The notes beneath the pieces are model-generated. The model made no database searches, was not told the DNA's origin, and worked only from the letters and a program-made list of their open reading frames with translations. The position numbers and the translations under genes are program-made. From Olsenella sp. An270 (GTDB lineage Bacteria > Actinomycetota > Coriobacteriia > Coriobacteriales > Atopobiaceae), in assembly GCF_002159735.1 (NCBI RefSeq), contig NZ_NFJF01000009.1:1-64000 (forward strand): a stretch of DNA of 64,000 nucleotides, in the 5' to 3' direction. This document shows positions 1 through 64,000 of the stretch, one piece after another (position 1 is the first letter of the stretch; every line of letters begins with the position of its first letter).

Positions 1-61
1 CCTCGGGGGCGGGCGTCACCTCGGGGGCGTCCGTGACACTGCGGCCCTTCTCGTCACTCAC
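1..61 (-). CDS. 5' end of an unidentified gene (cut by window edge)
   Basis: Only about 20 codons are visible. A GTG start overlaps the TGA of the upstream sensor kinase in a GTGA arrangement, which normally means translational coupling in one operon. The visible N-terminus (VSDEKGRSVTDAPE...) is hydrophilic and rich in Pro, Glu and Asp, and shows no domain. Being coupled to a hybrid kinase, it could be another signalling protein, but the sequence here cannot show that. Confidence 0.5.
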   Translation of the reverse strand, partial: MSDEKGRSVTDAPEVTPAPE

Positions 62-2625
62 GCTCGGTCGCCTCCCCTCCGACGCGCGACCAGCCCCGAG
101 AGCGTGCGGCACAGCACCGTGAAGTCGATGGGCTTGGAGACGTGCGCGTCCATGCCGGCCGCCGTCGTGGCGGCCACGTCCTCGGCGAAGGCGTTGGCCG
201 TCACGGCCACGATGGGCACCGTGCGGGCGTCCGGGCGCGCCAGCGCGCGGATGGCGCGGGCCGCCTCGCAGCCGTCCATGACCGGCATCTTCATGTCGAG
301 CAGCACCGCGTCGACCGACCCCGGCTCGCTCGCCGCGAACGCGTCCACTGCCTCGCGGCCGTTCCACGCCTGGATCACCTCCACGCCCGCCGACGAGAGC
401 AGCTCCGTGGAGATCTCCATGTTTATCTCGTTGTCCTCGGCGAGCAGCACCCGCGTGCCCGCGAGCGCGGCAACCTGCCCATCCTCGGGCATGCCGGCCG
501 CCACCGCCGGCGTGGCCGCGCACGCGGGCTCCTCTGCCGGTGCCGCGGGCGAGAAGGGCAGCGTCACCGTGAAGGTGGTGCCCTCGTCGAGCGTGCTGCT
601 GACCTCGATGCTCCCGCCCATCTGCGTGACCAGGCTCTTGGTGATGGGCATGCCCAGGCCCGTGCCCACCGTCTGGGCCGTCCCGAAGCGCTGCTCGCGG
701 GCGTAGAGCTCAAACACGTGCGGCAGGTACTCCTCGGACATCCCGATGCCCGTGTCCGCCACCACGATCTTGTAGCTGTCCATGTCCCCGCGGTCCTCCT
801 GCGTCACCGTCACGCTCACGGAGTCCCCGGGCCGTGTGTACTTGAGGGCGTTGGAGAGCAGGTTGTTCATCACCTGCGACAGGCGCATCGGGTCGCCCAG
901 CACCCAGGGGTCGGGCACGTCAAGGCGCGCCGAGAGGGACTTGCCCTGCTCGCGCGCCTGCATCTCGAAGGGAGCGATCGTGTCGCGCAGGGTCTGGGCG
1001 AGGTCCATGCGCTCGCTCGCGAACGAGACCTTGCCGCTCTCCATGCGGGAGATCTCCAGGATGTCGTTGATGAGGTTGAGGAGCTGGTGACTCGACTGTT
1101 CGATCCGCCGCAGGTAGTCCGCGGTCTTCTCGACGTCAGAGGTGTCGCGGCGCGCCAGCTCGGTGAGGCCGATGATGGCGTTGAGCGGCGTCCTCATGTC
1201 GTGGCTCATGTTGTTGAAGAAGGCCTGCTTTGACTCCAGGCTCCCCTGGGCGGTGTCGAGCGCCTGCTCGAGGTAGTGACGCTCGCGGAGCTGCCGCTGC
1301 TTCGTCGCGTCCACCTCGCGGAAGCACAGCACCACCTCCTCGGGGGCGAGCGACTCGTCGTAGAGCACGCGCACGTTGACCCAGCGGTAGCGCTCCCCAA
1401 ACTTGCGCAGGAAGTCGCCGCCGTAGTCGCGCACGCGGTTGGCCACGAGCTCGCGGATGTTCTCCGCCGAGAAGCTCTCCTCGAACTCGCGGAACGTGTT
1501 CTCCTCGATCACCTCGCCCGCAGTGCGCAGCAGGTCGGGATAGGGGCCGCGCGGGGGGATCCGCTCGCGCACGTAGTCGGAGCCCTTGATCATCTCGTAG
1601 GTGCCCTCGTCGTAGTTGACGAGGTAGATGGCATAGTAGGAGTTCCCGAGCACGCGCACCGTCTCGTTGGTGCGCTCCATCGCGCGGGCCCGGCGGCGGT
1701 CGCGCACCGCCATGGCCACGAGCGCCACGAGAAACGCCGCCCCCATCGCGACAAAGACGGCGTAGACCGTGCCCAGCCCGCCCAGGATCAGCGAGTAGGG
1801 CGTCGTCACGATGGAGTACCAGCCGTTCGAGAGCCGCGTGTAGTCAACGGCGCGCAGCTCCCCGGTCGAGTCGGTCAGGTTGGCGTCATGCCCCTCGAAC
1901 TCGCCCGCGTCGATGCGGGAGACGAGGTCGGCGAGATAGGGGGCCACGTCCTCCTCGGGCAGGTCGGTCTCGGCGTGGAGCGGCACGCCCGCCGAGTCGC
2001 ACAGGAAGTACGAGACGCCCTCGGGCAGGTCTGGGGTGGCAAAGCGAAACTGGAAGCTCTCCGGGTAGACGTCAAAGGCCAGGACCGCGTCCACGCCCGG
2101 GCACGCCTCCGCGACCGTGACCACGGGCTCGCCGGTGATCGCGTCCTCGTAGACGTCGGTGAAGACGGGCTCGCCGCGATGCGCCACGGCCTCCTGGTGC
2201 CAGGCGCGCGAGGTGGGGTCGCCGGCGTCGCCCAGGGCCTCGGAGCCCACCGCCAGCACGCGCCCGTCCACGACCCCGTACAGGTTGATGTTCTCGTTCC
2301 CGAGCACGGTGCGCAGGCGCTCGCAGTACAGGCTCGCCCACTCCTCGATGGAGTCCCACGGCTGGTCCTCGTAGACGCGGGCCTCGATCGAGGCGGTGCC
2401 AAACTCGAGCAGCGCCTCGTAGGTCACGAGGTTGCTGTCCGTCTCCGAGGCGTAGTAGCGCGAGAGCGCCGTGTTTGACTCGTAGGCGTTCTGGAGCAGC
2501 GTGTCCCGCAGGATGAGGCCCCCCGTAACGGCAAGCGCGACAAACAGCACAAAAGCGGCGATACTCAGTCGCATCCGCGAGAGTGCTACCAGCACGCTTC
2601 CCGTTTTTCTCGCTCGCCGTCTCAC
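58..2625 (-). CDS. Hybrid sensor histidine kinase / response regulator
   Basis: A membrane-bound two-component hybrid kinase of about 855 residues. Order of parts: an Arg-rich N-terminus, a first membrane helix (about residues 20-40), an extracytoplasmic Cache/dCache-like sensor region (to about 275), a second helix (about 277-305), a PAS-like linker, HisKA with the phospho-acceptor in SHDMRTP (His475), HATPase_c (NALKY, DTGIGMS and GTGLGM boxes), and a C-terminal receiver domain with phospho-acceptor Asp777 in LLDMKMPVMDG. It should autophosphorylate on His and relay to its own receiver; no output domain is present, so a phosphotransfer partner or protein contact is needed. I chose the GTG at 2625 because GGGGG lies 5 bases upstream. 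An in-frame ATG at 2574 is an alternative; earlier in-frame starts run into the palindrome at 2711-2740. Ligand unknown. Confidence 0.85.
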   Translation of the reverse strand: MRRRARKTGSVLVALSRMRLSIAAFVLFVALAVTGGLILRDTLLQNAYESNTALSRYYASETDSNLVTYEALLEFGTASIEARVYEDQPWDSIEEWASLYCERLRTVLGNENINLYGVVDGRVLAVGSEALGDAGDPTSRAWHQEAVAHRGEPVFTDVYEDAITGEPVVTVAEACPGVDAVLAFDVYPESFQFRFATPDLPEGVSYFLCDSAGVPLHAETDLPEEDVAPYLADLVSRIDAGEFEGHDANLTDSTGELRAVDYTRLSNGWYSIVTTPYSLILGGLGTVYAVFVAMGAAFLVALVAMAVRDRRRARAMERTNETVRVLGNSYYAIYLVNYDEGTYEMIKGSDYVRERIPPRGPYPDLLRTAGEVIEENTFREFEESFSAENIRELVANRVRDYGGDFLRKFGERYRWVNVRVLYDESLAPEEVVLCFREVDATKQRQLRERHYLEQALDTAQGSLESKQAFFNNMSHDMRTPLNAIIGLTELARRDTSDVEKTADYLRRIEQSSHQLLNLINDILEISRMESGKVSFASERMDLAQTLRDTIAPFEMQAREQGKSLSARLDVPDPWVLGDPMRLSQVMNNLLSNALKYTRPGDSVSVTVTQEDRGDMDSYKIVVADTGIGMSEEYLPHVFELYAREQRFGTAQTVGTGLGMPITKSLVTQMGGSIEVSSTLDEGTTFTVTLPFSPAAPAEEPACAATPAVAAGMPEDGQVAALAGTRVLLAEDNEINMEISTELLSSAGVEVIQAWNGREAVDAFAASEPGSVDAVLLDMKMPVMDGCEAARAIRALARPDARTVPIVAVTANAFAEDVAATTAAGMDAHVSKPIDFTVLCRTLSGLVARRRGGDRA

Positions 2626-2710
2626 TGTGGCCCCCGTACATTTGGATTTGGGACCATGATAGCAGGGGCGCGCCGGCCCTCGACCCGCCGCGCCGCAGAC
2701 CGCCGGGCCA

Positions 2711-2797
2711 CGGGGCGCTCGTGAATTCACGAGCGCCCCGCTTTGCCCCCAAAGCCGACAAGAACCCCCACTCGTGAATTCATGTGCGGCACTCCGC
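2711..2797 (+). repeat. EcoRI-core palindrome element, copy A1
   Basis: A 30-bp perfect palindrome (2711-2740) is centred on GTGAATTCAC. A core with AAAGCCGACAAGAACCCC follows, and then a second, partly decayed copy CTCGTGAATTCA at 2771-2782. The same layout recurs at 4734-4806 and, inverted, at 35491-35569. A single palindrome occurs at 10844-10865. The flanking stem bases differ between copies but stay self-complementary, so the hairpin rather than the sequence seems to be conserved. Function unknown. Confidence 0.75.
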
Positions 2798-2820
2798 CGA
2801 CGCCGTGCACGAGGCCTGCC

Positions 2821-2984
2821 TTAACCTCACTTCTCACTTCTTAACCTCACAATGTGAGGTTAAGAAGTGAGGTTAACAGAGGTAGTCAATCAACCGGTTT
2901 ACCTGCGAAAACGAGCCGAGCCACGCAGCGTTAACCCCACTTTCTAACGTCAGTTTCGCAAAGTGAGGTTAAGAAGTGAGGTTA
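2821..2984 (+). repeat. 164-bp double-hairpin repeat, copy B1
   Basis: The first part is a hairpin built from TTAACCTCACTTC-type arms around AATG. After about 60 bp (which include GCGAAAACGAGCCGAG) an inverted, degenerate copy of the same hairpin follows. The entire 164 bp recurs at 4546-4709 in the same orientation with only three mismatches. This copy starts just beyond the 3' end of the AlbA-domain gene. It could act as operator, terminator or recombination substrate; the sequence does not decide between these. Confidence 0.85.
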
Positions 2985-3001
2985 CCCGTCCACCTCTTTG
3001 C

Positions 3002-4504
3002 CTACGATCCGACACGCCACTGTCCGGACGCTCGCGTGCCCTCCCTGTACAGGAGACCCATCTCCTTCAAGAGTCGGATGTCGCGATCAAGGGTTCCCCG
3101 CGCAATTCCCAAGTTCTGACTGGCATCCTGTAACCGCGCGTCTGGGTTCTCAGAAAGATAACGAAGAATCTTGTCCCTCCGCTCCTCGATTGAACGAGCT
3201 CTGTGTTCAGAGGGACTCTCGCGAAGAAGGCTGGCACGTTCGGCAGGGGTTCGGACGTCCGCCTTCCTGGCATAGAGCGTTGTCAGAAAATAGCTTCGGC
3301 TCTCATCGGTCTCGAATACTGGATCAGGTGAGCCGTTCTCCCTAAGGGCACGCAGAATTTTGTGGATTCCCGTGTTTCTTCCCTCGGTCAGGTGAAGCTC
3401 CTTGAGAAACTCCCCTACTCTCCTGTTCCTGTATCTCCTGCTAACAGCCCTGTATTCCTTCAGCCCCTCTATGCTGATGGACCGATCTGCACCGGGATAA
3501 CTCAGTATCTCGACCCTGTCCGCAAGCACGCGCACCTCGATCGGCTCGCGAAAGTCGTAGCCCTTATGATAGACGGCGTTTGAAAGGGCCTCTTCGAGGG
3601 CTGCGAACGGGTAGTTATAGAAACGCTCCGCTTCGGCCGTATCAGGGCGCTTCACCACGTTCTCGACCAGCACGTTGTTTTCCAGATACTGCAGCGCCTC
3701 GCGAAGCTGTTGCTGAATCGGCCCCCTGAACGTATGCTCCCTAATACGGTCGCCACCCTCCCCGTCGGGCAGCTCAACCACATCGATTTGCGTGCACGGC
3801 ATCCACCGCTCCGGGTTAAGCGAGAAGAACAGTAATCCGACATTCTTTGGCTTCACATACTCTTCCGGCCCATCGACGATGTTCATGCTCCTGCACAGGT
3901 CGACAAAGCTCATCGTCTCCGAGCGCTGGTACAGCGAGCTCCCGACCTCCTTGAGATAAGCCTGCATGAGCGGCAGACTCAGGTCGCTGAGCTCGGCAGA
4001 ATGATTAATTCGGTCATCAAAGGGAACGTTGTTGGCTAGGGCATAGAGATCCCGCTTGGCTTCTTCACTCGGCTCAATCGTGCTTGCCATCTTACGAATC
4101 CACTGGATGCGCTCAGAGGGCTTTCTGCCGATGTACTTTGGAGAGGAGTACGGACGAACGCTGCCTCCCGGCGCCCAGACTATTATGAAGAGCTTCCCCT
4201 CGTGTGAGGCGACCTCGGTGATCGGCACGTAATCAGGCTGTATGAGCTTGCACTTGTTGAGCATGTCTTTGAGGTATGTATCAGCCCTCTCCTCGGGCAC
4301 CCCCTTTAGCTCGCCTGGTCTGCCATCCTTTCCCTGCGAGACGCCAATTACCAGGTATCCACCGCCCCAGTTGTCAATGTCGTTGGCAAACGCACAAATC
4401 GTTTTGAGCGACGCCTGGGGATCCCACGTCTCCTTGAACTCAATCCTGGCCCACTCTACAACGCCCCCACTGAGAAGCGTGTTTATGCTCGTCGGAAGTG
4501 CCAT
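3002..4504 (-). CDS. AlbA_2/Schlafen-domain ATP-binding putative regulator
   Basis: 500 residues. The N-terminal part (about 15-130) matches the Schlafen AlbA_2 pattern: WARIEFKETW, then AFANDIDNWGGGYLVIGV. The middle (about 270-400) resembles the RecG-like HATPase_c_4 region with ALEEALSNAVYHKGYD and an arginine-rich GEFLKELHLTEGRNTGI segment. The C-terminus (about 440-500) looks like a winged helix with LGIARGTLDRDIRLLKEMGLL. Proteins of this architecture are usually annotated as ATP-dependent DNA-binding regulators; their true biochemistry is poorly known. The start at 4504 has GGGGAGG upstream. Base composition is lower in GC than in the neighbours, and the gene is bracketed by near-identical 164-bp repeats, one 18 bp after its stop and one about 42 bp before its start. 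This looks like an acquired or autoregulated unit. Confidence 0.8.
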   Translation of the reverse strand: MALPTSINTLLSGGVVEWARIEFKETWDPQASLKTICAFANDIDNWGGGYLVIGVSQGKDGRPGELKGVPEERADTYLKDMLNKCKLIQPDYVPITEVASHEGKLFIIVWAPGGSVRPYSSPKYIGRKPSERIQWIRKMASTIEPSEEAKRDLYALANNVPFDDRINHSAELSDLSLPLMQAYLKEVGSSLYQRSETMSFVDLCRSMNIVDGPEEYVKPKNVGLLFFSLNPERWMPCTQIDVVELPDGEGGDRIREHTFRGPIQQQLREALQYLENNVLVENVVKRPDTAEAERFYNYPFAALEEALSNAVYHKGYDFREPIEVRVLADRVEILSYPGADRSISIEGLKEYRAVSRRYRNRRVGEFLKELHLTEGRNTGIHKILRALRENGSPDPVFETDESRSYFLTTLYARKADVRTPAERASLLRESPSEHRARSIEERRDKILRYLSENPDARLQDASQNLGIARGTLDRDIRLLKEMGLLYREGTRASGQWRVGS

Positions 4505-4545
4505 GTTGACCTCCCCACATGAATTGCGTGCCCGATGCTTCCATC

Positions 4546-4709
4546 TTAACCTCACTTCTCACTTCTTAACCTCACAATGTGAGGTTAAGAAGTGAGGTTA
4601 ACAGAGGTAGTCAATCAAACGGTTTACCTGCGAAAACGAGCCGAGCCACGCAGCGTTAACCTCACTTTCTAACGTCAGTTTCGTAAAGTGAGGTTAAGAA
4701 GTGAGGTTA
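4546..4709 (+). repeat. 164-bp double-hairpin repeat, copy B2
   Basis: A direct repeat of 2821-2984 with three substitutions. It lies immediately upstream of the AlbA-domain gene, where its promoter must be. An autoregulatory operator is therefore possible, but the matching copy behind the gene also fits a duplication that came with insertion of the unit. Confidence 0.85.
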
Positions 4710-4733
4710 AAAGAACGCAGCCCCATGCCCACG

Positions 4734-4806
4734 CGCTCGTGAATTCACGAGCGGCTGTTTGTTGCCACAAATCCGACAAGAACCCCTGCTCGTAAATTCA
4801 TATGCG
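4734..4806 (+). repeat. EcoRI-core palindrome element, copy A2
   Basis: A 20-bp perfect palindrome (CGCTCGTGAATTCACGAGCG, 4734-4753) is followed by a core with ATCCGACAAGAACCCC and a decayed second palindrome (CTCGTAAATTCATA). It is homologous to 2711-2797 and in the same orientation. Thus the AlbA gene is enclosed by copies in the order A1-B1-gene-B2-A2. Confidence 0.75.
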
Positions 4807-4856
4807 GCACTTCGCCGGTGCCGCCCCGCCACAAGCGCCCCGCCGCAGCCACGCAC

Positions 4857-4892
4857 AAAGAAAGGGCCGCCGGGCGAGAAGCCCGACGGCCC
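4857..4892 (-). terminator. Intrinsic terminator of the surface-protein operon
   Basis: Read on the minus strand, a 12-bp GC-rich stem (4864-4875 with 4881-4892, one G-U pair) and a 5-base loop are followed by TTTCTTTG. It lies 23 bp after the stop of the small membrane protein gene. Confidence 0.8.
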
Positions 4893-4914
4893 AGAGCAAG
4901 GCTCTTGCTACGCG

Positions 4915-5436
4915 CTACCCGATGATCTGGGCAAGCGCCGCACGAGAGTTGAACGGGATGGTGCGCCCGGTCTCGACGACAACGACCTCTCCCTCCCAGG
5001 TCTCGTCCTTGTGCTCGCCGTCGTCCTCACGGGCGGGCTCGTACTTGGACGTACGGACGACGTGCGTCCAGTTGGCCGGGTTCTCCTCGTCGTTGGGGTC
5101 GGGGGCGTCCTCGCGGTCGAATCCGTACTCGAGGTTGGCCAGGACGGTGGCGATGGAGTCGGACGCGGAGGAGCCGGCGGGCATCATGCGGACGCCGGTC
5201 TCGCTGTTGTAGTAGCGGCCGTCGCCGACGTAGACGGTACGGACGTTCTCCTGACGCGTCTTCTCCGTCTTGACGGCAAACCCGACGCCCACGAGCACGA
5301 TCGCCCACCAGACAACGCTCAGGACGAGGTCGAGCGGCGCGTCCACGTTGTTGAAGCCGAGGTTAAACCAGAGCCACAGCAGGAACGCGGAAGCAGCGGC
5401 GATAAGAGCGGTGAGAATGACGTTGGACTTCTTCAT
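4915..5436 (-). CDS. Small membrane protein of unknown function, partner of the large surface protein
   Basis: 173 residues. Two membrane helices at the N-terminus (about 7-27 and 37-58) are followed by a hydrophilic, acidic domain of about 110 residues that begins TEKTRQENVRTVYVGDG and contains many Asp, Glu and Tyr. The start at 5436 has AAGGAGGGG upstream. It lies 17 bp after the stop of the giant surface protein and ends before a strong terminator, so both are one transcription unit. I do not recognise a family. A role in export, anchoring or stability of the surface protein is an inference from position only. Confidence 0.65.
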   Translation of the reverse strand: MKKSNVILTALIAAASAFLLWLWFNLGFNNVDAPLDLVLSVVWWAIVLVGVGFAVKTEKTRQENVRTVYVGDGRYYNSETGVRMMPAGSSASDSIATVLANLEYGFDREDAPDPNDEENPANWTHVVRTSKYEPAREDDGEHKDETWEGEVVVVETGRTIPFNSRAALAQIIG

Positions 5437-5453
5437 CGTTAACCCCTCCTTCC

Positions 5454-8400
5454 TTAGGCGTTGTCACGGTCGTTGTCGAGGACCTTGTTCTCGTAGCCGA
5501 GCAGGCTGGACGTGAACTTGCGGCGACGCACGGAGACGCCGACGAAGTACACGGAGCTGAGGATCATGCCGATGAGGATGATCCAGTGGACCCAGCAGTC
5601 CTCGTGCTTGCCAGCGGCAAGCGGGGTGTCGCCGTCGTCGATGGTCTCGGTCGGACCAGCCATCGGCGTAGTATCGTCCTCGATGGCCTCCTCGGGCTCG
5701 ACAGTGTCATCGGTGGTGTCATCACCGGTGGTAACCGTCACGGGCGTCCCAGGCACCGGGGTCGGGGTTCCGCCGCCAGGCACCGGGGTCGGAGTCGGCG
5801 TCGGGGTAGGCGTGCCTCCACCGTCACCAGGTGTCACCGGAGCGTCAAGGATGGTAAAGACGCCGTTGTTGACAACAAGGTTGTAGTTCTGGGCAAGGAA
5901 GTTGCCGTCCGGGTTGTCTGCGAGCTGCAGGTCACCCTGAGAGATAACGTAGGTGCCCACCGCCTCGCCAGGCTCACGGGTGAGTGAGCCGGTCCAGCCG
6001 GCGGTCTCACCCTGGATGTAGCCATCGTACGTGGAGGTCAGCGTCGGATCGGCCTGACCAACGTACTTGCTAACGCTATCGGGCGTGACAGTGATGGTGA
6101 GCGGCAGGACCTGGTAGGTGCGGGTCACGGTGCCAGAGTAGTTGCCGGCGCCGGTGATGGTGACCGTGATGGCGCCCGTCACGTTGGTGCGGTCCTCGGT
6201 GGAGTAGGACACAGTGTAGTCCTGGTCCTTCACGAGGGTCGTCTCGCCGCTGGTGACGGTCGGCTCCCAGGTCTGGTCCTGGCCGTTGTACGGAACGTCA
6301 GCCGGGTAGTCGACCTGAACGTCAACGTAGCTGGGGTCGGGGTTGTCCGGGTCCGGACCCGGGGTGATGGACTGAGCGGTGACGGTCAGGGTGCCGATGT
6401 TGGTAGTAATGGTGCTGTAGTTGCTGCGCTTGTTCGCGGCAAAGATCAGCGTGTAGGTGTTGTCAGAAGATCCTGCGGTGGTCTGGGTGCCGGTCACGGT
6501 GAAGGTGGCATCGCCTTCAATAAGGCCCTCAATCTTGCCGCCAGCAGTGAGCTCGGTGCCGTCGTAGACCTTGGTGGCAGACTCCGTCGTAATCGTAATA
6601 GGCACAGCCGTAATCTTGAGCTTGCCGGCCTGGGTCTTGACCACGAACTGGTCGGTCACGTCGTGGCCCTCGGCGTCCTTGACCACGGCGGTGCCGGTCA
6701 CGTTGGCGGTGTACTCGCCGGCGTCGGTGCCCTCGGCGGAGGCGGTGAGGCCCTCGACGGTGTACTTAACGCCGTCGAACTCGAACTCGGTCTTCTCGAG
6801 GCCGGAGACGCTCTTCTCGGTGCCGTCGTACTTCTCGGTGCCGGAGTTGGCGACCACGGTGATCTCGAACTTGGCCTCGTCCGGGCGGGCGGTGACCGTC
6901 AGCTGGCCGGGGGCCTTGGTGATGTTGTAGTTGTCGGCGTCGGTGCCCTCGTTGAGGGTGTAGTCGAAGCTGTTCGGGGAGCCGCCGACGAGGGTCTGGG
7001 AGCCGGTCACGTCGTAGGTCGCGCCCTCGCCCGTCGCCCAGCCGTCGCCGGAGACCGTCACCCCGTCGTTGGTGAGCGGCTTGCCGTCGTAGACCTTGGA
7101 GTCGGTGGCGGAGGTCAGGGTCACCTGGCGCTTCTCGATGGTGAGCTTGCCGGCCTGGGTCTTGACCACGAACTGGTCGGTCACGTCGTGGCCCTCGGCG
7201 TCCTTGACCACGGCGGTGCCGGTCACGTTGGCGGTGTACTCGCCGGCGTCGGTGCCCTCGGCGGAGGCGGTGAGGCCCTCGACGGTGTAGGTGTTGCCCT
7301 CCACCACGAACGTGTCGGTCACGATGCCGGAGACGGACTGCTCGTCGCCGCTGTACTTGACGGTGTCGGACTTGGCCTCGACCGTGATCTCGTGTTGCTT
7401 CGCAAAGTAGAGCTTCAGGACCAGATCGCCTTCGCCGGATACGGTGCCGGAAAGCACATTATCGGCATTGCTCTCGTCAAAGTAGTATCCGGTATCGGGA
7501 GTCTTATCGGATTCATTTACAGAGACCTGAGAATCGGTCTTTGCGCGACGAGTTTCTTCTTTTTTGAGCTCAAAGCTTCCGTCGTCCCCCTCGTAATAGT
7601 ATTCGACTATATACGGAGTCTGGTTGTTTGCGCTCCAAATTGCGTAAAGGGTGACGTCATGGTCGGGCATATCGAAGCTATTGGTTCCGTCCTCCGTATA
7701 GGTCGGAGTTGTAGCATTCCTGTTAGTATCCCATCCCAAAAACGTGTAGCCGGCCTTGCTAGGAATGGCGGTGAAGTCGACGTCAACGGTCGCACCCTCC
7801 ATGTACTGCTTGCCGGTAGGCACGTGACTTGTGCCGCCATTCGGATTGTACGAAACCCAATGCTCGGCCTTGTCAACAATTACGCCGTCGACGTGATAAT
7901 GGTCACCGCTCTTTTTGATTACGTACCAGACGATTTCCTGGGTCCCAGGATTGTAGCTCATCTTATCTGAACCGGCATGAGTTCGATTCCACTCCTGAAT
8001 TTTCGTCTGAATGGTAGCGTCACTCGGCGCCTCATTGATGTTCGCTGCAACAAGCGCATTGTTGTTGTTGATTGCGACTCCCTGTTTGATGGAGCCCCAC
8101 ATACCCGTGCCGCAGCCTCCAGGGAAATAGCCGGCGCCGCCGCCGCCGATATTCGCATCGGGCTCGTAGGGGATGTCGCCTCTGATACGAAGGAAGAATT
8201 CCGCGCGGACTTCGCCCTCTGCGTCATTCTTTGCCCAAATAGCGTAGTACGTCTGCCCGTCACTGACGGTAATCTCCTGCGGCGTATACGTCTGGCCCTC
8301 GCCGGTCCGATCGGTAGACCAACCAACGAAGGTGTAGCCATCCCTGCTGAACCCACTCTCTTCAAGCGTGGGTAGAGACATCCTATAATTGCCGTTCTCC

Positions 8401-9788
8401 ATCTCGGAGGTGGTCTTGGTGAAGCGCTCGCCCTGCCCATCGTTCGGGTCGAAGTTGACAGTGATCTCGGAGACCTCGACGTGAACACTAAGGATTACGG
8501 TATCGCCGCACTTGATTTCAGCGTCGCCGGGGGCAACCGCGGTGACCGTCTGATTCGCGCGCTGCTCCGCAAAGATGCCCCGCCCATCTTTATTGGTGGT
8601 CACCGTTGCCACTTGGCTGTTGGAAGACGTCCAGCTATGGTCGTGCCGCCTGACGTTATTCGTACAATGTACGGGTACCTGATCATCGACATTCAGGGTC
8701 TGGGACGTAGCGCGCGCACCCTGAGCCTTCGCAGCGTTAACCGCAGAAACCTGGATGTTGGATCCCTCGATAACCTGGTCGGCAGGAATGGTATAGACAC
8801 CATCCTCGCCGGAAACCTCGGAGGTCTCGTCGACGTCCGTCACGGTGACGCTCTCGAGCTCGTAATCCTCAGCCGGCTCGACGGTCAGGGCGAGGTCCTC
8901 GTCAGCCGCGACCTCAACGTCCTGAGACTCGGAGACCTTCTGCTCCTCGCCCTCAGCGTTGGTCAGGGTGACGGTGCTGTTCTCAACCTCGACGGAAAGG
9001 GTGACGGGGGTGGTCTCCTCGTCCTCGACGGTCGTGTCGTCAGTCTCGGTGGTCTCCTCCGTCGGGACGGCCTCGGTGGTGACCCTGATCGTGGTGCCGT
9101 CGGTCACGTTGGCGGCGGGGAGGGTGTACTCGCCGCTCTCGTTGGCGGTGACGTCGGACTCGGCGCCGTCGGAAGTCACGGCCTTGACGGAAGCGATCTG
9201 CTGGCCGTCATCGGGCGAAACCGTGAACTTGAAGTCAAGGGTGCTGTCCAGCTCCACGGTCTTGTCGGCCGTGTCGGCGGTGACGCTCTTCTCGCCGTTC
9301 TGGCTATAGGTGAGCGTGGCGCCAGTGACGTCGAAGGTCAGCGTGGCGGTGTTGTCCTCGACGACGGGCGCGCTCGTATCGGCCGGGGCGTCCGTGGTGG
9401 TCTCGACCGGGGTCTCGGTCGGGGTCGCCTCGACCGGGGTCTCGGTTTGAGGCACCTCGGTCTGGACGGGCTCGGTCGTCTCTGCCGGCTCCTCCGTTGC
9501 CACAGGCTCCGTGCTCTGCTCCGTGACCTGCGGCTCCGTGATTTCAGAAACCGGGGAAGTCTCGGTTTGAGGCTCCTCGGTCACAGTCGCCTCAGCCGAC
9601 TCCGCAGGCGTGTCCATGACGACCTGCTCGGTCCTCTCGGAAGATCCCACGGTCAGGCCCTCTGCAAAGGCCTGAATGTTAGAGGACTGCATCACGAGCA
9701 CGATGCTCAGGAAGACCGCGAGCGCGGCCTTCCCCTTCTTCATCAGCTCGCGACGCTTGCGATAACCGCCCTCGCGCCTCTCGCTCAT
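5454..9788 (-). CDS. Large repeat-rich surface protein (InlB-type, MucBP-like and MBG domains)
   Basis: About 1,444 residues. A long signal peptide (KKGKAALAVFLSIVLVMQSS) leads to a Thr/Glu/Pro-rich low-complexity stretch (to about 150) and Ig-like repeats. Then come two InlB/Listeria-Bacteroides repeats (GYTFVGW...YYAIW and GYTFLGW...LYAIW), a MucBP-like segment (PYIVEYYYEG), and several MBG-type repeats (KVYDGKPL, YDGTEKSVSG, KVYDGTEL). The C-terminus has a Pro/Thr/Gly wall-spanning stretch and one membrane helix (WIILIGMILSSVYFVG) followed by RRRK. No LPxTG motif is visible, so anchoring is by the helix or by an unknown route. Likely an adhesin or cell-envelope protein. The start at 9788 has AAAGGGTGG upstream. 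Two MBG units share a 147-bp identical DNA stretch, and the InlB section (about 7.4-8.7 kb) is less GC-rich, suggesting recombination. Confidence 0.85.
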   Translation of the reverse strand: MSERREGGYRKRRELMKKGKAALAVFLSIVLVMQSSNIQAFAEGLTVGSSERTEQVVMDTPAESAEATVTEEPQTETSPVSEITEPQVTEQSTEPVATEEPAETTEPVQTEVPQTETPVEATPTETPVETTTDAPADTSAPVVEDNTATLTFDVTGATLTYSQNGEKSVTADTADKTVELDSTLDFKFTVSPDDGQQIASVKAVTSDGAESDVTANESGEYTLPAANVTDGTTIRVTTEAVPTEETTETDDTTVEDEETTPVTLSVEVENSTVTLTNAEGEEQKVSESQDVEVAADEDLALTVEPAEDYELESVTVTDVDETSEVSGEDGVYTIPADQVIEGSNIQVSAVNAAKAQGARATSQTLNVDDQVPVHCTNNVRRHDHSWTSSNSQVATVTTNKDGRGIFAEQRANQTVTAVAPGDAEIKCGDTVILSVHVEVSEITVNFDPNDGQGERFTKTTSEMENGNYRMSLPTLEESGFSRDGYTFVGWSTDRTGEGQTYTPQEITVSDGQTYYAIWAKNDAEGEVRAEFFLRIRGDIPYEPDANIGGGGAGYFPGGCGTGMWGSIKQGVAINNNNALVAANINEAPSDATIQTKIQEWNRTHAGSDKMSYNPGTQEIVWYVIKKSGDHYHVDGVIVDKAEHWVSYNPNGGTSHVPTGKQYMEGATVDVDFTAIPSKAGYTFLGWDTNRNATTPTYTEDGTNSFDMPDHDVTLYAIWSANNQTPYIVEYYYEGDDGSFELKKEETRRAKTDSQVSVNESDKTPDTGYYFDESNADNVLSGTVSGEGDLVLKLYFAKQHEITVEAKSDTVKYSGDEQSVSGIVTDTFVVEGNTYTVEGLTASAEGTDAGEYTANVTGTAVVKDAEGHDVTDQFVVKTQAGKLTIEKRQVTLTSATDSKVYDGKPLTNDGVTVSGDGWATGEGATYDVTGSQTLVGGSPNSFDYTLNEGTDADNYNITKAPGQLTVTARPDEAKFEITVVANSGTEKYDGTEKSVSGLEKTEFEFDGVKYTVEGLTASAEGTDAGEYTANVTGTAVVKDAEGHDVTDQFVVKTQAGKLKITAVPITITTESATKVYDGTELTAGGKIEGLIEGDATFTVTGTQTTAGSSDNTYTLIFAANKRSNYSTITTNIGTLTVTAQSITPGPDPDNPDPSYVDVQVDYPADVPYNGQDQTWEPTVTSGETTLVKDQDYTVSYSTEDRTNVTGAITVTITGAGNYSGTVTRTYQVLPLTITVTPDSVSKYVGQADPTLTSTYDGYIQGETAGWTGSLTREPGEAVGTYVISQGDLQLADNPDGNFLAQNYNLVVNNGVFTILDAPVTPGDGGGTPTPTPTPTPVPGGGTPTPVPGTPVTVTTGDDTTDDTVEPEEAIEDDTTPMAGPTETIDDGDTPLAAGKHEDCWVHWIILIGMILSSVYFVGVSVRRRKFTSSLLGYENKVLDNDRDNA
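6618..6764 (-). repeat. 147-bp identical intragenic repeat, copy 1
   Basis: Identical to 7143-7289. It encodes an MBG-repeat segment containing TASAEGTDAGEYTANVTGTA. Perfect identity at DNA level indicates recent duplication or gene conversion inside the surface-protein gene. Confidence 0.85.
7143..7289 (-). repeat. 147-bp identical intragenic repeat, copy 2
   Basis: A direct repeat of 6618-6764, offset by 525 bp (175 codons). Recombination between the copies would delete or add exactly 175 codons in frame, a possible source of length variation. Confidence 0.85.
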
Positions 9789-10432
9789 GCGAACCACCCT
9801 TTCACGCTACGGACGCCGCCCGATGACGTCCACTTGCTTACTCATGGGCTCTCGGCACAGCCACCGTAAGCCCATATATGCGTAACCGTAGCACACATTA
9901 GAGGGAGTGGGTGCATTCTGTTTTGAGCGTGCATCCAGCGCTGTTTAACGTTAACATTAATTGGATTGATATGGTAATTTATGTTTCAGATAATTGATAC
10001 TTTTTCTTTCACATTCCGCTCACCTGCACTTTATTCAACGGCTGACTCTCTCAAGCGCGAGTCGAGGGTTTACCTTATGTTCCTAAAGGCAACCCATTCA
10101 GGCTTCTAAGCGAGTTGTGTTTTTTCCTGCCGGACACGTATAAACGCGGCCGGAGGTATGAAATCGTTCCCGAACGGCATTGTGGATACACGCTCGGTGA
10201 TGGCGTAGCTCTCCTTGTGTCCAGCAACGTCTTACTTACGGACTCGGGCGCGGCCAGTTTTGGAAATGATCGCGGGAGGATATCTCTGTTCTCCTCTGGA
10301 ACTGCCGCAATGAACTGCTCGAACTTTGCGGTTGGCACAGTCCTGAGGCCGACGGCGGCACGACACGCGTGCGTGAAAGCCGTCCCGTATCTCGGCGTTG
10401 TCGGTCTCTGGCTCAACGCCATCGCCGTCTAT
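9789..10432. other. Gene-poor, AT-rich promoter region and start of the accessory island
   Basis: About 640 bp without a convincing gene. The part near 9900-10070 is clearly AT-rich against the GC-rich background and should hold the promoter of the surface-protein operon. It contains a 10-bp palindrome TTAACGTTAA near 9947. An open frame on the minus strand (10075-10422, 115 codons) may be part of the decayed gene described next; the opposite-strand frame has no coding features I can support. Confidence 0.5.
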
Positions 10433-10800
10433 CTACCTGTTGATGTTGTCGACCGTCGCGGCCGCGGCCTCTTCTATCCGCTGAAACTCGTCACAACGAT
10501 GCTCAATGCCCCCAATCTCATGAGGCAGAGAGTCGGTGTGGTAGTCAAGCAGGTCCGTTATCGGCGCCGGCAAAGACATGCGCGGGCCGGCTACTTGGAC
10601 GACGTGAAGCCGACCGCATCATCAGATTACGCGTTTTGCGGACATCTTCCTGGAGGCGCATAAAGGCTGACGTGGCGTCGCAGAAGCGATGCTGGGCGAT
10701 ATTGAGATTGCCCCGACCGCACGCCTGAGAGCTGCGCTCTGCAGCATACCCAACGAACGGGCGGCGCCCTCTTTGTGGGCGACCGGCCTACGGCGAGGAT
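10433..10800 (-). pseudogene. Decayed gene of unknown function
   Basis: Two stretches in different minus-strand frames read like genuine protein. One (about 10.55-10.80 kb) contains NIAQHRFCDATSAFMRLQ and EDVRKTRNLMMR. The other (10579 down to the stop at 10433) reads MSLPAPITDLLDYHTDS, then LPHEIGGIEHRCDEFQRIEE, and ends VDNINR. They are out of frame with each other, so at least one frameshift is required. A third frame continues to 10075 (KFEQFIAAVPEENRDILPRS). Helical, charged composition; family not recognised. Confidence 0.35.
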
Positions 10801-10843
10801 GCCCCGTGGCCGCGCGCATCGAGGGTGGCTGCGCGGCGAAGTG

Positions 10844-10865
10844 CCGCTCGTGAATTCACGAGCGG
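10844..10865. repeat. EcoRI-core palindrome, solitary copy
   Basis: A 22-bp perfect palindrome (CCGCTCGTGAATTCACGAGC plus GG), identical in its central 16 bp to the copies at 2.7, 4.7 and 35.5 kb. About 50 bp downstream GGGGTTCTTCTCGCG occurs, resembling the reverse of the AGAACCCC core, so a degenerate element may be present. Confidence 0.75.
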
Positions 10866-10953
10866 TAGCGGGCGGGCGACGGCGGGCGCGAGCAGGGGGC
10901 AGCGGGCCGCGCCGGGGTTCTTCTCGCGCGAGCGGGCTCGTCTGTGCCTAGGC

Positions 10954-11012
10954 TATATCTGAATTCCGAGTCTTATATCGGAATTCAGATATAAGACTCT
11001 GAATTCAGAGTT
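10954..11012. repeat. Overlapping, mutually exclusive hairpins
   Basis: Three self-complementary arrangements overlap. TATATCTGAATTCC (10954-10967) pairs with 10980-10993. GAGTCTTATATC (10968-10979) pairs with GATATAAGACTC (10988-10999). ACTCTGAATTCAGAGT (10997-11012) is itself a palindrome. The first two pairings cannot form together, so in RNA or cruciform DNA the region could switch between states. It lies about 300 bp upstream of the two-gene cassette. Confidence 0.65.
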
Positions 11013-11308
11013 AGACGACAGGTCGCACTCGGGCGTTGGGACGGCAGGAGGGGCAAAAGCACGTGATTCCTGGCGCACACATCAAAGGTGTTGCCCAAAA
11101 CCAGCATGGGCGGACGACGCAGGTGGTGGATGCGCCTCCTCCGACAGCTGCCAGGGCGAAGTACCTCTCGTCCGCAAGGTTCAGCGGCCCGCCCGCCGAA
11201 ACATCGAATGACGTGTAGGCACGTCAAAGCAATATGTGGGACTAATCAACGCGTTTGCGATTTCACCGTAAAGACCACAGCAGCAGTCGCTTGGGAGGCA
11301 CACAGGCC

Positions 11309-12127
11309 ATGGCCGTGTATCTAGAACCCTCAGAGGTGTTTCGGGCACGCCTGAGAGATATAGTGAGGCGGAAGAATGAGGGGCTCATGGATAGCGGATC
11401 GGCGCAGGACCCCGTGCCGCGCCTTTCTAGCGCCCAGCTTGAGGAGCTCGTCAGCGAGCTCATCGTGGCCTGGAACTGGACCCTCGATCATCTCGATGAG
11501 CCCGAAGGGAACCAGTCGGACGGAGAGCAGCTTGACAGGCTGCTGGACGATGAGCGGCAATATGGTGCGGCAAAATCGCTCTATGGCAAGCGCGTCTCGG
11601 AAGAACCACTTAATCTGAGCGTCCTTCAAGATGCCGTCGTCTCTGCCGCATTTGATACTTGCATCGACGCTCTCACTGGCAGCCCCGACTGGGGAAACGC
11701 CTGCAAACACGCCGTTGTTGGCTTTGCAAACGCAATCAGAAGGGCCTGGGCAAAGACACGGAAGCTGGAGGGGGACCAGCTGTGCGTCGCATATGTTGGC
11801 GCAACAGTCAGCCTTGGCGGAAGACCCAACGCAGTAACTCCACTCACCCGTAGAGAACCACAGCAATTCAAGCTTGAAGATCTCGCAGAAGCATTTCCTG
11901 TTACGTATCGCACAGGCGACGACACGCCAAGGTGCGCGGAGCCACGCGCCGCCGCATGGGACTGTTCGTTCCTTGGGCCGGGAAACGTATGCCGCCTCGA
12001 AGTCAAGCGCTCGCAGGACAGCGCGCGGTGGGAGCAGGATGTAACGGAGATCCTCGCAGGTCTATCCGGAGGCGAATATCCCGTATTTGACGAAATCTCT
12101 GAAGGAACGTACCTGTACCGCAAGTGA
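11309..12127 (+). CDS. Hypothetical protein, first gene of a two-gene cassette
   Basis: 272 residues. The ATG at 11309 follows GGGAGG at about 10 bases. No signal peptide or membrane helix. The N-terminal half is helical and charged (FRARLRDIVRRKNEG, LEELVSELIVAWNWTLDHLD). The C-terminal half has scattered cysteines and a segment CRLEVKRSQDSARWEQDV, with the end YPVFDEISEGTYLYRK. I do not recognise a family. It lies 34 bp upstream of a cysteine-protease-like gene in a region of reduced GC content between a decayed gene and the pilus operon, so it probably arrived with that gene. A role as substrate, regulator or immunity partner is only an inference. Confidence 0.65.
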   Translation: MAVYLEPSEVFRARLRDIVRRKNEGLMDSGSAQDPVPRLSSAQLEELVSELIVAWNWTLDHLDEPEGNQSDGEQLDRLLDDERQYGAAKSLYGKRVSEEPLNLSVLQDAVVSAAFDTCIDALTGSPDWGNACKHAVVGFANAIRRAWAKTRKLEGDQLCVAYVGATVSLGGRPNAVTPLTRREPQQFKLEDLAEAFPVTYRTGDDTPRCAEPRAAAWDCSFLGPGNVCRLEVKRSQDSARWEQDVTEILAGLSGGEYPVFDEISEGTYLYRK

Positions 12128-12161
12128 ATGTGATCCCTCGGCGCCGGTTGGAGGTGTGCCC

Positions 12162-13943
12162 GTGGCAGATTTAACAGTCGGGAAGGAGTCCGGAGACTAC
12201 AGGTTCTTCTACGGCGTGAAGAAAGACGACCGCCTGCCTTCTCTGCTCAACCTGTTCAACAATCTTGAGGACGAGGGCATGCTCACGCGTTCCGTAAGGG
12301 ACTTTTCAAGCCTCGACGACCTCAGAAACAAGGGCGGCCAGGCCTGCGCCTTTGTCATAGAGCTTGTCGAGAGACTATTTGAATCGGCGGCCATGAACGA
12401 GCACAACGTCCTCACCATAGTTCGCGAACGGCTTCATATCGATGCCTCCTATCGGGATTCGTACTACACCTACTTTTCGCAGCAGCATTTTGAGGTACCA
12501 AGATATTCCAATCGGCTGACGTTTTTTGCCGGTGAGCTTTCTCCGGACAACTGGCATGACGAGTGCGAACGGGATGACGATCCCCTGAGACCGTATGCCT
12601 CCTGCGTCATAAATCCCCTGTCCCAAGGGGCGGTAGGCAAAACGTACATTGACCCGATGGTTTTGCTGCATGACGCAAGCGTTCGCGTGAGAGTCTCCGA
12701 CTTCAAGATCAACGTCTACGGCCACCCGTTCCACATCTCCGCATTTCCCTATAGAAAGCAGGATGTTGAGTCCAATCGGTGCGCCGAGGTAACGCTGCTC
12801 AATCTCTTGGGCTACTACTCGAACGAATACCCCGATTATGCTCGCGTAGAGGGCAGTGGGATTCGCCGTCTCGAAGAGCGCTACACGTACGAGCGCAACG
12901 TTCCCTCAAAGGGCATCTCTTACCTTACCTTTACTCGCGTCTTGACGGACCTTGGGTTTTATCCGCGTCTCTACGCGGCCCAGTCCCTCCCTAGAGGGGG
13001 CTCGTGGAGCGACAGCCAAGACGAATCTTTCCAGCGCCTCATGCACTACTACGTCGAGTCGGGCATTCCCGTTGCCGTCAACCCCGCACCCAGCAACACC
13101 GAGGACGGGCACTCGCTCTTATGCATTGGCTACAAGGAGCGGCTCGACCCAGCCTCCGCCTTGGAACGGGCAGACGAGACGAGGATAGTCTGTGATTACG
13201 TAGAGGAGGAGGGGTCCGGACAGCCCTGCGACACGGACGCGCACGCCCGCCGCTTCACACGCCAGCCTTTTGCGGTCAGCCTTACCGACGCCGCGGACTA
13301 CTATGACGAATACGTTGTCATAGACGACAACCAGTTTCCTTACACAATAAGGTCTTCTCAGGCCCTTTCCATTCACCCGAGGATGAGGAACGCGTTTCTC
13401 GTTGCCCCGCTAAGCCGCAGAATGGCCCTTGACGCCATTGACGCGCGTGAAAAATTCATCGCAATAGTTGCTGACCCCAAGAACGGCGTTCTTAATTGGG
13501 GAAGCAAGTATCTCTCTGAGCTTCAAGAGAATAAAGGTATGAACTGTATTGACGTTGTCATGCGACAGTTTCTTGCATCCTCGAAGCACTTCCGCAGAGA
13601 GCGCGTCAGACAGGTCAAAGAGCCGTTCAGGCGTTTGATCTACTCCGAAATACCCATGCCCCACTTCGTTTGGGTCTGCGAGCTCTACGAACGGTCCGAG
13701 TTCGTAGAGAGGCGACCGGATGAGCGTCGCGCATTTGCCGAGATCGTCATCGACGCCACCTCTGCCTCAAACGACTCGGTCACGGGATCGACGATTCTCA
13801 TGAACTACCCCGACTTCATAGGTTTCCGTAGCCCAGAGTGCAGGACGAATGACTTCGAGCGCGCCTGGCCCGCCCCACGTGACGGCGCCGGCGTTGACCC
13901 ATACCTTGAGAACCTCACTGCGGCCGGCTGGACCACCAATTGA
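12162..13943 (+). CDS. Papain/C39-like cysteine-protease-like protein, second gene of the cassette
   Basis: 593 residues, no signal peptide or membrane helix. GTG start with GGAGG upstream. The middle carries the order of catalytic elements of papain-fold (C39-like) peptidases. Cys207 lies in NRCAEVTLLNLLGYY at a helix start, His317 in EDGHSLLCIGY, and an acidic/Asn residue in VVIDDNQFPY (388-390). The flanking parts (1-180 and 430-593) are unlike anything I recognise; the last part has QVKEPFRRLIYSEIPMPHFV. It may cleave a cellular or phage protein, or be a catalytically active sensor; the target is unknown. The tight link with the preceding gene suggests a functional pair. Cytoplasmic location is inferred from the absence of export signals. 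Confidence 0.65.
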   Translation: MADLTVGKESGDYRFFYGVKKDDRLPSLLNLFNNLEDEGMLTRSVRDFSSLDDLRNKGGQACAFVIELVERLFESAAMNEHNVLTIVRERLHIDASYRDSYYTYFSQQHFEVPRYSNRLTFFAGELSPDNWHDECERDDDPLRPYASCVINPLSQGAVGKTYIDPMVLLHDASVRVRVSDFKINVYGHPFHISAFPYRKQDVESNRCAEVTLLNLLGYYSNEYPDYARVEGSGIRRLEERYTYERNVPSKGISYLTFTRVLTDLGFYPRLYAAQSLPRGGSWSDSQDESFQRLMHYYVESGIPVAVNPAPSNTEDGHSLLCIGYKERLDPASALERADETRIVCDYVEEEGSGQPCDTDAHARRFTRQPFAVSLTDAADYYDEYVVIDDNQFPYTIRSSQALSIHPRMRNAFLVAPLSRRMALDAIDAREKFIAIVADPKNGVLNWGSKYLSELQENKGMNCIDVVMRQFLASSKHFRRERVRQVKEPFRRLIYSEIPMPHFVWVCELYERSEFVERRPDERRAFAEIVIDATSASNDSVTGSTILMNYPDFIGFRSPECRTNDFERAWPAPRDGAGVDPYLENLTAAGWTTN

Positions 13944-13962
13944 GGAGAGGCTCCCAAGGCGG

Positions 13963-14121
13963 ATGGTGCTATTGGATTTCTCAGTCTGGGCAGCTGTGAC
14001 GTACTGGTCAGCGCTTGAAGTCCGTGCGCATCTCGTGTATCGTGAAAGAGCTTTTCATTTTGGGGGGATACTCCCGGAACCGTGGTTTACGATTCCAAAC
14101 TCGCCTTCGACTGCCTCTTGA
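13963..14121 (+). CDS. Possible small protein (low support)
   Basis: 52 codons from an ATG with GGAGAGG and AAGGCGG upstream, 19 bp after the cysteine-protease-like gene. Reads MVLLDFSVWAAVTYWS..., partly hydrophobic. In the next frame VVYDSKLAFDCLLKRGYIYE also looks coding and crosses its end, so this may be a frameshifted remnant of a longer gene and not a functional small protein. Confidence 0.25.
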   Translation: MVLLDFSVWAAVTYWSALEVRAHLVYRERAFHFGGILPEPWFTIPNSPSTAS

Positions 14122-14136
14122 AGAGGGGATACATAT

Positions 14137-14343
14137 ATGAAGCAGAGCTCATACCTGGGAACTCGCATAGAGCGACTATTTGGCGATCAGCTCGACAAGG
14201 ACGTCTCTGGGGACCCGCGGTTCAGGAACACTCCGGAAGACGAGGCTGAGTGCGGCGCCGAAATGGCTTTCCGGATGCGGAGGACCGCCGCCATCCGCTC
14301 GAACAGCGAAGCCCTCGCCGCAGCAAAAAGCGGCACCTACTAA
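14137..14343 (+). CDS. Small hypothetical protein
   Basis: 68 residues beginning MKQSSYLGTRIERLFGDQLD. The ATG is preceded by AAGAGGGG at a normal distance. Soluble, charged, Ala-rich at the C-terminus. No family recognised. The preceding 190 bp contain coding-like remnants in other frames, so it may be a piece of an eroded island. Confidence 0.35.
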   Translation: MKQSSYLGTRIERLFGDQLDKDVSGDPRFRNTPEDEAECGAEMAFRMRRTAAIRSNSEALAAAKSGTY

Positions 14344-14425
14344 CGTCTTCCGCTGCCTAGCTGGCGGGCGGGAAACTGCGGCCCCTCCCCTATAATGGCC
14401 ACGTTGGCCAAATCTGGAGGCTGTC

Positions 14426-15361
14426 GTGGGTTTCTCCCGGAAAAGAGGCGTTGCCGCGGCGGCGCTCGCCTGCGTGCTCGCGCTCGCGGCGTGCGCCGGC
14501 GACTCCCCCGCGGCCTCCGCGGACGACTTTGACCCCGGCACTACGAGCGGCCCGGCGTGGTCCATGCCCGCCTCCGCGCTGCTCGCGCCCTTCTCGGCCG
14601 ACGCCACGTCCGCGGACGCCCCGGTCATCGACGCGTCCCATGCCTCGGAGGGCTACGTCGCGGCCTCCGCAACCTCCGACGCCCGCCTCAAGCTGCAGGT
14701 GGTCTGCGGGGAGATGAGCTACAACTACGACCTGCCCTCGGACGGCTCGCCGATCGTGGTGCCCCTCAACATGGGCGACGGCGCCTATCGCGTGCGCGTG
14801 ATGCAGAACACGAGCGGCAACAACTACGTGGAGGTCTACGCCGTGGATGCGGACGTGACGCTGGAGAGCGAGTTCGCGCCGTACCTGCGGCCCAACCTGT
14901 TCTGCGACTACGACGACTCGAGCGCGTCCGTGGCCAAGGCGCGCGATCTCGCCGCAGACGCCGCCAACGAGGGCGACGTCATGCGCGACATCTGCACGTG
15001 GGTCGCCTCCAACATCGCCTACGACTACGACAAGGCCGCCGAGCTCTCGGGCACGAGCGGCTATGTGCCCAGCCCGGACGAGACGCTCGCCTCGGGCACG
15101 GGCATCTGCTTTGACTACGCGTCCCTCTCCGCCGCCATGCTGCGGAGCCTGGGGATCCCGTGCAAGGTCGTGACCGGCTACGTCTCTCCGGACGGGATCT
15201 ATCACGCGTGGAATCTGGTCTACATTGACGGCAGTTGGACGAGCGTGGAGTTCTCCGTGCGCGCGGGCGAGTGGTCGCGCGTGGACCTCACGTTCGCCGC
15301 GGCCGGCGCCGGCGACACGGTGGGCGACGGCACGTCGTACACCGACCGGTACGTCTACTAA
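14426..15361 (+). CDS. Transglutaminase-like lipoprotein
   Basis: 311 residues from a GTG with TGGAGG upstream. The signal peptide ends in a lipobox (LALAAC), so the protein should be lipid-anchored outside the membrane. The transglutaminase/papain-like core is clear: Cys228 in GTGICFDYASLSAAMLRSLG and His260 in YHAWNLVYIDGSW. The third catalytic residue is E275 or D287. Such proteins are cysteine proteases or crosslinking enzymes acting on envelope proteins or peptides. It ends 9 bp before the pilus assembly gene, so it is probably cotranscribed and may process or crosslink pilus or wall components. That role is an inference. Confidence 0.8.
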   Translation: MGFSRKRGVAAAALACVLALAACAGDSPAASADDFDPGTTSGPAWSMPASALLAPFSADATSADAPVIDASHASEGYVAASATSDARLKLQVVCGEMSYNYDLPSDGSPIVVPLNMGDGAYRVRVMQNTSGNNYVEVYAVDADVTLESEFAPYLRPNLFCDYDDSSASVAKARDLAADAANEGDVMRDICTWVASNIAYDYDKAAELSGTSGYVPSPDETLASGTGICFDYASLSAAMLRSLGIPCKVVTGYVSPDGIYHAWNLVYIDGSWTSVEFSVRAGEWSRVDLTFAAAGAGDTVGDGTSYTDRYVY

Positions 15362-15370
15362 GGAGCAGGG

Positions 15371-16456
15371 ATGAGCGAGACGCTAAAGGGCGGGCGAGAA
15401 GGACGCGGCACGGGCACGCTGCCGTCGAGCGAGGTCGCGGCGTTCTGCGAGGGCCTGGCCGCGATGCTCGCCGCCGGGATCCAGCTCGACGAGGGGCTGG
15501 GCCTTCTGGGCGAGAGCGCGGAGGGCACGCCGCTTGCGGGGGTCTGCGACGAGCTGTACGGGCGCGTCGCCGGCGGCGAGGCGCTGTCCGACGCGATGGC
15601 GGCGAGCGGGCGCTTCCCCGAGCATGCCGTCTCCACGCTCGCGGTGGCCGGGCGCGCGGGACGCACCGAGCGGGCGCTGCGCGGGCTGGCGGACTACTAC
15701 GCCGAGGAGTCGCGCGTGATGGACAAGCTGCGCACGGCCGTGGGCTACCCCGCGGCGCTGCTGTGCGTGATGAGCGTGGTGCTGGTCTTCACCGTGGCGG
15801 TCATCCTGCCGGTGTTCATTGGCGTCTACGAGGACATGGCCGGCTCGCTCACCGCTGGCTCCAGTCTGGCGGTAAGCGCGTCGATTGCGGTGGGCTGGGT
15901 CGCGCTGGTCATGGTGGTGCTGGCGACGGCCGCCGCGCTCGCCGGCGTGGCCGCGAGCGGGAGCGTGCGCGGGCAGGCGGCGATCGTGCGCCTGATGGGA
16001 CGGCTGCCCGTCACGGGCGACGCGATGCGCCAGCTCGCGCTTTCGCGCTTCCTGGGGACGCTCTCGACCTGCCTGGCCGCCGGCCTCAACGTTGACGTTG
16101 CCATGGGCGAGGCGCTGGGCACCGTGGAGAGCGCGGAGCTGCGCGGCGAGCTGGAGCCCGCTCTCGCGGCCATGACCAGCACGGAGCGCGGGCTGGGCCT
16201 GGCGCAGGCCATCGCCGAGAGCGGTGTGCTCGAGCCCACGCAGGCGCGCATGCTCTCCATCGGCTCACGCGCCGGGTCGACCGACGCCGTGCTCGAGCGG
16301 CTTTCCGAGGCCTGCTTCGACGGCGCCGTCGCGCGCGTGGACCGCGTCATCGACGCGACCGAGCCCGTGCTCGCGGCGTTCCTCACGGTGGCCGTGGGCG
16401 CCACGCTCGTCTCGGTGATGCTCCCGCTGATCGGCATCATGGGATCGGTGGGCTAG
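15371..16456 (+). CDS. Type II secretion / type IV pilus inner-membrane platform protein (GspF/PilC family)
   Basis: 361 residues. Two GspF-type halves, each a helical cytoplasmic domain followed by membrane helices: the first (about 15-125, FCEGLAAMLAAGIQLDEGL) is followed by helices near 125-200, the second (about 225-330, FLGTLSTCLAAGLNVDVAMG) by a helix near 330-355. It forms the platform on which pilins are extracted from the membrane. First of five overlapping or abutting genes leading to pilT, so it belongs to a type IV pilus or pilus-like system. Confidence 0.85.
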   Translation: MSETLKGGREGRGTGTLPSSEVAAFCEGLAAMLAAGIQLDEGLGLLGESAEGTPLAGVCDELYGRVAGGEALSDAMAASGRFPEHAVSTLAVAGRAGRTERALRGLADYYAEESRVMDKLRTAVGYPAALLCVMSVVLVFTVAVILPVFIGVYEDMAGSLTAGSSLAVSASIAVGWVALVMVVLATAAALAGVAASGSVRGQAAIVRLMGRLPVTGDAMRQLALSRFLGTLSTCLAAGLNVDVAMGEALGTVESAELRGELEPALAAMTSTERGLGLAQAIAESGVLEPTQARMLSIGSRAGSTDAVLERLSEACFDGAVARVDRVIDATEPVLAAFLTVAVGATLVSVMLPLIGIMGSVG

Positions 16457-16771
16457 GTGGGCGCTCGCAGGGACAGACGCGAGCGGCGCAGGTGGCCGCG
16501 GGTGCTGGCGGCGGTGGCCGTCGTGCTCGCGCTCGTGGTCGCGGCGTGGCCGGCGGTGGCCGGCGCGCTGCGCGAGCAGGGCGCCGCGAGCGTGCGCGAC
16601 GCCGTGCTGCGCGCGGCCGCGCAGTGCTGCGCCGTCGAGGGCTCCTACCCGCACACGCTGCGCCACCTGGAGGAGCACTACGGGCTCACGGTCAACCATG
16701 ACGACTACGTGGTCACCTACGAGGCGTACGCATCCAACGTCACGCCGAGCGTGGTGGTGGTGCCGCGATGA
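16457..16771 (+). CDS. Pilin-like small membrane protein
   Basis: 104 residues, GTG start directly after the stop of the platform gene. A basic N-terminus (ARRDRRERRRWPR) precedes one membrane helix (about 15-37) and a short extracytoplasmic domain with two adjacent cysteines (AAAQCCAVEGSYPHTL). Size, topology and position fit a minor pilin or pseudopilin, but the canonical prepilin cleavage site (G followed by FTLIE) is absent, so the assignment is positional. Confidence 0.65.
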   Translation: MGARRDRRERRRWPRVLAAVAVVLALVVAAWPAVAGALREQGAASVRDAVLRAAAQCCAVEGSYPHTLRHLEEHYGLTVNHDDYVVTYEAYASNVTPSVVVVPR

Positions 16772-17301
16772 GCGCCCGCACCGACCAACTGCTCGACGCC
16801 GTCGCCGAGGTCCAGGCCGCGCGAGCGCCGCAGGGCGGCGCAGCGAGGGCGGGCCGTGTCTTTGCCGTGGTCCTTCTTGTCCTGTTCCTGCTGGCGCTGC
16901 TGGGCGCTGTGGCCTTTGGCACCTCCGTCTACCGGCGCCTCAACGAGCGCTCCGCGGACGCCGCGGACGCGCGCTCGCCGCTGGGCGTGGTCGTGAACGC
17001 GGCGCGGGCGACCGACGCCCCCGGCTCCGTGGAGCGTGGCGAGGGCCCCGAGGGCGACGCGCTCGTGCTCGTGGAGCGGCTGGAGACCGGCACCTACGAG
17101 ACGCGCTTCTTCCTGTGTGACGGCTGGCTCGTGGAGCAGTACGCCGTGGCAGGCGCGCCCTACGAGACGGACGGCGCGACGTGGCTCGCCGAGACCGGGT
17201 CCTTCTCCTTTGAGCTGGACGACGGAATGCTCACGGTGAGCTGCGACGCTGGGACCGCCCGCACGGCGCTCCGCTCCCAGGTCGAGGGGGTGGCGTCATG
17301 A
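16768..17301 (+). CDS. Pilus-cluster membrane protein (DUF4860-like)
   Basis: 177 residues, ATG overlapping the previous stop (ATGA). A cytoplasmic stretch (1-30), one membrane helix (about 31-52, FAVVLLVLFLLALLGAVAFG), then an extracytoplasmic domain rich in beta-type sequence (FFLCDGWLVEQYAV, SFSFELDDGMLTVSC). It resembles DUF4860-type proteins found in pilus clusters of Gram-positive bacteria; this link is from memory of the pattern. Probably a minor pilin-like subunit. Confidence 0.65.
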   Translation: MSARTDQLLDAVAEVQAARAPQGGAARAGRVFAVVLLVLFLLALLGAVAFGTSVYRRLNERSADAADARSPLGVVVNAARATDAPGSVERGEGPEGDALVLVERLETGTYETRFFLCDGWLVEQYAVAGAPYETDGATWLAETGSFSFELDDGMLTVSCDAGTARTALRSQVEGVAS

Positions 17302-17684
17302 GCGCGTGGGACGCGCGGCGCCCGCGTGAGGTGGCACCCTGGCGCGGGACGGCCTTCCTCGTGGAGGCGTGCCTGCTGCTTGCGGTGATCGTGGGCTGCG
17401 TGGCGGTGTTCGCCTCGCTCTTTGCCCGGGCGGGCGGCGAGGGGGCGCGGGCCGAGGAGCTCACGCGGGCCGTGGTCGCCGCGCGCGACGCGGCGGAGGT
17501 CTTTGCCGCCGAGGGCGCGGACGCCGCCGGCGAGCGCGAGGTCGACCAGCTCGCGGTGAGCGTTGACGTGACCGAGGACGACGAGGTCGCCGGGCTGTTG
17601 CGCGCCACGATCGTCGTGCGCGACGCGGAGGGCGCCGAGGTCTACCGGCTGGAGACCGCGCGGGCGGGAGGTGAGGAGCAGTGA
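17298..17684 (+). CDS. Pilus-cluster single-pass membrane protein
   Basis: 128 residues, ATG overlapping the previous stop. One N-terminal membrane helix (about 20-42, AFLVEACLLLAVIVGCVAVFAS) in the type IV pilin topology, then a helical Ala/Arg-rich stretch (RAVVAARDAAEVFAAEG) and a short beta domain. Likely a minor pilin, by position and topology. Confidence 0.6.
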   Translation: MSAWDARRPREVAPWRGTAFLVEACLLLAVIVGCVAVFASLFARAGGEGARAEELTRAVVAARDAAEVFAAEGADAAGEREVDQLAVSVDVTEDDEVAGLLRATIVVRDAEGAEVYRLETARAGGEEQ

Positions 17685-18163
17685 GCGGGAACCGTGGAAC
17701 GCGAGCCGCAGCCGGCGAGGTCCGCATGGGACCGATCAGCCTGTTCGCGCTGGTCGTGGCGCTCTGCCTCGCGGTCATGGCCGTGCTCGCCGTGACGACG
17801 GCGCGCGCCAGCGGCTCGCTCGCCGAGCGGCAGGCTGCCTTCACCGCCGACGACTACGCCAACGAGGCCGTGGCGCAGGAGCTCCTCGCACGCGTGCGCG
17901 TCGCCGCGGACGAGCGCGGCGCGGGCGCCGTGGAGGCGCGGCTGGACGACCTTCTCGCCGCCTGCTCCGGAGAGGACGGGCCGGCCGTGACGGCAAGCAT
18001 CAACGAGGGGCAGCTCAGCGCGCATGTTGAGTCCGCGAGCGGACGTTGCCTTGACGTCGTTCTCGCCATCGGCGAGAACGGAGAGGTGAGCGTGGAGTCC
18101 TGGCTGGCGACCACGCTCTGGGATGAGGACACCGGCGACGTCCTTTGGACGGGCCAAAAGTGA
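17681..18163 (+). CDS. Pilus-cluster single-pass membrane protein
   Basis: 160 residues, GTG overlapping the previous stop (GTGA). Membrane helix at about 16-36 (ISLFALVVALCLAVMAVLAV), then a helical stretch (ASGSLAERQAAFTADDYANE) and a beta-rich end (CLDVVLAIGENGEVSVESWL). Fits the same minor pilin-like class as the three genes before it. It ends 11 bp before pilT. Confidence 0.6.
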   Translation: MSGNRGTRAAAGEVRMGPISLFALVVALCLAVMAVLAVTTARASGSLAERQAAFTADDYANEAVAQELLARVRVAADERGAGAVEARLDDLLAACSGEDGPAVTASINEGQLSAHVESASGRCLDVVLAIGENGEVSVESWLATTLWDEDTGDVLWTGQK

Positions 18164-18174
18164 CGGGAGACATC

Positions 18175-19248
18175 ATGGATCTGACGGGCTTTCTCAAGGA
18201 GATGGTCGACGAGCGGGCGTCCGACGTGTTCTTCATCGCCGGCCTGCCGGTGACGTACCGCGCGGGCGGGCGGCAGGTCCGCCTGGGCGGCGAGCCGCTC
18301 ATGCCGGCCGACACCGAGGCCGCGGCGCGCGCGATCTTCTCGGCCGCGGGCCTGCGCGACGACTGGATCGACGCGCAGGACAACCATGACGTGGACTTCT
18401 CCTTTGCGCTTCCGGGCGTGGGGCGCTTCCGCGCGAACGTGTTCCGCCAGCGCGGCTCGCTCGCCGCGGTGGTGCGCGTGATCCCCTTTGGCCTGCCCGA
18501 CCCCAAGGAGTTTGGCATCCCCGAGGAGGTGCTGCGCACGGCCGAGCTGCAGAAGGGCCTCGTGCTCGTGACCGGCCCGGCGGGCGCCGGCAAGTCGACC
18601 ACGCTGGCATGCATCGTCGACCGCATGAACCACGGGCGCTCCGGCCACGTGATCACGATGGAGGACCCCATCGAGTTTGTGCACCGGCACGGGACGTGCA
18701 TCGTCACGCAGCGCGAGGTGCCCACCGACGTGGCCACCTACGACGAGGCGCTGCGCTCCGCGATGCGCGAGGCGCCCGACGTCATCCTGCTCGGCGAGAT
18801 GCGTGACGTCGAGACGATCTCCACCGCCGTGACCGCGGCCGAGACGGCGCAGCTCATCTTCTCCACCCTGCACACCACGGGCGCGGCCGGCACCGTGGAC
18901 CGCATCGTGGACGCGTTCCCCGCGAGCCAGCAGCGGCAGATCCGCCTGCAGCTGGCCATGGTGCTGCAGGCCATCGTGAGCCAGCAGCTCGTGCCCACGG
19001 TCGACGGCGGCGTGACGCCCGCCTGGGAGATCATGGTGAGCACGCCCGCGATCCGCAATCTCATCCGCGAGGAGAAGACGCACCAGATCGACTCCGCGAT
19101 CGCGGCTCGCGGGGACCTGGGCATGCGGACGATGGACCAGAGCCTGTTCGCGCTCGTGGAGTCCGGGCGGGTGGCGCGCGACGTCGCGCTGCAGTACGCG
19201 GTGCACCAGGAGGCACTCGAGCGGCGCCTTACGGCGGCAGGCCTCTAG
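18175..19248 (+). CDS. pilT: Type IV pilus retraction ATPase (PilT family)
   Basis: 357 residues; ATG with GGGAG upstream. The N-terminal PAS-like domain (1-100) starts FLKEMVDERASDVFF. The ATPase core has Walker A GPAGAGKST, an Asp box ITMEDPIEF, Walker B VILLGEMRD and a His box STLHTTGA. AIRNLIREEKTHQI is the hallmark of PilT rather than PilB; no tetracysteine zinc motif is present. It powers pilus retraction (twitching, DNA uptake). No assembly ATPase (PilB/GspE) or prepilin peptidase is visible in this window, so these must be elsewhere or this ATPase does both jobs. Confidence 0.88.
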   Translation: MDLTGFLKEMVDERASDVFFIAGLPVTYRAGGRQVRLGGEPLMPADTEAAARAIFSAAGLRDDWIDAQDNHDVDFSFALPGVGRFRANVFRQRGSLAAVVRVIPFGLPDPKEFGIPEEVLRTAELQKGLVLVTGPAGAGKSTTLACIVDRMNHGRSGHVITMEDPIEFVHRHGTCIVTQREVPTDVATYDEALRSAMREAPDVILLGEMRDVETISTAVTAAETAQLIFSTLHTTGAAGTVDRIVDAFPASQQRQIRLQLAMVLQAIVSQQLVPTVDGGVTPAWEIMVSTPAIRNLIREEKTHQIDSAIAARGDLGMRTMDQSLFALVESGRVARDVALQYAVHQEALERRLTAAGL

Positions 19249-19256
19249 GTAACGAC

Positions 19257-19287
19257 ACGGGGCGGGGAGCCTGGCTCCCCGCCCCGT
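19257..19287. terminator. Bidirectional terminator between pilT and the RHH gene
   Basis: A 14-bp perfect GC-rich stem (19257-19270 with 19274-19287) and a 3-base loop between two convergent genes. There is no strong T-tract, as is common in GC-rich actinobacteria. Confidence 0.75.
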
Positions 19288-19288
19288 C

Positions 19289-19477
19289 TCACTTCTCGGG
19301 CTCGTTGTCCTTCTCGGCCTTGCCCTTCTTGGGGAGCCGGCCCGCGCGGCGCAGGGCGTCGCGCAAGATCCACTCCACCTGGCCGTTGGCGCTGCGCATC
19401 TCGTCCGCGGCCCAGTGCTCGACTGCGGCCCAGACCTCGGGGTCTATGCGGAGCGGGTATTGCTTGCGCGCGGCCAC
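19289..19477 (-). CDS. Arc/ribbon-helix-helix small DNA-binding protein
   Basis: 62 residues: MAARKQYPLRIDPEVWAAVE, then HWAADEMRSANGQVEWILRDALRRAGR. This is the Arc-like RHH pattern (beta strand YPLRI, two helices, SANGQVEWIL). It should bind DNA as a dimer. It starts 12 bp after the SPFH gene stop and is cotranscribed with it. No toxin gene adjoins. A likely target is the 12-bp palindrome upstream of the SPFH gene. Confidence 0.75.
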   Translation of the reverse strand: MAARKQYPLRIDPEVWAAVEHWAADEMRSANGQVEWILRDALRRAGRLPKKGKAEKDNEPEK

Positions 19478-19489
19478 GGGTTCGCGCTC

Positions 19490-20509
19490 CTACTGGTAGA
19501 GGGAGCCGGTGTTGAGGACGGGCTGGGCCTCGGACTCGCCGCAGAGGACGACCATGAGGTTGGAGGCCATCACGGCCTTGCGGTCGTCGTCGAACTCCAC
19601 GACGCCGCCGGCCGAGAGCTCCTTGAGCGCCATGTCCACCATGGAGACGGCGCCCTCGACGATCTTCTTGCGCGCGGCGATGATGGCCTCGGCCTGCTGG
19701 CGGCGCAGCATTGCCTGGGCGATCTCGGGTGCGTAGGCGAGGTGGGTGAGGCGGGCGTCGTCAACGGAGACGCCGGCCGGGGCGAGGCGACGGTCGAGCT
19801 CCTCCTTGAGGGACTCAGAAACCTCCTCGATGTTGGAGCGCAGCGTGATGGAGCTGTTGGAGGCGTCGTCGTCCTCCATGTGGTCATAGGCGTAGACGCT
19901 GGCCACGTGGCGCAGGGCGGTCTCGGTCTGCATGGCCACGTAGCTGGGGTAGTGGTCCACGTCGAAGAGGGCCTTGGCGGTGTCGGCCACGTGCCAGACC
20001 ACGACGGTCGCAATCTCGATGGGGTTGCCCATCTTGTCGTTGACCTTGAGGCGGTCGCCGTTGAGGGTGCGGGCGCGCAGGGAGACCTTGGTGGAGAGCG
20101 CCTTGGCGGCCGCGGCGGCCTTCACGGACGGGGTGCCCTCCTCCAGGCTGACGTCGATGGAGGCGCCGGTGCCGTCCGAGCCCAGGCTGTGGGAGTAGAA
20201 GGGGTTGACCCAGTAGAAGCCAGACTCGCGGACGGTGCCCACGTAGTTGCCAAAGAGCACGAGCACGCGGGCCTGCCCCGGCTGCAGCGAGAAAAAGCCG
20301 CAGGTGACGATGATGGCCACGATGAGCAGCACGATGCCACCCACGAGCAGCACGGGGCCCGTAACGGGGGCGGGCACGCCGGCGTCCTCTGCGGTGGCGA
20401 GGATGACGATGCCCTGGACCATGCCCCAGATTGCGGCTACGTACGCGACGAGGGTGACGAAGAGCATGGGCCAGCCCGATCCGGCGCGGGCCTGCTTCTC
20501 TACGGTCAT
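19490..20509 (-). CDS. SPFH (stomatin/prohibitin-like) membrane protein
   Basis: 339 residues; ATG with AAAGGA upstream. Two N-terminal membrane helices (about 15-37 and 48-72) precede an SPFH/Band-7 domain (about 80-300) containing GQARVLVLFGNYVGTVRESG, FYWVNPF, and VVWHVADTAKALFDVDHY. A coiled helical stretch follows (QAMLRRQQAEAIIAARKKIV). Such proteins form oligomeric membrane scaffolds. The cotranscribed RHH regulator is unusual for this family. Confidence 0.82.
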   Translation of the reverse strand: MTVEKQARAGSGWPMLFVTLVAYVAAIWGMVQGIVILATAEDAGVPAPVTGPVLLVGGIVLLIVAIIVTCGFFSLQPGQARVLVLFGNYVGTVRESGFYWVNPFYSHSLGSDGTGASIDVSLEEGTPSVKAAAAAKALSTKVSLRARTLNGDRLKVNDKMGNPIEIATVVVWHVADTAKALFDVDHYPSYVAMQTETALRHVASVYAYDHMEDDDASNSSITLRSNIEEVSESLKEELDRRLAPAGVSVDDARLTHLAYAPEIAQAMLRRQQAEAIIAARKKIVEGAVSMVDMALKELSAGGVVEFDDDRKAVMASNLMVVLCGESEAQPVLNTGSLYQ

Positions 20510-20566
20510 TGCAGTTCCTTTCCTGGTGTCGTGCGGACCCGGGGTGGCCGCCTCGACTGAGGTCAT

Positions 20567-20578
20567 TGTGATATCACA
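20567..20578. promoter_or_regulatory. 12-bp palindrome, candidate operator of the SPFH-RHH operon
   Basis: TGTGATATCACA lies about 58 bp upstream of the SPFH start, overlapping a possible minus-strand promoter (TTGCTC, 17 bp, CACAAT). The RHH protein encoded in the operon is a plausible binder. Confidence 0.4.
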
Positions 20579-20712
20579 TTGGTTTCTGAGCAAATGGAGA
20601 ATCCGTCGAGACGGCGGCGAACGGCGCCATGTGCCGGGCGAGCGCGCATGTGGCAGCTAGCGGTAAGTTGCGCCTCGTAAGATGTGGGGCTCTTCGATTG
20701 GGGAGGTGCCTC

Positions 20713-21681
20713 ATGGGACTGAGCGTCGGGTTCGACTCTTCACTTCGCTACTGGCTCACCAAGACCGCGGACGAAGCGCTCCCGGAACCCGCGGGCAGCG
20801 CCGCCATTGCACGGGCGACCGCCGGGCTTCGGGAGGTGCGGGCGGAGTCGCTGCCGTTCGGCCCGGACGAGCGGCGGCCGCTGCACCTGCTCGTTCCCGA
20901 TCGCCGGCTGGGACACAGGATGGACGGCGCCGTGGCCCACGTGATAAGCCGCCCCCTGCCGGAGGGCTCCATCTGCCGCCTCTCGGGAGACAACACGATA
21001 GCCTCGCCCGAACTCACCTACGCACAGATGGCCGCGTCCGAGCCTTTCATCGAAACCGTGCGCATCGGATGCTATCTCTGCTCCACCTTCTCCATTGGCG
21101 ACGACGGCCGCGACTACGTCGGCGAGCGGGGACAGCTCACCACGGTGGAGAGCCTTCGGGCCTATGTTGACCGCCTCCCTCCGGGGACCCGGGGCGTGCG
21201 ACGGGCTCGCGAGGCGCTCGCATATGTCATCGACGGTCTGGCGTCGCCGATGGAGGTCTTCCTCGGGATGGGATACGGGATGCCGCCGAACCTGGGAGGG
21301 ATGGGGCCCTTTGTCATGCACGCCAACCAGAGGATCGAGATCGACGAGCAGATACAGGAGCTCCTCGGCTCCCGCTTTCTCAAGGGCGACCTCTACCTGC
21401 CCGAGTTCGGCACCGACCTCGAATACGACAGCCGCAGGTTCCATACCGGTCAATATCGTCTCGACCACACGCAGGCACGAAGAAACGCAATAGAGGCCAT
21501 GGGGATCAAGACCGTATCGGCGACCTATGGCCAGATAGACACCTTCGCGAAGTTCGAGAACTTTACCTGGATGCTTCGGAAGAGGCTCGGTCTCGACCAG
21601 CCCGAGCACTCGCCTGAGGAGCGGCAGGCACAGATGGCCCTCTACGACACCCTTCTTTCCCCCACAAGCCGCCTGTTTTGA
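20713..21681 (+). CDS. DUF559/Vsr-like putative endonuclease-fold protein
   Basis: 322 residues; ATG with GGGGAGG upstream. The N-terminal 100 residues are unassigned. The C-terminal third has the PD-(D/E)XK pattern of DUF559/Vsr-like proteins: DLYLPEFGTDLEYDSRRFHT, then DHTQARRNAIEAMGIKTVSA with the R...N...G..V spacing typical of the family. In actinobacteria such domains are often fused to AbiEi-type regulators. Without a defined partner its role (nuclease, antitoxin-like regulator) is open. A pair of inverted hairpins sits 10 bp behind its stop codon. Confidence 0.55.
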   Translation: MGLSVGFDSSLRYWLTKTADEALPEPAGSAAIARATAGLREVRAESLPFGPDERRPLHLLVPDRRLGHRMDGAVAHVISRPLPEGSICRLSGDNTIASPELTYAQMAASEPFIETVRIGCYLCSTFSIGDDGRDYVGERGQLTTVESLRAYVDRLPPGTRGVRRAREALAYVIDGLASPMEVFLGMGYGMPPNLGGMGPFVMHANQRIEIDEQIQELLGSRFLKGDLYLPEFGTDLEYDSRRFHTGQYRLDHTQARRNAIEAMGIKTVSATYGQIDTFAKFENFTWMLRKRLGLDQPEHSPEERQAQMALYDTLLSPTSRLF

Positions 21682-21690
21682 GCCCTCGAT

Positions 21691-21817
21691 TCATCGAGTC
21701 TGTAGTTTTTGGCGCTATCGCGTAGTACAGACTCGATGAGCAGTTCTCCTACCAGCGGTTTCTGTCACCAAAATCGAGTCTGTACTTCAAGGTACGCCGA
21801 AAAAGTACAGACTCGAT
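21691..21817. repeat. Pair of inverted 50-bp hairpin elements
   Basis: Unit 1: TCATCGAGTCTGTA (21691-21704) pairs with 21726-21739, with GTTTTTGGCG in the loop. Unit 2, inverted relative to unit 1: ATCGAGTCTGTACTT (21773-21787) pairs with 21803-21817, loop CAAGGTACGCCGAAA. Four copies of the ATCGAGTCTGTA arm thus occur in 127 bp. The layout (two hairpins, opposite orientation, short spacer) equals that of the 164-bp repeats at 2.8 and 4.5 kb although the sequence is unrelated. Confidence 0.85.
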
Positions 21818-21956
21818 GATCCGGAGGCGCAAATCGGCCCCGGAGGCCGCGGCGCGCGACGCTTTCAACGGGCGGAGGGTCCCGCGAATGACCCGGAGCC
21901 TGTTGGAAGGGGCGCGCGCCGCCTCGGTCGGGTATGCTTGCTGCGAAGGAGGCCCT

Positions 21957-23123
21957 ATGGGATACAAGACCTACACCTGCCCGATCGCCCGGGACTGCGG
22001 CGGCTGCGAGTGGCTCGCGGTGCCCTATCCCATACAGCTGCGCCGCAAGCAGGAGCAGGTCGTCGAGTTGCTCGGGGACATGGCCTCCGCCGACGGCGCG
22101 AGCGTCGAGGAGATTCGCGGCATGGACGAGCCCGTGCGCTACCGGCACAAGGCCGCGACCCCGTTCGCACATGCGCGCGGCGGCCACGTGCGCTGCGGCT
22201 TCTACGCCGCGGGCACGCACCGCATCGTATCCTGCGACGAGTGCCTGGTTGAAGACCCGCGCGCCCGCGCCATCCTGAACTCTGTCGCGCGCGTCGCCGA
22301 GCGGCTGCACATCCCGCCCTATGACGAGGACCGCGGGACCGGCGTGCTCCGCCATGCCGTGGTCCGCTGCGGGTGGAAGACCGACGACGTCCTGCTCACG
22401 CTGGTCTCCCGCGTGCCGGAGCTCCGCGACGAGCGTCGCGTGGTCGACGAGCTGTGCTCCGCATGCCCCGAGGTCACGAGCATCGTTCTCAACTTCAACG
22501 ACCGGCGCACCAACGCGATCCTCGGGCGTCGGAGCCGCACGCTCCTCGGTCCCGGCGTCATGCACGACGAGCTGCTCGGCTGCCGCTTCGAGATCGGCCC
22601 GACCAGCTTCTATCAGACGAACCCCGCTCAGACCGAGGTGCTCTACGAGCTCGCGCTCGATGGTGCCGGCCTCTCGGGCCATGTCCTCGACGCCTACTGC
22701 GGTACCGGCACCATCGGCATCTGCGCCGCCGTGCGCTCGAACGAGCTGCAGGTCACCGGTGTGGAGCAGGTATCGTCCGCTGTGGCCTGCGCCCGCCGCA
22801 ACGCCGACGCGAACGACGTCGCCGACCGCTGCCGCTTCGTGGCCGCCGACGCCACGTCCTGGATGGAGCGCGAGGGTCGCGACCAGCGCTTCGACACCGT
22901 CATCATGGATCCGCCGCGCGCGGGCAGCACGCCCGAGTTCCTCGCCGGCGCCGCCGCGCTCAGTCCGTGGCGCATCGTCTACGTGAGCTGCAACGTCGTC
23001 ACCCAGACGCGCGACCTCGAGGTCCTCCGCGAGCGCGGCTACCGCCTGACCCGCGTCGCCCCCGTCGACATGTTCCCCCACACCAAGCACGTGGAGTCCG
23101 TCGTCACGCTCGAGCGCCGCTGA
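21957..23123 (+). CDS. 23S rRNA (uracil-5-)-methyltransferase, RlmD/RumA family
   Basis: 388 residues. ATG with AAGGAGG upstream. The N-terminal cysteines CPIARDCGGC and a later cysteine (SCDECL) form the 4Fe-4S cluster site of RumA-type enzymes; the TRAM domain is not obvious. The SAM-binding motif is LDAYCGTGTIGI. The Asp/Pro motif is DPPRAGS. The nucleophile is the Cys in VSCN. It makes m5U in 23S rRNA (or tRNA/other RNA; the exact site cannot be told from sequence). Confidence 0.85.
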   Translation: MGYKTYTCPIARDCGGCEWLAVPYPIQLRRKQEQVVELLGDMASADGASVEEIRGMDEPVRYRHKAATPFAHARGGHVRCGFYAAGTHRIVSCDECLVEDPRARAILNSVARVAERLHIPPYDEDRGTGVLRHAVVRCGWKTDDVLLTLVSRVPELRDERRVVDELCSACPEVTSIVLNFNDRRTNAILGRRSRTLLGPGVMHDELLGCRFEIGPTSFYQTNPAQTEVLYELALDGAGLSGHVLDAYCGTGTIGICAAVRSNELQVTGVEQVSSAVACARRNADANDVADRCRFVAADATSWMEREGRDQRFDTVIMDPPRAGSTPEFLAGAAALSPWRIVYVSCNVVTQTRDLEVLRERGYRLTRVAPVDMFPHTKHVESVVTLERR

Positions 23124-23148
23124 GCGGCCCGCGACCCGACCGAGAACG

Positions 23149-23184
23149 CAGGAGGGACCCGCCCTCACGGGCGGGTCCCTCCTG
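23149..23184. terminator. Bidirectional terminator between the rRNA methyltransferase gene and purN
   Basis: A 16-bp perfect stem (23149-23164 with 23169-23184) and a TCAC loop between convergent genes; only a weak T-rich tail. Confidence 0.8.
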
Positions 23185-23204
23185 TCGAATACCTGGGTCG
23201 GCCG

Positions 23205-23819
23205 CTAGGCCGGGTCGATCGCCACCGTCAGGTCCTCGCGCACGTGGACGCGCCCGGCGGCGAGCATCCCCACTACCTCGGGATACAGCTCGTGCTCGAT
23301 CTCGTGGATGTGCTCCTCGAGTTCATCGACCGTCCAGCCCTCCTCGACCGCGAGCGCGCGCTGCGCGATGATCGGGCCGGCGTCGTAGTCGGCGTTCGCG
23401 AAGTGCACCGTCACGCCCGTGACCTTCACGCCGCGCGCGTACGCGTCGTCGATGGCGTGGGCGCCGGGAAAGCTCGGCAGCAGCGCCGGGTGCAGGTTGA
23501 CCACGCGGTTGGGGAATGCCGCCAGGATCGGGTCGTGCACCTTGCGCATGTAGCCGGCCATGATGACGTAGTCCACGCCACGGCGCGTGAGCTCGGCCGC
23601 GATGATCTCGTCCGCCTTCTCCGGGTCGGCGTAGATCTCCTTGGAGAGCGTGAGCGTCTGCAGCCCGGCGGCCTCGGCGCGCTTGAGGCCGAAGGCGCTC
23701 GGCCGCGAGCTCACCACGAGCTCGATCGACGCGTCGAGCGTGCCGTCCTGGATGCGGTCGATGATGGCCTGCAGGTTGGTCCCGCTGCCGGAGATGAGGA
23801 CGCCCAGCCTAACGCTCAT
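23205..23819 (-). CDS. purN: Phosphoribosylglycinamide formyltransferase
   Basis: 204 residues, normal length. VRLGVLISGSGTNLQAIIDR is the N-terminal formyltransferase pattern. The catalytic region has NLHPALLPSFPGAHAIDDAY, with the His and the nearby Asp of VHFANADYDAGPII. It uses 10-formyl-THF to make formyl-GAR in purine synthesis. Its start overlaps the end of purM by 11 bp, so the two are translationally coupled. Confidence 0.95.
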   Translation of the reverse strand: MSVRLGVLISGSGTNLQAIIDRIQDGTLDASIELVVSSRPSAFGLKRAEAAGLQTLTLSKEIYADPEKADEIIAAELTRRGVDYVIMAGYMRKVHDPILAAFPNRVVNLHPALLPSFPGAHAIDDAYARGVKVTGVTVHFANADYDAGPIIAQRALAVEEGWTVDELEEHIHEIEHELYPEVVGMLAAGRVHVREDLTVAIDPA

Positions 23820-24888
23820 CGTCGTAGACCACCTTTCCGGTGCCGGGCACGACCTCGCCCATCACGAAGCTCTCGAGCCCCTGCTCGGCGAGGAGCTCGC
23901 GCACGCGCTCCGCGTCCTCGGGCGCGCAGATTACGCTCATGCCCACGCCCATGTTGAACGTGCGGTACGCCTCCTCGGTCGTGAGGCCCGCCTCACGAAT
24001 CATGTAGGAGATCACGGGTGGCACGTCCCACGCGGGACCGTCCTCGCCGCCGCGATAGACCAGCGCGTCAAGGCCGTCGGGCATCGCGCGGTCAAGGTTC
24101 TCGGTGATGCCGCCGCCGGTGATGTGCGCCATCGCGTGGACGGGCGCGCCGGCGCGCAGCGCGGCCAGCAGCTGGCCCGCGTAGATCTTGGTCGGGCGCA
24201 TCACGGCGTCGGCGAGCGACTCGCCGCCCAGCTCAGCAAGCGGCGTCTCCAGCTCCTCCACGCTGCGCCCCTCGATCGCGACCTTGCGCACAAGCGAGTA
24301 GCCGTTGGAGTGGATGCCCGAGCTGGGCAGGCCGAGGATGACGTCGCCCTCGCGGACGAGCTCCGGCCCCAGCAGCTTGGGACGGTCCACGACGCCCACC
24401 ACAAAGCCGGCGAGGTCGTAATCGTCGGCGGCCATGACGCCGGGGTGCTCGGCCATCTCGCCGCCCACGAGCGCGCAGCCGGACTTGCGGCAGCCCTCGG
24501 CGATGCCGCCCACGATCTTGGCCACGTGCTCGGCACGCAGCTTGCCAATGGCAACGTAGTCCAGGAAGAACAGCGGCTCGGCGCCCATCGGGACGATGTC
24601 GTCCACGCACATGGCCACCAGGTCCTCGCCCACCGTCTCGTGACGGTCGAGCAGCTGCGCGATGGCCAGCTTGGTGCCCACGCCGTCGGTGCCGGAGACC
24701 AGGATCGGGTCCTCCATGTCCTTCAGCGCTGCGGCAGAGAAGCACGACCCAAAGCCGCCCAGACCGCCGATGACCTCGGGTCGGTTGGTGGTCGCCACGG
24801 CCGCCTTGATCGCGTCCACGGCGCGGGCGCCCTCGGCGGTGTCGACGCCGGCGTCGGCGTAGCTCACGTGCTTGGTGTTCTCGGCCAT
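23809..24888 (-). CDS. purM: Phosphoribosylformylglycinamidine cyclo-ligase
   Basis: 359 residues. Starts MAENTKHVSYADAGVD; another ATG directly before (24891) is possible, and AGGAAGG lies upstream. Features: GGFGSCF, VSGTDGVGTKL, AMCVDDIVPMGAEPLFFLDY and HITGGGITENLDRAMP, all typical of AIR synthetase. It closes the imidazole ring with ATP. It lies 35 bp after purF in one operon. Confidence 0.95.
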   Translation of the reverse strand: MAENTKHVSYADAGVDTAEGARAVDAIKAAVATTNRPEVIGGLGGFGSCFSAAALKDMEDPILVSGTDGVGTKLAIAQLLDRHETVGEDLVAMCVDDIVPMGAEPLFFLDYVAIGKLRAEHVAKIVGGIAEGCRKSGCALVGGEMAEHPGVMAADDYDLAGFVVGVVDRPKLLGPELVREGDVILGLPSSGIHSNGYSLVRKVAIEGRSVEELETPLAELGGESLADAVMRPTKIYAGQLLAALRAGAPVHAMAHITGGGITENLDRAMPDGLDALVYRGGEDGPAWDVPPVISYMIREAGLTTEEAYRTFNMGVGMSVICAPEDAERVRELLAEQGLESFVMGEVVPGTGKVVYDDER

Positions 24889-24923
24889 CATGGTCCTTCC
24901 TGACAGACGGGCTTCCTTCCCCG

Positions 24924-26393
24924 TCATTCTACGGGAACCTGGGCGAGCGGCGTGCGCGAGGCGTCCGACGCCCGCTCCAGGTTGTTGGGCTCGCGCCCCG
25001 GCAGGAACCGCTCCTCCCACCAGGAGCGCGGGATCTCCACGGGATAGTCGCCGGTGAAGCACGCCGTGCAGTAGCCGTCCTCCGGCACGCAGGCGAGAAG
25101 CCCCTCGACCGAGAGGAACCCCACCGAGTCCGCCTCGATGTGGGCGCGAATCTCGTCGAGCGACATGTGCGCGGCGATGAGCTGGTCCTGGCTGCCGGTG
25201 TCGATTCCATAGAAGCACGGCCACGTGACCATCGGCGACGCCGAGCGCACGTGGACCTCGGTCGCGCCGGCCGCCTTGAGCAGGCGCACGATCTGGCGGC
25301 TCGTGGTGCCACGGACGATCGAGTCATCCACCATCACGAGACGCTTGCCGCGCACCACGTCGGGCAGCGCGTTGAGCTTGAGGCGCACGCCCATCTGCCG
25401 CAGCTCCTGCGTGGGCTGGATGAAGGTGCGCGCCACGTAGCGGTTCTTGATGAGGCCGGTCCCAAAGGGAATCCCCAGCTCCTGGGCAAAGCCCTCGGCG
25501 GCCGGCGTGCCGGAGTCCGGCACGGAGATCACGAGGTCGGCCTCGACGGGCGTCTCCCGGGCGAGGCGACGCCCCATGTTGTGGCGCATCAGGTAGAAGC
25601 TCGACCCCCGCACCATCGAGTCGGGGCGCGAGAAGTACACGTGCTCAAAGATGCAGTTGGCACGCGCCCCCGGCACGCACCCGCGCTCGGAGCGGATGCC
25701 GTCGTCGGAGACGCGCACGATCTCCCCGGGCTCGACCTCGCGGACGAACGTGGCACCGGCAATGTCGAGCGCGCAGGTCTCGCTCGCCACGACCCAGCCG
25801 TCGTCGCCGAGCCGCCCGAGCACGAGCGGCCGGATGCCGTGCGGGTCGCGGAACGCGTAGAGCGCGTTCTCGCGCACGAGCACCATCGCGTAGCCGCCCT
25901 CGAGCATGCGCATCGTGTGCGCGATCCCAGAACGAAGCCGGCCCGCGCGCTGGGTGAAGTACCCGATGAGCTTGGCCGCGACCTCGGAGTCGGTGTTAGA
26001 GCGGAACGGGATGCCCATCTCGATGAGCTCGCGGCGCAGCGCCTCGAAGTTCACGAGCGTGCCGTTGTGCGCCAGCGCGATGACCACGTCGTCGACGACC
26101 GAGAGGTGCGGCTGCGCGGACTCCCAGCCCTTGGCGCCCGCCGTCCCGTAGCGGCAGTGCCCGCAGGCCACCTTGCCCGGCATGGCGGAGAGGTCCGCGT
26201 CAGTGAAGACCTGCGTGACCAGGCCGAGGTCCTTGCGCACGAGCACGGTGCTCCCGTTGCCCACCGCGATGCCGGCCGACTCCTGCCCGCGGTGCTGCAG
26301 CGCCCGCAGCGCAAAGTACGTGAGGCGCGCCACGTCGCGCCCGGGCGCCCACACGCCAAAGACGCCGCACTCCTCGTGGAGACTCTCGCTCAT
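24924..26393 (-). CDS. purF: Amidophosphoribosyltransferase
   Basis: 489 residues; ATG with GAGAGGA upstream. A short propeptide precedes the nucleophile Cys in EECGVFGVW. The glutaminase part has RALQHRGQESAG and CGHCRYGTAG; the PRPP-binding motif VMVDDSIVRGTTSR lies in the phosphoribosyltransferase domain, and C-terminal cysteines (GYCTACFTG) may hold a 4Fe-4S cluster as in Bacillus-type enzymes. It catalyses the committed step of purine synthesis. Confidence 0.95.
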   Translation of the reverse strand: MSESLHEECGVFGVWAPGRDVARLTYFALRALQHRGQESAGIAVGNGSTVLVRKDLGLVTQVFTDADLSAMPGKVACGHCRYGTAGAKGWESAQPHLSVVDDVVIALAHNGTLVNFEALRRELIEMGIPFRSNTDSEVAAKLIGYFTQRAGRLRSGIAHTMRMLEGGYAMVLVRENALYAFRDPHGIRPLVLGRLGDDGWVVASETCALDIAGATFVREVEPGEIVRVSDDGIRSERGCVPGARANCIFEHVYFSRPDSMVRGSSFYLMRHNMGRRLARETPVEADLVISVPDSGTPAAEGFAQELGIPFGTGLIKNRYVARTFIQPTQELRQMGVRLKLNALPDVVRGKRLVMVDDSIVRGTTSRQIVRLLKAAGATEVHVRSASPMVTWPCFYGIDTGSQDQLIAAHMSLDEIRAHIEADSVGFLSVEGLLACVPEDGYCTACFTGDYPVEIPRSWWEERFLPGREPNNLERASDASRTPLAQVPVE

Positions 26394-26439
26394 CCGGTTC
26401 CTCTCTGCGCGCTGGCGCCGACGGCGCAGCCGCGAAGCG

Positions 26440-27474
26440 TCACTCGGCCCCCTCGGAGGCCGCCTCGATCTTGGGGACGCACACGAGCAGCGTGCGCCCA
26501 TCGTCGCCGTAGTCGTAGTTGCAGGTGCACAGCGTCAGGACATGGCTCGTCTGGGCGATGAGCGCCTCGGCCTCGGGACTCTCCGCCACGGCGCGGCCGA
26601 GAAGGTCGCTCAGGTAGGCACGCAGCTCGTCGTCCGACTCAAACACGAATCGACGCGCGTTCTCGTCGCTCGCGTCGGTCTGGTAGATCAGCAGCGGCGT
26701 GAGCTCGTAGGTCGCCTCCTCCGTCACGTACCAGACCGTGGACACGCTGTCGAACATCCCCTGGTCGACCATGTCCGAGACGACTTTGAACATGGAGCCG
26801 TTGCGCAGGTGGTGACCGTAGATCAGGCTCTGCCCGTCCACCATGCCCGGCGCGGTGTTCTCGCAGTCCATGAAGATGGCGCCGCCGAGCGAGGAGCGTC
26901 CGTCTCCCCCGAGGGAGAGGTACTTCTCGTTGTCGGACGCCTGGTAGACGGGGAAGTTCACCACGGTGCCGGGAATCTGCACCCAGCCCACGACCTCGTC
27001 GTTGACGGCCTTCAGACCCTCCCAGTCAACCTGCGGGGGCGTGGTGCCATTATCGGAGACGTCGGCGTAGGTGGCCAGCTCCTCGTTGATGGAGTCCTGC
27101 TCGTAGTAGCGCCACTGGTTGAAGATCCACAACCCCACGGCCGTGGCGATGAGCGCAAAGCCCACCACGAACAGGACGACCGAGACGATCCGCCCCGCGC
27201 GCTTTTTGGGGTCGCCGCTCCTGCGGCCGGAGAGGTCGTACGGGTCGGTCTCGGCAAAGTGGGACCGCCTGCGCCGACGGTCGACCGGCTCGCCGGACAC
27301 GACGGGGATGTAGTGGGCCGCCGAGCTGTGCGGGGTGTCCGCGGCGTGGGGGTTGCCCTCCGGCGCGTGGTAGGACTCGTCGCCGCCCCTGCGGGTGGTG
27401 AGGTGCGTGCGCGGGTTGCCGCCCACGCGGCGCCGCTTCGGGCCGTCCTCCGGTTGCCTGAAGTGCGAAGCCAT
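26440..27474 (-). CDS. Class B sortase
   Basis: 344 residues. A cytoplasmic, Arg-rich N-terminus (about 1-105) is longer than usual. One membrane helix follows (about 112-134, IVSVVLFVVGFALIATAVGLW), then the sortase barrel: catalytic His in LIYGHHLRNGSMF, catalytic Cys in LTLCTCNYDYG, Arg in DGRTLLVCV. The TLCTC form and GHH pattern fit class B. It should attach proteins with an NPQTN-like signal to the wall or assemble pili. It is embedded in the purine operon (21 bp after purE), and no substrate gene is beside it. The large surface protein at 5.5-9.8 kb has no recognisable sorting signal. Confidence 0.85.
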   Translation of the reverse strand: MASHFRQPEDGPKRRRVGGNPRTHLTTRRGGDESYHAPEGNPHAADTPHSSAAHYIPVVSGEPVDRRRRRSHFAETDPYDLSGRRSGDPKKRAGRIVSVVLFVVGFALIATAVGLWIFNQWRYYEQDSINEELATYADVSDNGTTPPQVDWEGLKAVNDEVVGWVQIPGTVVNFPVYQASDNEKYLSLGGDGRSSLGGAIFMDCENTAPGMVDGQSLIYGHHLRNGSMFKVVSDMVDQGMFDSVSTVWYVTEEATYELTPLLIYQTDASDENARRFVFESDDELRAYLSDLLGRAVAESPEAEALIAQTSHVLTLCTCNYDYGDDGRTLLVCVPKIEAASEGAE

Positions 27475-27495
27475 CGCCCCTCCTCGCCGGGCCGC

Positions 27496-27957
27496 CTACG
27501 CCTCGGCCATCTGGCGCTTGAACTCCACGACCTTGTCGCGGTACTCGGGCATGGTGGCGCCCAGGATCTGCGTGGCGTAGATGGCCGCGTTCTTGGCGCC
27601 GTTGATGGCGACGCACGCCACCGGCACGCCGGAGGGCATCTGCACCATGGAGAGCAGCGAGTCCATGCCGCCGAGGTCGGAGGTCTTCATGGGCACGCCG
27701 ATGATGGGCAGCGGCGTGAACGCGGCCACGACGCCGCCCAGGTGGGCGGCCTTGCCGGCGGCGGCGATGATCACCTTGAGGCCGCGGTCGGCCGCGGAGC
27801 CGGCCCACTCGTGGACCTTGTCGGGGTTGCGGTGCGCGCTGGCGATGACCAGCTCGTACGGGACGCCCAGCTCCTCGAGCTGCTTGGTGCACGCCTCCAT
27901 GGTGGGCAGGTCGGACTTGGAACCCATGATGATTCCCACGAGCGGCTGGTCAGCCAT
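27496..27957 (-). CDS. purE: N5-carboxyaminoimidazole ribonucleotide mutase
   Basis: 153 residues; ATG with GAGGAGG upstream. Contains VGIIMGSKSDLPTME, ASAHRNPDKVHEW, the conserved GKAAHLGGVVAAFTPLPIIGVP region and GGMDSLLSMVQMPSGVPVA. A full-length PurE. First gene of purE-sortase-purF-purM-purN. No purK is adjacent. Confidence 0.93.
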   Translation of the reverse strand: MADQPLVGIIMGSKSDLPTMEACTKQLEELGVPYELVIASAHRNPDKVHEWAGSAADRGLKVIIAAAGKAAHLGGVVAAFTPLPIIGVPMKTSDLGGMDSLLSMVQMPSGVPVACVAINGAKNAAIYATQILGATMPEYRDKVVEFKRQMAEA

Positions 27958-28020
27958 GATGCCTCCTCTGTCGTTGCATACGCCCCCTAGTATAGGGACA
28001 AAGCGGCCGAGAAGGACCAC

Positions 28021-28353
28021 CTACTTGCGCTCCTCCACGGAAACCGGCGCCACACCCAGGCGCACGTCGCGCTCCTGCTCCTCGCGCAGCCGCTCCCAGA
28101 TCCACGTGCGTAGCAGACTCTGCCGAGGCTGGCCGCAACGACGCGCCTGGGCGTCGATCTGTCGGAGCATGTCGACCGGGAGGTCGAGGTTGATCTTCTT
28201 GGTAAGGGTGACGACGAACACCTCGTCGGGATCGGGTTCGACCAGGCGCGCGCTGTCGTAGTCGAGAAACTCGTCGATGTCCTCGCCGTTATCGAACATC
28301 TCGTCGAACTCCTCTTCGGTAATGACTTTCTTGCCGTCACGCGAGCGAATCAT
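28021..28353 (-). CDS. brnA: BrnA-type antitoxin
   Basis: 110 residues. An acidic N-terminal part (ITEEEFDEMFDNGEDIDEFL) is followed by a ribbon-helix-helix segment (INLDLPVDMLRQIDAQARRC). It should bind and neutralise BrnT and repress the operon. Its start overlaps the end of the toxin gene by 17 bp, the usual toxin-first order of BrnTA. Confidence 0.85.
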   Translation of the reverse strand: MIRSRDGKKVITEEEFDEMFDNGEDIDEFLDYDSARLVEPDPDEVFVVTLTKKINLDLPVDMLRQIDAQARRCGQPRQSLLRTWIWERLREEQERDVRLGVAPVSVEERK

Positions 28354-28615
28354 ATTCCATCCTCTCCTTCTTGCGGGATCGACGGACCGAGATGATGCGG
28401 GTCGCGCCGTTGCGATAGGTGATGATCGCGGTCCAGTGCCTGCCGCCGATCATTCCGTAGACCGCATAGCGAGAGATGTCGCTGCCGGCACGAACCCTCT
28501 TCTCGACTGTTCTCCCCCTCCAGAGCTCCCGCGCCTCAAAGAAGCTGATGCCGTGCTTCTCGACGTTTGTCCGGCTCTTCTCTGGATCCCACTCGAACTC
28601 GCGAATCTTTGCCAT
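28337..28615 (-). CDS. brnT: BrnT-type ribonuclease toxin
   Basis: 92 residues, normal length. FEWDPEKSRTNVEKHGISF is the hallmark N-terminus; then RYAVYGMIGGRHWTAIITYR, and RIISVRRSRKKERMEYD at the end, matching the catalytic His/Arg/Lys pattern of BrnT. ATG with GAGGAG upstream. A ribosome-independent RNase that arrests growth under stress. Confidence 0.9.
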   Translation of the reverse strand: MAKIREFEWDPEKSRTNVEKHGISFFEARELWRGRTVEKRVRAGSDISRYAVYGMIGGRHWTAIITYRNGATRIISVRRSRKKERMEYDSLA

Positions 28616-28626
28616 CGCTGCTCCTC

Positions 28627-28658
28627 AGTATAGATATTGAATCGATATTGTTTCAATA
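28627..28658 (-). promoter_or_regulatory. brnTA promoter with an inverted-repeat operator
   Basis: On the minus strand: -35 TTGAAA (28651-28656), 18-bp spacer, -10 TATACT (28627-28632), 11 bp before the toxin start. TATTGAA/TTCAATA arms (28635-28641 and 28652-28658) lie across the spacer and -35 box, where a BrnA-BrnT complex would block polymerase. Confidence 0.7.
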
Positions 28659-28909
28659 CCTAAACGGGTGGTTTTGCCCTGCCGAGAAGAGCGTAGCGGG
28701 TGCCGCTTGCACTTCGTTGCTCGATGGCAGACCCCGGGCTGGCCCCGGGGTGACCGCGGGCTGCCACGGCGCAGGTCGCGCACCCCGGCGGCGCGCGCCA
28801 CGCAACCTGTCGTAAAAACGGCGCGTTACGAGCCCCCACATAACGTCCAAAAGGGCTATGCTGTGCCCTTGTACGCTGGTCCATCAGTCCGCGGACAAAG
28901 GAGAATCCC

Positions 28910-29791
28910 ATGAACAACGCCAGCAATCTGTACCTCTACCAGCGCGAGGGCGGCTACCTGCCGCGCGTCGCGGCCGTCCACGACCTTTGCGGCTACGGCA
29001 AGTGCTCGCTCGGGGTCGCCATCCCCGTGCTCTCGGCCGCCGGCATCGACGTGTGCCCCGTGCCCACGTCGCTCTTCTCGGCCCACACGCGCTTCCCCAA
29101 GTTCTACATGCACGACACCACGCCCATGCTCACCGACTACCTCGACGCCTGGCGCGAGGAGGGCATCGGGCTCGACGGCATCTACTCGGGCTTCCTAGGC
29201 TCCGCCGAGCAGGTTGACGCCATCCTGCGCCTCTACCGCGAGTACCCGGGCGCGCTGCGCCTCGTTGACCCGGTGATGGGCGACGGCGGCTCCAAGTACC
29301 CCACCTACACCGACGAGATGTGCGAGGCCATGAAGGGCCTGGTTGACGGCGCGGACGTTCTCACGCCCAACCTCACCGAGGCCTCCATCATCACCGGCAT
29401 CCCTTACGAGAGCCAGGACGTGGACGAGGCCTACGTGCGCCACATGACCGACGCGCTGCTGGGCATGGGCGCCAAGTCGGTGGTCCTCAAGGGCGTGGTC
29501 CACGCGGGCGAGAAGATCATCCGCAACTACGTGGCCGTGGCCGACGGCGACGGCACGGTGGAGGAGGTCTCCGGCGAGCTGCTCCCCTACATGCTGCACG
29601 GCACGGGCGACCTCTTCGCCTCGGGCCTCGTGGCGGCGGTCTACGCCGGCAAGGACCTGCTCTCGGCCGTGCGCTTTGCGAGCGAGCTCGTGCGCCACGC
29701 CATGCAGATCACGCCCGAGCAGCCCGACTACGAGGTGCGCGGCGTGAGCTTTGAGAGCGTGCTGGGGGACGTGACCGCCCTTCTCGCCTAG
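28910..29791 (+). CDS. Pyridoxamine/pyridoxal kinase-like PfkB-family protein
   Basis: 293 residues; ATG with AAGGAG upstream. VAAVHDLCGYGKCSLGVAIP and a DPVMGDGG box are typical of pyridoxal/pyridoxamine kinases; the ATP site is near LLPYMLHGTGDLFASGLVAA, with the catalytic Asp in GTGD. It phosphorylates B6 vitamers in the salvage route to PLP. A possible -10 (TATGCT) lies about 55 bp upstream. Its stop is 10 bp from the convergent next gene. Confidence 0.88.
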   Translation: MNNASNLYLYQREGGYLPRVAAVHDLCGYGKCSLGVAIPVLSAAGIDVCPVPTSLFSAHTRFPKFYMHDTTPMLTDYLDAWREEGIGLDGIYSGFLGSAEQVDAILRLYREYPGALRLVDPVMGDGGSKYPTYTDEMCEAMKGLVDGADVLTPNLTEASIITGIPYESQDVDEAYVRHMTDALLGMGAKSVVLKGVVHAGEKIIRNYVAVADGDGTVEEVSGELLPYMLHGTGDLFASGLVAAVYAGKDLLSAVRFASELVRHAMQITPEQPDYEVRGVSFESVLGDVTALLA

Positions 29792-29801
29792 CCCTTCTCG
29801 T

Positions 29802-31388
29802 CTAGAGGCAGAAGCCGGCGATGACGTCGAACTCGTAGACCGGGTTGCGCGAGTAGTTGGGGTCGCCCTCGGGGGTGACCGTCATCTGGTACTGGCTGTC
29901 TGAGCCGGCGGTGCGCATCCACCAGTAGTCGTCGGCGAGCGCGAGCTGCGAGCTGGCAGACGTTGAGACGCCCTGGTCGGCGAAGAGGCGGTACTGGGTG
30001 CCGTCGACCGACAGCCAGCTCGCCGGGCCGCAGATCTCGGCGTAGGACAAAAGCCACATGAGGTCCGAGGTCTGGCACTGGCCGCCGCCGGGGGCGTTGG
30101 ACGTCTTGTCCACGGAGACCAGCAGGTCGGCCAGGCCCTCGGGCAGCTGGCCGGGCACGGTCTGGTTGAGCCAGGAGCGGATCGGCGAGTCCTCCCAGGA
30201 CACGGGGCCGTCGGGGCCGTACGCCTGCTTGCCCAGCGAGGCGCGCGTCACCAGCGTGAGGCCCGCGACGCCGGAGCCGTCGGAGCGCTCGTCGCTGCGG
30301 ATGCCCGCCACGGCGACGGGCACCGTGGTGCCGCCGGAGAGCTCGAGGTCCTTGGTCTGCGTGGCGTCGAGCGAGCCGTCGGCGCCGCAGAGGTTGTACT
30401 CGGCGGCGATCTTGACGCCCTCGGTGTCGGAGGACGCGTCGGCGATGAGGGCGGAAATCTGGGAGAGCTCCTGCCAGGAGTACTCGTCGAGGGCCCCGCG
30501 GACCTCGGGGGCGCCCTCGGGGACCGTCTGCTCCTCCTCGGCCTCTTCCTCCTCGTCGTCGGCCTCGAGCGGCGGGATGCTGCCGTCCGAGGGCGGCTGC
30601 ACGACGGGCGCCTGCTCGTCGGCGGGAGCGAACGGGCCGATCCAGCTCGTGCCCATCACAAAGAGCACCGACACGGCGATGAGCGCGACCACCGCGATGC
30701 CGCCCACGAGGGCGACGGTGGGCACGCGGCTCCCCTCGAAGCCCTCCGCGACCGTGCGCCCGCCCGCGCGGAGCTGGCGCCCGGCGGAGGCGAGGTGGGT
30801 CCCGGCGGTGCCGATGAAATCGGAGGTGGTCGACGCCGCGCTCTTGGCGGCGGTCTTGAGCTTCTCGGTGGTGAGGGCGGCGGTGCTGGCGGGGGCCTCG
30901 GCGTCGGTGGCGTCCGGGGTCGGGGCAGGCTCGGCGGCCTGCGTCGCATCGACCTCCTCGGTCGCCTGCGGGGCGTCCTCGCGCTCGGCGTCGGGGGCGA
31001 CGCTCTCCTCGGCGGCGGGCTCGACCGGCTCCTCCACGAGATCGATCGCCTCCGCGACCTGGGTCGCCGCGTCCTTCTCGGCCTCCACGACCTCCTGGAC
31101 CTTGGGCCGGGCGTCGGCGTCCACGCGCTCGACAACGGGCTCCTGCGGCCTGATGCTGGGAAGCTGCGAGCGGAGGTCGGCGCGCGCCGCGGCGCGGCGG
31201 GCGCGGGGCTCGAGCGTGTAGGCGCGCGGCGGGGGCGCCAGCGGCACCAGCGGGACGGCGCCGGCGGCCAGCGGGTCGATCGGCTCCTCGAGGCGCTTGG
31301 ACGCGGGGACCTCCTCCACGGGCGCGCCGCAGACGTAGCAGAAGCGAGCGCGCTCCGGCAGCTCCTCTCCGCACTTCTTGCACCTCAT
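29802..31388 (-). CDS. Zinc-ribbon membrane protein with a C-terminal DUF6273-like domain
   Basis: 528 residues; ATG with AAGGAGG upstream. The N-terminus has a double CxxC zinc ribbon (MRCKKCGEELPERARFCYVC). An acidic, Ala/Glu-rich linker follows (to about 205), then one membrane helix (about 222-245, VALVGGIAVVALIAVSVLFV). Outside lies a domain of about 200 residues with SWEDSPIRSWLN, LWLLSY-like and WWMRTAGS segments, resembling DUF6273 of cell-surface proteins. Role unknown. Topology: ribbon inside, C-terminal domain outside. Confidence 0.75.
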   Translation of the reverse strand: MRCKKCGEELPERARFCYVCGAPVEEVPASKRLEEPIDPLAAGAVPLVPLAPPPRAYTLEPRARRAAARADLRSQLPSIRPQEPVVERVDADARPKVQEVVEAEKDAATQVAEAIDLVEEPVEPAAEESVAPDAEREDAPQATEEVDATQAAEPAPTPDATDAEAPASTAALTTEKLKTAAKSAASTTSDFIGTAGTHLASAGRQLRAGGRTVAEGFEGSRVPTVALVGGIAVVALIAVSVLFVMGTSWIGPFAPADEQAPVVQPPSDGSIPPLEADDEEEEAEEEQTVPEGAPEVRGALDEYSWQELSQISALIADASSDTEGVKIAAEYNLCGADGSLDATQTKDLELSGGTTVPVAVAGIRSDERSDGSGVAGLTLVTRASLGKQAYGPDGPVSWEDSPIRSWLNQTVPGQLPEGLADLLVSVDKTSNAPGGGQCQTSDLMWLLSYAEICGPASWLSVDGTQYRLFADQGVSTSASSQLALADDYWWMRTAGSDSQYQMTVTPEGDPNYSRNPVYEFDVIAGFCL

Positions 31389-31495
31389 GGACGGCCCTCC
31401 TTCAGTCGTTTCGTCAACATGGTAGCGTGACGCGGCCAACATGGGGAGCCTCGGGCGCAAAGCCGCCCCCCCGAGCGGGGCCAAGGCGGTCGCGA

Positions 31496-32293
31496 CTAGC
31501 GCGTTCGGGTGCCCTGAACCGGGGTGAAGGAAGTAGTGACCTGGTCGCGCAGCTCGCCCTGGACCGTCTCGTCGATGCCTGTGATCGTACACGAGAAGTT
31601 GACGCCGGTCGCGGACTGCGTCTTCTCCCAGACGAAGGTCATGAACGAGGCCACGTCGCCGGTGGGCTTGAGGAACCCAAAGAGGGTCGACTGCTGCATG
31701 CGGCCGTCCTCCCCCACGTGAACGCTCACGTGGTAGACCACCGTGTCGATGTTGGGGTTGAGCAGCGCGTTGACGGCCAGCGCCGTGGCCTGGACCTGGG
31801 AGGTCGAGAAGCACTCGAGCGCGCTCGAGGAGCTGGTGTCGATGACGCTCACCTCGATGCGGCCGGTGTTCTCGTCGGCCTCCTGGACCGTGAAGTCGGC
31901 GGGGAACTGCGTGAAGCCGTCGCCCCACTCGACGCCGCCGGAGAGCGCGTCTGCGACGGTGCGCACGCTCGCGGTGTCGGCGAGGTGGGCGGTGTTGAGG
32001 CGGCGGACGACGCCAAAGGCCACCTGGCCGGCCACGACGAGGACGAGGAACGCCAGGACAAAGATGACCGCGGTGCGCGTGATGACCTTGCTGACGTCGG
32101 AACCGGAGGGGTCCTCGCCGGAGAGCGGGTCAACGTCGACGGAGACGCCCTTCTCGCGGCGGTGCGCACGCTGACGACGGGCGCGCTCCTCGTCGGAGTG
32201 GCCGCTGTGGTCGACGGTCGAGAAGAGCTTCTCTGCCTCGTCGGCCGAGAGCGCGCCGCGCTGGGGGCGAACGTTGTCGCGCCTGTTGAACAT
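31496..32293 (-). CDS. Single-pass membrane protein of unknown function
   Basis: 265 residues; ATG with GGGAGGGGAGGG upstream. A charged cytoplasmic part (1-78, rich in Arg, Asp and Ser), one membrane helix (about 80-103, AVIFVLAFLVLVVAGQVAFG), and an extracytoplasmic domain with repeated beta-type stretches (IEVSVIDTSSSSALECFSTS, VVYHVSVHVGEDG). Two cysteines in the outer domain could pair. I do not recognise the family. About 107 bp separate its stop from the start of the zinc-ribbon gene, so they may be cotranscribed. Confidence 0.65.
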   Translation of the reverse strand: MFNRRDNVRPQRGALSADEAEKLFSTVDHSGHSDEERARRQRAHRREKGVSVDVDPLSGEDPSGSDVSKVITRTAVIFVLAFLVLVVAGQVAFGVVRRLNTAHLADTASVRTVADALSGGVEWGDGFTQFPADFTVQEADENTGRIEVSVIDTSSSSALECFSTSQVQATALAVNALLNPNIDTVVYHVSVHVGEDGRMQQSTLFGFLKPTGDVASFMTFVWEKTQSATGVNFSCTITGIDETVQGELRDQVTTSFTPVQGTRTR

Positions 32294-32417
32294 GCCCTCC
32301 CCTCCCGACAATGCCTCGCTCCGCAAGTATACAGCGCCGACCTGCCGAGAAGCGCCCCGGCGCAGGTCGCGGGAAACGTCCACAAGCGGGGCGGGAGCGG
32401 GGCGGGAGCGGGGCGCG

Positions 32418-32702
32418 ATCCAGGAATCGCGGCCCTTGTCGGCTGCCGCTCTAGGAATCCGGGGCTTGTCACGGACGCGTCTAGGAAACGCCGCCTTTGT
32501 CCGGGATGACTCTAGGAAAAGCGCCCCTTGTCCGGCGCGGCTCTAGAAAATGCCGCCCTTGTCCGGCCCAGACGACCAGCGGGCGGACAAGGGCGGCGAT
32601 TCTTAGACGGTCCGCGGACAAGGGCGGCGTTCTTTAGAAGGGCTGACGACAAGGGCGCGGATTCCTAGACGCGCGGCGGACAAGAGCGGCGGTTCCGGGA
32701 CG
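32418..32702. repeat. Nine-unit inverted array of 31-32 bp repeats
   Basis: Five units in forward orientation (about 32418-32572) with the pattern TCTAGGAA, GCCGCC, CTTGTCCGG, then four reversed units (about 32584-32702) with GGACAAGGGC, GGCGATTC, TTAGAC. Period 30-32 bp, individual units 65-90% alike. The inner units of the two halves are the closest pair and could fold into one long hairpin. It fills most of the gap between the membrane-protein gene and the ABC exporter. Not CRISPR: there are no unique spacers of constant length. Confidence 0.85.
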
Positions 32703-32712
32703 GCCGCGCGCC

Positions 32713-34458
32713 CTACGCGAACTGCATCTCGAAGTAGCGCGCGTACGTGCCGCCACGGGCGAGAAGCTCCTCGTGGGTCCCGCGCTCGACCACGCGGCCG
32801 GCCTCGATGGTCGCGATCTCGTCGGCGCCGCGGATCGTGGACAGCCGGTGCGCGATCACGAGCGTGGTCCGCCCGCGCGAGAGCTCCTCGAGCGACTCCT
32901 GGACCGCCTGCTCGGACTCGTTGTCCAGCGCGCTCGTGGCCTCGTCAAAGATCAGGATCGGCGGGTTCTTCAGGAACACGCGCGCGATCGCGATGCGCTG
33001 CTTCTGGCCGCCGGAGAGGTGGCTGCCGCGCTCGCCGACCTGCGTCTCGTAGCCGTCGGGCAGGCTCTCCACAAAGTCGGCGATGTTGGCACGGCGCGCG
33101 GCGAGGCGGATCTCGGCCGCGGTGGCGTCGGGGCAGCCGTAGGCGATGTTCTCGGCAATCGTGCCGTCGAAGAGGTAGACGTCCTGCTGCACCAGGCCGA
33201 TGGCCTCGCGCAGGCTCCGCTGCGTGACGTCGCGCACGTCCTGGCCGTCGATCGTGACGGAGCCGGAGTCCACGTCGTAGAAGCGGGGCAGCAGGGCGCA
33301 CGTGGTGGACTTGCCGCCGCCGGACGGGCCCACGAGCGCGATGGTCTCTCCGGGGCGGATGTCCAACGTGAGGCCGTTGATGACCTCGTCGTCCTTCTCG
33401 CCCTGGGCGTCACGGGCGTCGGGGTACGTGAAGTGGACGTCGTCGTAGCGGATGGCGCCCTCACTCACGCGCAGCGGCTTTGCGCCGGGACGGTCCAGGA
33501 TCTCCGGCTGCTCGTCCAGCACCTCGCAGAAGCGTCGGAAGCCCGCGATAGCCTTCTGGAAGGTCTCGGTGAAGTCCAGGATCTGCGTGATCGGCGCCGT
33601 GAAGAGCGAGATGTAGAGGGCGTAGGTGGCGAGGTCGGCCGCCTCCATCTGACCGCGCGCTATCAGCCAGCCGCCAAGAACCACCACAACGGTGTTCAGC
33701 GCGCCCATCATGACGGCAATGGCGGCCTGGTAGCGGCCCATGGCGCGATACATCCGGGTCTTGGAGTCGAGGTAAGCGTCGTTGCTCGCGCGGAACTTCT
33801 CGCCCTCCGCGTCCTCCGCGGCAAAGCCCTTGACCACACGCATGCCGCCGAGCGCGTCCTCCAGACGGGAGTTGACGCCGGAGATGCGCACGCGGTTCTC
33901 GGTGTAGACGGCGCGCATGCGCACGTTGGCCCACACGTTGTAGGCAACGAGCAGGCACGCGATGAGCGCGAGGACGGCCGTGAGCGGCGCGTTGATCGTG
34001 GAGAGTATCACGAAGCTGCCTGCAATCTCCACGACACCTATGAGCAGGAACTCGGGGCCGTGGTGGGCTGCCTCGGAGATGTCAAAGAGGTCGGAGACCA
34101 GGCGGCTCATGAGGTCGCCGGAGCGGTTGCGGTCAAAGAACGCAAAGCTCTGGCGCACATAGGCGTCAAAGAGGTCCTCGCGCATGCGGCTCTCCATGCG
34201 CGCGCCCATGACGTGGCCCCAGTAGATGACAAAGTAGCGGCAGACAAAGCGCAGCGCGTACATGGCCACGAGGCCGACGGCGATGTAGGCCAGCACGCCC
34301 AGGATGGCGTCCGGGCCCTCGGTGAACAGGCCGCCCGCCAGGCCGCGCAGGATCTGCGGGAACGCCAGGTCCACGGCGGCCACCGTGACGGCGGCGACGA
34401 TGTCTATGACAAAGAGGTGCAGCTGGCCCTTGTAGTAGGTGAGGAAGCGCTTGAGCAT
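32713..34458 (-). CDS. ABC transporter, fused permease-ATPase (exporter type)
   Basis: 581 residues; ATG with a GGAG upstream. Six membrane helices in residues 15-300, then a nucleotide-binding domain: Walker A VGPSGGGKST, Q-loop LVQQDVYLFDG, signature LSGGQKQR, Walker B ILIFDEATSALD, and H-loop IAHRLST. It is a half-transporter and should work as a homodimer or with a partner; no second half-transporter adjoins, so homodimer is likely. Substrate not predictable. Confidence 0.9.
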   Translation of the reverse strand: MLKRFLTYYKGQLHLFVIDIVAAVTVAAVDLAFPQILRGLAGGLFTEGPDAILGVLAYIAVGLVAMYALRFVCRYFVIYWGHVMGARMESRMREDLFDAYVRQSFAFFDRNRSGDLMSRLVSDLFDISEAAHHGPEFLLIGVVEIAGSFVILSTINAPLTAVLALIACLLVAYNVWANVRMRAVYTENRVRISGVNSRLEDALGGMRVVKGFAAEDAEGEKFRASNDAYLDSKTRMYRAMGRYQAAIAVMMGALNTVVVVLGGWLIARGQMEAADLATYALYISLFTAPITQILDFTETFQKAIAGFRRFCEVLDEQPEILDRPGAKPLRVSEGAIRYDDVHFTYPDARDAQGEKDDEVINGLTLDIRPGETIALVGPSGGGKSTTCALLPRFYDVDSGSVTIDGQDVRDVTQRSLREAIGLVQQDVYLFDGTIAENIAYGCPDATAAEIRLAARRANIADFVESLPDGYETQVGERGSHLSGGQKQRIAIARVFLKNPPILIFDEATSALDNESEQAVQESLEELSRGRTTLVIAHRLSTIRGADEIATIEAGRVVERGTHEELLARGGTYARYFEMQFA

Positions 34459-34708
34459 GGGGCGGCTCCGTCGTCTGGGGTCTGGTTCCGGCGCACTAGG
34501 GTAACACGCGCGATGGCGCGGGTCACGGGCCGATCCCGGTCCGCGGGGTATGTGCACTCCTCTCACGGGTATGTGCACGATCGCATATTTGATTTTCTGT
34601 CCAACACCAGCGTTTCCGCAGGTCAACGAATTGACGAGAAAAACATCTGCTTTCTAACTGCGCACACACCAGCAAGCAGACATCACATGCCCTGCGCGCC
34701 GGGCGACG
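34459..34708. other. 250-bp intergenic region with short repeats
   Basis: Two direct copies of GGTATGTGCAC (about 34548 and 34569), a TCTGCTT/AAGCAGA inverted repeat (about 34647-34681) and an AT-rich centre. It lies upstream of the ABC exporter, so it holds its promoter. No gene is seen. The double-palindrome layout faintly recalls the paired hairpins elsewhere. Confidence 0.4.
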
Positions 34709-35425
34709 CTACTCCTCCGGATCCGGGGTGAGGCGGTGCATGACGGCGTCGCAGATGAGCGCCCCCACGACGGTCTTGGCATCCTCGATGCGGCCGTCGA
34801 GCACGGCGTCCACGAGCTCCTCCAGCGGGACGAGGTCCACGTTGATGAACTCGTCGGCGTCCGGGTCGGAGCGGGAGAACTCCAGGCCCGTCGCCATGTA
34901 TATATGGATGAGCTCGTCGCAGAAGCCGTCGGAGGTGGCGATCGTGGTCAGGAACGCGATCTTCTCGGCGGACATGCCGGTCTCCTCCAGCAGCTCGCGG
35001 CCCGCGCACTCGAGCGGGTCCTCGCCGGGGGCGAGCTTGCCGGCCGGAATCTCCACCGTCACGCGGCCGAGCGCGGTGCGGTACTGGCGCACGAGGCAGA
35101 TGCGGCCGTCCTCGGTAAGAGCCACGATGGCGACGGCGCCGGGGTGGCGCACCACGTCGCGGATGGCCACGCGGCCGTCGGGCAGCTCCACGCGCAGGCG
35201 ATCCACGTTGAAGATGCGGCCGGTCCAGGCCACGTCCTCGGTGAGCGGACGCTCGGCGAGGTCGGCGTCGCGCGGGTCGTCGTCTCCGAGGACGAGGTCG
35301 CGCTCCTCGGGCGCGCCGGAGAGGTGGTCCAGGCTCGAGCGGTCGCCGTCGTAGGTAAAGGCCTGCACGGACTCGCGCATGTCGTCGAGGGCTGCCTGCT
35401 GCTGGTTCTTATCGGTGTCGGACAT
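34709..35425 (-). CDS. NUDIX hydrolase (ADP-ribose pyrophosphatase-like)
   Basis: 238 residues; ATG with AAGGAGG upstream. An N-terminal extension of about 55 residues, then the NUDIX fold with a full NUDIX box (GEDPLECAGRELLEETGM) in residues about 140-165. VALTEDGRICLVRQYRTALG and VEIPAGKLAPGED before the box fit ADP-ribose pyrophosphatases (NudF type). It would clear ADP-ribose or other sugar nucleotides. Confidence 0.87.
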   Translation of the reverse strand: MSDTDKNQQQAALDDMRESVQAFTYDGDRSSLDHLSGAPEERDLVLGDDDPRDADLAERPLTEDVAWTGRIFNVDRLRVELPDGRVAIRDVVRHPGAVAIVALTEDGRICLVRQYRTALGRVTVEIPAGKLAPGEDPLECAGRELLEETGMSAEKIAFLTTIATSDGFCDELIHIYMATGLEFSRSDPDADEFINVDLVPLEELVDAVLDGRIEDAKTVVGALICDAVMHRLTPDPEE

Positions 35426-35490
35426 GGGTCCTCCTTGGGAGCGAGGTTCTTCTCGCCCTCATGATAGGGCAACGGGCACGGGGCCGACGT

Positions 35491-35569
35491 GCCCTCGTGA
35501 ATTCACGAGGGCGGGTATTTCTCGGCTTTGGCACAGAAAGTGGCCGCCCGTGAATTCACGAGCGGCCAC
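35491..35569 (-). repeat. EcoRI-core palindrome element, copy A3 (inverted)
   Basis: Two palindromes centred on GTGAATTCAC: a 22-bp perfect one (35491-35512) and a 30-bp one with a single mismatched pair (35540-35569). The core between them, read on the minus strand, contains CAAAGCCGAGAAATACCC, matching the AAAGCCGACAAGAACCCC of the copies at 2.7 and 4.7 kb. Lies between the purD stop and the NUDIX gene start. Confidence 0.8.
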
Positions 35570-35605
35570 GTGCGAGGCGGATGCCCTTCTATGCGGGTCG
35601 GCGCG

Positions 35606-36892
35606 CTACTGCTTGATCGCGCGCATGCCGATGTCGGAGCGGTACGTCTTGCCCTCGAAGTCGATGAGCTCGCAGGCGGCGTAGGCGCGCTCGCGGGCCT
35701 CCTCGAAGGTGGGCGCCACGGCGGTGACGTCGAGTACGCGGCCGCCGGCGGTGACGAGCGAGCCGTCCGCGGCGAGCGCGGTGCCGGCGTGGTAGACGGT
35801 CACGCCGGGGAGCTCCTCGGCGCGCTCGATGCCGGTGATGACCTTGCCCTTCTCGTACGCGCCGGGGTAGCCGGCGGAGGTGAGCACCACCGAGACCGCC
35901 CAGTCGTCGTCCCAGGAGACCATGTCCTCGGAGAGGGTGCCGTTGTCGCACGCGAGGAAGAGCTCCACGAGGTCGCCCTTCATGCGCGGCAGCACGACCT
36001 GGGTCTCGGGGTCACCGAAGCGGGCGTTGAACTCGAGGACCTTGGGGCCCTCGGACGTGAGCATGAAGCCGCCGTAGAGGCAGCCGGAGTAGGTGATGCC
36101 CTCCTCGGCGAGCTCGGCCACGACCTTGCGCTCCACCTCGACCATCGCGGCGAGCTGCTCCGCGGAGACCAGGTGCTCCGGGACCGGCGAGTAGACGCCC
36201 ATGCCGCCGGTGTTAGGACCCTTATCGCCGTCGAGGGCGCGCTTGTGGTCCTGCGCGGTGGCGAGCGGCACCACGGTCTTGCCGTCGGTGAGGGCGAGCA
36301 GCGAGCACTCGGGGCCGTCGAGGGTCTCCTCCACCACGACGGTGGCGCCGGCCTCGCCGAACGCGCCCGAGAAGCACTCGTGGACGCCGGCCAGGGCCTC
36401 GTCCAGGGTCTTCGCCACGATCACGCCCTTGCCCGCGGCCAGGCCGTCGGCCTTGACCACGATCGGGGCGCCCGTGCGGCGCACGTAGTCGGCGCAGGAC
36501 TCCTCGTCGGTGAAGGAGCGGTAGGCGGCGGTGGGGACGCCGGCGCGGCTCATGACCTGCTTGGCGAACTTCTTGGAGCCCTCCATCTGGGCGGCGGCGC
36601 CGTTGGGGCCAAAGCACGCGATGCCCGCGGAGCGCACGGCGTCGGCGACGCCGGCCACGAGCGGGGCCTCCGGGCCGATGACCACGAGGCCGATGTTGTG
36701 GTTGCGGGCCCACTCGGCCACGGCGACCGGGGACTCGGCGTCCAGGCCCTCGACCTTCTCGGCCATGACGTCCATGCCGCCGTTGCCGGGGGCGACGTAG
36801 AGCCTGCCCGCGCGCGGGGACTCGGCGAGCTTGGCAAGAAGCGCGTGCTCGCGGCCGCCGGAGCCCAGGAGCAGAATGTCGACCTTGTTCAT
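35606..36892 (-). CDS. purD: Phosphoribosylamine-glycine ligase
   Basis: 428 residues, normal length. N-terminal [20 protein letters not shown] and APGNGGM; the ATP-grasp part has [16 protein letters not shown] and EECLDGPE-like [32 protein letters not shown] is the metal/ATP site. Makes GAR from phosphoribosylamine, glycine and ATP. Last gene of dnaB-purA-degV-purD on the minus strand. AAGGAGG precedes the ATG. Confidence 0.95.
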
Positions 36893-36932
36893 GAGAACCT
36901 CCTTTGCAGGGCCCCGCGGGGCCGTGATCTAC

Positions 36933-37862
36933 CTATCGTTTCCGGTTTGGGTTCGTCGGGGTCGCGGCCGCTGATTGCGACCTGCGGGTTTGTGCGTCGG
37001 TGGAGGCGGGTTCCTCGAGCTGCGAACCCAAACCGCGGAGAGAGGCCTCGTCGCGCCAGTAGGCGGAGCGCGGGGCGATGGCGACCGCCACGGAGCCCGC
37101 GCCCGTGACCTCCCTGCCCAGGGGCAGCGCGCGGACGGTGCCCAGGCAGCTCGTTGGCGCGGCGGCCTCGTCGAGCGCGCGCTTGACGGCACGCAGCGCG
37201 CGGACGTCGCCCGCCTCGGCGAGCGCGTGGACGAGCTCGCCCTCGTTGCCGGCCACCGTCGAGGCGGCGCGGGCGAGGCGCAGGGCGAGCGAGGCGCAGT
37301 CGGCGCCACGGGCGAGCTGGGTGAGCTCGCCGCGAGAGAGCAGGTAGAGCCCGCGCTCGCCGGTCACGCGCATGCGCAGGCTGGCAGCGGCGCGGCCGAT
37401 CAGGCCGGCGCGGGACGGACGGCGGCGGCGCGCCGCGAGGGGCGCGGACGACGCGGGGATCACGAGCAGGCGGACACGCGCGGCGAGCTCCTCGAGGCCA
37501 GCGACGGCATCAGCGAAGTCGACGTCAAAGTGGCGGTAGCGGGCGGCGCGGTCGATCAGCATGCCCGTCGCGACCGAGCCCGACCCGGAGTCCACGACGC
37601 GCACGTCGGCGACGTCCGCGCAGACGGCCGCCGCGAGCCGGGCGTCCTCCACGACGGGCGAGAAGGCCGCGGCGGAGTGGATGGAGACCACGCGCGCAAA
37701 GCCCTGCGCGGCGAGGTCGCGGTAGAGGCGCTCCAGGGCGTCGCGCGCGCCGTCCGCGCCGGCGGCGCCCAGGCGCAGCGGCACGACCGCCGCCTTCTCG
37801 AGGAACGAGAGCGGCAGGTCGCACGTGCCGTCGCAGACGATCGCGAAGTCCTTCTCGGCCAC
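36933..37862 (-). CDS. DegV-family fatty-acid-binding-like protein (divergent)
   Basis: 309 residues from a GTG with GGGAGG upstream, 13 bp after purA. AIVCDGTCDLPLSFLEKAAVV and VSIHSAAAFSPVVEDARLA, VRVVDSGSGSVATGM match the DegV fold (DSGSxSxGxG-like motif). Family members bind fatty acids, some for the fatty acid kinase FakA; no fakA is nearby. The N-terminal part is shorter than usual and the C-terminal tail (about 280-309) is basic and disordered (TRRSQSAAATPTNPNRKR). Confidence 0.75.
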   Translation of the reverse strand: MAEKDFAIVCDGTCDLPLSFLEKAAVVPLRLGAAGADGARDALERLYRDLAAQGFARVVSIHSAAAFSPVVEDARLAAAVCADVADVRVVDSGSGSVATGMLIDRAARYRHFDVDFADAVAGLEELAARVRLLVIPASSAPLAARRRRPSRAGLIGRAAASLRMRVTGERGLYLLSRGELTQLARGADCASLALRLARAASTVAGNEGELVHALAEAGDVRALRAVKRALDEAAAPTSCLGTVRALPLGREVTGAGSVAVAIAPRSAYWRDEASLRGLGSQLEEPASTDAQTRRSQSAAATPTNPNRKR

Positions 37863-37875
37863 GCGGGCCTCCCGC

Positions 37876-39156
37876 CTAGTGCCAGTAGCGGTCGATGGTC
37901 TGCTCGCGGTCCGGGCCGACGGTGATGATGGAGACGCGCACGCCGGCGAGCTGCTCGAGGAAGTCGATGTAGTCCTTGGCCTCGCGCGGGAGCTGGTAGA
38001 AGTTGCGGATGCCGGAGATGTCGCACTTCCAGCCGGGCAGGGTCTCGTAGACCGGCTTGGCGTGGTAGAAGACGCTCTGGTGCTCGGGGACGGTGTGGTA
38101 CTCCACGCCGTCGCACTCGTAGGCAACGCAGACCTTGATCTCGTCGAGGCAGCCGAGGACGTCGAGCTTGGTGATGGCCAGGTCGGTGAGGCCGTTGACG
38201 CGCGCGGCGTAGTTGACGACGACGGCATCGTACCAGCCGCAGCGGCGCTTGCGGCCGGTGGTCACGCCGTACTCGTGGCCGACCTCGCCGAGCTTGTCGC
38301 CGATCTCGTCGAAGAGCTCCGTGGGGAACGGGCCCGAGCCCACGCGGGTGAGGTAGGCCTTGGCCACGCCGAGGACGCGGTCGATGTTGGTGGGGCCCAC
38401 GCCCGAGCCGGTGACGGCGCCGCCGGCGGTGCAGTTGGAGCTGGTGACAAACGGGTAGGTGCCGTGGTCGATGTCCAGCATCGTGGCCTGCGCGCCCTCA
38501 AAGAGGACGCTCTTGCCGGCCTCGATCTGCTCGTTGAGGAACAGGCTGCTCTCCACGATGTAGGGACGGATGCGCTCGGCATAGGGCAGGTAGGTCTCGC
38601 AGATCTGCTCGACGGTGTAGGTGGGCAGCTCGTAGACCTTCTCGAGGATGGGGTTGGTGTAGGCGAGCGCGCTCTCGAGCTTCTCGCGGAAGATCTTCTC
38701 GTCCAGCATGTCCTGGATGCGCAGGCCGGTGCGGTTCATCTTGTCCATGTAGCAGGGGCCGACGCCGCGCTTGGTGGTGCCGATGAGGTTCTTGCCGAGC
38801 TTCTTCTCGTGCGCGCCGTCGAGGTCCTTGTGGTAGGGCATGACGATGTGCGCGTTGCCGGAGATCTTGAGGCGGTCGGCGGAGATGCCCTGCTCGGCGA
38901 GCATGTCGATCTCGGAGAGGAGGATCTCGGGGTCGACGATGCAGCCGTTACCGATCACGGGGTAGGTGCCCTCGTACATGACGCCGGAGGGAACCTGGTG
39001 CAGAGCCAGCTTCTTGCCGTTGGCGATGACGGTGTGGCCGGCGTTGGCACCGCCGGCGTAGCGGCAGACCACGTCAAAGTCGCCGGAGATGAGGTCGGTG
39101 ACCTTGCCCTTACCCTCGTCGCCCCACTGAGTTCCCACGAGCACCGATGCCGACAT
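37876..39156 (-). CDS. purA: Adenylosuccinate synthetase
   Basis: 426 residues; ATG (MSASVLVGTQWGDEGKGKVT) with GAAGGGG upstream. The GTP loop GDEGKGK, GGANAGHT, the catalytic His region and GVGPCYMDK are present, with TTGRKRRCGW near the C-terminal third. First step from IMP to AMP. Lies 128 bp after dnaB, with a long perfect hairpin in the gap. Confidence 0.96.
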   Translation of the reverse strand: MSASVLVGTQWGDEGKGKVTDLISGDFDVVCRYAGGANAGHTVIANGKKLALHQVPSGVMYEGTYPVIGNGCIVDPEILLSEIDMLAEQGISADRLKISGNAHIVMPYHKDLDGAHEKKLGKNLIGTTKRGVGPCYMDKMNRTGLRIQDMLDEKIFREKLESALAYTNPILEKVYELPTYTVEQICETYLPYAERIRPYIVESSLFLNEQIEAGKSVLFEGAQATMLDIDHGTYPFVTSSNCTAGGAVTGSGVGPTNIDRVLGVAKAYLTRVGSGPFPTELFDEIGDKLGEVGHEYGVTTGRKRRCGWYDAVVVNYAARVNGLTDLAITKLDVLGCLDEIKVCVAYECDGVEYHTVPEHQSVFYHAKPVYETLPGWKCDISGIRNFYQLPREAKDYIDFLEQLAGVRVSIITVGPDREQTIDRYWH

Positions 39157-39207
39157 GTGCGCCCCTTCGTCGCGATTCACATACGAACCCACATTATACG
39201 GCACTCG

Positions 39208-39275
39208 CGCCCGACAAAGGTGCCGGGGTTGTTTGTCAGGTTCCTGACAAACAACCCCGGCACCTTTGTCGGGCG
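39208..39275. repeat. Perfect 33-bp inverted repeat between dnaB and purA
   Basis: Arms 39208-39240 and 39243-39275 are exactly complementary, with a 2-base centre (TT). The arm begins CGCCCGACAAAGGTGCCG and ends GTTTGTCAGG. It lies from 9 bp after the dnaB stop to 52 bp before the purA start. It could terminate dnaB transcription, but no T-tract follows, and the loop is too short for a normal RNA hairpin; arm identity of this length suggests a mobile hairpin element. Confidence 0.85.
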
Positions 39276-39284
39276 TCGTCGAGC

Positions 39285-40667
39285 TTAGTCGTGGAAGGAG
39301 TCGATCTCAACGAACTTGGTCGAGCCGGGCAGGAACGTGAGCGGGACGTCCGCGAGCGCGCCGGAGCGGTTCTTGGCGATGATGAAGGTGGTCTCGTTCA
39401 TCGCAGGGCGGTCCTCGCGCGCGGCCTCGTCCTCGTTCATCGAGCGGTCGAGAAGGGCGACGATGTCGGCGTCCTGCTCGATGGAGCCGGACTCGCGCAG
39501 GTCCGAGAGCTGCGGGCGCTTGCCGGTGCGGTTCTCGACGGTACGGTTGAGCTGCGAGAGCGCCACCACGGGCACGCCGAGGTCCTTGGCCATGATCTTG
39601 ATGCCGCGGCTCATCTCGGAGACCTCGGTCGCACGGCTGTCGGAGCGGCGCTGGCCGGCGGGCGGGGAGATGAGCTGCAGGTAGTCGATGATGACCAGGC
39701 CGAGCGGCTTGCCGTGCAGGATGCGGCGGGCCTTGGCCCGGATCTCGGTCACGGTGGTGCCGGGCGTGTCGTCGATGACGATGTCGAGCTGGGAGAGCTC
39801 GTTGGTGGCCTGCAGGATCTGCGGCCACTGCTCGTCCATGATGTTGGCGGAGCGGATCTCGTGCAGGCCCACGCGCGCGTTGGCGGCGAGCAGGCGCTGG
39901 CCGATCTCCACCTTGGACATCTCGAGCGAGAACATCGCGACGGCCGCGCCCTCGAAGGCCGCGTTCACCATGAGGTTGAGGGCGAACGACGTCTTGCCCA
40001 CGCCGGGGCGGGCGCCGATGACGATCATCTGACCGGGACGCAGCCCGAGCAGGCACTCGTCGATGCGGGGGAAGCCGGTCTTGACGCCGAGGACGCGCTC
40101 GTTGTCGGCCGCGGCGGCGCCCAGCTCCTCGTAGAGGTCGCCCATGATCTGCTCGATGGTCTGCTCGCTCGAGCGGACGTCGCGGTTGGTGACGTCGAGC
40201 AACAGGCGCTCGGCCTTGTCCACGACCTCCTTGGTGTCCTCGGGCGCGTCGTACGCCAGCGCCGTGATCTGCGCGGAGGCGTGGATCATCTTGCGCAGCG
40301 TGGTGTCGCGGTGGAGCATCTCCACGTGGCGGCGCCAGCCCACGAGCGCCAGCGAGTTGGTGCCCAGGCCCAGAAGGAAGCTCCGGCCGCCCACGCGCTC
40401 CAGCTCGCCGGTGCTCTTGAGGTAGTCGGCGAGGGAGATGTTGTCGATCGGGAGGTTCTTGTCGAACATCTCGCGCATGGCCACGAAGACCGTGCGGTTG
40501 GACGGCTGGTAGAAGTCCTCGGGGTCGAGCGAGATCAGGCACTCCTGGAGGGCGTCCACAGAGATCATCATCGCCGACAGGACCGAAGCCTCGGCCTCGG
40601 CGTTCTGCGGCATGGCCATGCCGCCGTCCACGGTCATGCGCGTGGGGTTGACGTCATAGTCGCTCAT
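39285..40667 (-). CDS. dnaB: Replicative DNA helicase
   Basis: 460 residues; ATG with GGGAGGAGG upstream. The N-terminal domain (NAEAEASVLSAMMIS) and the RecA-like core with Walker A GARPGVGKTSFALN, FSLEMSK, LVIIDYLQLI and VALSQLNRTVENR are complete. It unwinds DNA ahead of the fork and needs a loader; a DciA-type protein is encoded at 55 kb. Its upstream region carries two TTTTCAACA boxes. Confidence 0.96.
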   Translation of the reverse strand: MSDYDVNPTRMTVDGGMAMPQNAEAEASVLSAMMISVDALQECLISLDPEDFYQPSNRTVFVAMREMFDKNLPIDNISLADYLKSTGELERVGGRSFLLGLGTNSLALVGWRRHVEMLHRDTTLRKMIHASAQITALAYDAPEDTKEVVDKAERLLLDVTNRDVRSSEQTIEQIMGDLYEELGAAAADNERVLGVKTGFPRIDECLLGLRPGQMIVIGARPGVGKTSFALNLMVNAAFEGAAVAMFSLEMSKVEIGQRLLAANARVGLHEIRSANIMDEQWPQILQATNELSQLDIVIDDTPGTTVTEIRAKARRILHGKPLGLVIIDYLQLISPPAGQRRSDSRATEVSEMSRGIKIMAKDLGVPVVALSQLNRTVENRTGKRPQLSDLRESGSIEQDADIVALLDRSMNEDEAAREDRPAMNETTFIIAKNRSGALADVPLTFLPGSTKFVEIDSFHD

Positions 40668-40856
40668 GGTCCGGTCCTCCTCCCGACTCGCGTCCGACCA
40701 TTCTAGCGCGAGCACCGCTTGGGACGGGCCGAGAAGAACGCGCAGCTCCCCCTCTTTAAGAGTGCTGTCAAGGGGTGAATTCCGGCCGCGGGCCTCTTCG
40801 ACACGCGCGGGGTCGTGGGTGCGCGGCCTGACCGGTGCGTTTGCGCCCTTTCAACG

Positions 40857-40911
40857 TTTTCAACAAATTTTTTTCGCGCTGTTTGGTCACGTTGTCGACT
40901 AGTTTTCAACA
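40857..40911. promoter_or_regulatory. DnaA-box-like sites upstream of dnaB
   Basis: Two exact copies of TTTTCAACA (40857-40865 and 40903-40911) in an AT-rich patch, each one base from TTTTCCACA. The same 9-mer is found upstream of dnaA and of the GHKL protein gene. A possible dnaB promoter (TTGCAA 40976-40981, TATTCA 40953-40958 on the minus strand) lies just upstream, so bound DnaA could control dnaB. Confidence 0.45.
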
Positions 40912-41022
40912 TTTTTGAGGCCGTCTGGGCGCTTCAGAAAGCAGTCTCAGAATGAATATAAGAGGGTGTAGCAGTTTGCAAAACCGCAGGTAGAAAGTGG
41001 TCTGCTCCTGAAGAACCACAAG

Positions 41023-41057
41023 AACGCCCCGGTCAGCGCGGTGCCGACCGGGGCGTT
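41023..41057 (-). terminator. Terminator of the rpsF-rplI operon
   Basis: A 12-bp perfect stem (41023-41034 with 41046-41057) and an 11-base loop; a T-rich tail (CTTGTGGTTCTTC) follows on the minus strand. Lies 76 bp after the rplI stop. Confidence 0.75.
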
Positions 41058-41132
41058 TCCTTACTTCTGGCTGACCTGCGGATATTGTAGAAACCCGCAG
41101 CTCAGTAATTCGTTCGTCGAAAAGTGCCGAAA

Positions 41133-41663
41133 CTACTCGGCGGTCTCCTCGACGGCCTCCTCGACGGCCTCCTCGGCCTCGGCCGCAACCTCGGCCTCGG
41201 GCTCGGCGGCGGTCTCCTCGGTCACGCCCACGAGGACGTTGACCGTGGCCGTGATCTCACGGTAGAGGTTGACCTCGACGGCGTGCTTGCCGGAGGTCTT
41301 GATGTTGTTGCCGCGGCCAACGCGCTTGCGGTCGACCTCCAGGCCGAGCTGGGCCTGGATGGCCTCGGCGATCTGAGCGGGGGTGACGGAGCCGAAGAGC
41401 TGGCCCTCCTCGCCGATCTTGGCGTCGACGGTCACCGACTTGCCGTCGAGGGCGGCCTTGGTGGCCTCGGCAGCGGCGATGCGCTCCGCCTCGCGCTTCT
41501 CGATGTTGTGACGACGCTCCTCGAGCTGCTTGATGTTGCCCGGGGTGGCGGGCTGGGCGATCTTGTTGGGGAACAGGTAGTTCTCCGCGAAGCCCTGGGC
41601 GACGTCAACGACGTCACCCTCGCCGCCCTTGCCCCGAAGCTCACTCAAGAGAATGACCTTCAT
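41133..41663 (-). CDS. rplI: 50S ribosomal protein L9
   Basis: 176 residues; MKVILLSELRGKGGEGDVVDV is the L9 N-terminal signature (normally MKVILLEDVKGLGKKGD). The usual length is about 150; an acidic tail (EETAAEPEAEVAAEAEEAVE...) of about 25 residues is extra. Last gene of the rpsF-ssb-rpsR-DUF2232-rplI operon. Confidence 0.95.
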   Translation of the reverse strand: MKVILLSELRGKGGEGDVVDVAQGFAENYLFPNKIAQPATPGNIKQLEERRHNIEKREAERIAAAEATKAALDGKSVTVDAKIGEEGQLFGSVTPAQIAEAIQAQLGLEVDRKRVGRGNNIKTSGKHAVEVNLYREITATVNVLVGVTEETAAEPEAEVAAEAEEAVEEAVEETAE

Positions 41664-41699
41664 GAGACACTCCTTCGTTCGGTCGGGTCTCCCCGGCCG

Positions 41700-42746
41700 C
41701 TAGTCCTGCATCGACTGGCCCGCGTCGCTGGGCGAGGCGCCACGCGTGAGGTGGCGGAAGTTGGCCCAGACGTCAACGAGGCCTGCGATGGTCAATACGA
41801 CGAACTGTACTTCCAGATAGAGCGCAGCCGCGCACACGAGCACCGTGCCGACCGGGCCGAGGCCCTTGTCGCGCGCGACCCAGGCGACGACGGCGAGTCC
41901 CTGCACCGCGAGGGCGATCCTCACGGACATGGCGACGTTCGCCGAGAGGGCGAGCGCGACCTGGGACACCGCCCCGTCGACGGAGAGCGCGAGCGCGATG
42001 CCGGCGACGGACGCCACGAAGACCGCGACCACCCACAGGGGCAGGTCGAAGTCAGCGAGGAGCGGGGGACGGGTGACCGTGCCGTTCGCGGCCCTCGACG
42101 CGACGAGCGCGCCGACAAGCGACGAGACGCACGAGGCGGTGGCGGCCATCACGTAGGCCACGGGCCACAGCAGGCCCAACACCGCAAACACCGCCCCAAC
42201 CTGGTCTGCGGCGCCCGTCAGGTCGACGAGCTGCTGCCGGTAGGCGTCGAGAAGGGACTCGATGCCGGCGGACAGCGTGGTTCCGCTGGCCAGGGCGACG
42301 AGCTCGTCGGCGCCGATGAGCGCGAGCGCGGCGACGGCGACGGTGGCGCACAGGGCGCCGGGAGTCAGCCGACGGGCCGCGACGAGCTCGCAGACGGCAA
42401 CGGCGACGAGGCAGGCGGCGACGGCGGAGACCACCGTCGAGACGCCACCCGCGAGCGCCAGCGCCGCAGCGGGGACGAGCGTGGCGGCCAGACACGAGAC
42501 CCGGGAGCGGAGGCCACCCGTCGGGGCGACGGAGAGGTACCCGTAGCCCACGAAGGCGGGCCCGACGAAGGAGAGCGTCGAGCTTGCCACCGCACCGCCG
42601 AGCGCGCAGAAGAAGATCCCGGCGAGAAGCGACGGAGCGCCGCTCCTCTCGCCGCCGGTGCGAGGCATGACGCCCCGTCCCTCGCGCGCTGCCCCCGAGA
42701 CGCCCTGCGGCACCGGGGGTCGGTCGTTGTTGGTCCAGCCGGTCAT
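41700..42746 (-). CDS. DUF2232 (YybS-like) multi-pass membrane protein
   Basis: 348 residues. A hydrophilic stretch (1-40), then about eight membrane helices (LLAGIFFCALGGAVASSTLS, LVPAAALALAGGVSTVVSAV and others to about 325). Position between rpsR and rplI is where many Gram-positive genomes carry a YybS/DUF2232 gene, which supports the assignment. Function unknown. No good ribosome site before the ATG at 42746 (TTCTATCTTCCG region); a start at an internal ATG (MPRTGGERSG) is possible. Confidence 0.7.
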   Translation of the reverse strand: MTGWTNNDRPPVPQGVSGAAREGRGVMPRTGGERSGAPSLLAGIFFCALGGAVASSTLSFVGPAFVGYGYLSVAPTGGLRSRVSCLAATLVPAAALALAGGVSTVVSAVAACLVAVAVCELVAARRLTPGALCATVAVAALALIGADELVALASGTTLSAGIESLLDAYRQQLVDLTGAADQVGAVFAVLGLLWPVAYVMAATASCVSSLVGALVASRAANGTVTRPPLLADFDLPLWVVAVFVASVAGIALALSVDGAVSQVALALSANVAMSVRIALAVQGLAVVAWVARDKGLGPVGTVLVCAAALYLEVQFVVLTIAGLVDVWANFRHLTRGASPSDAGQSMQD

Positions 42747-42770
42747 TGGCTGCGTTCTATCTTCCGCGAA

Positions 42771-43043
42771 CTAGCCGCGGTTACGACCGCCGCGGCTGGA
42801 GACCACGGGGACCGTGTAGGGGAGAAGCGCCATCTCACGGGCGCGCTTGATGGCAAGCGCGATGTCGTGCTGGTGCTGCGTGCAGGCGCCAGTGACGCGA
42901 CGCGGCTTGATCTTGCCGCGGTCGGTCATGTACTTGCGGAGGAGCTGCACATCCTTGTAGTCGATGTACTCGGTCTCCTCCTTGCAGAACTGGCAGTACT
43001 TGCGACGCGGCTGGCGCTGAAAATCCTGCTTCTGCTGAGCCAT
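42771..43043 (-). CDS. rpsR: 30S ribosomal protein S18
   Basis: 90 residues. [20 protein letters not shown] and [19 protein letters not shown], then [20 protein letters not shown] are S18 signatures. CxxC-type zinc residues (CQFC) are retained, so this is the zinc-binding form. Operon partner of rpsF and ssb. Confidence 0.97.
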
Positions 43044-43085
43044 GTCTTCTTGCCTTTCTGTTGGCGACGCGGGGCCGCCGGATGG

Positions 43086-43556
43086 TTAGAACGGGATGTC
43101 CTCGTCGTAGACCTCGGCCGACGGCGGGGTCTGGACGGGCGCGGCGTAGTTCGGCTGCGGTGCGGCAGCGGGGGCGACGTAGCTGGGCGCGTCCTGCTGG
43201 AACGCCGGCGCGCCACCCTGCTGGCTCCTCGACGAGAGGAACTCCACCTCGTCGACGACGACCTCGAGCTTGCTGCGCTTCTGTCCGTCCTTCGTCTCCC
43301 AGGAGCTGTAGCGAAGCTTGCCCTCAACGGCAACCTTCGAGCCCTTGGAGAGGAAGCGGGAGAGCGGTTCGGCGCGGGCGCCGAAGACGACGCAGTCGAC
43401 GAAGTTGGGGTAGTCCTCCCACTCGCCGCTCTGCGGGTTGCGCCTACGGTCGTTCACGGCGACGCCGAACGAGAGGATCGACGTGCCGGCGCCGGTGACG
43501 CGCAGCTCGGGGTCGCGGGTCAGGTTGCCCGAGATGTTCACCCTGTTGATGCTCAT
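43086..43556 (-). CDS. ssb: Single-stranded DNA-binding protein
   Basis: 156 residues. OB-fold at 1-105 (SINRVNISGNLTRDPELRVT, FVDCVVFGARAEPLSRFL), a Pro/Ala/Gln linker, and the conserved acidic tip EDIPF for partner binding. Between rpsF and rpsR as usual. Confidence 0.97.
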   Translation of the reverse strand: MSINRVNISGNLTRDPELRVTGAGTSILSFGVAVNDRRRNPQSGEWEDYPNFVDCVVFGARAEPLSRFLSKGSKVAVEGKLRYSSWETKDGQKRSKLEVVVDEVEFLSSRSQQGGAPAFQQDAPSYVAPAAAPQPNYAAPVQTPPSAEVYDEDIPF

Positions 43557-43598
43557 GGTCTCGCTCCCTCCTGCGGGCGCTTGCCCGCACTTCCATGC

Positions 43599-43889
43599 CT
43601 ACTCCTTGTCGGCGCGGCGCACGATCATGTGACGCTTGACAGCGTCGTTGATGCGCAGAACTCGGTCGAGCTCGGCGATCACCGTGGGATCTGCGTGGAA
43701 GTTGATGAGGGTGTAGTCGCCCTCCGTGAGATCGTCGACCTCAAAGGCGAGCTTGCGCTTGCCCCAGTCCTCGACGTTGTCAACCTTGCCGGTCTCGCCG
43801 AGCGCAACCTCGATGCGCTTCATGACGGCGGCACGAGTCTCCTCGTTGCACGTGGGGTCGACAAAATACAGCAGTTCATAGGCCTTCAT
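43599..43889 (-). CDS. rpsF: 30S ribosomal protein S6
   Basis: 96 residues; ATG with GAGGAGGTG upstream. MKAYELLYFVDPTCNEETRA and DWGKRKLAFEVDDLTEGDYT match S6. First gene of its operon; a possible -10 (TATGAT, 43962-43967 on the minus strand) lies about 75 bp upstream. Confidence 0.96.
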   Translation of the reverse strand: MKAYELLYFVDPTCNEETRAAVMKRIEVALGETGKVDNVEDWGKRKLAFEVDDLTEGDYTLINFHADPTVIAELDRVLRINDAVKRHMIVRRADKE

Positions 43890-43961
43890 GTGTTTCACCT
43901 CCTCTGGGCTAATGGCCCCGGGTCGTGAAGGACGCCCGGAGCAGGAAAGGTCCGGCGAAGC

Positions 43962-43967
43962 ATCATA
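43962..43967 (-). promoter_or_regulatory. Candidate -10 box of the rpsF operon
   Basis: TATGAT on the minus strand in an AT-richer patch; no clear -35 (best TTTAGC about 18 bp upstream). Distance to the rpsF start is about 73 bp. Confidence 0.35.
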
Positions 43968-44098
43968 GCACATGATGGCTACCTGCTAAAACCTTCCACA
44001 TCCCGTTGCAGGGGATGGTAGGCGCAGGACCTGACACCAACTGCCTCGATGGCGTGCCGTGGGCTGTCATCTGGCTAACAACGGCAAGGTCATAACGC

Positions 44099-44134
44099 GT
44101 GCGGCGCCGCACCATCCCTGATGCGGCGCCGCAC
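44099..44134 (-). terminator. Candidate terminator of the DUF4013 gene
   Basis: A 13-bp perfect GC-only-type stem (44099-44111 with 44122-44134) and a 10-base loop, 28 bp after the stop codon. No T-tract. Confidence 0.6.
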
Positions 44135-44161
44135 GGCGACACGGTTTCTCCACGAATGGGA

Positions 44162-45148
44162 CTACTGCGGGAGCTGGTCCTCGCCGTCCTTCTCGGCCTC
44201 TCCGGGCTCGGGCTCGGCGGGGGTGACGGCCTCCTCGGGCGTGGTCTCGACCGGCTCGGCGAGGCCCATCGGCTCCGGGTCGGGCGCGGGCGAGGGCTCG
44301 GCGGGCTGCGCCGTGGGCGCCGTGCCGGGGAGCGGGTCCTCCTCGCGGCCCCAGGCGGGCACGTTGAACTGGCGCATCCAGAGCGCGACCGCGGTGTAGC
44401 CGAGCATCATCATCACGACCGAGTACGCGGCGGACAGCACGAACCCCACCACGATCCACGGGCCGAGCGCCCCGAGGATCGTGACGACGATCTCAAAGAA
44501 GACGGCCATCCGGGTGGAGTCGGACATGATGGCGTCGAACTCGGCCACGTAGTCGGCGAAGTAGACGATCTGCGGGATGAGCGTCCCGAGCGCCAGCAGC
44601 ATGATCAGCGCGCTGACCACCCAGAAGATCGCGGCGCCGGCCATCTGCATGCCAAAGATCCGGACGAGGCCGGCCACGTCGCTTCTCACCATCTGCCAGA
44701 TGGTGGGCACGCGCAGCCCGGCAACGATCCTCTGGTAGATGGTCGCGCGCAGGGCGGCGACCATGATCATGATGCCGAGGGCGATCGAGAAGATCGTCCA
44801 CGCGAAGACCAGCAGCGGGCCAAAAAGCGGGACCATGGCGAGCAGGCCCAGGATGATCGAGTTTGCGATGCTCCAGACCACCGTCACGACGAAGACGCGC
44901 CAGCCGCTGGCGATGCAGGCGCCCACCCGCACGTTCTTCTGCTTGGGCGACGAGGTCACGCCCCACGCGGTGAGGCGCGCCCACTCCGCGACGTAGCCCA
45001 TCACGCCGAGCAGGCCCACGATGGGGACAAGCGTGGCGGCGATCATGGCGAGGATCGGCTTGATCCAGCCGCGGTCACGCGTGAGCAGGGCCCAGGAGCG
45101 GGCGAAGTAGCGGTCGGGCCTGAAGCCCTCGAGGTCGGCGTCGTTCAT
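44162..45148 (-). CDS. DUF4013-like multi-pass membrane protein
   Basis: 328 residues; ATG with AAGGGA upstream. MNDADLEGFRPDRYFARSWA leads into six or so membrane helices (about 28-265) in the loose pattern of DUF4013 proteins, with a Pro/Glu-rich cytoplasmic tail (about 275-328, GTAPTAQPAEPSPAPDPEP). Role unknown. Two serine tRNA genes lie directly upstream on the same strand. Confidence 0.7.
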   Translation of the reverse strand: MNDADLEGFRPDRYFARSWALLTRDRGWIKPILAMIAATLVPIVGLLGVMGYVAEWARLTAWGVTSSPKQKNVRVGACIASGWRVFVVTVVWSIANSIILGLLAMVPLFGPLLVFAWTIFSIALGIMIMVAALRATIYQRIVAGLRVPTIWQMVRSDVAGLVRIFGMQMAGAAIFWVVSALIMLLALGTLIPQIVYFADYVAEFDAIMSDSTRMAVFFEIVVTILGALGPWIVVGFVLSAAYSVVMMMLGYTAVALWMRQFNVPAWGREEDPLPGTAPTAQPAEPSPAPDPEPMGLAEPVETTPEEAVTPAEPEPGEAEKDGEDQLPQ

Positions 45149-45256
45149 CGTGTGTTCCCTTCGCGTTGGCCTGTCTGTAGGGTACCCCAGCCGCGCCGGG
45201 CCCGAGCCGCCGCGGCAACAAAAAACCGGCCCCGTGGGACCGGTCGTTGCGTGCGA

Positions 45257-45346
45257 TGGCGGAGGAGGAGGGATTCGAACCCTCGTACCCCCGAAGGGGT
45301 AAACGGTTTTCGAGACCGCCGCATTCAACCACTCTGCCACCCCTCC
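45257..45346 (-). tRNA. tRNA-Ser (CGA)
   Basis: 90 nt with encoded CCA. Long variable arm (TACCCCTTCGGGGGTA), anticodon CGA in the loop CTCGAAA, TTCGAATCC in the T arm; acceptor GGAGGGG with CCTCC. Reads UCG. Confidence 0.95.
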
Positions 45347-45385
45347 GAAGGGTGACGTGGCCCCTTGCGGGGCCACGGAAAGTGC

Positions 45386-45476
45386 TGGCGGAGAGTCAGG
45401 GATTTGAACCCTGGAGACGCTTTAGGCGCCTACACGATTTCCAATCGTGCTCCTTCGGCCACTCGGACAACTCTCC
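45386..45476 (-). tRNA. tRNA-Ser (GGA)
   Basis: 91 nt with encoded CCA. Acceptor GGAGAG/CTCTCC, anticodon GGA in the loop TTGGAAA, long variable arm (GTAGGCGCCTAAAGCGTC), TTCAAATCC T loop. Reads UCC and UCU. Confidence 0.95.
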
Positions 45477-45611
45477 GTGAAATGGTGCAGCGGTCAGTAT
45501 AGCGTATGTCGCGCGGGCACGCGAGGGGGAAATCGGAATTCCCATCGCAGAACGCTCCCGCGTGCGCGACAATGGGCGGGCCCGACCCTTCCCAGACACC
45601 GAGGAGCACCC

Positions 45612-46343
45612 GTGCCCGAGCTGTTCTCAACCTATCCCGAGCTGGCCGCCGTCTCGCTGCCCACGTGGGTCGACCTCGCATCCGTGATCGTGGGCTCGGC
45701 CGGCGGCGTCGCCGTGGCGCGGGCGCGACACCTTGACGCCGTGGGCTTTGTGGGGCTGGCGCTCCTGTGCGGGCTGGGCGGCGGCCTCATCCGCGACGTC
45801 ATGATGCAGGTGGGCAGCGTCTACATGCTGGACTCGCCGTTCGCGATCCCGGCGAGCGTGGCGACGGCCCTCGTGGCCTTCCTCTTCCCGCAGCCGCTCG
45901 ACCGCGCCGGGAGCCTGCTCGAGTGGCTGGACATCGCCGCGGTCGCGCTCTTTGCGCTCGTGGGCTGCGACAAGGCGCTGGTGCACGGCCTGCACCTCGC
46001 ATCGTGCCTGCTCATGGGCATCATGACCGGCGTCGGCGGCGGCATGCTGCGCGACGTGTTCCTCGGCGAGGTCCCGCGCATCTTCCAGCGCTCCAACCTC
46101 TACGCCGTCTGCGCGCTCGCCGGCAGCGCAGCCTACTACGCCGCCGTGATGGGGCTCTCGATGAGCAAGCTCTGGGCGGGACTGCTGTGCGTCTCGGTGA
46201 CGATCGGCCTGCGCCGCTGGTCGCTGCGCTTTGACGTGCAGACGCCGGCCGACGTCGACCTCGGACCGCGCGTGAGCGCGCCGGTCCGCCGGGCCGCGCG
46301 CCTCGTGCGCATCACAAGGCGCCGCGCCGAGCGGCGCCGCTAG
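45612..46343 (+). CDS. TRIC-type (UPF0126) cation channel family protein
   Basis: 243 residues; GTG with GAGGAG upstream. Two repeated three-helix UPF0126 units with the hallmark glycine/arginine motifs: GLGGGLIRDVMM and GVGGGMLRDVFLGEVPRIF. The tail (about 210-243) is basic. Family members are trimeric potassium-type channels. Convergent with typA. Confidence 0.82.
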   Translation: MPELFSTYPELAAVSLPTWVDLASVIVGSAGGVAVARARHLDAVGFVGLALLCGLGGGLIRDVMMQVGSVYMLDSPFAIPASVATALVAFLFPQPLDRAGSLLEWLDIAAVALFALVGCDKALVHGLHLASCLLMGIMTGVGGGMLRDVFLGEVPRIFQRSNLYAVCALAGSAAYYAAVMGLSMSKLWAGLLCVSVTIGLRRWSLRFDVQTPADVDLGPRVSAPVRRAARLVRITRRRAERRR

Positions 46344-46348
46344 GCTCG

Positions 46349-48187
<1,839 letters not shown>

Positions 48188-48205
48188 GGGTCCCTCTCGC
48201 CTCTG

Positions 48206-48251
48206 TTCAGCCGGCCCACATCGGCCGGCGGTTCCGTATTTTCGCCATACG
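48206..48251. promoter_or_regulatory. Two small hairpins upstream of typA
   Basis: CCGGCC/GGCCGG arms (about 48209-48226) and CCGTAT/ATACGG arms (about 48232-48251). They lie in the leader or promoter of typA, and could also end the convergent-side transcript of the next gene, whose stop is at 48257. Confidence 0.4.
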
Positions 48252-48256
48252 GTACT

Positions 48257-48679
48257 TTACAGCAGCAGGGGCACCTCTCCGGCCGGCGCGGGGTCGGTCC
48301 ACGTGAAACCATCACCAGTGCCAATGCCGTCCACGAGCGAGTACGCGGAGTACGAGCGCCAGCCGCGCTCGCCAAACTCGAGGAGCAGGGCGTCGGCGAA
48401 GCCCTCTCCCTCGGCCTCGACCGCGCCCTCGTAGACGATCGCGCAGCGACGGGCGCCCGCGACCTGTCCCACCTTAGCGCGTGCGGCCTCCAGGCAGGCC
48501 TCCTCGCCATCGTCGGAGAACTCGTAGCTCGTTATCTCGCCGGAGTCGTCCTGCACGGCGAGGAGAACACAGAAGGGGTCCCCGGCGGCGAGCATGTCCA
48601 GCGCGTCGCCCATGAGCGTGCTCGCCAGCTCGTCGGTCTGCGGCGAGACGCCATCGCGCAGCTCGTCACTCTCGGCCAT
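48257..48679 (-). CDS. Hypothetical protein
   Basis: 140 residues; ATG with GAGGAGGGG upstream. Soluble, strongly acidic. TLMGDALDMLAAGDPFCVLL and DDSGEITSYEFSDDGEEACL, then ARRCAIVYEGAVEAEGEGFA; the pattern suggests a small alpha-beta domain but I recognise no family. The following 60 bp hold the small hairpins before typA. Confidence 0.65.
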   Translation of the reverse strand: MAESDELRDGVSPQTDELASTLMGDALDMLAAGDPFCVLLAVQDDSGEITSYEFSDDGEEACLEAARAKVGQVAGARRCAIVYEGAVEAEGEGFADALLLEFGERGWRSYSAYSLVDGIGTGDGFTWTDPAPAGEVPLLL

Positions 48680-48791
48680 GTCCCCTCCTCGTGCCCGGAT
48701 TTCTGCTGAGATGATACCGCAGAGGGCTGGACCGGCGCATAAAAGCCTCGCTCGTGCAGCACAAGGCCCCGTTTCGAAAACAAAATGCCCA

Positions 48792-48914
48792 TTCGTGTAG
48801 CGTTGTTTTGCCCCTCGGAGGGCCCTCACAGGACCCTCGCGCTGAGTTTTCGCAGGAAACGATATCAACTATAGAATCACAATCTCGGTTTTGCCCGTTT
48901 TTACGCTACACGAA
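48792..48914. repeat. 12-bp inverted repeat with internal direct repeats
   Basis: TTCGTGTAGCGT (48792-48803) is the exact complement of 48903-48914, 99 bp apart. Inside, GTTTTGCCC occurs twice in direct order (48805-48813 and 48888-48896). The stretch separates the acidic hypothetical gene from the tRNA-Ala gene, and is AT-richer than its surroundings. Confidence 0.6.
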
Positions 48915-49022
48915 CGCGGTTTTTGATTTCAGATGGGGCGTAATGCAGCACGAGCGGCCAAATTATGCAAAGTCGGGCTGCAGGAACAAAAACCGGGGCC
49001 CGCGGGCCCCGGAACCATTGCA

Positions 49023-49098
49023 TGGTGGAGACGATGGGGATCGAACCCACGACCTCAGGCTTGCAAAGCCCGCGCTCTCCCAACTGAGCTACGTCCCC
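49023..49098 (-). tRNA. tRNA-Ala (TGC)
   Basis: 76 nt with CCA. GGGGACGTAGCTCAG at the 5' end, anticodon TGC in the loop TTTGCAA, GGTTCGATCC T arm. Not part of an rRNA operon here. Confidence 0.96.
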
Positions 49099-49113
49099 GA
49101 CAGGTAATAATAA

Positions 49114-49149
49114 TCGCCCCAGCGGCGACTCGGCTAACGCTGGGGCGAC
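49114..49149 (-). terminator. Hairpin between tRNA-Ile and tRNA-Ala
   Basis: CGCCCCAGCG (about 49115-49124) pairs with CGCTGGGGCG (about 49139-49148). Read on the minus strand it is followed by ATTATTATTAC. It may be a weak terminator or a processing hairpin between the two tRNAs. Confidence 0.5.
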
Positions 49150-49162
49150 TATTGTCAGGAAG

Positions 49163-49239
49163 TGGTGGGCCTGACAAGGTTCGAACTTGTGACCTCCCGG
49201 TTATCAGCCGGACGCTCTGACCAACTGAGCTACAGGCCC
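49163..49239 (-). tRNA. tRNA-Ile (GAT)
   Basis: 77 nt with CCA. GGGCCTGTAGCTCAG 5' end, anticodon GAT in the loop CTGATAA, GTTCGAACC T arm. Lies 64 bp upstream of tRNA-Ala on the same strand. Confidence 0.96.
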
Positions 49240-49378
49240 AACGCAAGGAGATATATTACACAGCCCCCCGCACGCGGTCAACGCTTTTTTTGCAATTTCC
49301 TGACGAAGTTGTCGGACAGGTTGCGCGGCGTCGACTATTGGGTAGGATAACCGAGCAAGGAAGTTGGAGAGGAGCGCC

Positions 49379-49915
49379 GTGCCGCTGAGGAAGATGGACA
49401 TAGAGAGCGTCATCGTCGGCGAGGGTCCGATCGCCTCGCTCGTCGTGCTTCGTGCGCACGGCGAGGTGGGCGACGATGCCTCGCGGCAGCTCCCCATCCG
49501 CATCGGCTCGTTCGAGGCGACCGCCATCACGATGGGCGTCCACAGCCGCCCGGGCGGGCGCCCCATGACGCACGACCTCCTCGGCTCCGCGATCTCCGAG
49601 CTCGGGGCGCGCGTCGTCGACGTTCGCATCACGGCCGTGCAGGGGACCACGTTCTTCGCACAGGTCGTGCTGGAGCGCGAGGACGGCGAGCGCGTCTACC
49701 TGGACGCCCGCCCGTCCGATGCGCTCGCGCTCGCGGTGCGCGCGGGAGTCTCGGTCTACGCCGACGAGTCGGTGCTCGACGCGGCCGCCATGCCCGACTT
49801 CCGCGGCGTCGAGCGTGACGAGGAGGCCCACGAGCTCGAGGAGTTCCACGCCTTCGTCGAGGGCCTCTCCCCCGAGGACTTCAACGTCGCCCCCGACAAG
49901 AAGGACGGCGAGTAG
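49379..49915 (+). CDS. Bifunctional nuclease (DUF151) family protein
   Basis: 178 residues; GTG with GGAGAGGAG upstream. LPIRIGSFEATAITMGVHSR, PMTHDLLGSAISELGARVVD and VYLDARPSDALALAVRAGVS are the DUF151/BFN signatures; an acidic helical tail follows (VERDEEAHELEEFHAFVEGL). Family members have weak DNase/RNase activity; some are linked to stress. It faces gyrA across a shared terminator. Confidence 0.85.
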   Translation: MPLRKMDIESVIVGEGPIASLVVLRAHGEVGDDASRQLPIRIGSFEATAITMGVHSRPGGRPMTHDLLGSAISELGARVVDVRITAVQGTTFFAQVVLEREDGERVYLDARPSDALALAVRAGVSVYADESVLDAAAMPDFRGVERDEEAHELEEFHAFVEGLSPEDFNVAPDKKDGE

Positions 49916-49948
49916 CCCTTCCACCACAACCAGCCAGCAAGAGAAAGA

Positions 49949-49975
49949 GCGCCCGCGGAGTCTCTCCGCGGGCGC
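49949..49975. terminator. Bidirectional terminator between the bifunctional nuclease gene and gyrA
   Basis: A 12-bp perfect stem (49949-49960 with 49964-49975), loop TCT. On the plus strand it is followed by CCTCCTTCTTACT; on the minus strand by TCTTTCTCTTGC. Confidence 0.85.
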
Positions 49976-49983
49976 CCTCCTTC

Positions 49984-52725
<2,742 letters not shown>

Positions 52726-52782
52726 GTGTGGCCTTTCTCTTTGGGTGAGACAAAGGGGACAGGTTCCTTTGTCTCATTTCGG

Positions 52783-54822
52783 TTAGGCGTCGAGGAAGCG
52801 GGCGTCGTGCGCGTGCTTCTCGATGTAGTCGCGGCGGTACTCGACCTGGTTGCCCATGAGCTCGCGCACGGCGCGGTCGGCCATGGCGGCGTCCTCGATG
52901 GTCACGCGCTGCAGGATGCGCGTCTTGGGGTCCATCGTCGTGGAGGCGAGCTGCTTGGGGTCCATCTCGCCCAGGCCCTTGTAGCGCTGGACCGAGTAGC
53001 CCTTGCGGCGGCGTCCCGAGCCCTTGATCGCAGCCTGGGACTTGGCGCCGTCCTCGTCCTCCTCGTTGGGGTTGAGCCCGAGCTCGCGGATCGAGCGGTT
53101 GAGGATCTCGTCCTCGGGGGTCTTGCCGTCGGGGTAGACGTAGTGGATCTTGTTGCGCACCTTGATGCCAAAGATCGGCGGCGTGGCGATGTAGACGTAG
53201 CCGGCGTCGATCAGCGGGCGCATGTACTTGTAGAAGAAGGTCATCAGCAGGATGCGGATGTGCGCGCCGTCGACGTCGGCGTCGGTCATGATGATGATCT
53301 TGTGGTAGCGGGCCTTCGTGATGTCGAAGTCGCCGCCGTCGCCGGAGCCGGTGGTCACGCCGGTACCGATGGCGGTGATGAGCGCCTGGATCGTGTCGGA
53401 CGAGAAGGCGCGGTGGTCGCCCACGCGCTCCACGTTCAAGATCTTGCCGCGCAGCGGCAGGATGGCCTGGATGTCGCGACGACGACCGTCCTTGGCCGAG
53501 CCGCCTGCGGAGTCGCCCTCGACGATGAAGAGCTCGGTCATCTCGGGGTCGCGGACGGAGCAGTCGGCCAGCTTGCCGGGGAGCGCCGCGCTCTCGAGCA
53601 GGCTCTTGCGGCGGGTGGCCTGGCGCGCCTTCTGCGCGGCGAGGCGGCCCTTGGCGGCCTGGGAGGCCTTCTTGAGGATCTCCTTGGCCTGGTTGGGGTG
53701 CTCCTCGAGGTACTCGGCCATGCCCTGCGACACGATGCGGTTCACGAGCGTGCGCATGTAGGAGCTGCCGAGCTTGGCCTTGGTCTGGCCCTCGAACTGC
53801 GGGTCGGGCAGCTTGACGGAGATGACCGCCGTGAGGCCCTCGCGGATGTCGCCGCCCTCGAGGTTGGGGTCCTTCTCCTTGATGATGTTCTGGCGACGGC
53901 CGTAGTCGTTGATCACCTTGGTGAGGGCGGTACGGAAGCCCTCGAGGTGCATGCCGCCCTCCTCGGTGTAGATGTCGTTGGCGAAGGAGAGCGTGCGCTC
54001 CGAGTAGCCGGTGTTCCACTGCAGGGACACCTCGACCTCGCCCATCTGCGACTCGGGCGCGTCCGCGGCGGAGCGGCCCTCGATGTAGATCGGGCGGGAG
54101 AGGCCGGGCAGGATGTCCTTCTCGGAGTTGAGGAACTTCACGAAGTCGATGATGCCGCCGGCGTAGCAGAACTCGTCGGTGCGCGGCACCAGCTCGCGCT
54201 CGTCCACCAGCACGATCTTGAGGTTCTTGTTAAGGAACGCCGTCTCCTGCAGGTGGTCGTGGAGCGTGTCGTAGTCGTAGGTCGTGGTCTCGAAGATCTC
54301 CTCGTCGGGCCAGAACGTGATGGAGGTGCCCGTGGCCTTGGAATTGCCCACGACCTTCATCTTCTGGACGGTCTTGCCGCGCTCGAAGGCCATCTCGTAG
54401 ACCTTGCCGTCGCGGCGGACCTGCGCGACGAGCTTCTTGGAGAGGGCGTTCACGACGGAGACGCCCACGCCGTGGAGGCCGCCGGAGACCTTGTAGGCGT
54501 TGTTGTCAAACTTGCCGCCCGCGTGGAGGATGGTGAGGACCACCTCGAGCGTCGGGATCTTCTTGACGGGGTGCTTCTCCACGGGGATGCCGCGGCCGTT
54601 GTCGTCGACCGTGATCGAGTTGTCTGGGTGGACGGTCACCTTGATCTTGGTGCAGAAGCCGGCCATGGCCTCGTCGACGGAGTTGTCCACGATCTCCCAC
54701 ACCAGGTGGTGCAGGCCGGAGGTGGACGTCGTGCCGATGTACATGCCCGGGCGCTTCCGGACCGCCTCGAGACCCTCGAGGATCTTGATGGACTCCCCGC
54801 CGTAGTCGTTCTTCTTTGCCAC
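52783..54822 (-). CDS. gyrB: DNA gyrase subunit B
   Basis: 679 residues; GTG (VAKKNDYGGESIKILEGLEA) with GGGGAGG upstream. GHKL ATPase (NSVDEAMAGF, DNGRGIPVE, GLHGVGVSVVNAL), transducer, and TOPRIM with EGDSAGGSAKDGRRRDIQAI and DADVDGAHI. Complete C-terminus. An upstream ATG (54879) would add 19 residues without a ribosome site. Confidence 0.96.
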   Translation of the reverse strand: MAKKNDYGGESIKILEGLEAVRKRPGMYIGTTSTSGLHHLVWEIVDNSVDEAMAGFCTKIKVTVHPDNSITVDDNGRGIPVEKHPVKKIPTLEVVLTILHAGGKFDNNAYKVSGGLHGVGVSVVNALSKKLVAQVRRDGKVYEMAFERGKTVQKMKVVGNSKATGTSITFWPDEEIFETTTYDYDTLHDHLQETAFLNKNLKIVLVDERELVPRTDEFCYAGGIIDFVKFLNSEKDILPGLSRPIYIEGRSAADAPESQMGEVEVSLQWNTGYSERTLSFANDIYTEEGGMHLEGFRTALTKVINDYGRRQNIIKEKDPNLEGGDIREGLTAVISVKLPDPQFEGQTKAKLGSSYMRTLVNRIVSQGMAEYLEEHPNQAKEILKKASQAAKGRLAAQKARQATRRKSLLESAALPGKLADCSVRDPEMTELFIVEGDSAGGSAKDGRRRDIQAILPLRGKILNVERVGDHRAFSSDTIQALITAIGTGVTTGSGDGGDFDITKARYHKIIIMTDADVDGAHIRILLMTFFYKYMRPLIDAGYVYIATPPIFGIKVRNKIHYVYPDGKTPEDEILNRSIRELGLNPNEEDEDGAKSQAAIKGSGRRRKGYSVQRYKGLGEMDPKQLASTTMDPKTRILQRVTIEDAAMADRAVRELMGNQVEYRRDYIEKHAHDARFLDA

Positions 54823-54941
54823 GCTCACATCCTCCCCTGTAAGGGCGTATTTTCGCTCGGCCGAAGCCAAAACTAGCATAGACCGAACGATAATAGCGCT
54901 TGTGAGGCTGTGAGAGGCGCTCTGAGGGCGCCCTCAACAAA

Positions 54942-55475
54942 TTAGCTATGTTCTCGCTTCTGTGCGCGCTTCGACGCGCTCATGGCCCGAGAGACGCTGT
55001 CCCGCAGGGACTCGGGCAGGCTCGCACAGAGCTGTGCTATCTCCGCTCGCTCGGCGTCCGTGAGCTCGGGCAGCGGGGCGGCGTCTGCCTTCCTTGCAGC
55101 CCTGACCTGCGACGCGGTGCCCCGGGACCTGGACCGGCGGAAGGAGATGCGCGAGAAGCGCAGCCCCGCCGTCTCAAGGCGGGCCAGGTAGACCTCGCGG
55201 TTTGCCGTGAAGTCGGTGAGGTAGGCCGCGGAGTCCACGTAGACCGTGAGCTCGGGGTCGCGCTCGCCCCGGCGCGGCTCCCCCACGTGGACGCCCGTGG
55301 TGTGGGCTCGCTCGACGTCGCCGTTCACCCTGTTCCAGACCAGCCAGACGCTCGTCGCGTCGCCACGGCGGCCACGGGTGCCGATCCGCCGGACCTCGCC
55401 GCCGACGAGGTCACCCAGGCTCGTCCCACCCTGCTCCCTGCGCCGCACCTCGCGCGACAGCTCATCGCTCTCCAA
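54942..55475 (-). CDS. dciA: DUF721 / DciA-type helicase-loading protein
   Basis: 177 residues. The DUF721 core occupies about 15-110 (LGDLVGGEVRRIGTRGRRGD, VWLVWNRVNGDVERAHT, ELTVYVDSAAYLTDFTANRE), followed by a basic Ser/Arg linker and a helical end. DciA proteins help load DnaB where DnaC/DnaI are absent. Position between recF and gyrB is typical in actinobacteria. Its start overlaps the recF stop by 14 bp. Diverged, so moderate certainty. Confidence 0.75.
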   Translation of the reverse strand: MESDELSREVRRREQGGTSLGDLVGGEVRRIGTRGRRGDATSVWLVWNRVNGDVERAHTTGVHVGEPRRGERDPELTVYVDSAAYLTDFTANREVYLARLETAGLRFSRISFRRSRSRGTASQVRAARKADAAPLPELTDAERAEIAQLCASLPESLRDSVSRAMSASKRAQKREHS

Positions 55476-56553
55476 AGTCCACCACCTTAGCCGCGTCCAG
55501 GAGCTCGGGCGAGAAATACCCGAGGTTCGTCGTCGTCACGACCGTCTGGATCCCCTCGCCGACGAAGCGGACCACGGCCGCACGGCGGGCCTCGTCGAGC
55601 TCGCTCATCACGTCGTCGAGCAGAAGGATCGGCCGGCTGCCCAGGATCTCCCCGGCGAGCTCGACCTCAGCCATCTTGAGGGCAAGAACCACGGAGCGCT
55701 GCTGCCCCTGCGACGCAAAGGCCCGCGCGTCGCGCCCTCCCACCACAAACAACACGTCGTCGCGGTGCGGGCCCACGCAGGTCTGCTGCCGGCGCAGGTC
55801 CTCCGCACGCCCAGCCTCGAGGCGGTCGAGGAAGACGTCCCTCAGCTCGTCGCGCCCCATCTCCTCGAGGTTCTCACCCAGGGTGCAGACGTAGGAGCAC
55901 GAGAGGGCCTCGCCGCCGGAGATGACGCCGTACGCCTCTCCGACCTTCTCGGCCAGCCTCACGAACAGGCGCATCCTCGCCGCGAGCAGCGTGGCGCCGC
56001 CGAGCGCGACCGACGCGTCCCACGCATCCAGCAGGGAGAGGTCGACGCGCTCGTCGCGCAGCAGCCGGTTGCGCTGGTCGACGGCGCGCTGGTACTCGGC
56101 GAGCACGTGCGCGTAGCCGCGGCTCACCTGGCGGCCCAGCAGGTCGAGCTCGTCGCGGCGCTGGCTCGCGCCGCGCTTGACCAGGGCGAGGTCGTCGGGC
56201 GAGAAGAGCACGGAGGGCAGCTCCTCGGGCATGTCGGCGGCGCGGCACCGCTTGCCGTTGCGCGAGAATCTCCGGCCGCCGGGCGTTGCGTCGCAGCGGT
56301 GGTCGACCACGCGGCCGTCCCCGACGAGTCGCGCGTCTATGCGCGCCGACGTGGCCCCCTCACGGACGAGCTGGACCGGCGTCGGGCGCCGGAACGACGT
56401 GCCCGACGTCAGGAGCTGCACCGCCTCCACCGTGTTGGTCTTCCCCACGGCGTTGGGTCCCACGAGCACCGTGACCCCCGGCGAGAGCGAGAGGTCGAGG
56501 CGCTCGAAGTTGCGGAAGTCGCGCAGCGTCACGTCTGTGACGAGAAGGCCCAT
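55462..56553 (-). CDS. recF: Recombination mediator RecF
   Basis: 363 residues. LRDFRNFERLDLSLSPGVTV, Walker A VGPNAVGKTNTVEAV, ABC-like signature FASQGQQRSVVLALK and Walker B PILLLDDVMSELD. Loads RecA on gapped DNA. Follows dnaN by 9 bp. Confidence 0.96.
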   Translation of the reverse strand: MGLLVTDVTLRDFRNFERLDLSLSPGVTVLVGPNAVGKTNTVEAVQLLTSGTSFRRPTPVQLVREGATSARIDARLVGDGRVVDHRCDATPGGRRFSRNGKRCRAADMPEELPSVLFSPDDLALVKRGASQRRDELDLLGRQVSRGYAHVLAEYQRAVDQRNRLLRDERVDLSLLDAWDASVALGGATLLAARMRLFVRLAEKVGEAYGVISGGEALSCSYVCTLGENLEEMGRDELRDVFLDRLEAGRAEDLRRQQTCVGPHRDDVLFVVGGRDARAFASQGQQRSVVLALKMAEVELAGEILGSRPILLLDDVMSELDEARRAAVVRFVGEGIQTVVTTTNLGYFSPELLDAAKVVDFGER

Positions 56554-56562
56554 CCCTCGTAC

Positions 56563-57663
56563 CTAGAGGCGGATCGGCATGAGCAGGTAGAGGTAGTTGA
56601 CCTTGCCGTTGCTCTTGAAGATGCCCGGCTGCGTGGAGCCCTGGAGCTCGAGGCGGACCTCGCCGGCGTCGGCGACGGCGTTCACGCAGTCGAAGACGTA
56701 GTGGTAGTTGAGGCCGATCGCGAGGCTCTGGCCCTCGACCTCGCAGGAGAGCACCTCGGAGGACTCACCCTGCTCGGGGGAGCGGGCGGAGAGCCTCACC
56801 AGGCCGCCGTCGGCGTCCACGTCAAAGCGGATGGACGCGTTCTGCTGGGCGATGACCGAGACGCGCTTGAGCGCGGCGGAGAACTCTGCGACGTCGAGCG
56901 TCACCGCGGTCGAGCACGTGGAGGAGACGAGCTGGCGCCAGGAGGGGAAGTTGCCCTCGAGCAGGCGCGTCACGAACGTGGTGGTCCCAAACGAGAAGAC
57001 CGCCTGGTTGTCTGCCGTGCCGATCGAGATGGTGTCGGTGATCGAGGGCATGGCGAGCACGTCGTGGAAGACCTGGCCACCGATCACCGAGCAGAACGGC
57101 TCGTCGGGCGCGGCCTCGACGGAGGAGTCGCACACGGCGAGGCGGATCGTGTCGGTCGCGACCATGCGGATGGTGTTGTCCTCGACGGTGAGCTGGATGC
57201 CCTGCAGGTACTGGCGCGTGGTCTCCTTCGACGTGACGCGGTACACCTTGTCCACCATGCGGGTGAGCAGCTCGCTCGGCAGCTCGATCGTACGCTCGGG
57301 CTGAATCTCGGGGAAGGCCGGCCAGTCGGCGGCGCGCAGGGTGTTGAGGCGGAAGGTCGACTTCGCGCAGGAGATCGTGACCACGTGGTCGGCCTCCTCG
57401 AAGGAGACCGCCGCATCGGGGAGCGTCTTGACGATGCTGGTCAGCACCTTGCCGGAGACCACCGTCTCGCCCTCCTCCTCCACGTTGGCGGGGACGAGGT
57501 GCCTGATCGAGATGGAGAGGTTGTTGGTCTGCAGCTCGAGGGTGCCGTCGGCGGCCCTCAGGTAGACGCCGGAGAGGATGGGGAGGGTGGAGTTTCCGCC
57601 CATGCCCTTCGACACGACCGCGATTGCCCTCTCGAGCGACGACTGGCTGACGGTGAACTTCAT
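56563..57663 (-). CDS. dnaN: DNA polymerase III beta subunit (sliding clamp)
   Basis: 366 residues, three clamp domains. MKFTVSQSSLERAIAVVSKG, LPILSGVYLRAADGTLELQT, and the C-terminal YLLMPIRL that ends all clamps. GAAGGGGAAGCC lies before the ATG. Confidence 0.97.
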   Translation of the reverse strand: MKFTVSQSSLERAIAVVSKGMGGNSTLPILSGVYLRAADGTLELQTNNLSISIRHLVPANVEEEGETVVSGKVLTSIVKTLPDAAVSFEEADHVVTISCAKSTFRLNTLRAADWPAFPEIQPERTIELPSELLTRMVDKVYRVTSKETTRQYLQGIQLTVEDNTIRMVATDTIRLAVCDSSVEAAPDEPFCSVIGGQVFHDVLAMPSITDTISIGTADNQAVFSFGTTTFVTRLLEGNFPSWRQLVSSTCSTAVTLDVAEFSAALKRVSVIAQQNASIRFDVDADGGLVRLSARSPEQGESSEVLSCEVEGQSLAIGLNYHYVFDCVNAVADAGEVRLELQGSTQPGIFKSNGKVNYLYLLMPIRL

Positions 57664-57704
57664 GGCTTCCCCTTCTTCTATATCTAATAAAGAGAACTAA
57701 AGAA

Positions 57705-57732
57705 CAGTAGTAGTAATAGGGTCTGTAGAAAA
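57705..57732 (-). promoter_or_regulatory. oriC: Candidate origin unwinding element: DnaA-trio next to a DnaA box
   Basis: TAG-TAG-TAA-TAG (57708-57719) matches the DnaA-trio pattern ([T/A]A[G/A] repeats), and four bases later TGTAGAAAA (57724-57732) is the complement of a DnaA box (TTTTCTACA) in the orientation needed. It is in the dnaA-dnaN gap, the usual oriC place in Gram-positive bacteria. Confidence 0.6.
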
Positions 57733-57898
57733 GAAGACAACTTGGGGAACGCCAAGGTGGACGGCACTTTCTATCCCCTCGAGGCAACGACTCCCGCTCG
57801 ACCCCAATCTACAGGGTGCGCCGGGCGAGAAGAACCTTCTACAGGGCACCCCCTCTTTTCCACATCTTTCGACAGGCTTCCCACACACTTCTCTACTC
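57733..57898. other. Rest of the oriC candidate region with DnaA-box-like sites
   Basis: A 166-bp stretch holding TTTTCCACA (57856-57864) and several relatives in the same orientation (AATCTACA near 57809, CTTCTACA near 57838, CTTTCGACA near 57866, CTTCCCACA near 57877). The shared pattern is TTC-N-ACA. Together with the trio this makes the gap between dnaA and dnaN the best candidate origin. Confidence 0.6.
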
Positions 57899-57901
57899 GC
57901 C

Positions 57902-59464
57902 TCACACGTTGCCCGTTATCGACTCCCTGATCTGCATCAGGCGGTCGTAGAAGGTCTTGTCCTCGCGCTTGGCCTCGTCGACCACGCTGATGCTGTGCAT
58001 GACCGTCGCGTGGCTGCGCCCGCCGAAGTGCTTGCCGATGTCGGCGAGCGTCCGGTCGCACAGCTCGCGGGAGAGCCAGATCGCCACGTGACGGGCCTCC
58101 ATGAGGCCCTTGTGGCGCTTGTTGCCCACCAGGCTCGAGTGGTCGATGTCATAGAACTTCTCGACCGCCCGCTGGACGTCCTCGATGGAGACGGTCCTGC
58201 CCGTGCTCGGCCAGCACTCGCGGGCGATGCTCTCGATCTCCTCGCGGGTGAGGTCGTCGCCGCGCCGCTCGGCCGCCGTCGCGGCGAAGAGGCAGCGCTG
58301 GCAGAATCCCTCGATGACGCGGATGTTGGTGCCCGCGCGCTCGGCCATGTAGCTCACGGCCTCCGCGGGCACCGTCCCGGTGAGGCCCGCCACGTTCTCG
58401 CGCAGCGCGTCCTCGCGCATGCGCTCGCAGAAGGTCTCGATGAGGCGGAGCTTGAGCTCGTAGCTCGGCACCTGGATGGGGGTGGTGAAGCCCGCCGAGA
58501 GACGGCTCGTGATGCGCTCGTCGAAGCCGTCCTTGCCCATGCCGAGCTGTGCGGGCGTGCGGTCGGCGGCAAGCACGATCTGCTTGCCGTTGGCGATGAG
58601 CTCGTTGAACGTGTCAAAGAAGAAGCCGACGGTGCCCACCTTGCCGGTCATCTTCTGGATGTCGTCGATGATGAGGACGTCGATGTCGGCGTAGTTCTGG
58701 CGCAGCACCGAGGCAGCGGAGCGCTCGGAGTGGCGCATGGCCTCGGTGTAGTCGGTGATGAACGAGGAGGCGTCGCGGTAGACGCACAGGCGAGAGGGGT
58801 CGTTTCTCGCCACGTAGTTCTGGATCGCGCGCAGCAGGTGCGTCTTGCCCAGGCCGCTCTTCCCGTAGATGAACAGAGGGTTGTAGGTACTGTTCATGCC
58901 GTTTGCCACCTGGAGGGCCGCCTGGTAGGCGATGTCGTTCTCCTCGCCGCGGACAAAGCGCTCGAAGGTGAGCTTTGAGGTGGCCTGCGAGATGTCCTCG
59001 ACGAGGGGGTTATTCCTCCGGCGCCTGGCGGCCGCCTCGAGCAGGTCCTCCGCGCTCGGCTCGGCCCAGGTGTCCTCGGCCATCTTCCGCGCCGCGGGGC
59101 CGTCCCAGGACGGGCGACCATCGCCGGTCTCGGCGGCCCAGCTGTCCACCTCCTCGCGCGACATGCTCGAGGGCGCGCGCGACGGGGCCTGCGCGGCGCC
59201 TGCGCCGGGGACAAAGTCGACCTCCAGGCGCATGGGCTCGAAGGCCGCCTGCGAGAGGCACTCCTCGATGACCGGAACGTTCTTGGAGACGGTCTTGAGC
59301 ACGAGCCTCATGGGGGTCTCGAGGCGCAGGGTCGCGTTCTCCATGCTGGCGGGGGTGCAGTTCCTCAGCATGGCGAGCGTGGCCTCGGGAAGGTTTCGCG
59401 AGGTCAGAAGGTCGAGCGTGTCCTGCCAGAGCGCCTCGGCGTCCGACTCGAGGGGAAGGTCCAT
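57902..59464 (-). CDS. dnaA: Chromosomal replication initiator DnaA
   Basis: 520 residues. Domain I at 1-90, a variable linker, AAA+ domain with Walker A GKSGLGKTHLLRA, Walker B VLIIDDIQKM and sensor motifs (ITSRLSAGF). Domain IV has the box-binding signature GGRSHATVMHSISVVDEAKR. No clear ribosome site before the ATG at 59464 (AGATTGCGAAGCAC). Confidence 0.97.
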   Translation of the reverse strand: MDLPLESDAEALWQDTLDLLTSRNLPEATLAMLRNCTPASMENATLRLETPMRLVLKTVSKNVPVIEECLSQAAFEPMRLEVDFVPGAGAAQAPSRAPSSMSREEVDSWAAETGDGRPSWDGPAARKMAEDTWAEPSAEDLLEAAARRRRNNPLVEDISQATSKLTFERFVRGEENDIAYQAALQVANGMNSTYNPLFIYGKSGLGKTHLLRAIQNYVARNDPSRLCVYRDASSFITDYTEAMRHSERSAASVLRQNYADIDVLIIDDIQKMTGKVGTVGFFFDTFNELIANGKQIVLAADRTPAQLGMGKDGFDERITSRLSAGFTTPIQVPSYELKLRLIETFCERMREDALRENVAGLTGTVPAEAVSYMAERAGTNIRVIEGFCQRCLFAATAAERRGDDLTREEIESIARECWPSTGRTVSIEDVQRAVEKFYDIDHSSLVGNKRHKGLMEARHVAIWLSRELCDRTLADIGKHFGGRSHATVMHSISVVDEAKREDKTFYDRLMQIRESITGNV

Positions 59465-59482
59465 GTGCTTCGCAATCTCGAA

Positions 59483-59521
59483 TGTTGAAAACGGAAGCTA
59501 CAGTATAGCGATTGTTGATAA
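59483..59521 (-). promoter_or_regulatory. dnaA promoter with DnaA-box-like sites
   Basis: On the minus strand a -10 TATACT (59502-59507) lies between TTTTCAACA (59483-59491) and TTATCAACA (59513-59521), each one base from a DnaA box. Such placement would let DnaA repress its own gene. Confidence 0.55.
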
Positions 59522-59535
59522 CTTCTCGCGGAGAG

Positions 59536-60372
59536 TTAGACGAACGTGCGCCCGATTCCGGTCAGGCGATACTTCTGGCCGTCCTTCATGACGAGTCCCT
59601 GGGTCGCCAGGGCCGAGAGGGCGCGTGACCACGTCGCGGCCGACGACCCGCAGGCGCGCACGAGGTCGGTGGGCCCGCAGCTCTCGTGGGACGCGAGGTA
59701 GGACATGACCTGGGAGCCGCGCTCGTCGAGGGAGAGCGCCGGGGCCTGCGGTGTGACCTGGGGCGCGGGCGAGAAGGACGCGGGCGAGAGGGACGGCGCC
59801 GCCTGCGCTGGCGCCTCCGCGCCCGAGATCGCGCGGGCCTCCTCGCGGGGGTGGGTCGAGATGGTGACGACGGTCCCGCCCGAGATGTTGTCCTCGACCT
59901 CGAGGCTGCCGCCCTTGTCGGCCATGTACTGCTGGACGTAAGGAAGGCCGCTTCCCACGCCGCGGATGTAGCGCTTCATCTCCTCCGTCGCCGACGACGT
60001 CCCGTACTCGAGCGCGAGCGACTTCTCGCGTATGCCGGGGCCCTGGTCGGAGAAGCGGATCGTGTTTCCGCCGTCGAGGATGCTGATGGTGGGCGCCTGG
60101 AAGTAGGCGTGGATGAAGTTCTCCACGATCTCCCTGATGACCATGAAGGGGACCGCTCCCCCCTGCTCGCGTACCAGGTGGTTCACCGTGGCGGTGATCT
60201 CCTCGAGGTAGGCGCGGACCTCCTGCGGCGCCACCTCGACGACGCGCGGCGCGGCGGAGGCGTCGTCGTAGACGGCAATGCGCGCGGGGTGTCTGACCTC
60301 GAGCCCCGGGGAGCCGTCGGCCGCGGCGTCCTTCTCGCCGTTCTCGACGAACGGGTAGAAGTCCCTCGCCAT
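59536..60372 (-). CDS. GHKL ATPase / winged-helix protein next to the origin
   Basis: 278 residues. A HATPase_c-type domain at about 65-175: IREIVENFIHAYFQAPTISI (N box), RFSDQGPGIREKSLA (G1), GVGSGLPYVQQYMADKGGSL (G2) and GGTVVTIST. A Pro/Ala/Ser linker (about 180-215) leads to a winged-helix domain (about 216-278, GSQVMSYLASHESCGPTDLV). No histidine phosphorylation domain, so it is not an ordinary sensor kinase; it may be an ATP-dependent DNA-binding regulator or an anti-sigma-like protein. It lies between dnaA and rpmH and its promoter has DnaA-box-like sites. Confidence 0.75.
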   Translation of the reverse strand: MARDFYPFVENGEKDAAADGSPGLEVRHPARIAVYDDASAAPRVVEVAPQEVRAYLEEITATVNHLVREQGGAVPFMVIREIVENFIHAYFQAPTISILDGGNTIRFSDQGPGIREKSLALEYGTSSATEEMKRYIRGVGSGLPYVQQYMADKGGSLEVEDNISGGTVVTISTHPREEARAISGAEAPAQAAPSLSPASFSPAPQVTPQAPALSLDERGSQVMSYLASHESCGPTDLVRACGSSAATWSRALSALATQGLVMKDGQKYRLTGIGRTFV

Positions 60373-60381
60373 CGTCTCCCC

Positions 60382-60474
60382 CTTTCAACATCTGCTCGAC
60401 ACGTGTCGAAAACTTTTCAGTCCGAATTCTATCTGAACGAAACATTTCAACACGCGTCGAACACCTGTTGAAAA
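60382..60474. promoter_or_regulatory. Palindromes and DnaA-box-like sites upstream of the GHKL gene
   Basis: A 14-bp palindrome TCGACACGTGTCGA (60396-60409); a TTTCAACA/TGTTGAAA inverted repeat (60445-60452 and 60466-60473) around CGCGTCGAACACC; CTTTCAACA at 60382-60390. The last arm gives TGTTGAAAA, the complement of TTTTCAACA. Probable operators for the GHKL protein itself, DnaA, or both. Confidence 0.55.
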
Positions 60475-60733
60475 CTTTGCTATCCAGCGGATATTCGTGT
60501 GAAAAGAATAGCATTACGCAAACACGTTTCTCTCCTACTGAAAAGACGAATCCATCTGGATTCATCGCGTGGATGCAAACGGTGGGAACGAGGAGGGCAT
60601 CCCTACCTCCTCTACCTGCGAGAAAAACATGGAGATTGTTTGTGTCCCAAATTGACAGGGCCCGCGCGTGACCCTTACAATCTCTGGGCTTATCGCTCTA
60701 TTTGACGTTCGAACCCAATTGGGAGGAATAGAC
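60475..60733 (+). promoter_or_regulatory. rpmH promoter and leader
   Basis: TTGACA (60652-60657), 18-bp spacer, TACAAT (60676-60681): the best sigma-70-type promoter of the window. The transcript would have a leader of about 45 nt before the rpmH ATG. The part from 60475 to 60650 is AT-rich; I see no gene there. Confidence 0.75.
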
Positions 60734-60868
60734 ATGAAGCGTACCTACCAGCCCAACAAGCGCAAGCGCGCCACCACGCACGGTTTCCGTGCCCGCATGG
60801 CCACCAAGGGCGGCCGCGCCGTCCTCGCCCGTCGTCGTGCGAAGGGCCGCAAGCGCCTGACCGTGTAG
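60734..60868 (+). CDS. rpmH: 50S ribosomal protein L34
   Basis: 44 residues: [20 protein letters not shown], then [13 protein letters not shown], the standard L34. GGGAGGA before the ATG. First gene of rpmH-rnpA-yidD-yidC-jag. Confidence 0.98.
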
Positions 60869-60874
60869 CGCCCC

Positions 60875-61198
60875 GTGATGAGGACCATCAAGTCAAGGGC
60901 TGACTTCGAGAGGGTCTTTGCGCGCGGGAGGAGGTTCAACGACTCCCTCCTGCGCGCACGCGTGCTCCCCACAGGGGAGGGTGTGCCCGGGAGGGTCGCG
61001 TTCGTCGCCGCCAAGCGCCTGGGCAACGCCGTGTTCCGCAACAGGTGCAAGCGCGTCCTGCGCGAGGCGGCCCGCATCTGCGAGCTTCCTGCCAGCGGCT
61101 ACGACGTGATTCTCTTCTCGACGCGCGCCACGCACGACAGCTCACCTGAGATGGTTGCCTCTTCCCTGACGAGAATCCTCGAGAAGAGCGGCATCTGA
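60875..61198 (+). CDS. rnpA: Ribonuclease P protein component
   Basis: 107 residues from GTG at 60875 (or ATG at 60878). [20 protein letters not shown] and [20 protein letters not shown] are the RnpA signature. Six bp after rpmH. Confidence 0.95.
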
Positions 61199-61434
61199 TG
61201 GTCCCCAGCGCATTGGGCGGGCTTCCCTCGAGAGGGGCGCGCGCCCTTATTCGTCTCTATCAGAGACACGTGTCACCCGCACTTCCCGCGAGCTGCATCT
61301 ACGTGCCGTCCTGTTCCCAGTACGCGTACGAGGCTATCGAGAGGTACGGTCTGTTACGAGGGGGAGCGCTTGCGGTGAGAAGGATCTGCAGGTGCCACCC
61401 CTTCCACGCCGGAGGATATGACCCCGTTCCCTAG
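61198..61434 (+). CDS. yidD: Membrane protein insertion efficiency factor YidD
   Basis: 78 residues. [20 protein letters not shown] and [33 protein letters not shown] match the YidD family with its conserved cysteines. Its ATG overlaps the rnpA TGA. Confidence 0.95.
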
Positions 61435-61457
61435 AGGGGGCGGGCCACGGAGGAACC

Positions 61458-62216
61458 ATGTGGGAATGGTTTATTGACTTCCTGACCGCGGTGCTCGCGG
61501 GCATCGAGGGCTTCGTCGGCGACTGGGGCCTGGCGGTCATCATCCTGACCGTCATCGTGCGCCTCATCCTCACGCCGCTCATGGCCCACTCGACGCGCTC
61601 CACCGCGCGCATGCAGGTCATGCAGCCCAAGCTCCAGGAGATCCAGGAGCGCTACGCCGACGATCCCGTGCGCCAGAGCGAGGAGCTCCGCAAGGTCTAC
61701 GCGGACATGAAGTTCAACCCGCTCGGCGGCTGCCTACCGCTGCTGCTGCAGATGCCGATCTTCTTCGGCCTCTTCTCGGTGGTCCAGGCCGTCCCCGCCG
61801 ACGCCTGCTTCTACAACATCCTCCCCTCGATCGCGACCTCCTGCTCCACGGTGGTCGCCGAGAGCGGCTGGCTCGTCGCGGCGCCCTACATCATCTTTGA
61901 CATCCTCTTTGGCGTGCTGACCTTCATCCCCATGGTGCTCAACACCTCGATGCAGGACTCCTCGCAGCGCTCGCAGACCATGACCATGGGTGGCGTCATG
62001 GCCGTCATGATGCTCATGTTTGGCTGGGGCGTGCCCGCGGCCGTCCTGCTCTACTACGTTACCTCCGCGCTCTGGCAGGTCGTCCAGCAGCGTCTCATCA
62101 CGCAGCGCGTCATGGAGAAGGCCAAGGCAGAGGCTGAGGCCGAGGCGGCCAACCGACCGGTCGAGGTTGACGTCGTGCGTCGCGAGAAGAAGCCTCGTCC
62201 GCACAAGAAGAACTAA
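61458..62216 (+). CDS. yidC: Membrane protein insertase YidC
   Basis: 252 residues. Five helices with the YidC core: LAVIILTVIVRLILTPLMAH (hydrophilic-groove Arg), QEIQERYADDP coiled cytoplasmic loop, FNPLGGCLPLLLQMPIFFGL. The C-terminus is basic (RREKKPRPHKKN) as is usual for ribosome contact. GGAGG before the ATG. It inserts proteins alone or with SecYEG. Confidence 0.95.
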   Translation: MWEWFIDFLTAVLAGIEGFVGDWGLAVIILTVIVRLILTPLMAHSTRSTARMQVMQPKLQEIQERYADDPVRQSEELRKVYADMKFNPLGGCLPLLLQMPIFFGLFSVVQAVPADACFYNILPSIATSCSTVVAESGWLVAAPYIIFDILFGVLTFIPMVLNTSMQDSSQRSQTMTMGGVMAVMMLMFGWGVPAAVLLYYVTSALWQVVQQRLITQRVMEKAKAEAEAEAANRPVEVDVVRREKKPRPHKKN

Positions 62217-62280
62217 CACCAAGAGCAATCTAGCTCCTGTGTTTCTGGTGAAGTAATTAGATTATTGTTCGGAGGACGAC

Positions 62281-62841
62281 ATGTCTGAGGAAGAGCTGGA
62301 GAACGAGGCGGAGCTCGTCGAGGACGAGTTCGCATCGATTCGCGAGCACTTTGAGTCCGGGGAGGCACTCGCCGACGAGGAGATGGACAAGATCGCCGAC
62401 CTCGCCGTGAGCTATCTCCGAGGAATCCTCGCCCTCTTTGGCGAGACCGAGTCCTCCATCGACGAGTACGACGGGGAGAACGGTGAGCTCATCCTCGACG
62501 TGAACGGCGGAGACCTCGCCGTCCTCATCGGTCGCCACGGCAGGACGCTCGACGCGCTCCAGATGGTCCTGACCTCGCTGATGAGCAGCCGCATCAAGTT
62601 CTACTACCCGATCGTCGTGGACATCGAGGGCTACAAGTCCCGCCGTCGCAAGAAGATCGAGGACATGGCCAGGAGCTCCGCAGCGCGTGCCAAGGAGCGC
62701 GGCGGCAAGGTCACCCTCTCCCCGATGAACGCCTACGAGCGTCGCATCGTCCACCTGACGCTTCGCGACGACGACGGCGTGGTCACCCACTCCGAGGGCG
62801 AGGACCCCGAGCGTCGCGTTGTGATTACCGCCGTGCGCTAG
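62281..62841 (+). CDS. jag: KH/R3H RNA-binding protein (Jag/KhpB)
   Basis: 186 residues. An acidic N-terminus (1-45), then a KH type II domain with LAVLIGRHGRTLDALQMVLT, then R3H with MNAYERRIVHLTLRDDDGVV. Normally pairs with KhpA to bind RNA. Follows yidC as in most Gram-positive bacteria. Confidence 0.92.
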   Translation: MSEEELENEAELVEDEFASIREHFESGEALADEEMDKIADLAVSYLRGILALFGETESSIDEYDGENGELILDVNGGDLAVLIGRHGRTLDALQMVLTSLMSSRIKFYYPIVVDIEGYKSRRRKKIEDMARSSAARAKERGGKVTLSPMNAYERRIVHLTLRDDDGVVTHSEGEDPERRVVITAVR

Positions 62842-62863
62842 CCTCCTTCACAGAGGACTTTCA

Positions 62864-62896
62864 AGGGAGAGCATGTTGAGTGCTCTCCCTTTTTCT
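62864..62896 (+). terminator. Intrinsic terminator after jag
   Basis: 10-bp stem (AGGGAGAGCA 62864-62873 with 62881-62890), 7-base loop, followed by TTTTCTG. A classic Rho-independent terminator closing rpmH-jag. Confidence 0.9.
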
Positions 62897-62943
62897 GTGA
62901 CAATTTCTTCTGATACGTGGATTCTTGTCAGGACGGAGTGACG

Positions 62944-63669
62944 GTGGACGAGCATCTTGTCGAGCAGCTGATTGACGAGCTCTCTCAGTTTGGCATTTCC
63001 CTCACACAGGAACAGGCACAGATGCTTGTCTCCTACCTTGGTCTTGTCATCGAGAAGAACAAGGTCGTGAACCTGACACGAATCACCAATCCGTCCGAGG
63101 CCATCACGCTCCACCTCGTCGACTCGTTGCTTCCTCTTGTGTCCAACAGTCTTCACGTGGATGAGAGCTCCAAGATTCTGGACATGGGTACGGGAGCCGG
63201 CTTCCCAGGCGTTCCTGTTGCCGTGGTGACGGGAGCGCAGGCTCTTCTCGTTGACTCTGTCCGCAAGAAGACTGATGCGGTAGCTGAGTTTGTTGCAGAG
63301 CTTGGGCTTGGCAACGTCTCTACGCGACATGCTAGACTCGAGGAGGTGGCTCGGGAGCTTACCTTCTCACAGGATGTTGTCTTTGCTCGTGCCGTTGCGC
63401 GAACCAACGTCCTGATTGAGTACGCAACGCCGTTCCTCTCCCAGAACGGTGTGCTGGTGGTTGAGAAGGGCCGACCTGAGGATGATGAGATTACAGAAGC
63501 CGAGAAGGCTGCCGCACTTTGTGGGTTGAGCTTTGTTTCACGTGAAACATTCGAACTCCCTCATGATTTAGGTCATCGTGAGATTCTCATCTACAAAAAG
63601 GTCGGCAAGAGCAAGATTAAGCTTCCACGCAGAACTGGACTCGCAAAGAGTCAACCGCTCGGCGTATAA
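62944..63669 (+). CDS. rsmG: 16S rRNA (guanine527-N7)-methyltransferase
   Basis: About 241 residues from GTG at 62944 (GGACGGAG upstream); GTGs at 62938 and 62917 are alternatives. NLTRITNPSEAITLHLVDSL, SAM-motif ILDMGTGAGFPGVPVAVV, and VFARAVARTNVLIEYATPFL mark RsmG/GidB. A less GC-rich gene than its neighbours. A perfect parS site lies inside its coding region (63534-63549). Loss gives low-level streptomycin resistance in other bacteria. Confidence 0.93.
   Translation: MDEHLVEQLIDELSQFGISLTQEQAQMLVSYLGLVIEKNKVVNLTRITNPSEAITLHLVDSLLPLVSNSLHVDESSKILDMGTGAGFPGVPVAVVTGAQALLVDSVRKKTDAVAEFVAELGLGNVSTRHARLEEVARELTFSQDVVFARAVARTNVLIEYATPFLSQNGVLVVEKGRPEDDEITEAEKAAALCGLSFVSRETFELPHDLGHREILIYKKVGKSKIKLPRRTGLAKSQPLGV
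63534..63549. promoter_or_regulatory. parS: parS site 1 (inside rsmG)
   Basis: TGTTTCACGTGAAACA, a perfect match to the ParB-binding palindrome. Embedded in codons of rsmG. Confidence 0.95.
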
Positions 63670-63678
63670 CAAGCGTCA

Positions 63679-63694
63679 TGTTTCACGTGAAACA
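63679..63694. promoter_or_regulatory. parS: parS site 2
   Basis: TGTTTCACGTGAAACA, perfect palindrome between rsmG and parA. Confidence 0.95.
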
Positions 63695-63747
63695 TCGGTA
63701 AATCAAATTCAAGGCGAACCACTCAGAAAAAAGAGTGAGAAAAGGGA

Positions 63748-63763
63748 TGTTTCACGTGGAACA
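63748..63763. promoter_or_regulatory. parS: parS site 3
   Basis: TGTTTCACGTGGAACA, the complement of TGTTCCACGTGAAACA, within the parS consensus. About 50 bp before the parA start. Confidence 0.93.
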
Positions 63764-63812
63764 TTCCCGTATCATGCTCTCAAGAAGTGCTTTCACAACA
63801 AACGGAGGTCAA

Positions 63813-64000
63813 ATGAACTACAAAGACGTGAAGCGCGGACTTCCACAGCGCGACAGCAGGGTAATCGCTGTCATCAACCAGAAGGGCGGCGTTGGGAAGT
63901 CGACAACGGTTATCAATCTGTCGGCATGTCTTGGCGAGAACAAGAAGAAGGTTCTTGTCGTGGACTTTGACCCACAGGGAAACTCGACCAGCGGCTACGG
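63813..64000 (+). CDS. parA: Chromosome-partitioning ATPase ParA (5' part, cut by window edge)
   Basis: 62 codons visible, from an ATG with GGAGG upstream. [20 protein letters not shown] contains the deviant Walker A motif, and [16 protein letters not shown] the next conserved segment (often VDLDPQGN). ParA uses the ParB-parS complex to segregate origins; parB should follow beyond the window. Confidence 0.95.

Follow-up and report, generated by a model that had tools for sequence, protein, structure and literature searches.

What is the inverted array of short repeats that lies behind an ABC exporter gene in Olsenella sp. An270? We studied it within a window, meaning the whole analysed stretch of 64,000 nucleotides (contig NZ_NFJF01000009.1, positions 1 to 64,000). 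A first-pass annotation of this window had described a nine-unit inverted array, which we confirmed, with a period of 30-31 bp. The array covers 282 bp (32419-32700) and is made of five plus-strand units resembling TCTAGGAAnnCGCCGCCCTTGTC, followed by four minus-strand units reading as the reverse complement, with start-to-start steps of 31, 30, 31, 31, 44 (across the flip), 31, 31 and 31 bp. Seven of the nine units had at most three mismatches to the 22-bp consensus, whereas dinucleotide-preserving shuffles of the window yielded none. The units and their neighbours are the following:

31496..32293, minus strand: downstream gene without Pfam match, with 125 bp between its start and the array
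32419..32440, plus strand: unit 1, TCCAGGAATCGCGGCCCTTGTC, outermost left
32450..32470, plus strand: unit 2, TCTAGGAATCCGGGGCTTGTC, one base shorter
32480..32501, plus strand: unit 3, TCTAGGAAACGCCGCCTTTGTC
32511..32532, plus strand: unit 4, TCTAGGAAAAGCGCCCCTTGTC
32542..32563, plus strand: unit 5, TCTAGAAAATGCCGCCCTTGTC, inner left
32564..32585, no strand: centre of 22 bp between the inward-facing arms, the inner pair being 66 bp across
32586..32607, minus strand: unit 6, TCTAAGAATCGCCGCCCTTGTC, inner right
32617..32638, minus strand: unit 7, TCTAAAGAACGCCGCCCTTGTC
32648..32669, minus strand: unit 8, TCTAGGAATCCGCGCCCTTGTC
32679..32700, minus strand: unit 9, TCCCGGAACCGCCGCTCTTGTC, outermost right
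32713..34458, minus strand: ABC exporter (ABC_membrane and ABC_tran domains), its stop codon 12 bp from the array

The array fills most of the gap between the exporter and the next minus-strand gene. It had been placed before the exporter, wrongly: it lies 3' of that gene, whose minus-strand reading frame terminates at 32713, and upstream of the gene starting at 32293. A perfect 11-bp tandem repeat (AGCGGGGCGGG, 2.8 copies, 32385-32415) adjoins it. The annotation had also proposed a common ancestry with EcoRI-core palindromes and with the dnaB-purA hairpin through a shared GACAAG core. This found no support in the sequences, since the hairpin has neither GACAAG nor CTTGTC and the palindromes (CGTGAATTCACG) lack the core as well; the window contains 48 occurrences of the hexamer. 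The palindrome itself has five copies there, at 2720, 4738, 10849, 35496 and 35549 (the last two 53 bp apart), is absent from the other 247 kb of source-genome loci searched and has no sequence kinship to the arrays. A long palindrome adjoining purA (GACAAAGGTGCCGGGGTTGTTTGTC...GACAAACAACCCCGGCACCTTTGTC, 39212-39272) is also different from them.

The window array belongs to a large family. BLAST against its own 2.01 Mb genome (G000) gave 147 matches in about 40 places, and the unit pattern with at most three mismatches matched 149 + 144 times, against 1 + 2 times for the reversed control. A position weight matrix run on the fetched loci produced 359 hits (3 in reversed sequence), from which 46 arrays were parsed, distributed over many contigs. 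Of the 293 pattern hits, 277 fall within the fetched loci. The remainder corresponds to two or three arrays left out of the parsing, and the search of the rest of the genome that the annotation had proposed leads to a total of about 48. This total may be exceeded, several contigs ending in arrays, and exact counts of arrays and units depend on our in-house gene caller and motif thresholds.

The geometry of the family is very regular. Units faced inward in every parsed array. Of 259 same-strand spacings, 248 measured exactly 31 bp. Across the centre, 33 of 43 arrays had a start-to-start distance of exactly 44 bp, and five more had 75 bp, with one unit missing. The inner pair of units covers 44 + 22 = 66 bp. 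From this centre outward, unit occupancy in arrays with the 44-bp centre was 1.00,.97,.80,.65,.43,.09 and 0; arms never exceeded six units and were often unequal, e.g., 2+5. The unit is asymmetric and about 22 bp long, TCTAGGAA-N5-GCCCTTGTC, and its consensus TCTAGGAATCGCCGCCCTTGTC, as read by us, has no dyad. The TTGTC core is nearly invariant and conservation is about 65% in mid-unit, while the 9-bp spacers are near background. Spacing by whole helical turns across spacers of indifferent sequence is what characterizes a phased array of DNA-binding sites, and both features are seen here. The annotation had rejected a CRISPR reading, rightly so: such arrays have repeats in the same orientation and unique spacers of about 25-40 bp, whereas here the orientation flips and the spacers are 9 bp long.

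All 46 parsed arrays are intergenic and lie close behind genes, the nearest stop codon being at a median of 25 bp and start codons at least 59 bp away. Convergent genes flank 11 of the 40 classifiable arrays; among 252 pairs of neighbouring genes in these loci, a background that includes short gaps, 30 are convergent. The neighbouring genes include the housekeeping genes rpoC, mfd, glnA, murG and coaD. Hairpins resembling intrinsic terminators were found at 18 of 47 array 3' ends and at 10 of 106 others, and there is one weak site of this kind, a hairpin with a T-run, in the window array; as such hairpins are not depleted beside arrays, the latter do not seem to be a simple replacement for terminators. 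Many relatives have no array at a given site, so that no single site is essential. Two other features of gene ends were seen along the way. A short motif (CTTCTCGCC / GGCGAGAAG) recurs just 3' of stop codons in many species of the genus (e.g., L144-L173), with 45 occurrences in 50 kb of intergenic and 91 in 261 kb of coding sequence in the source-genome loci. At the 3' end of rpoC (L040:2467-2619, G000 contig C9), RpoC (beta') appears to bear a C-terminal domain that matches PF03118 (E 3e-8), the RNA polymerase alpha C-terminal domain. An acidic tail comes after it, and three related loci have this tail too, at 98-99% identity.

Could the uniformity of the units result from copying or gene conversion? 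Spacers of different arrays were identical at 34% of positions, which is background, and only four between-locus matches reached 45 bp at 88% identity or more; we rejected this possibility on both grounds. The annotation had considered that the unit might be absent elsewhere and diverge randomly in relatives. We found instead some 48 arrays in the genome, and orthologous arrays of different species share about 87% identity at motif positions, 67% at flexible unit positions and about 61% in spacers (pairs with overall identity above 0.6, the same-species pair L039/L144 being removed from the pool). Spacers are random, units become rarer towards the outside and no array is a copy of another. Each unit thus appears to be maintained near the consensus at its own place, as expected of DNA-binding sites. 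Whole units can nevertheless be gained or lost. In Thermophilibacter provencensis, a 6.8-kb PTS block (L058:9384-16187) is 97% identical to G000 contig C9 with flanks at about 80%, and the two arrays that bound it are only 83-84% identical to those of G000, with whole units gained or lost; this difference indicates that arrays change fast. Judged from these identities, the PTS operon block is a recent horizontal transfer. We discarded the idea of a mobile cassette delimited by the two arrays, given the low identity of these end arrays and since we recognised no gene for mobility within the block that the two genomes share.

The annotation had also suggested looking for the consensus in related genomes. 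Within the genus, the motif of the source genome is present in bulk in three more species, namely G003 ('Olsenella uli' An820), G023 (Atopobium sp. UBA1382) and G014, and in two arrays of T. provencensis. Nearly all arrays of these other carriers lie in regions that have an array in G000 too, and the comparison of close species shows vertical inheritance of the arrays among them. Further Thermophilibacter species have inward-facing arrays built on other motifs. In one of them, G040, we parsed 26-27 arrays, which are made of TCCCGGAATCGGCGAGGTTCCCC and have a period of 41 bp (98 cases) or 31 bp (12 cases) and a centre of 43 bp in 18 arrays, the others being mostly 22, 32, 33 or 53 bp; its inner pair measures 43 + 23 = 66 bp, exactly as in G000. 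Departures from the commonest spacing are mostly of about 10, 21 or 31 bp, i.e., whole turns. The suggestion of a helically phased multi-site protein array made in the annotation is thus well supported by the number and exact phase of the arrays, by exceptions that mostly preserve whole turns and by a second species with the same geometry on another motif. By eye, the motifs of G005 (CTTAAGGATCGCGGCCCGTCCGG), G019, G045 and G006 look alignable to those of G000 and G040, and at the window site the direct repeats of several species have periods of 30, 40 or 41 bp. In a three-protein tree, the 31-bp species share a clade with G006 (30 bp), G040 and G004 (41 bp) and G024 (no array seen), and 41-bp dialects are also found outside this clade, several supports being low. 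This placement suggests that the 41-bp period is older than the 31-bp one. Used as queries, three dialects had no match in 109 genomes from 34 other genera of the family, in a search that would miss differing dialects.

Positions are partly conserved between dialects. Excluding the seed locus, six of 26 arrays of G040 are in the same gene gap as an array of G000, and three more have one or both flanking genes in common with it in another arrangement; of the six sites of G006 other than the seed, three match (murG-murC, coaD and Hsp20). In our judgement, this exceeds what about 48 arrays placed in some hundreds of eligible gaps would give. Other repeat families fill the murG-murC, mfd and window-site gaps in further species, indicating that such gaps are generally tolerant to repeats. 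Depending on the species, the murG-murC gap (L184-L212) measures between 67 and 946 bp; it contains several unrelated repeat families, and G003 has three tandem arrays there.

The annotation had alternatively imagined an RNA folding into one long rod, and transcribed arrays could indeed act as a regulatory RNA, a terminator or an RNase target. The predicted fold of the window array is very stable (-172.7 kcal/mol, z -8.5) and arrays are located at 3' ends, but such stability follows from the presence of inverted sites alone. The arms of a same array are no more complementary, beyond the motif, than arms taken from different arrays: pairing at variable columns was 0.399 against 0.384 for swapped arms in 31 G000 arrays with a 44-bp centre (z 1.7, 14 of 300 permutations as high) and 0.375 against 0.383 in 19 G040 arrays (z -0.5). 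These negative arm-swap tests in two dialects speak against a cruciform as well. The arms are moreover often unequal, exact helical phasing is meaningful only on double-stranded DNA, and the sole Rfam hits were eukaryotic models (microRNA and snoRNA) with scores well under the gathering threshold, so that we consider the RNA rod highly improbable. It is also unlikely that the arrays are operators of a regulon, activating or repressing the promoter of the downstream gene from upstream. It is true that in two gaps, murG-murC and the window site, a promoter-like sequence that seems by eye to be conserved across species follows directly after the array, and unit number shows a slight polarity with respect to transcription (108 units on the side of the downstream gene versus 91). 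However, no promoter is expected between the convergent genes that flank more than a quarter of the classifiable arrays, the neighbours examined are unrelated housekeeping genes and arrays keep their distance from start codons.

A non-autonomous mobile repeat of the REPIN/BIME or MITE type, spread by a perhaps lost transposase and tolerated at gene ends, is a rather doubtful explanation. The arrays resemble REP/REPIN and BIME elements with their RAYT in being extragenic, inverted, present in many copies, lineage-specific and often at gene ends, and in sister species their intergenic sites can be taken by several unrelated families of repeats. Furthermore, 28 of the 31 genomes of the genus encode one to six RAYT-like Y1 transposases (L224-L243). 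However, REPINs have by definition a palindromic core and commonly show compensatory changes between arms (PMC3116915), whereas the arrays combine a non-palindromic 22-bp unit and a strict helical period with at most six units per arm, and have neither compensatory pairing nor a linked RAYT. The RAYT-like genes that we read have other short hairpins at their sides instead of arrays, in several cases with GGGGACwGTCCCC or GGGGTCTGTCCCC as the hairpin core, and Y1_Tnp was not found in G000 (98.6% complete assembly), the genome with the most arrays of all. On these grounds we rejected mobilisation by a RAYT. Array positions are also largely common to species sharing a dialect. In an array of transposon ends, the outermost repeats should be the best conserved; here the inner ones are, and occupancy falls outward. 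Orthologous empty sites, where target-site duplications might be read, were by eye too divergent for clean alignment.

Several known systems offer partial parallels. Plasmid centromeres and iterons (sopC, parC, RepA) are tandem protein-binding sites of 20-40 bp with helical spacing, to which the arrays are similar, but the latter are dispersed over the chromosome in dozens, face inward and each abut a gene end. A classical partition centromere has one or a few sites near the origin or beside parAB, and this dispersal argues against it; no Par or Rep genes were recognised by eye among the listed flanking genes. Matches to plasmids, phages or viral contigs were not obtained either. Eukaryotic TTF-I/Reb1 terminator or insulator arrays likewise place repeated asymmetric sites behind transcription units; ours are bacterial, two-armed and known here from sequence. 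The DNA uptake sequences of Neisseriaceae are a motif spread over the whole genome that differs in dialect between lineages and is often inverted where genes end, but the present motif is 22 bp long, arranged in phased arrays and present in hundreds and not thousands of copies.

We thus favour the view that the window array, like the other members of its family of about 48, is probably a chromosomal platform for a putative sequence-specific DNA-binding protein at the borders of transcription units. We infer the protein, its cooperative binding and the border role from the features described above. Each asymmetric unit would bind one module of the predicted protein on double-stranded DNA, whole-turn spacing would align the modules along a single side of the helix, and binding would spread outward from the inner pair acting as core. 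Given their location shortly 3' of stop codons and at a distance from promoters, the arrays most likely mark transcription-unit borders, where they could insulate or end transcription and supercoiling or tether the chromosome. More tentatively, this may be a genus-wide system of chromosome organisation or transcription borders, in which the putative protein and its phased inward arrays have co-evolved, motif and period (41 to 31 bp) having diverged from species to species, with the 66-bp inner pair and some positions retained. We found no description of such arrays in the open-access literature searched, which does not prove novelty. If bound as predicted, they would provide these Atopobiaceae with uniform, strongly phased platforms throughout the chromosome, behind housekeeping genes and with species dialects within one genus. 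Such platforms would imply a factor for borders or chromosome architecture that this literature does not describe, and the dialects would form a natural series for the joint change in specificity of a DNA-binding protein and dozens of its sites.
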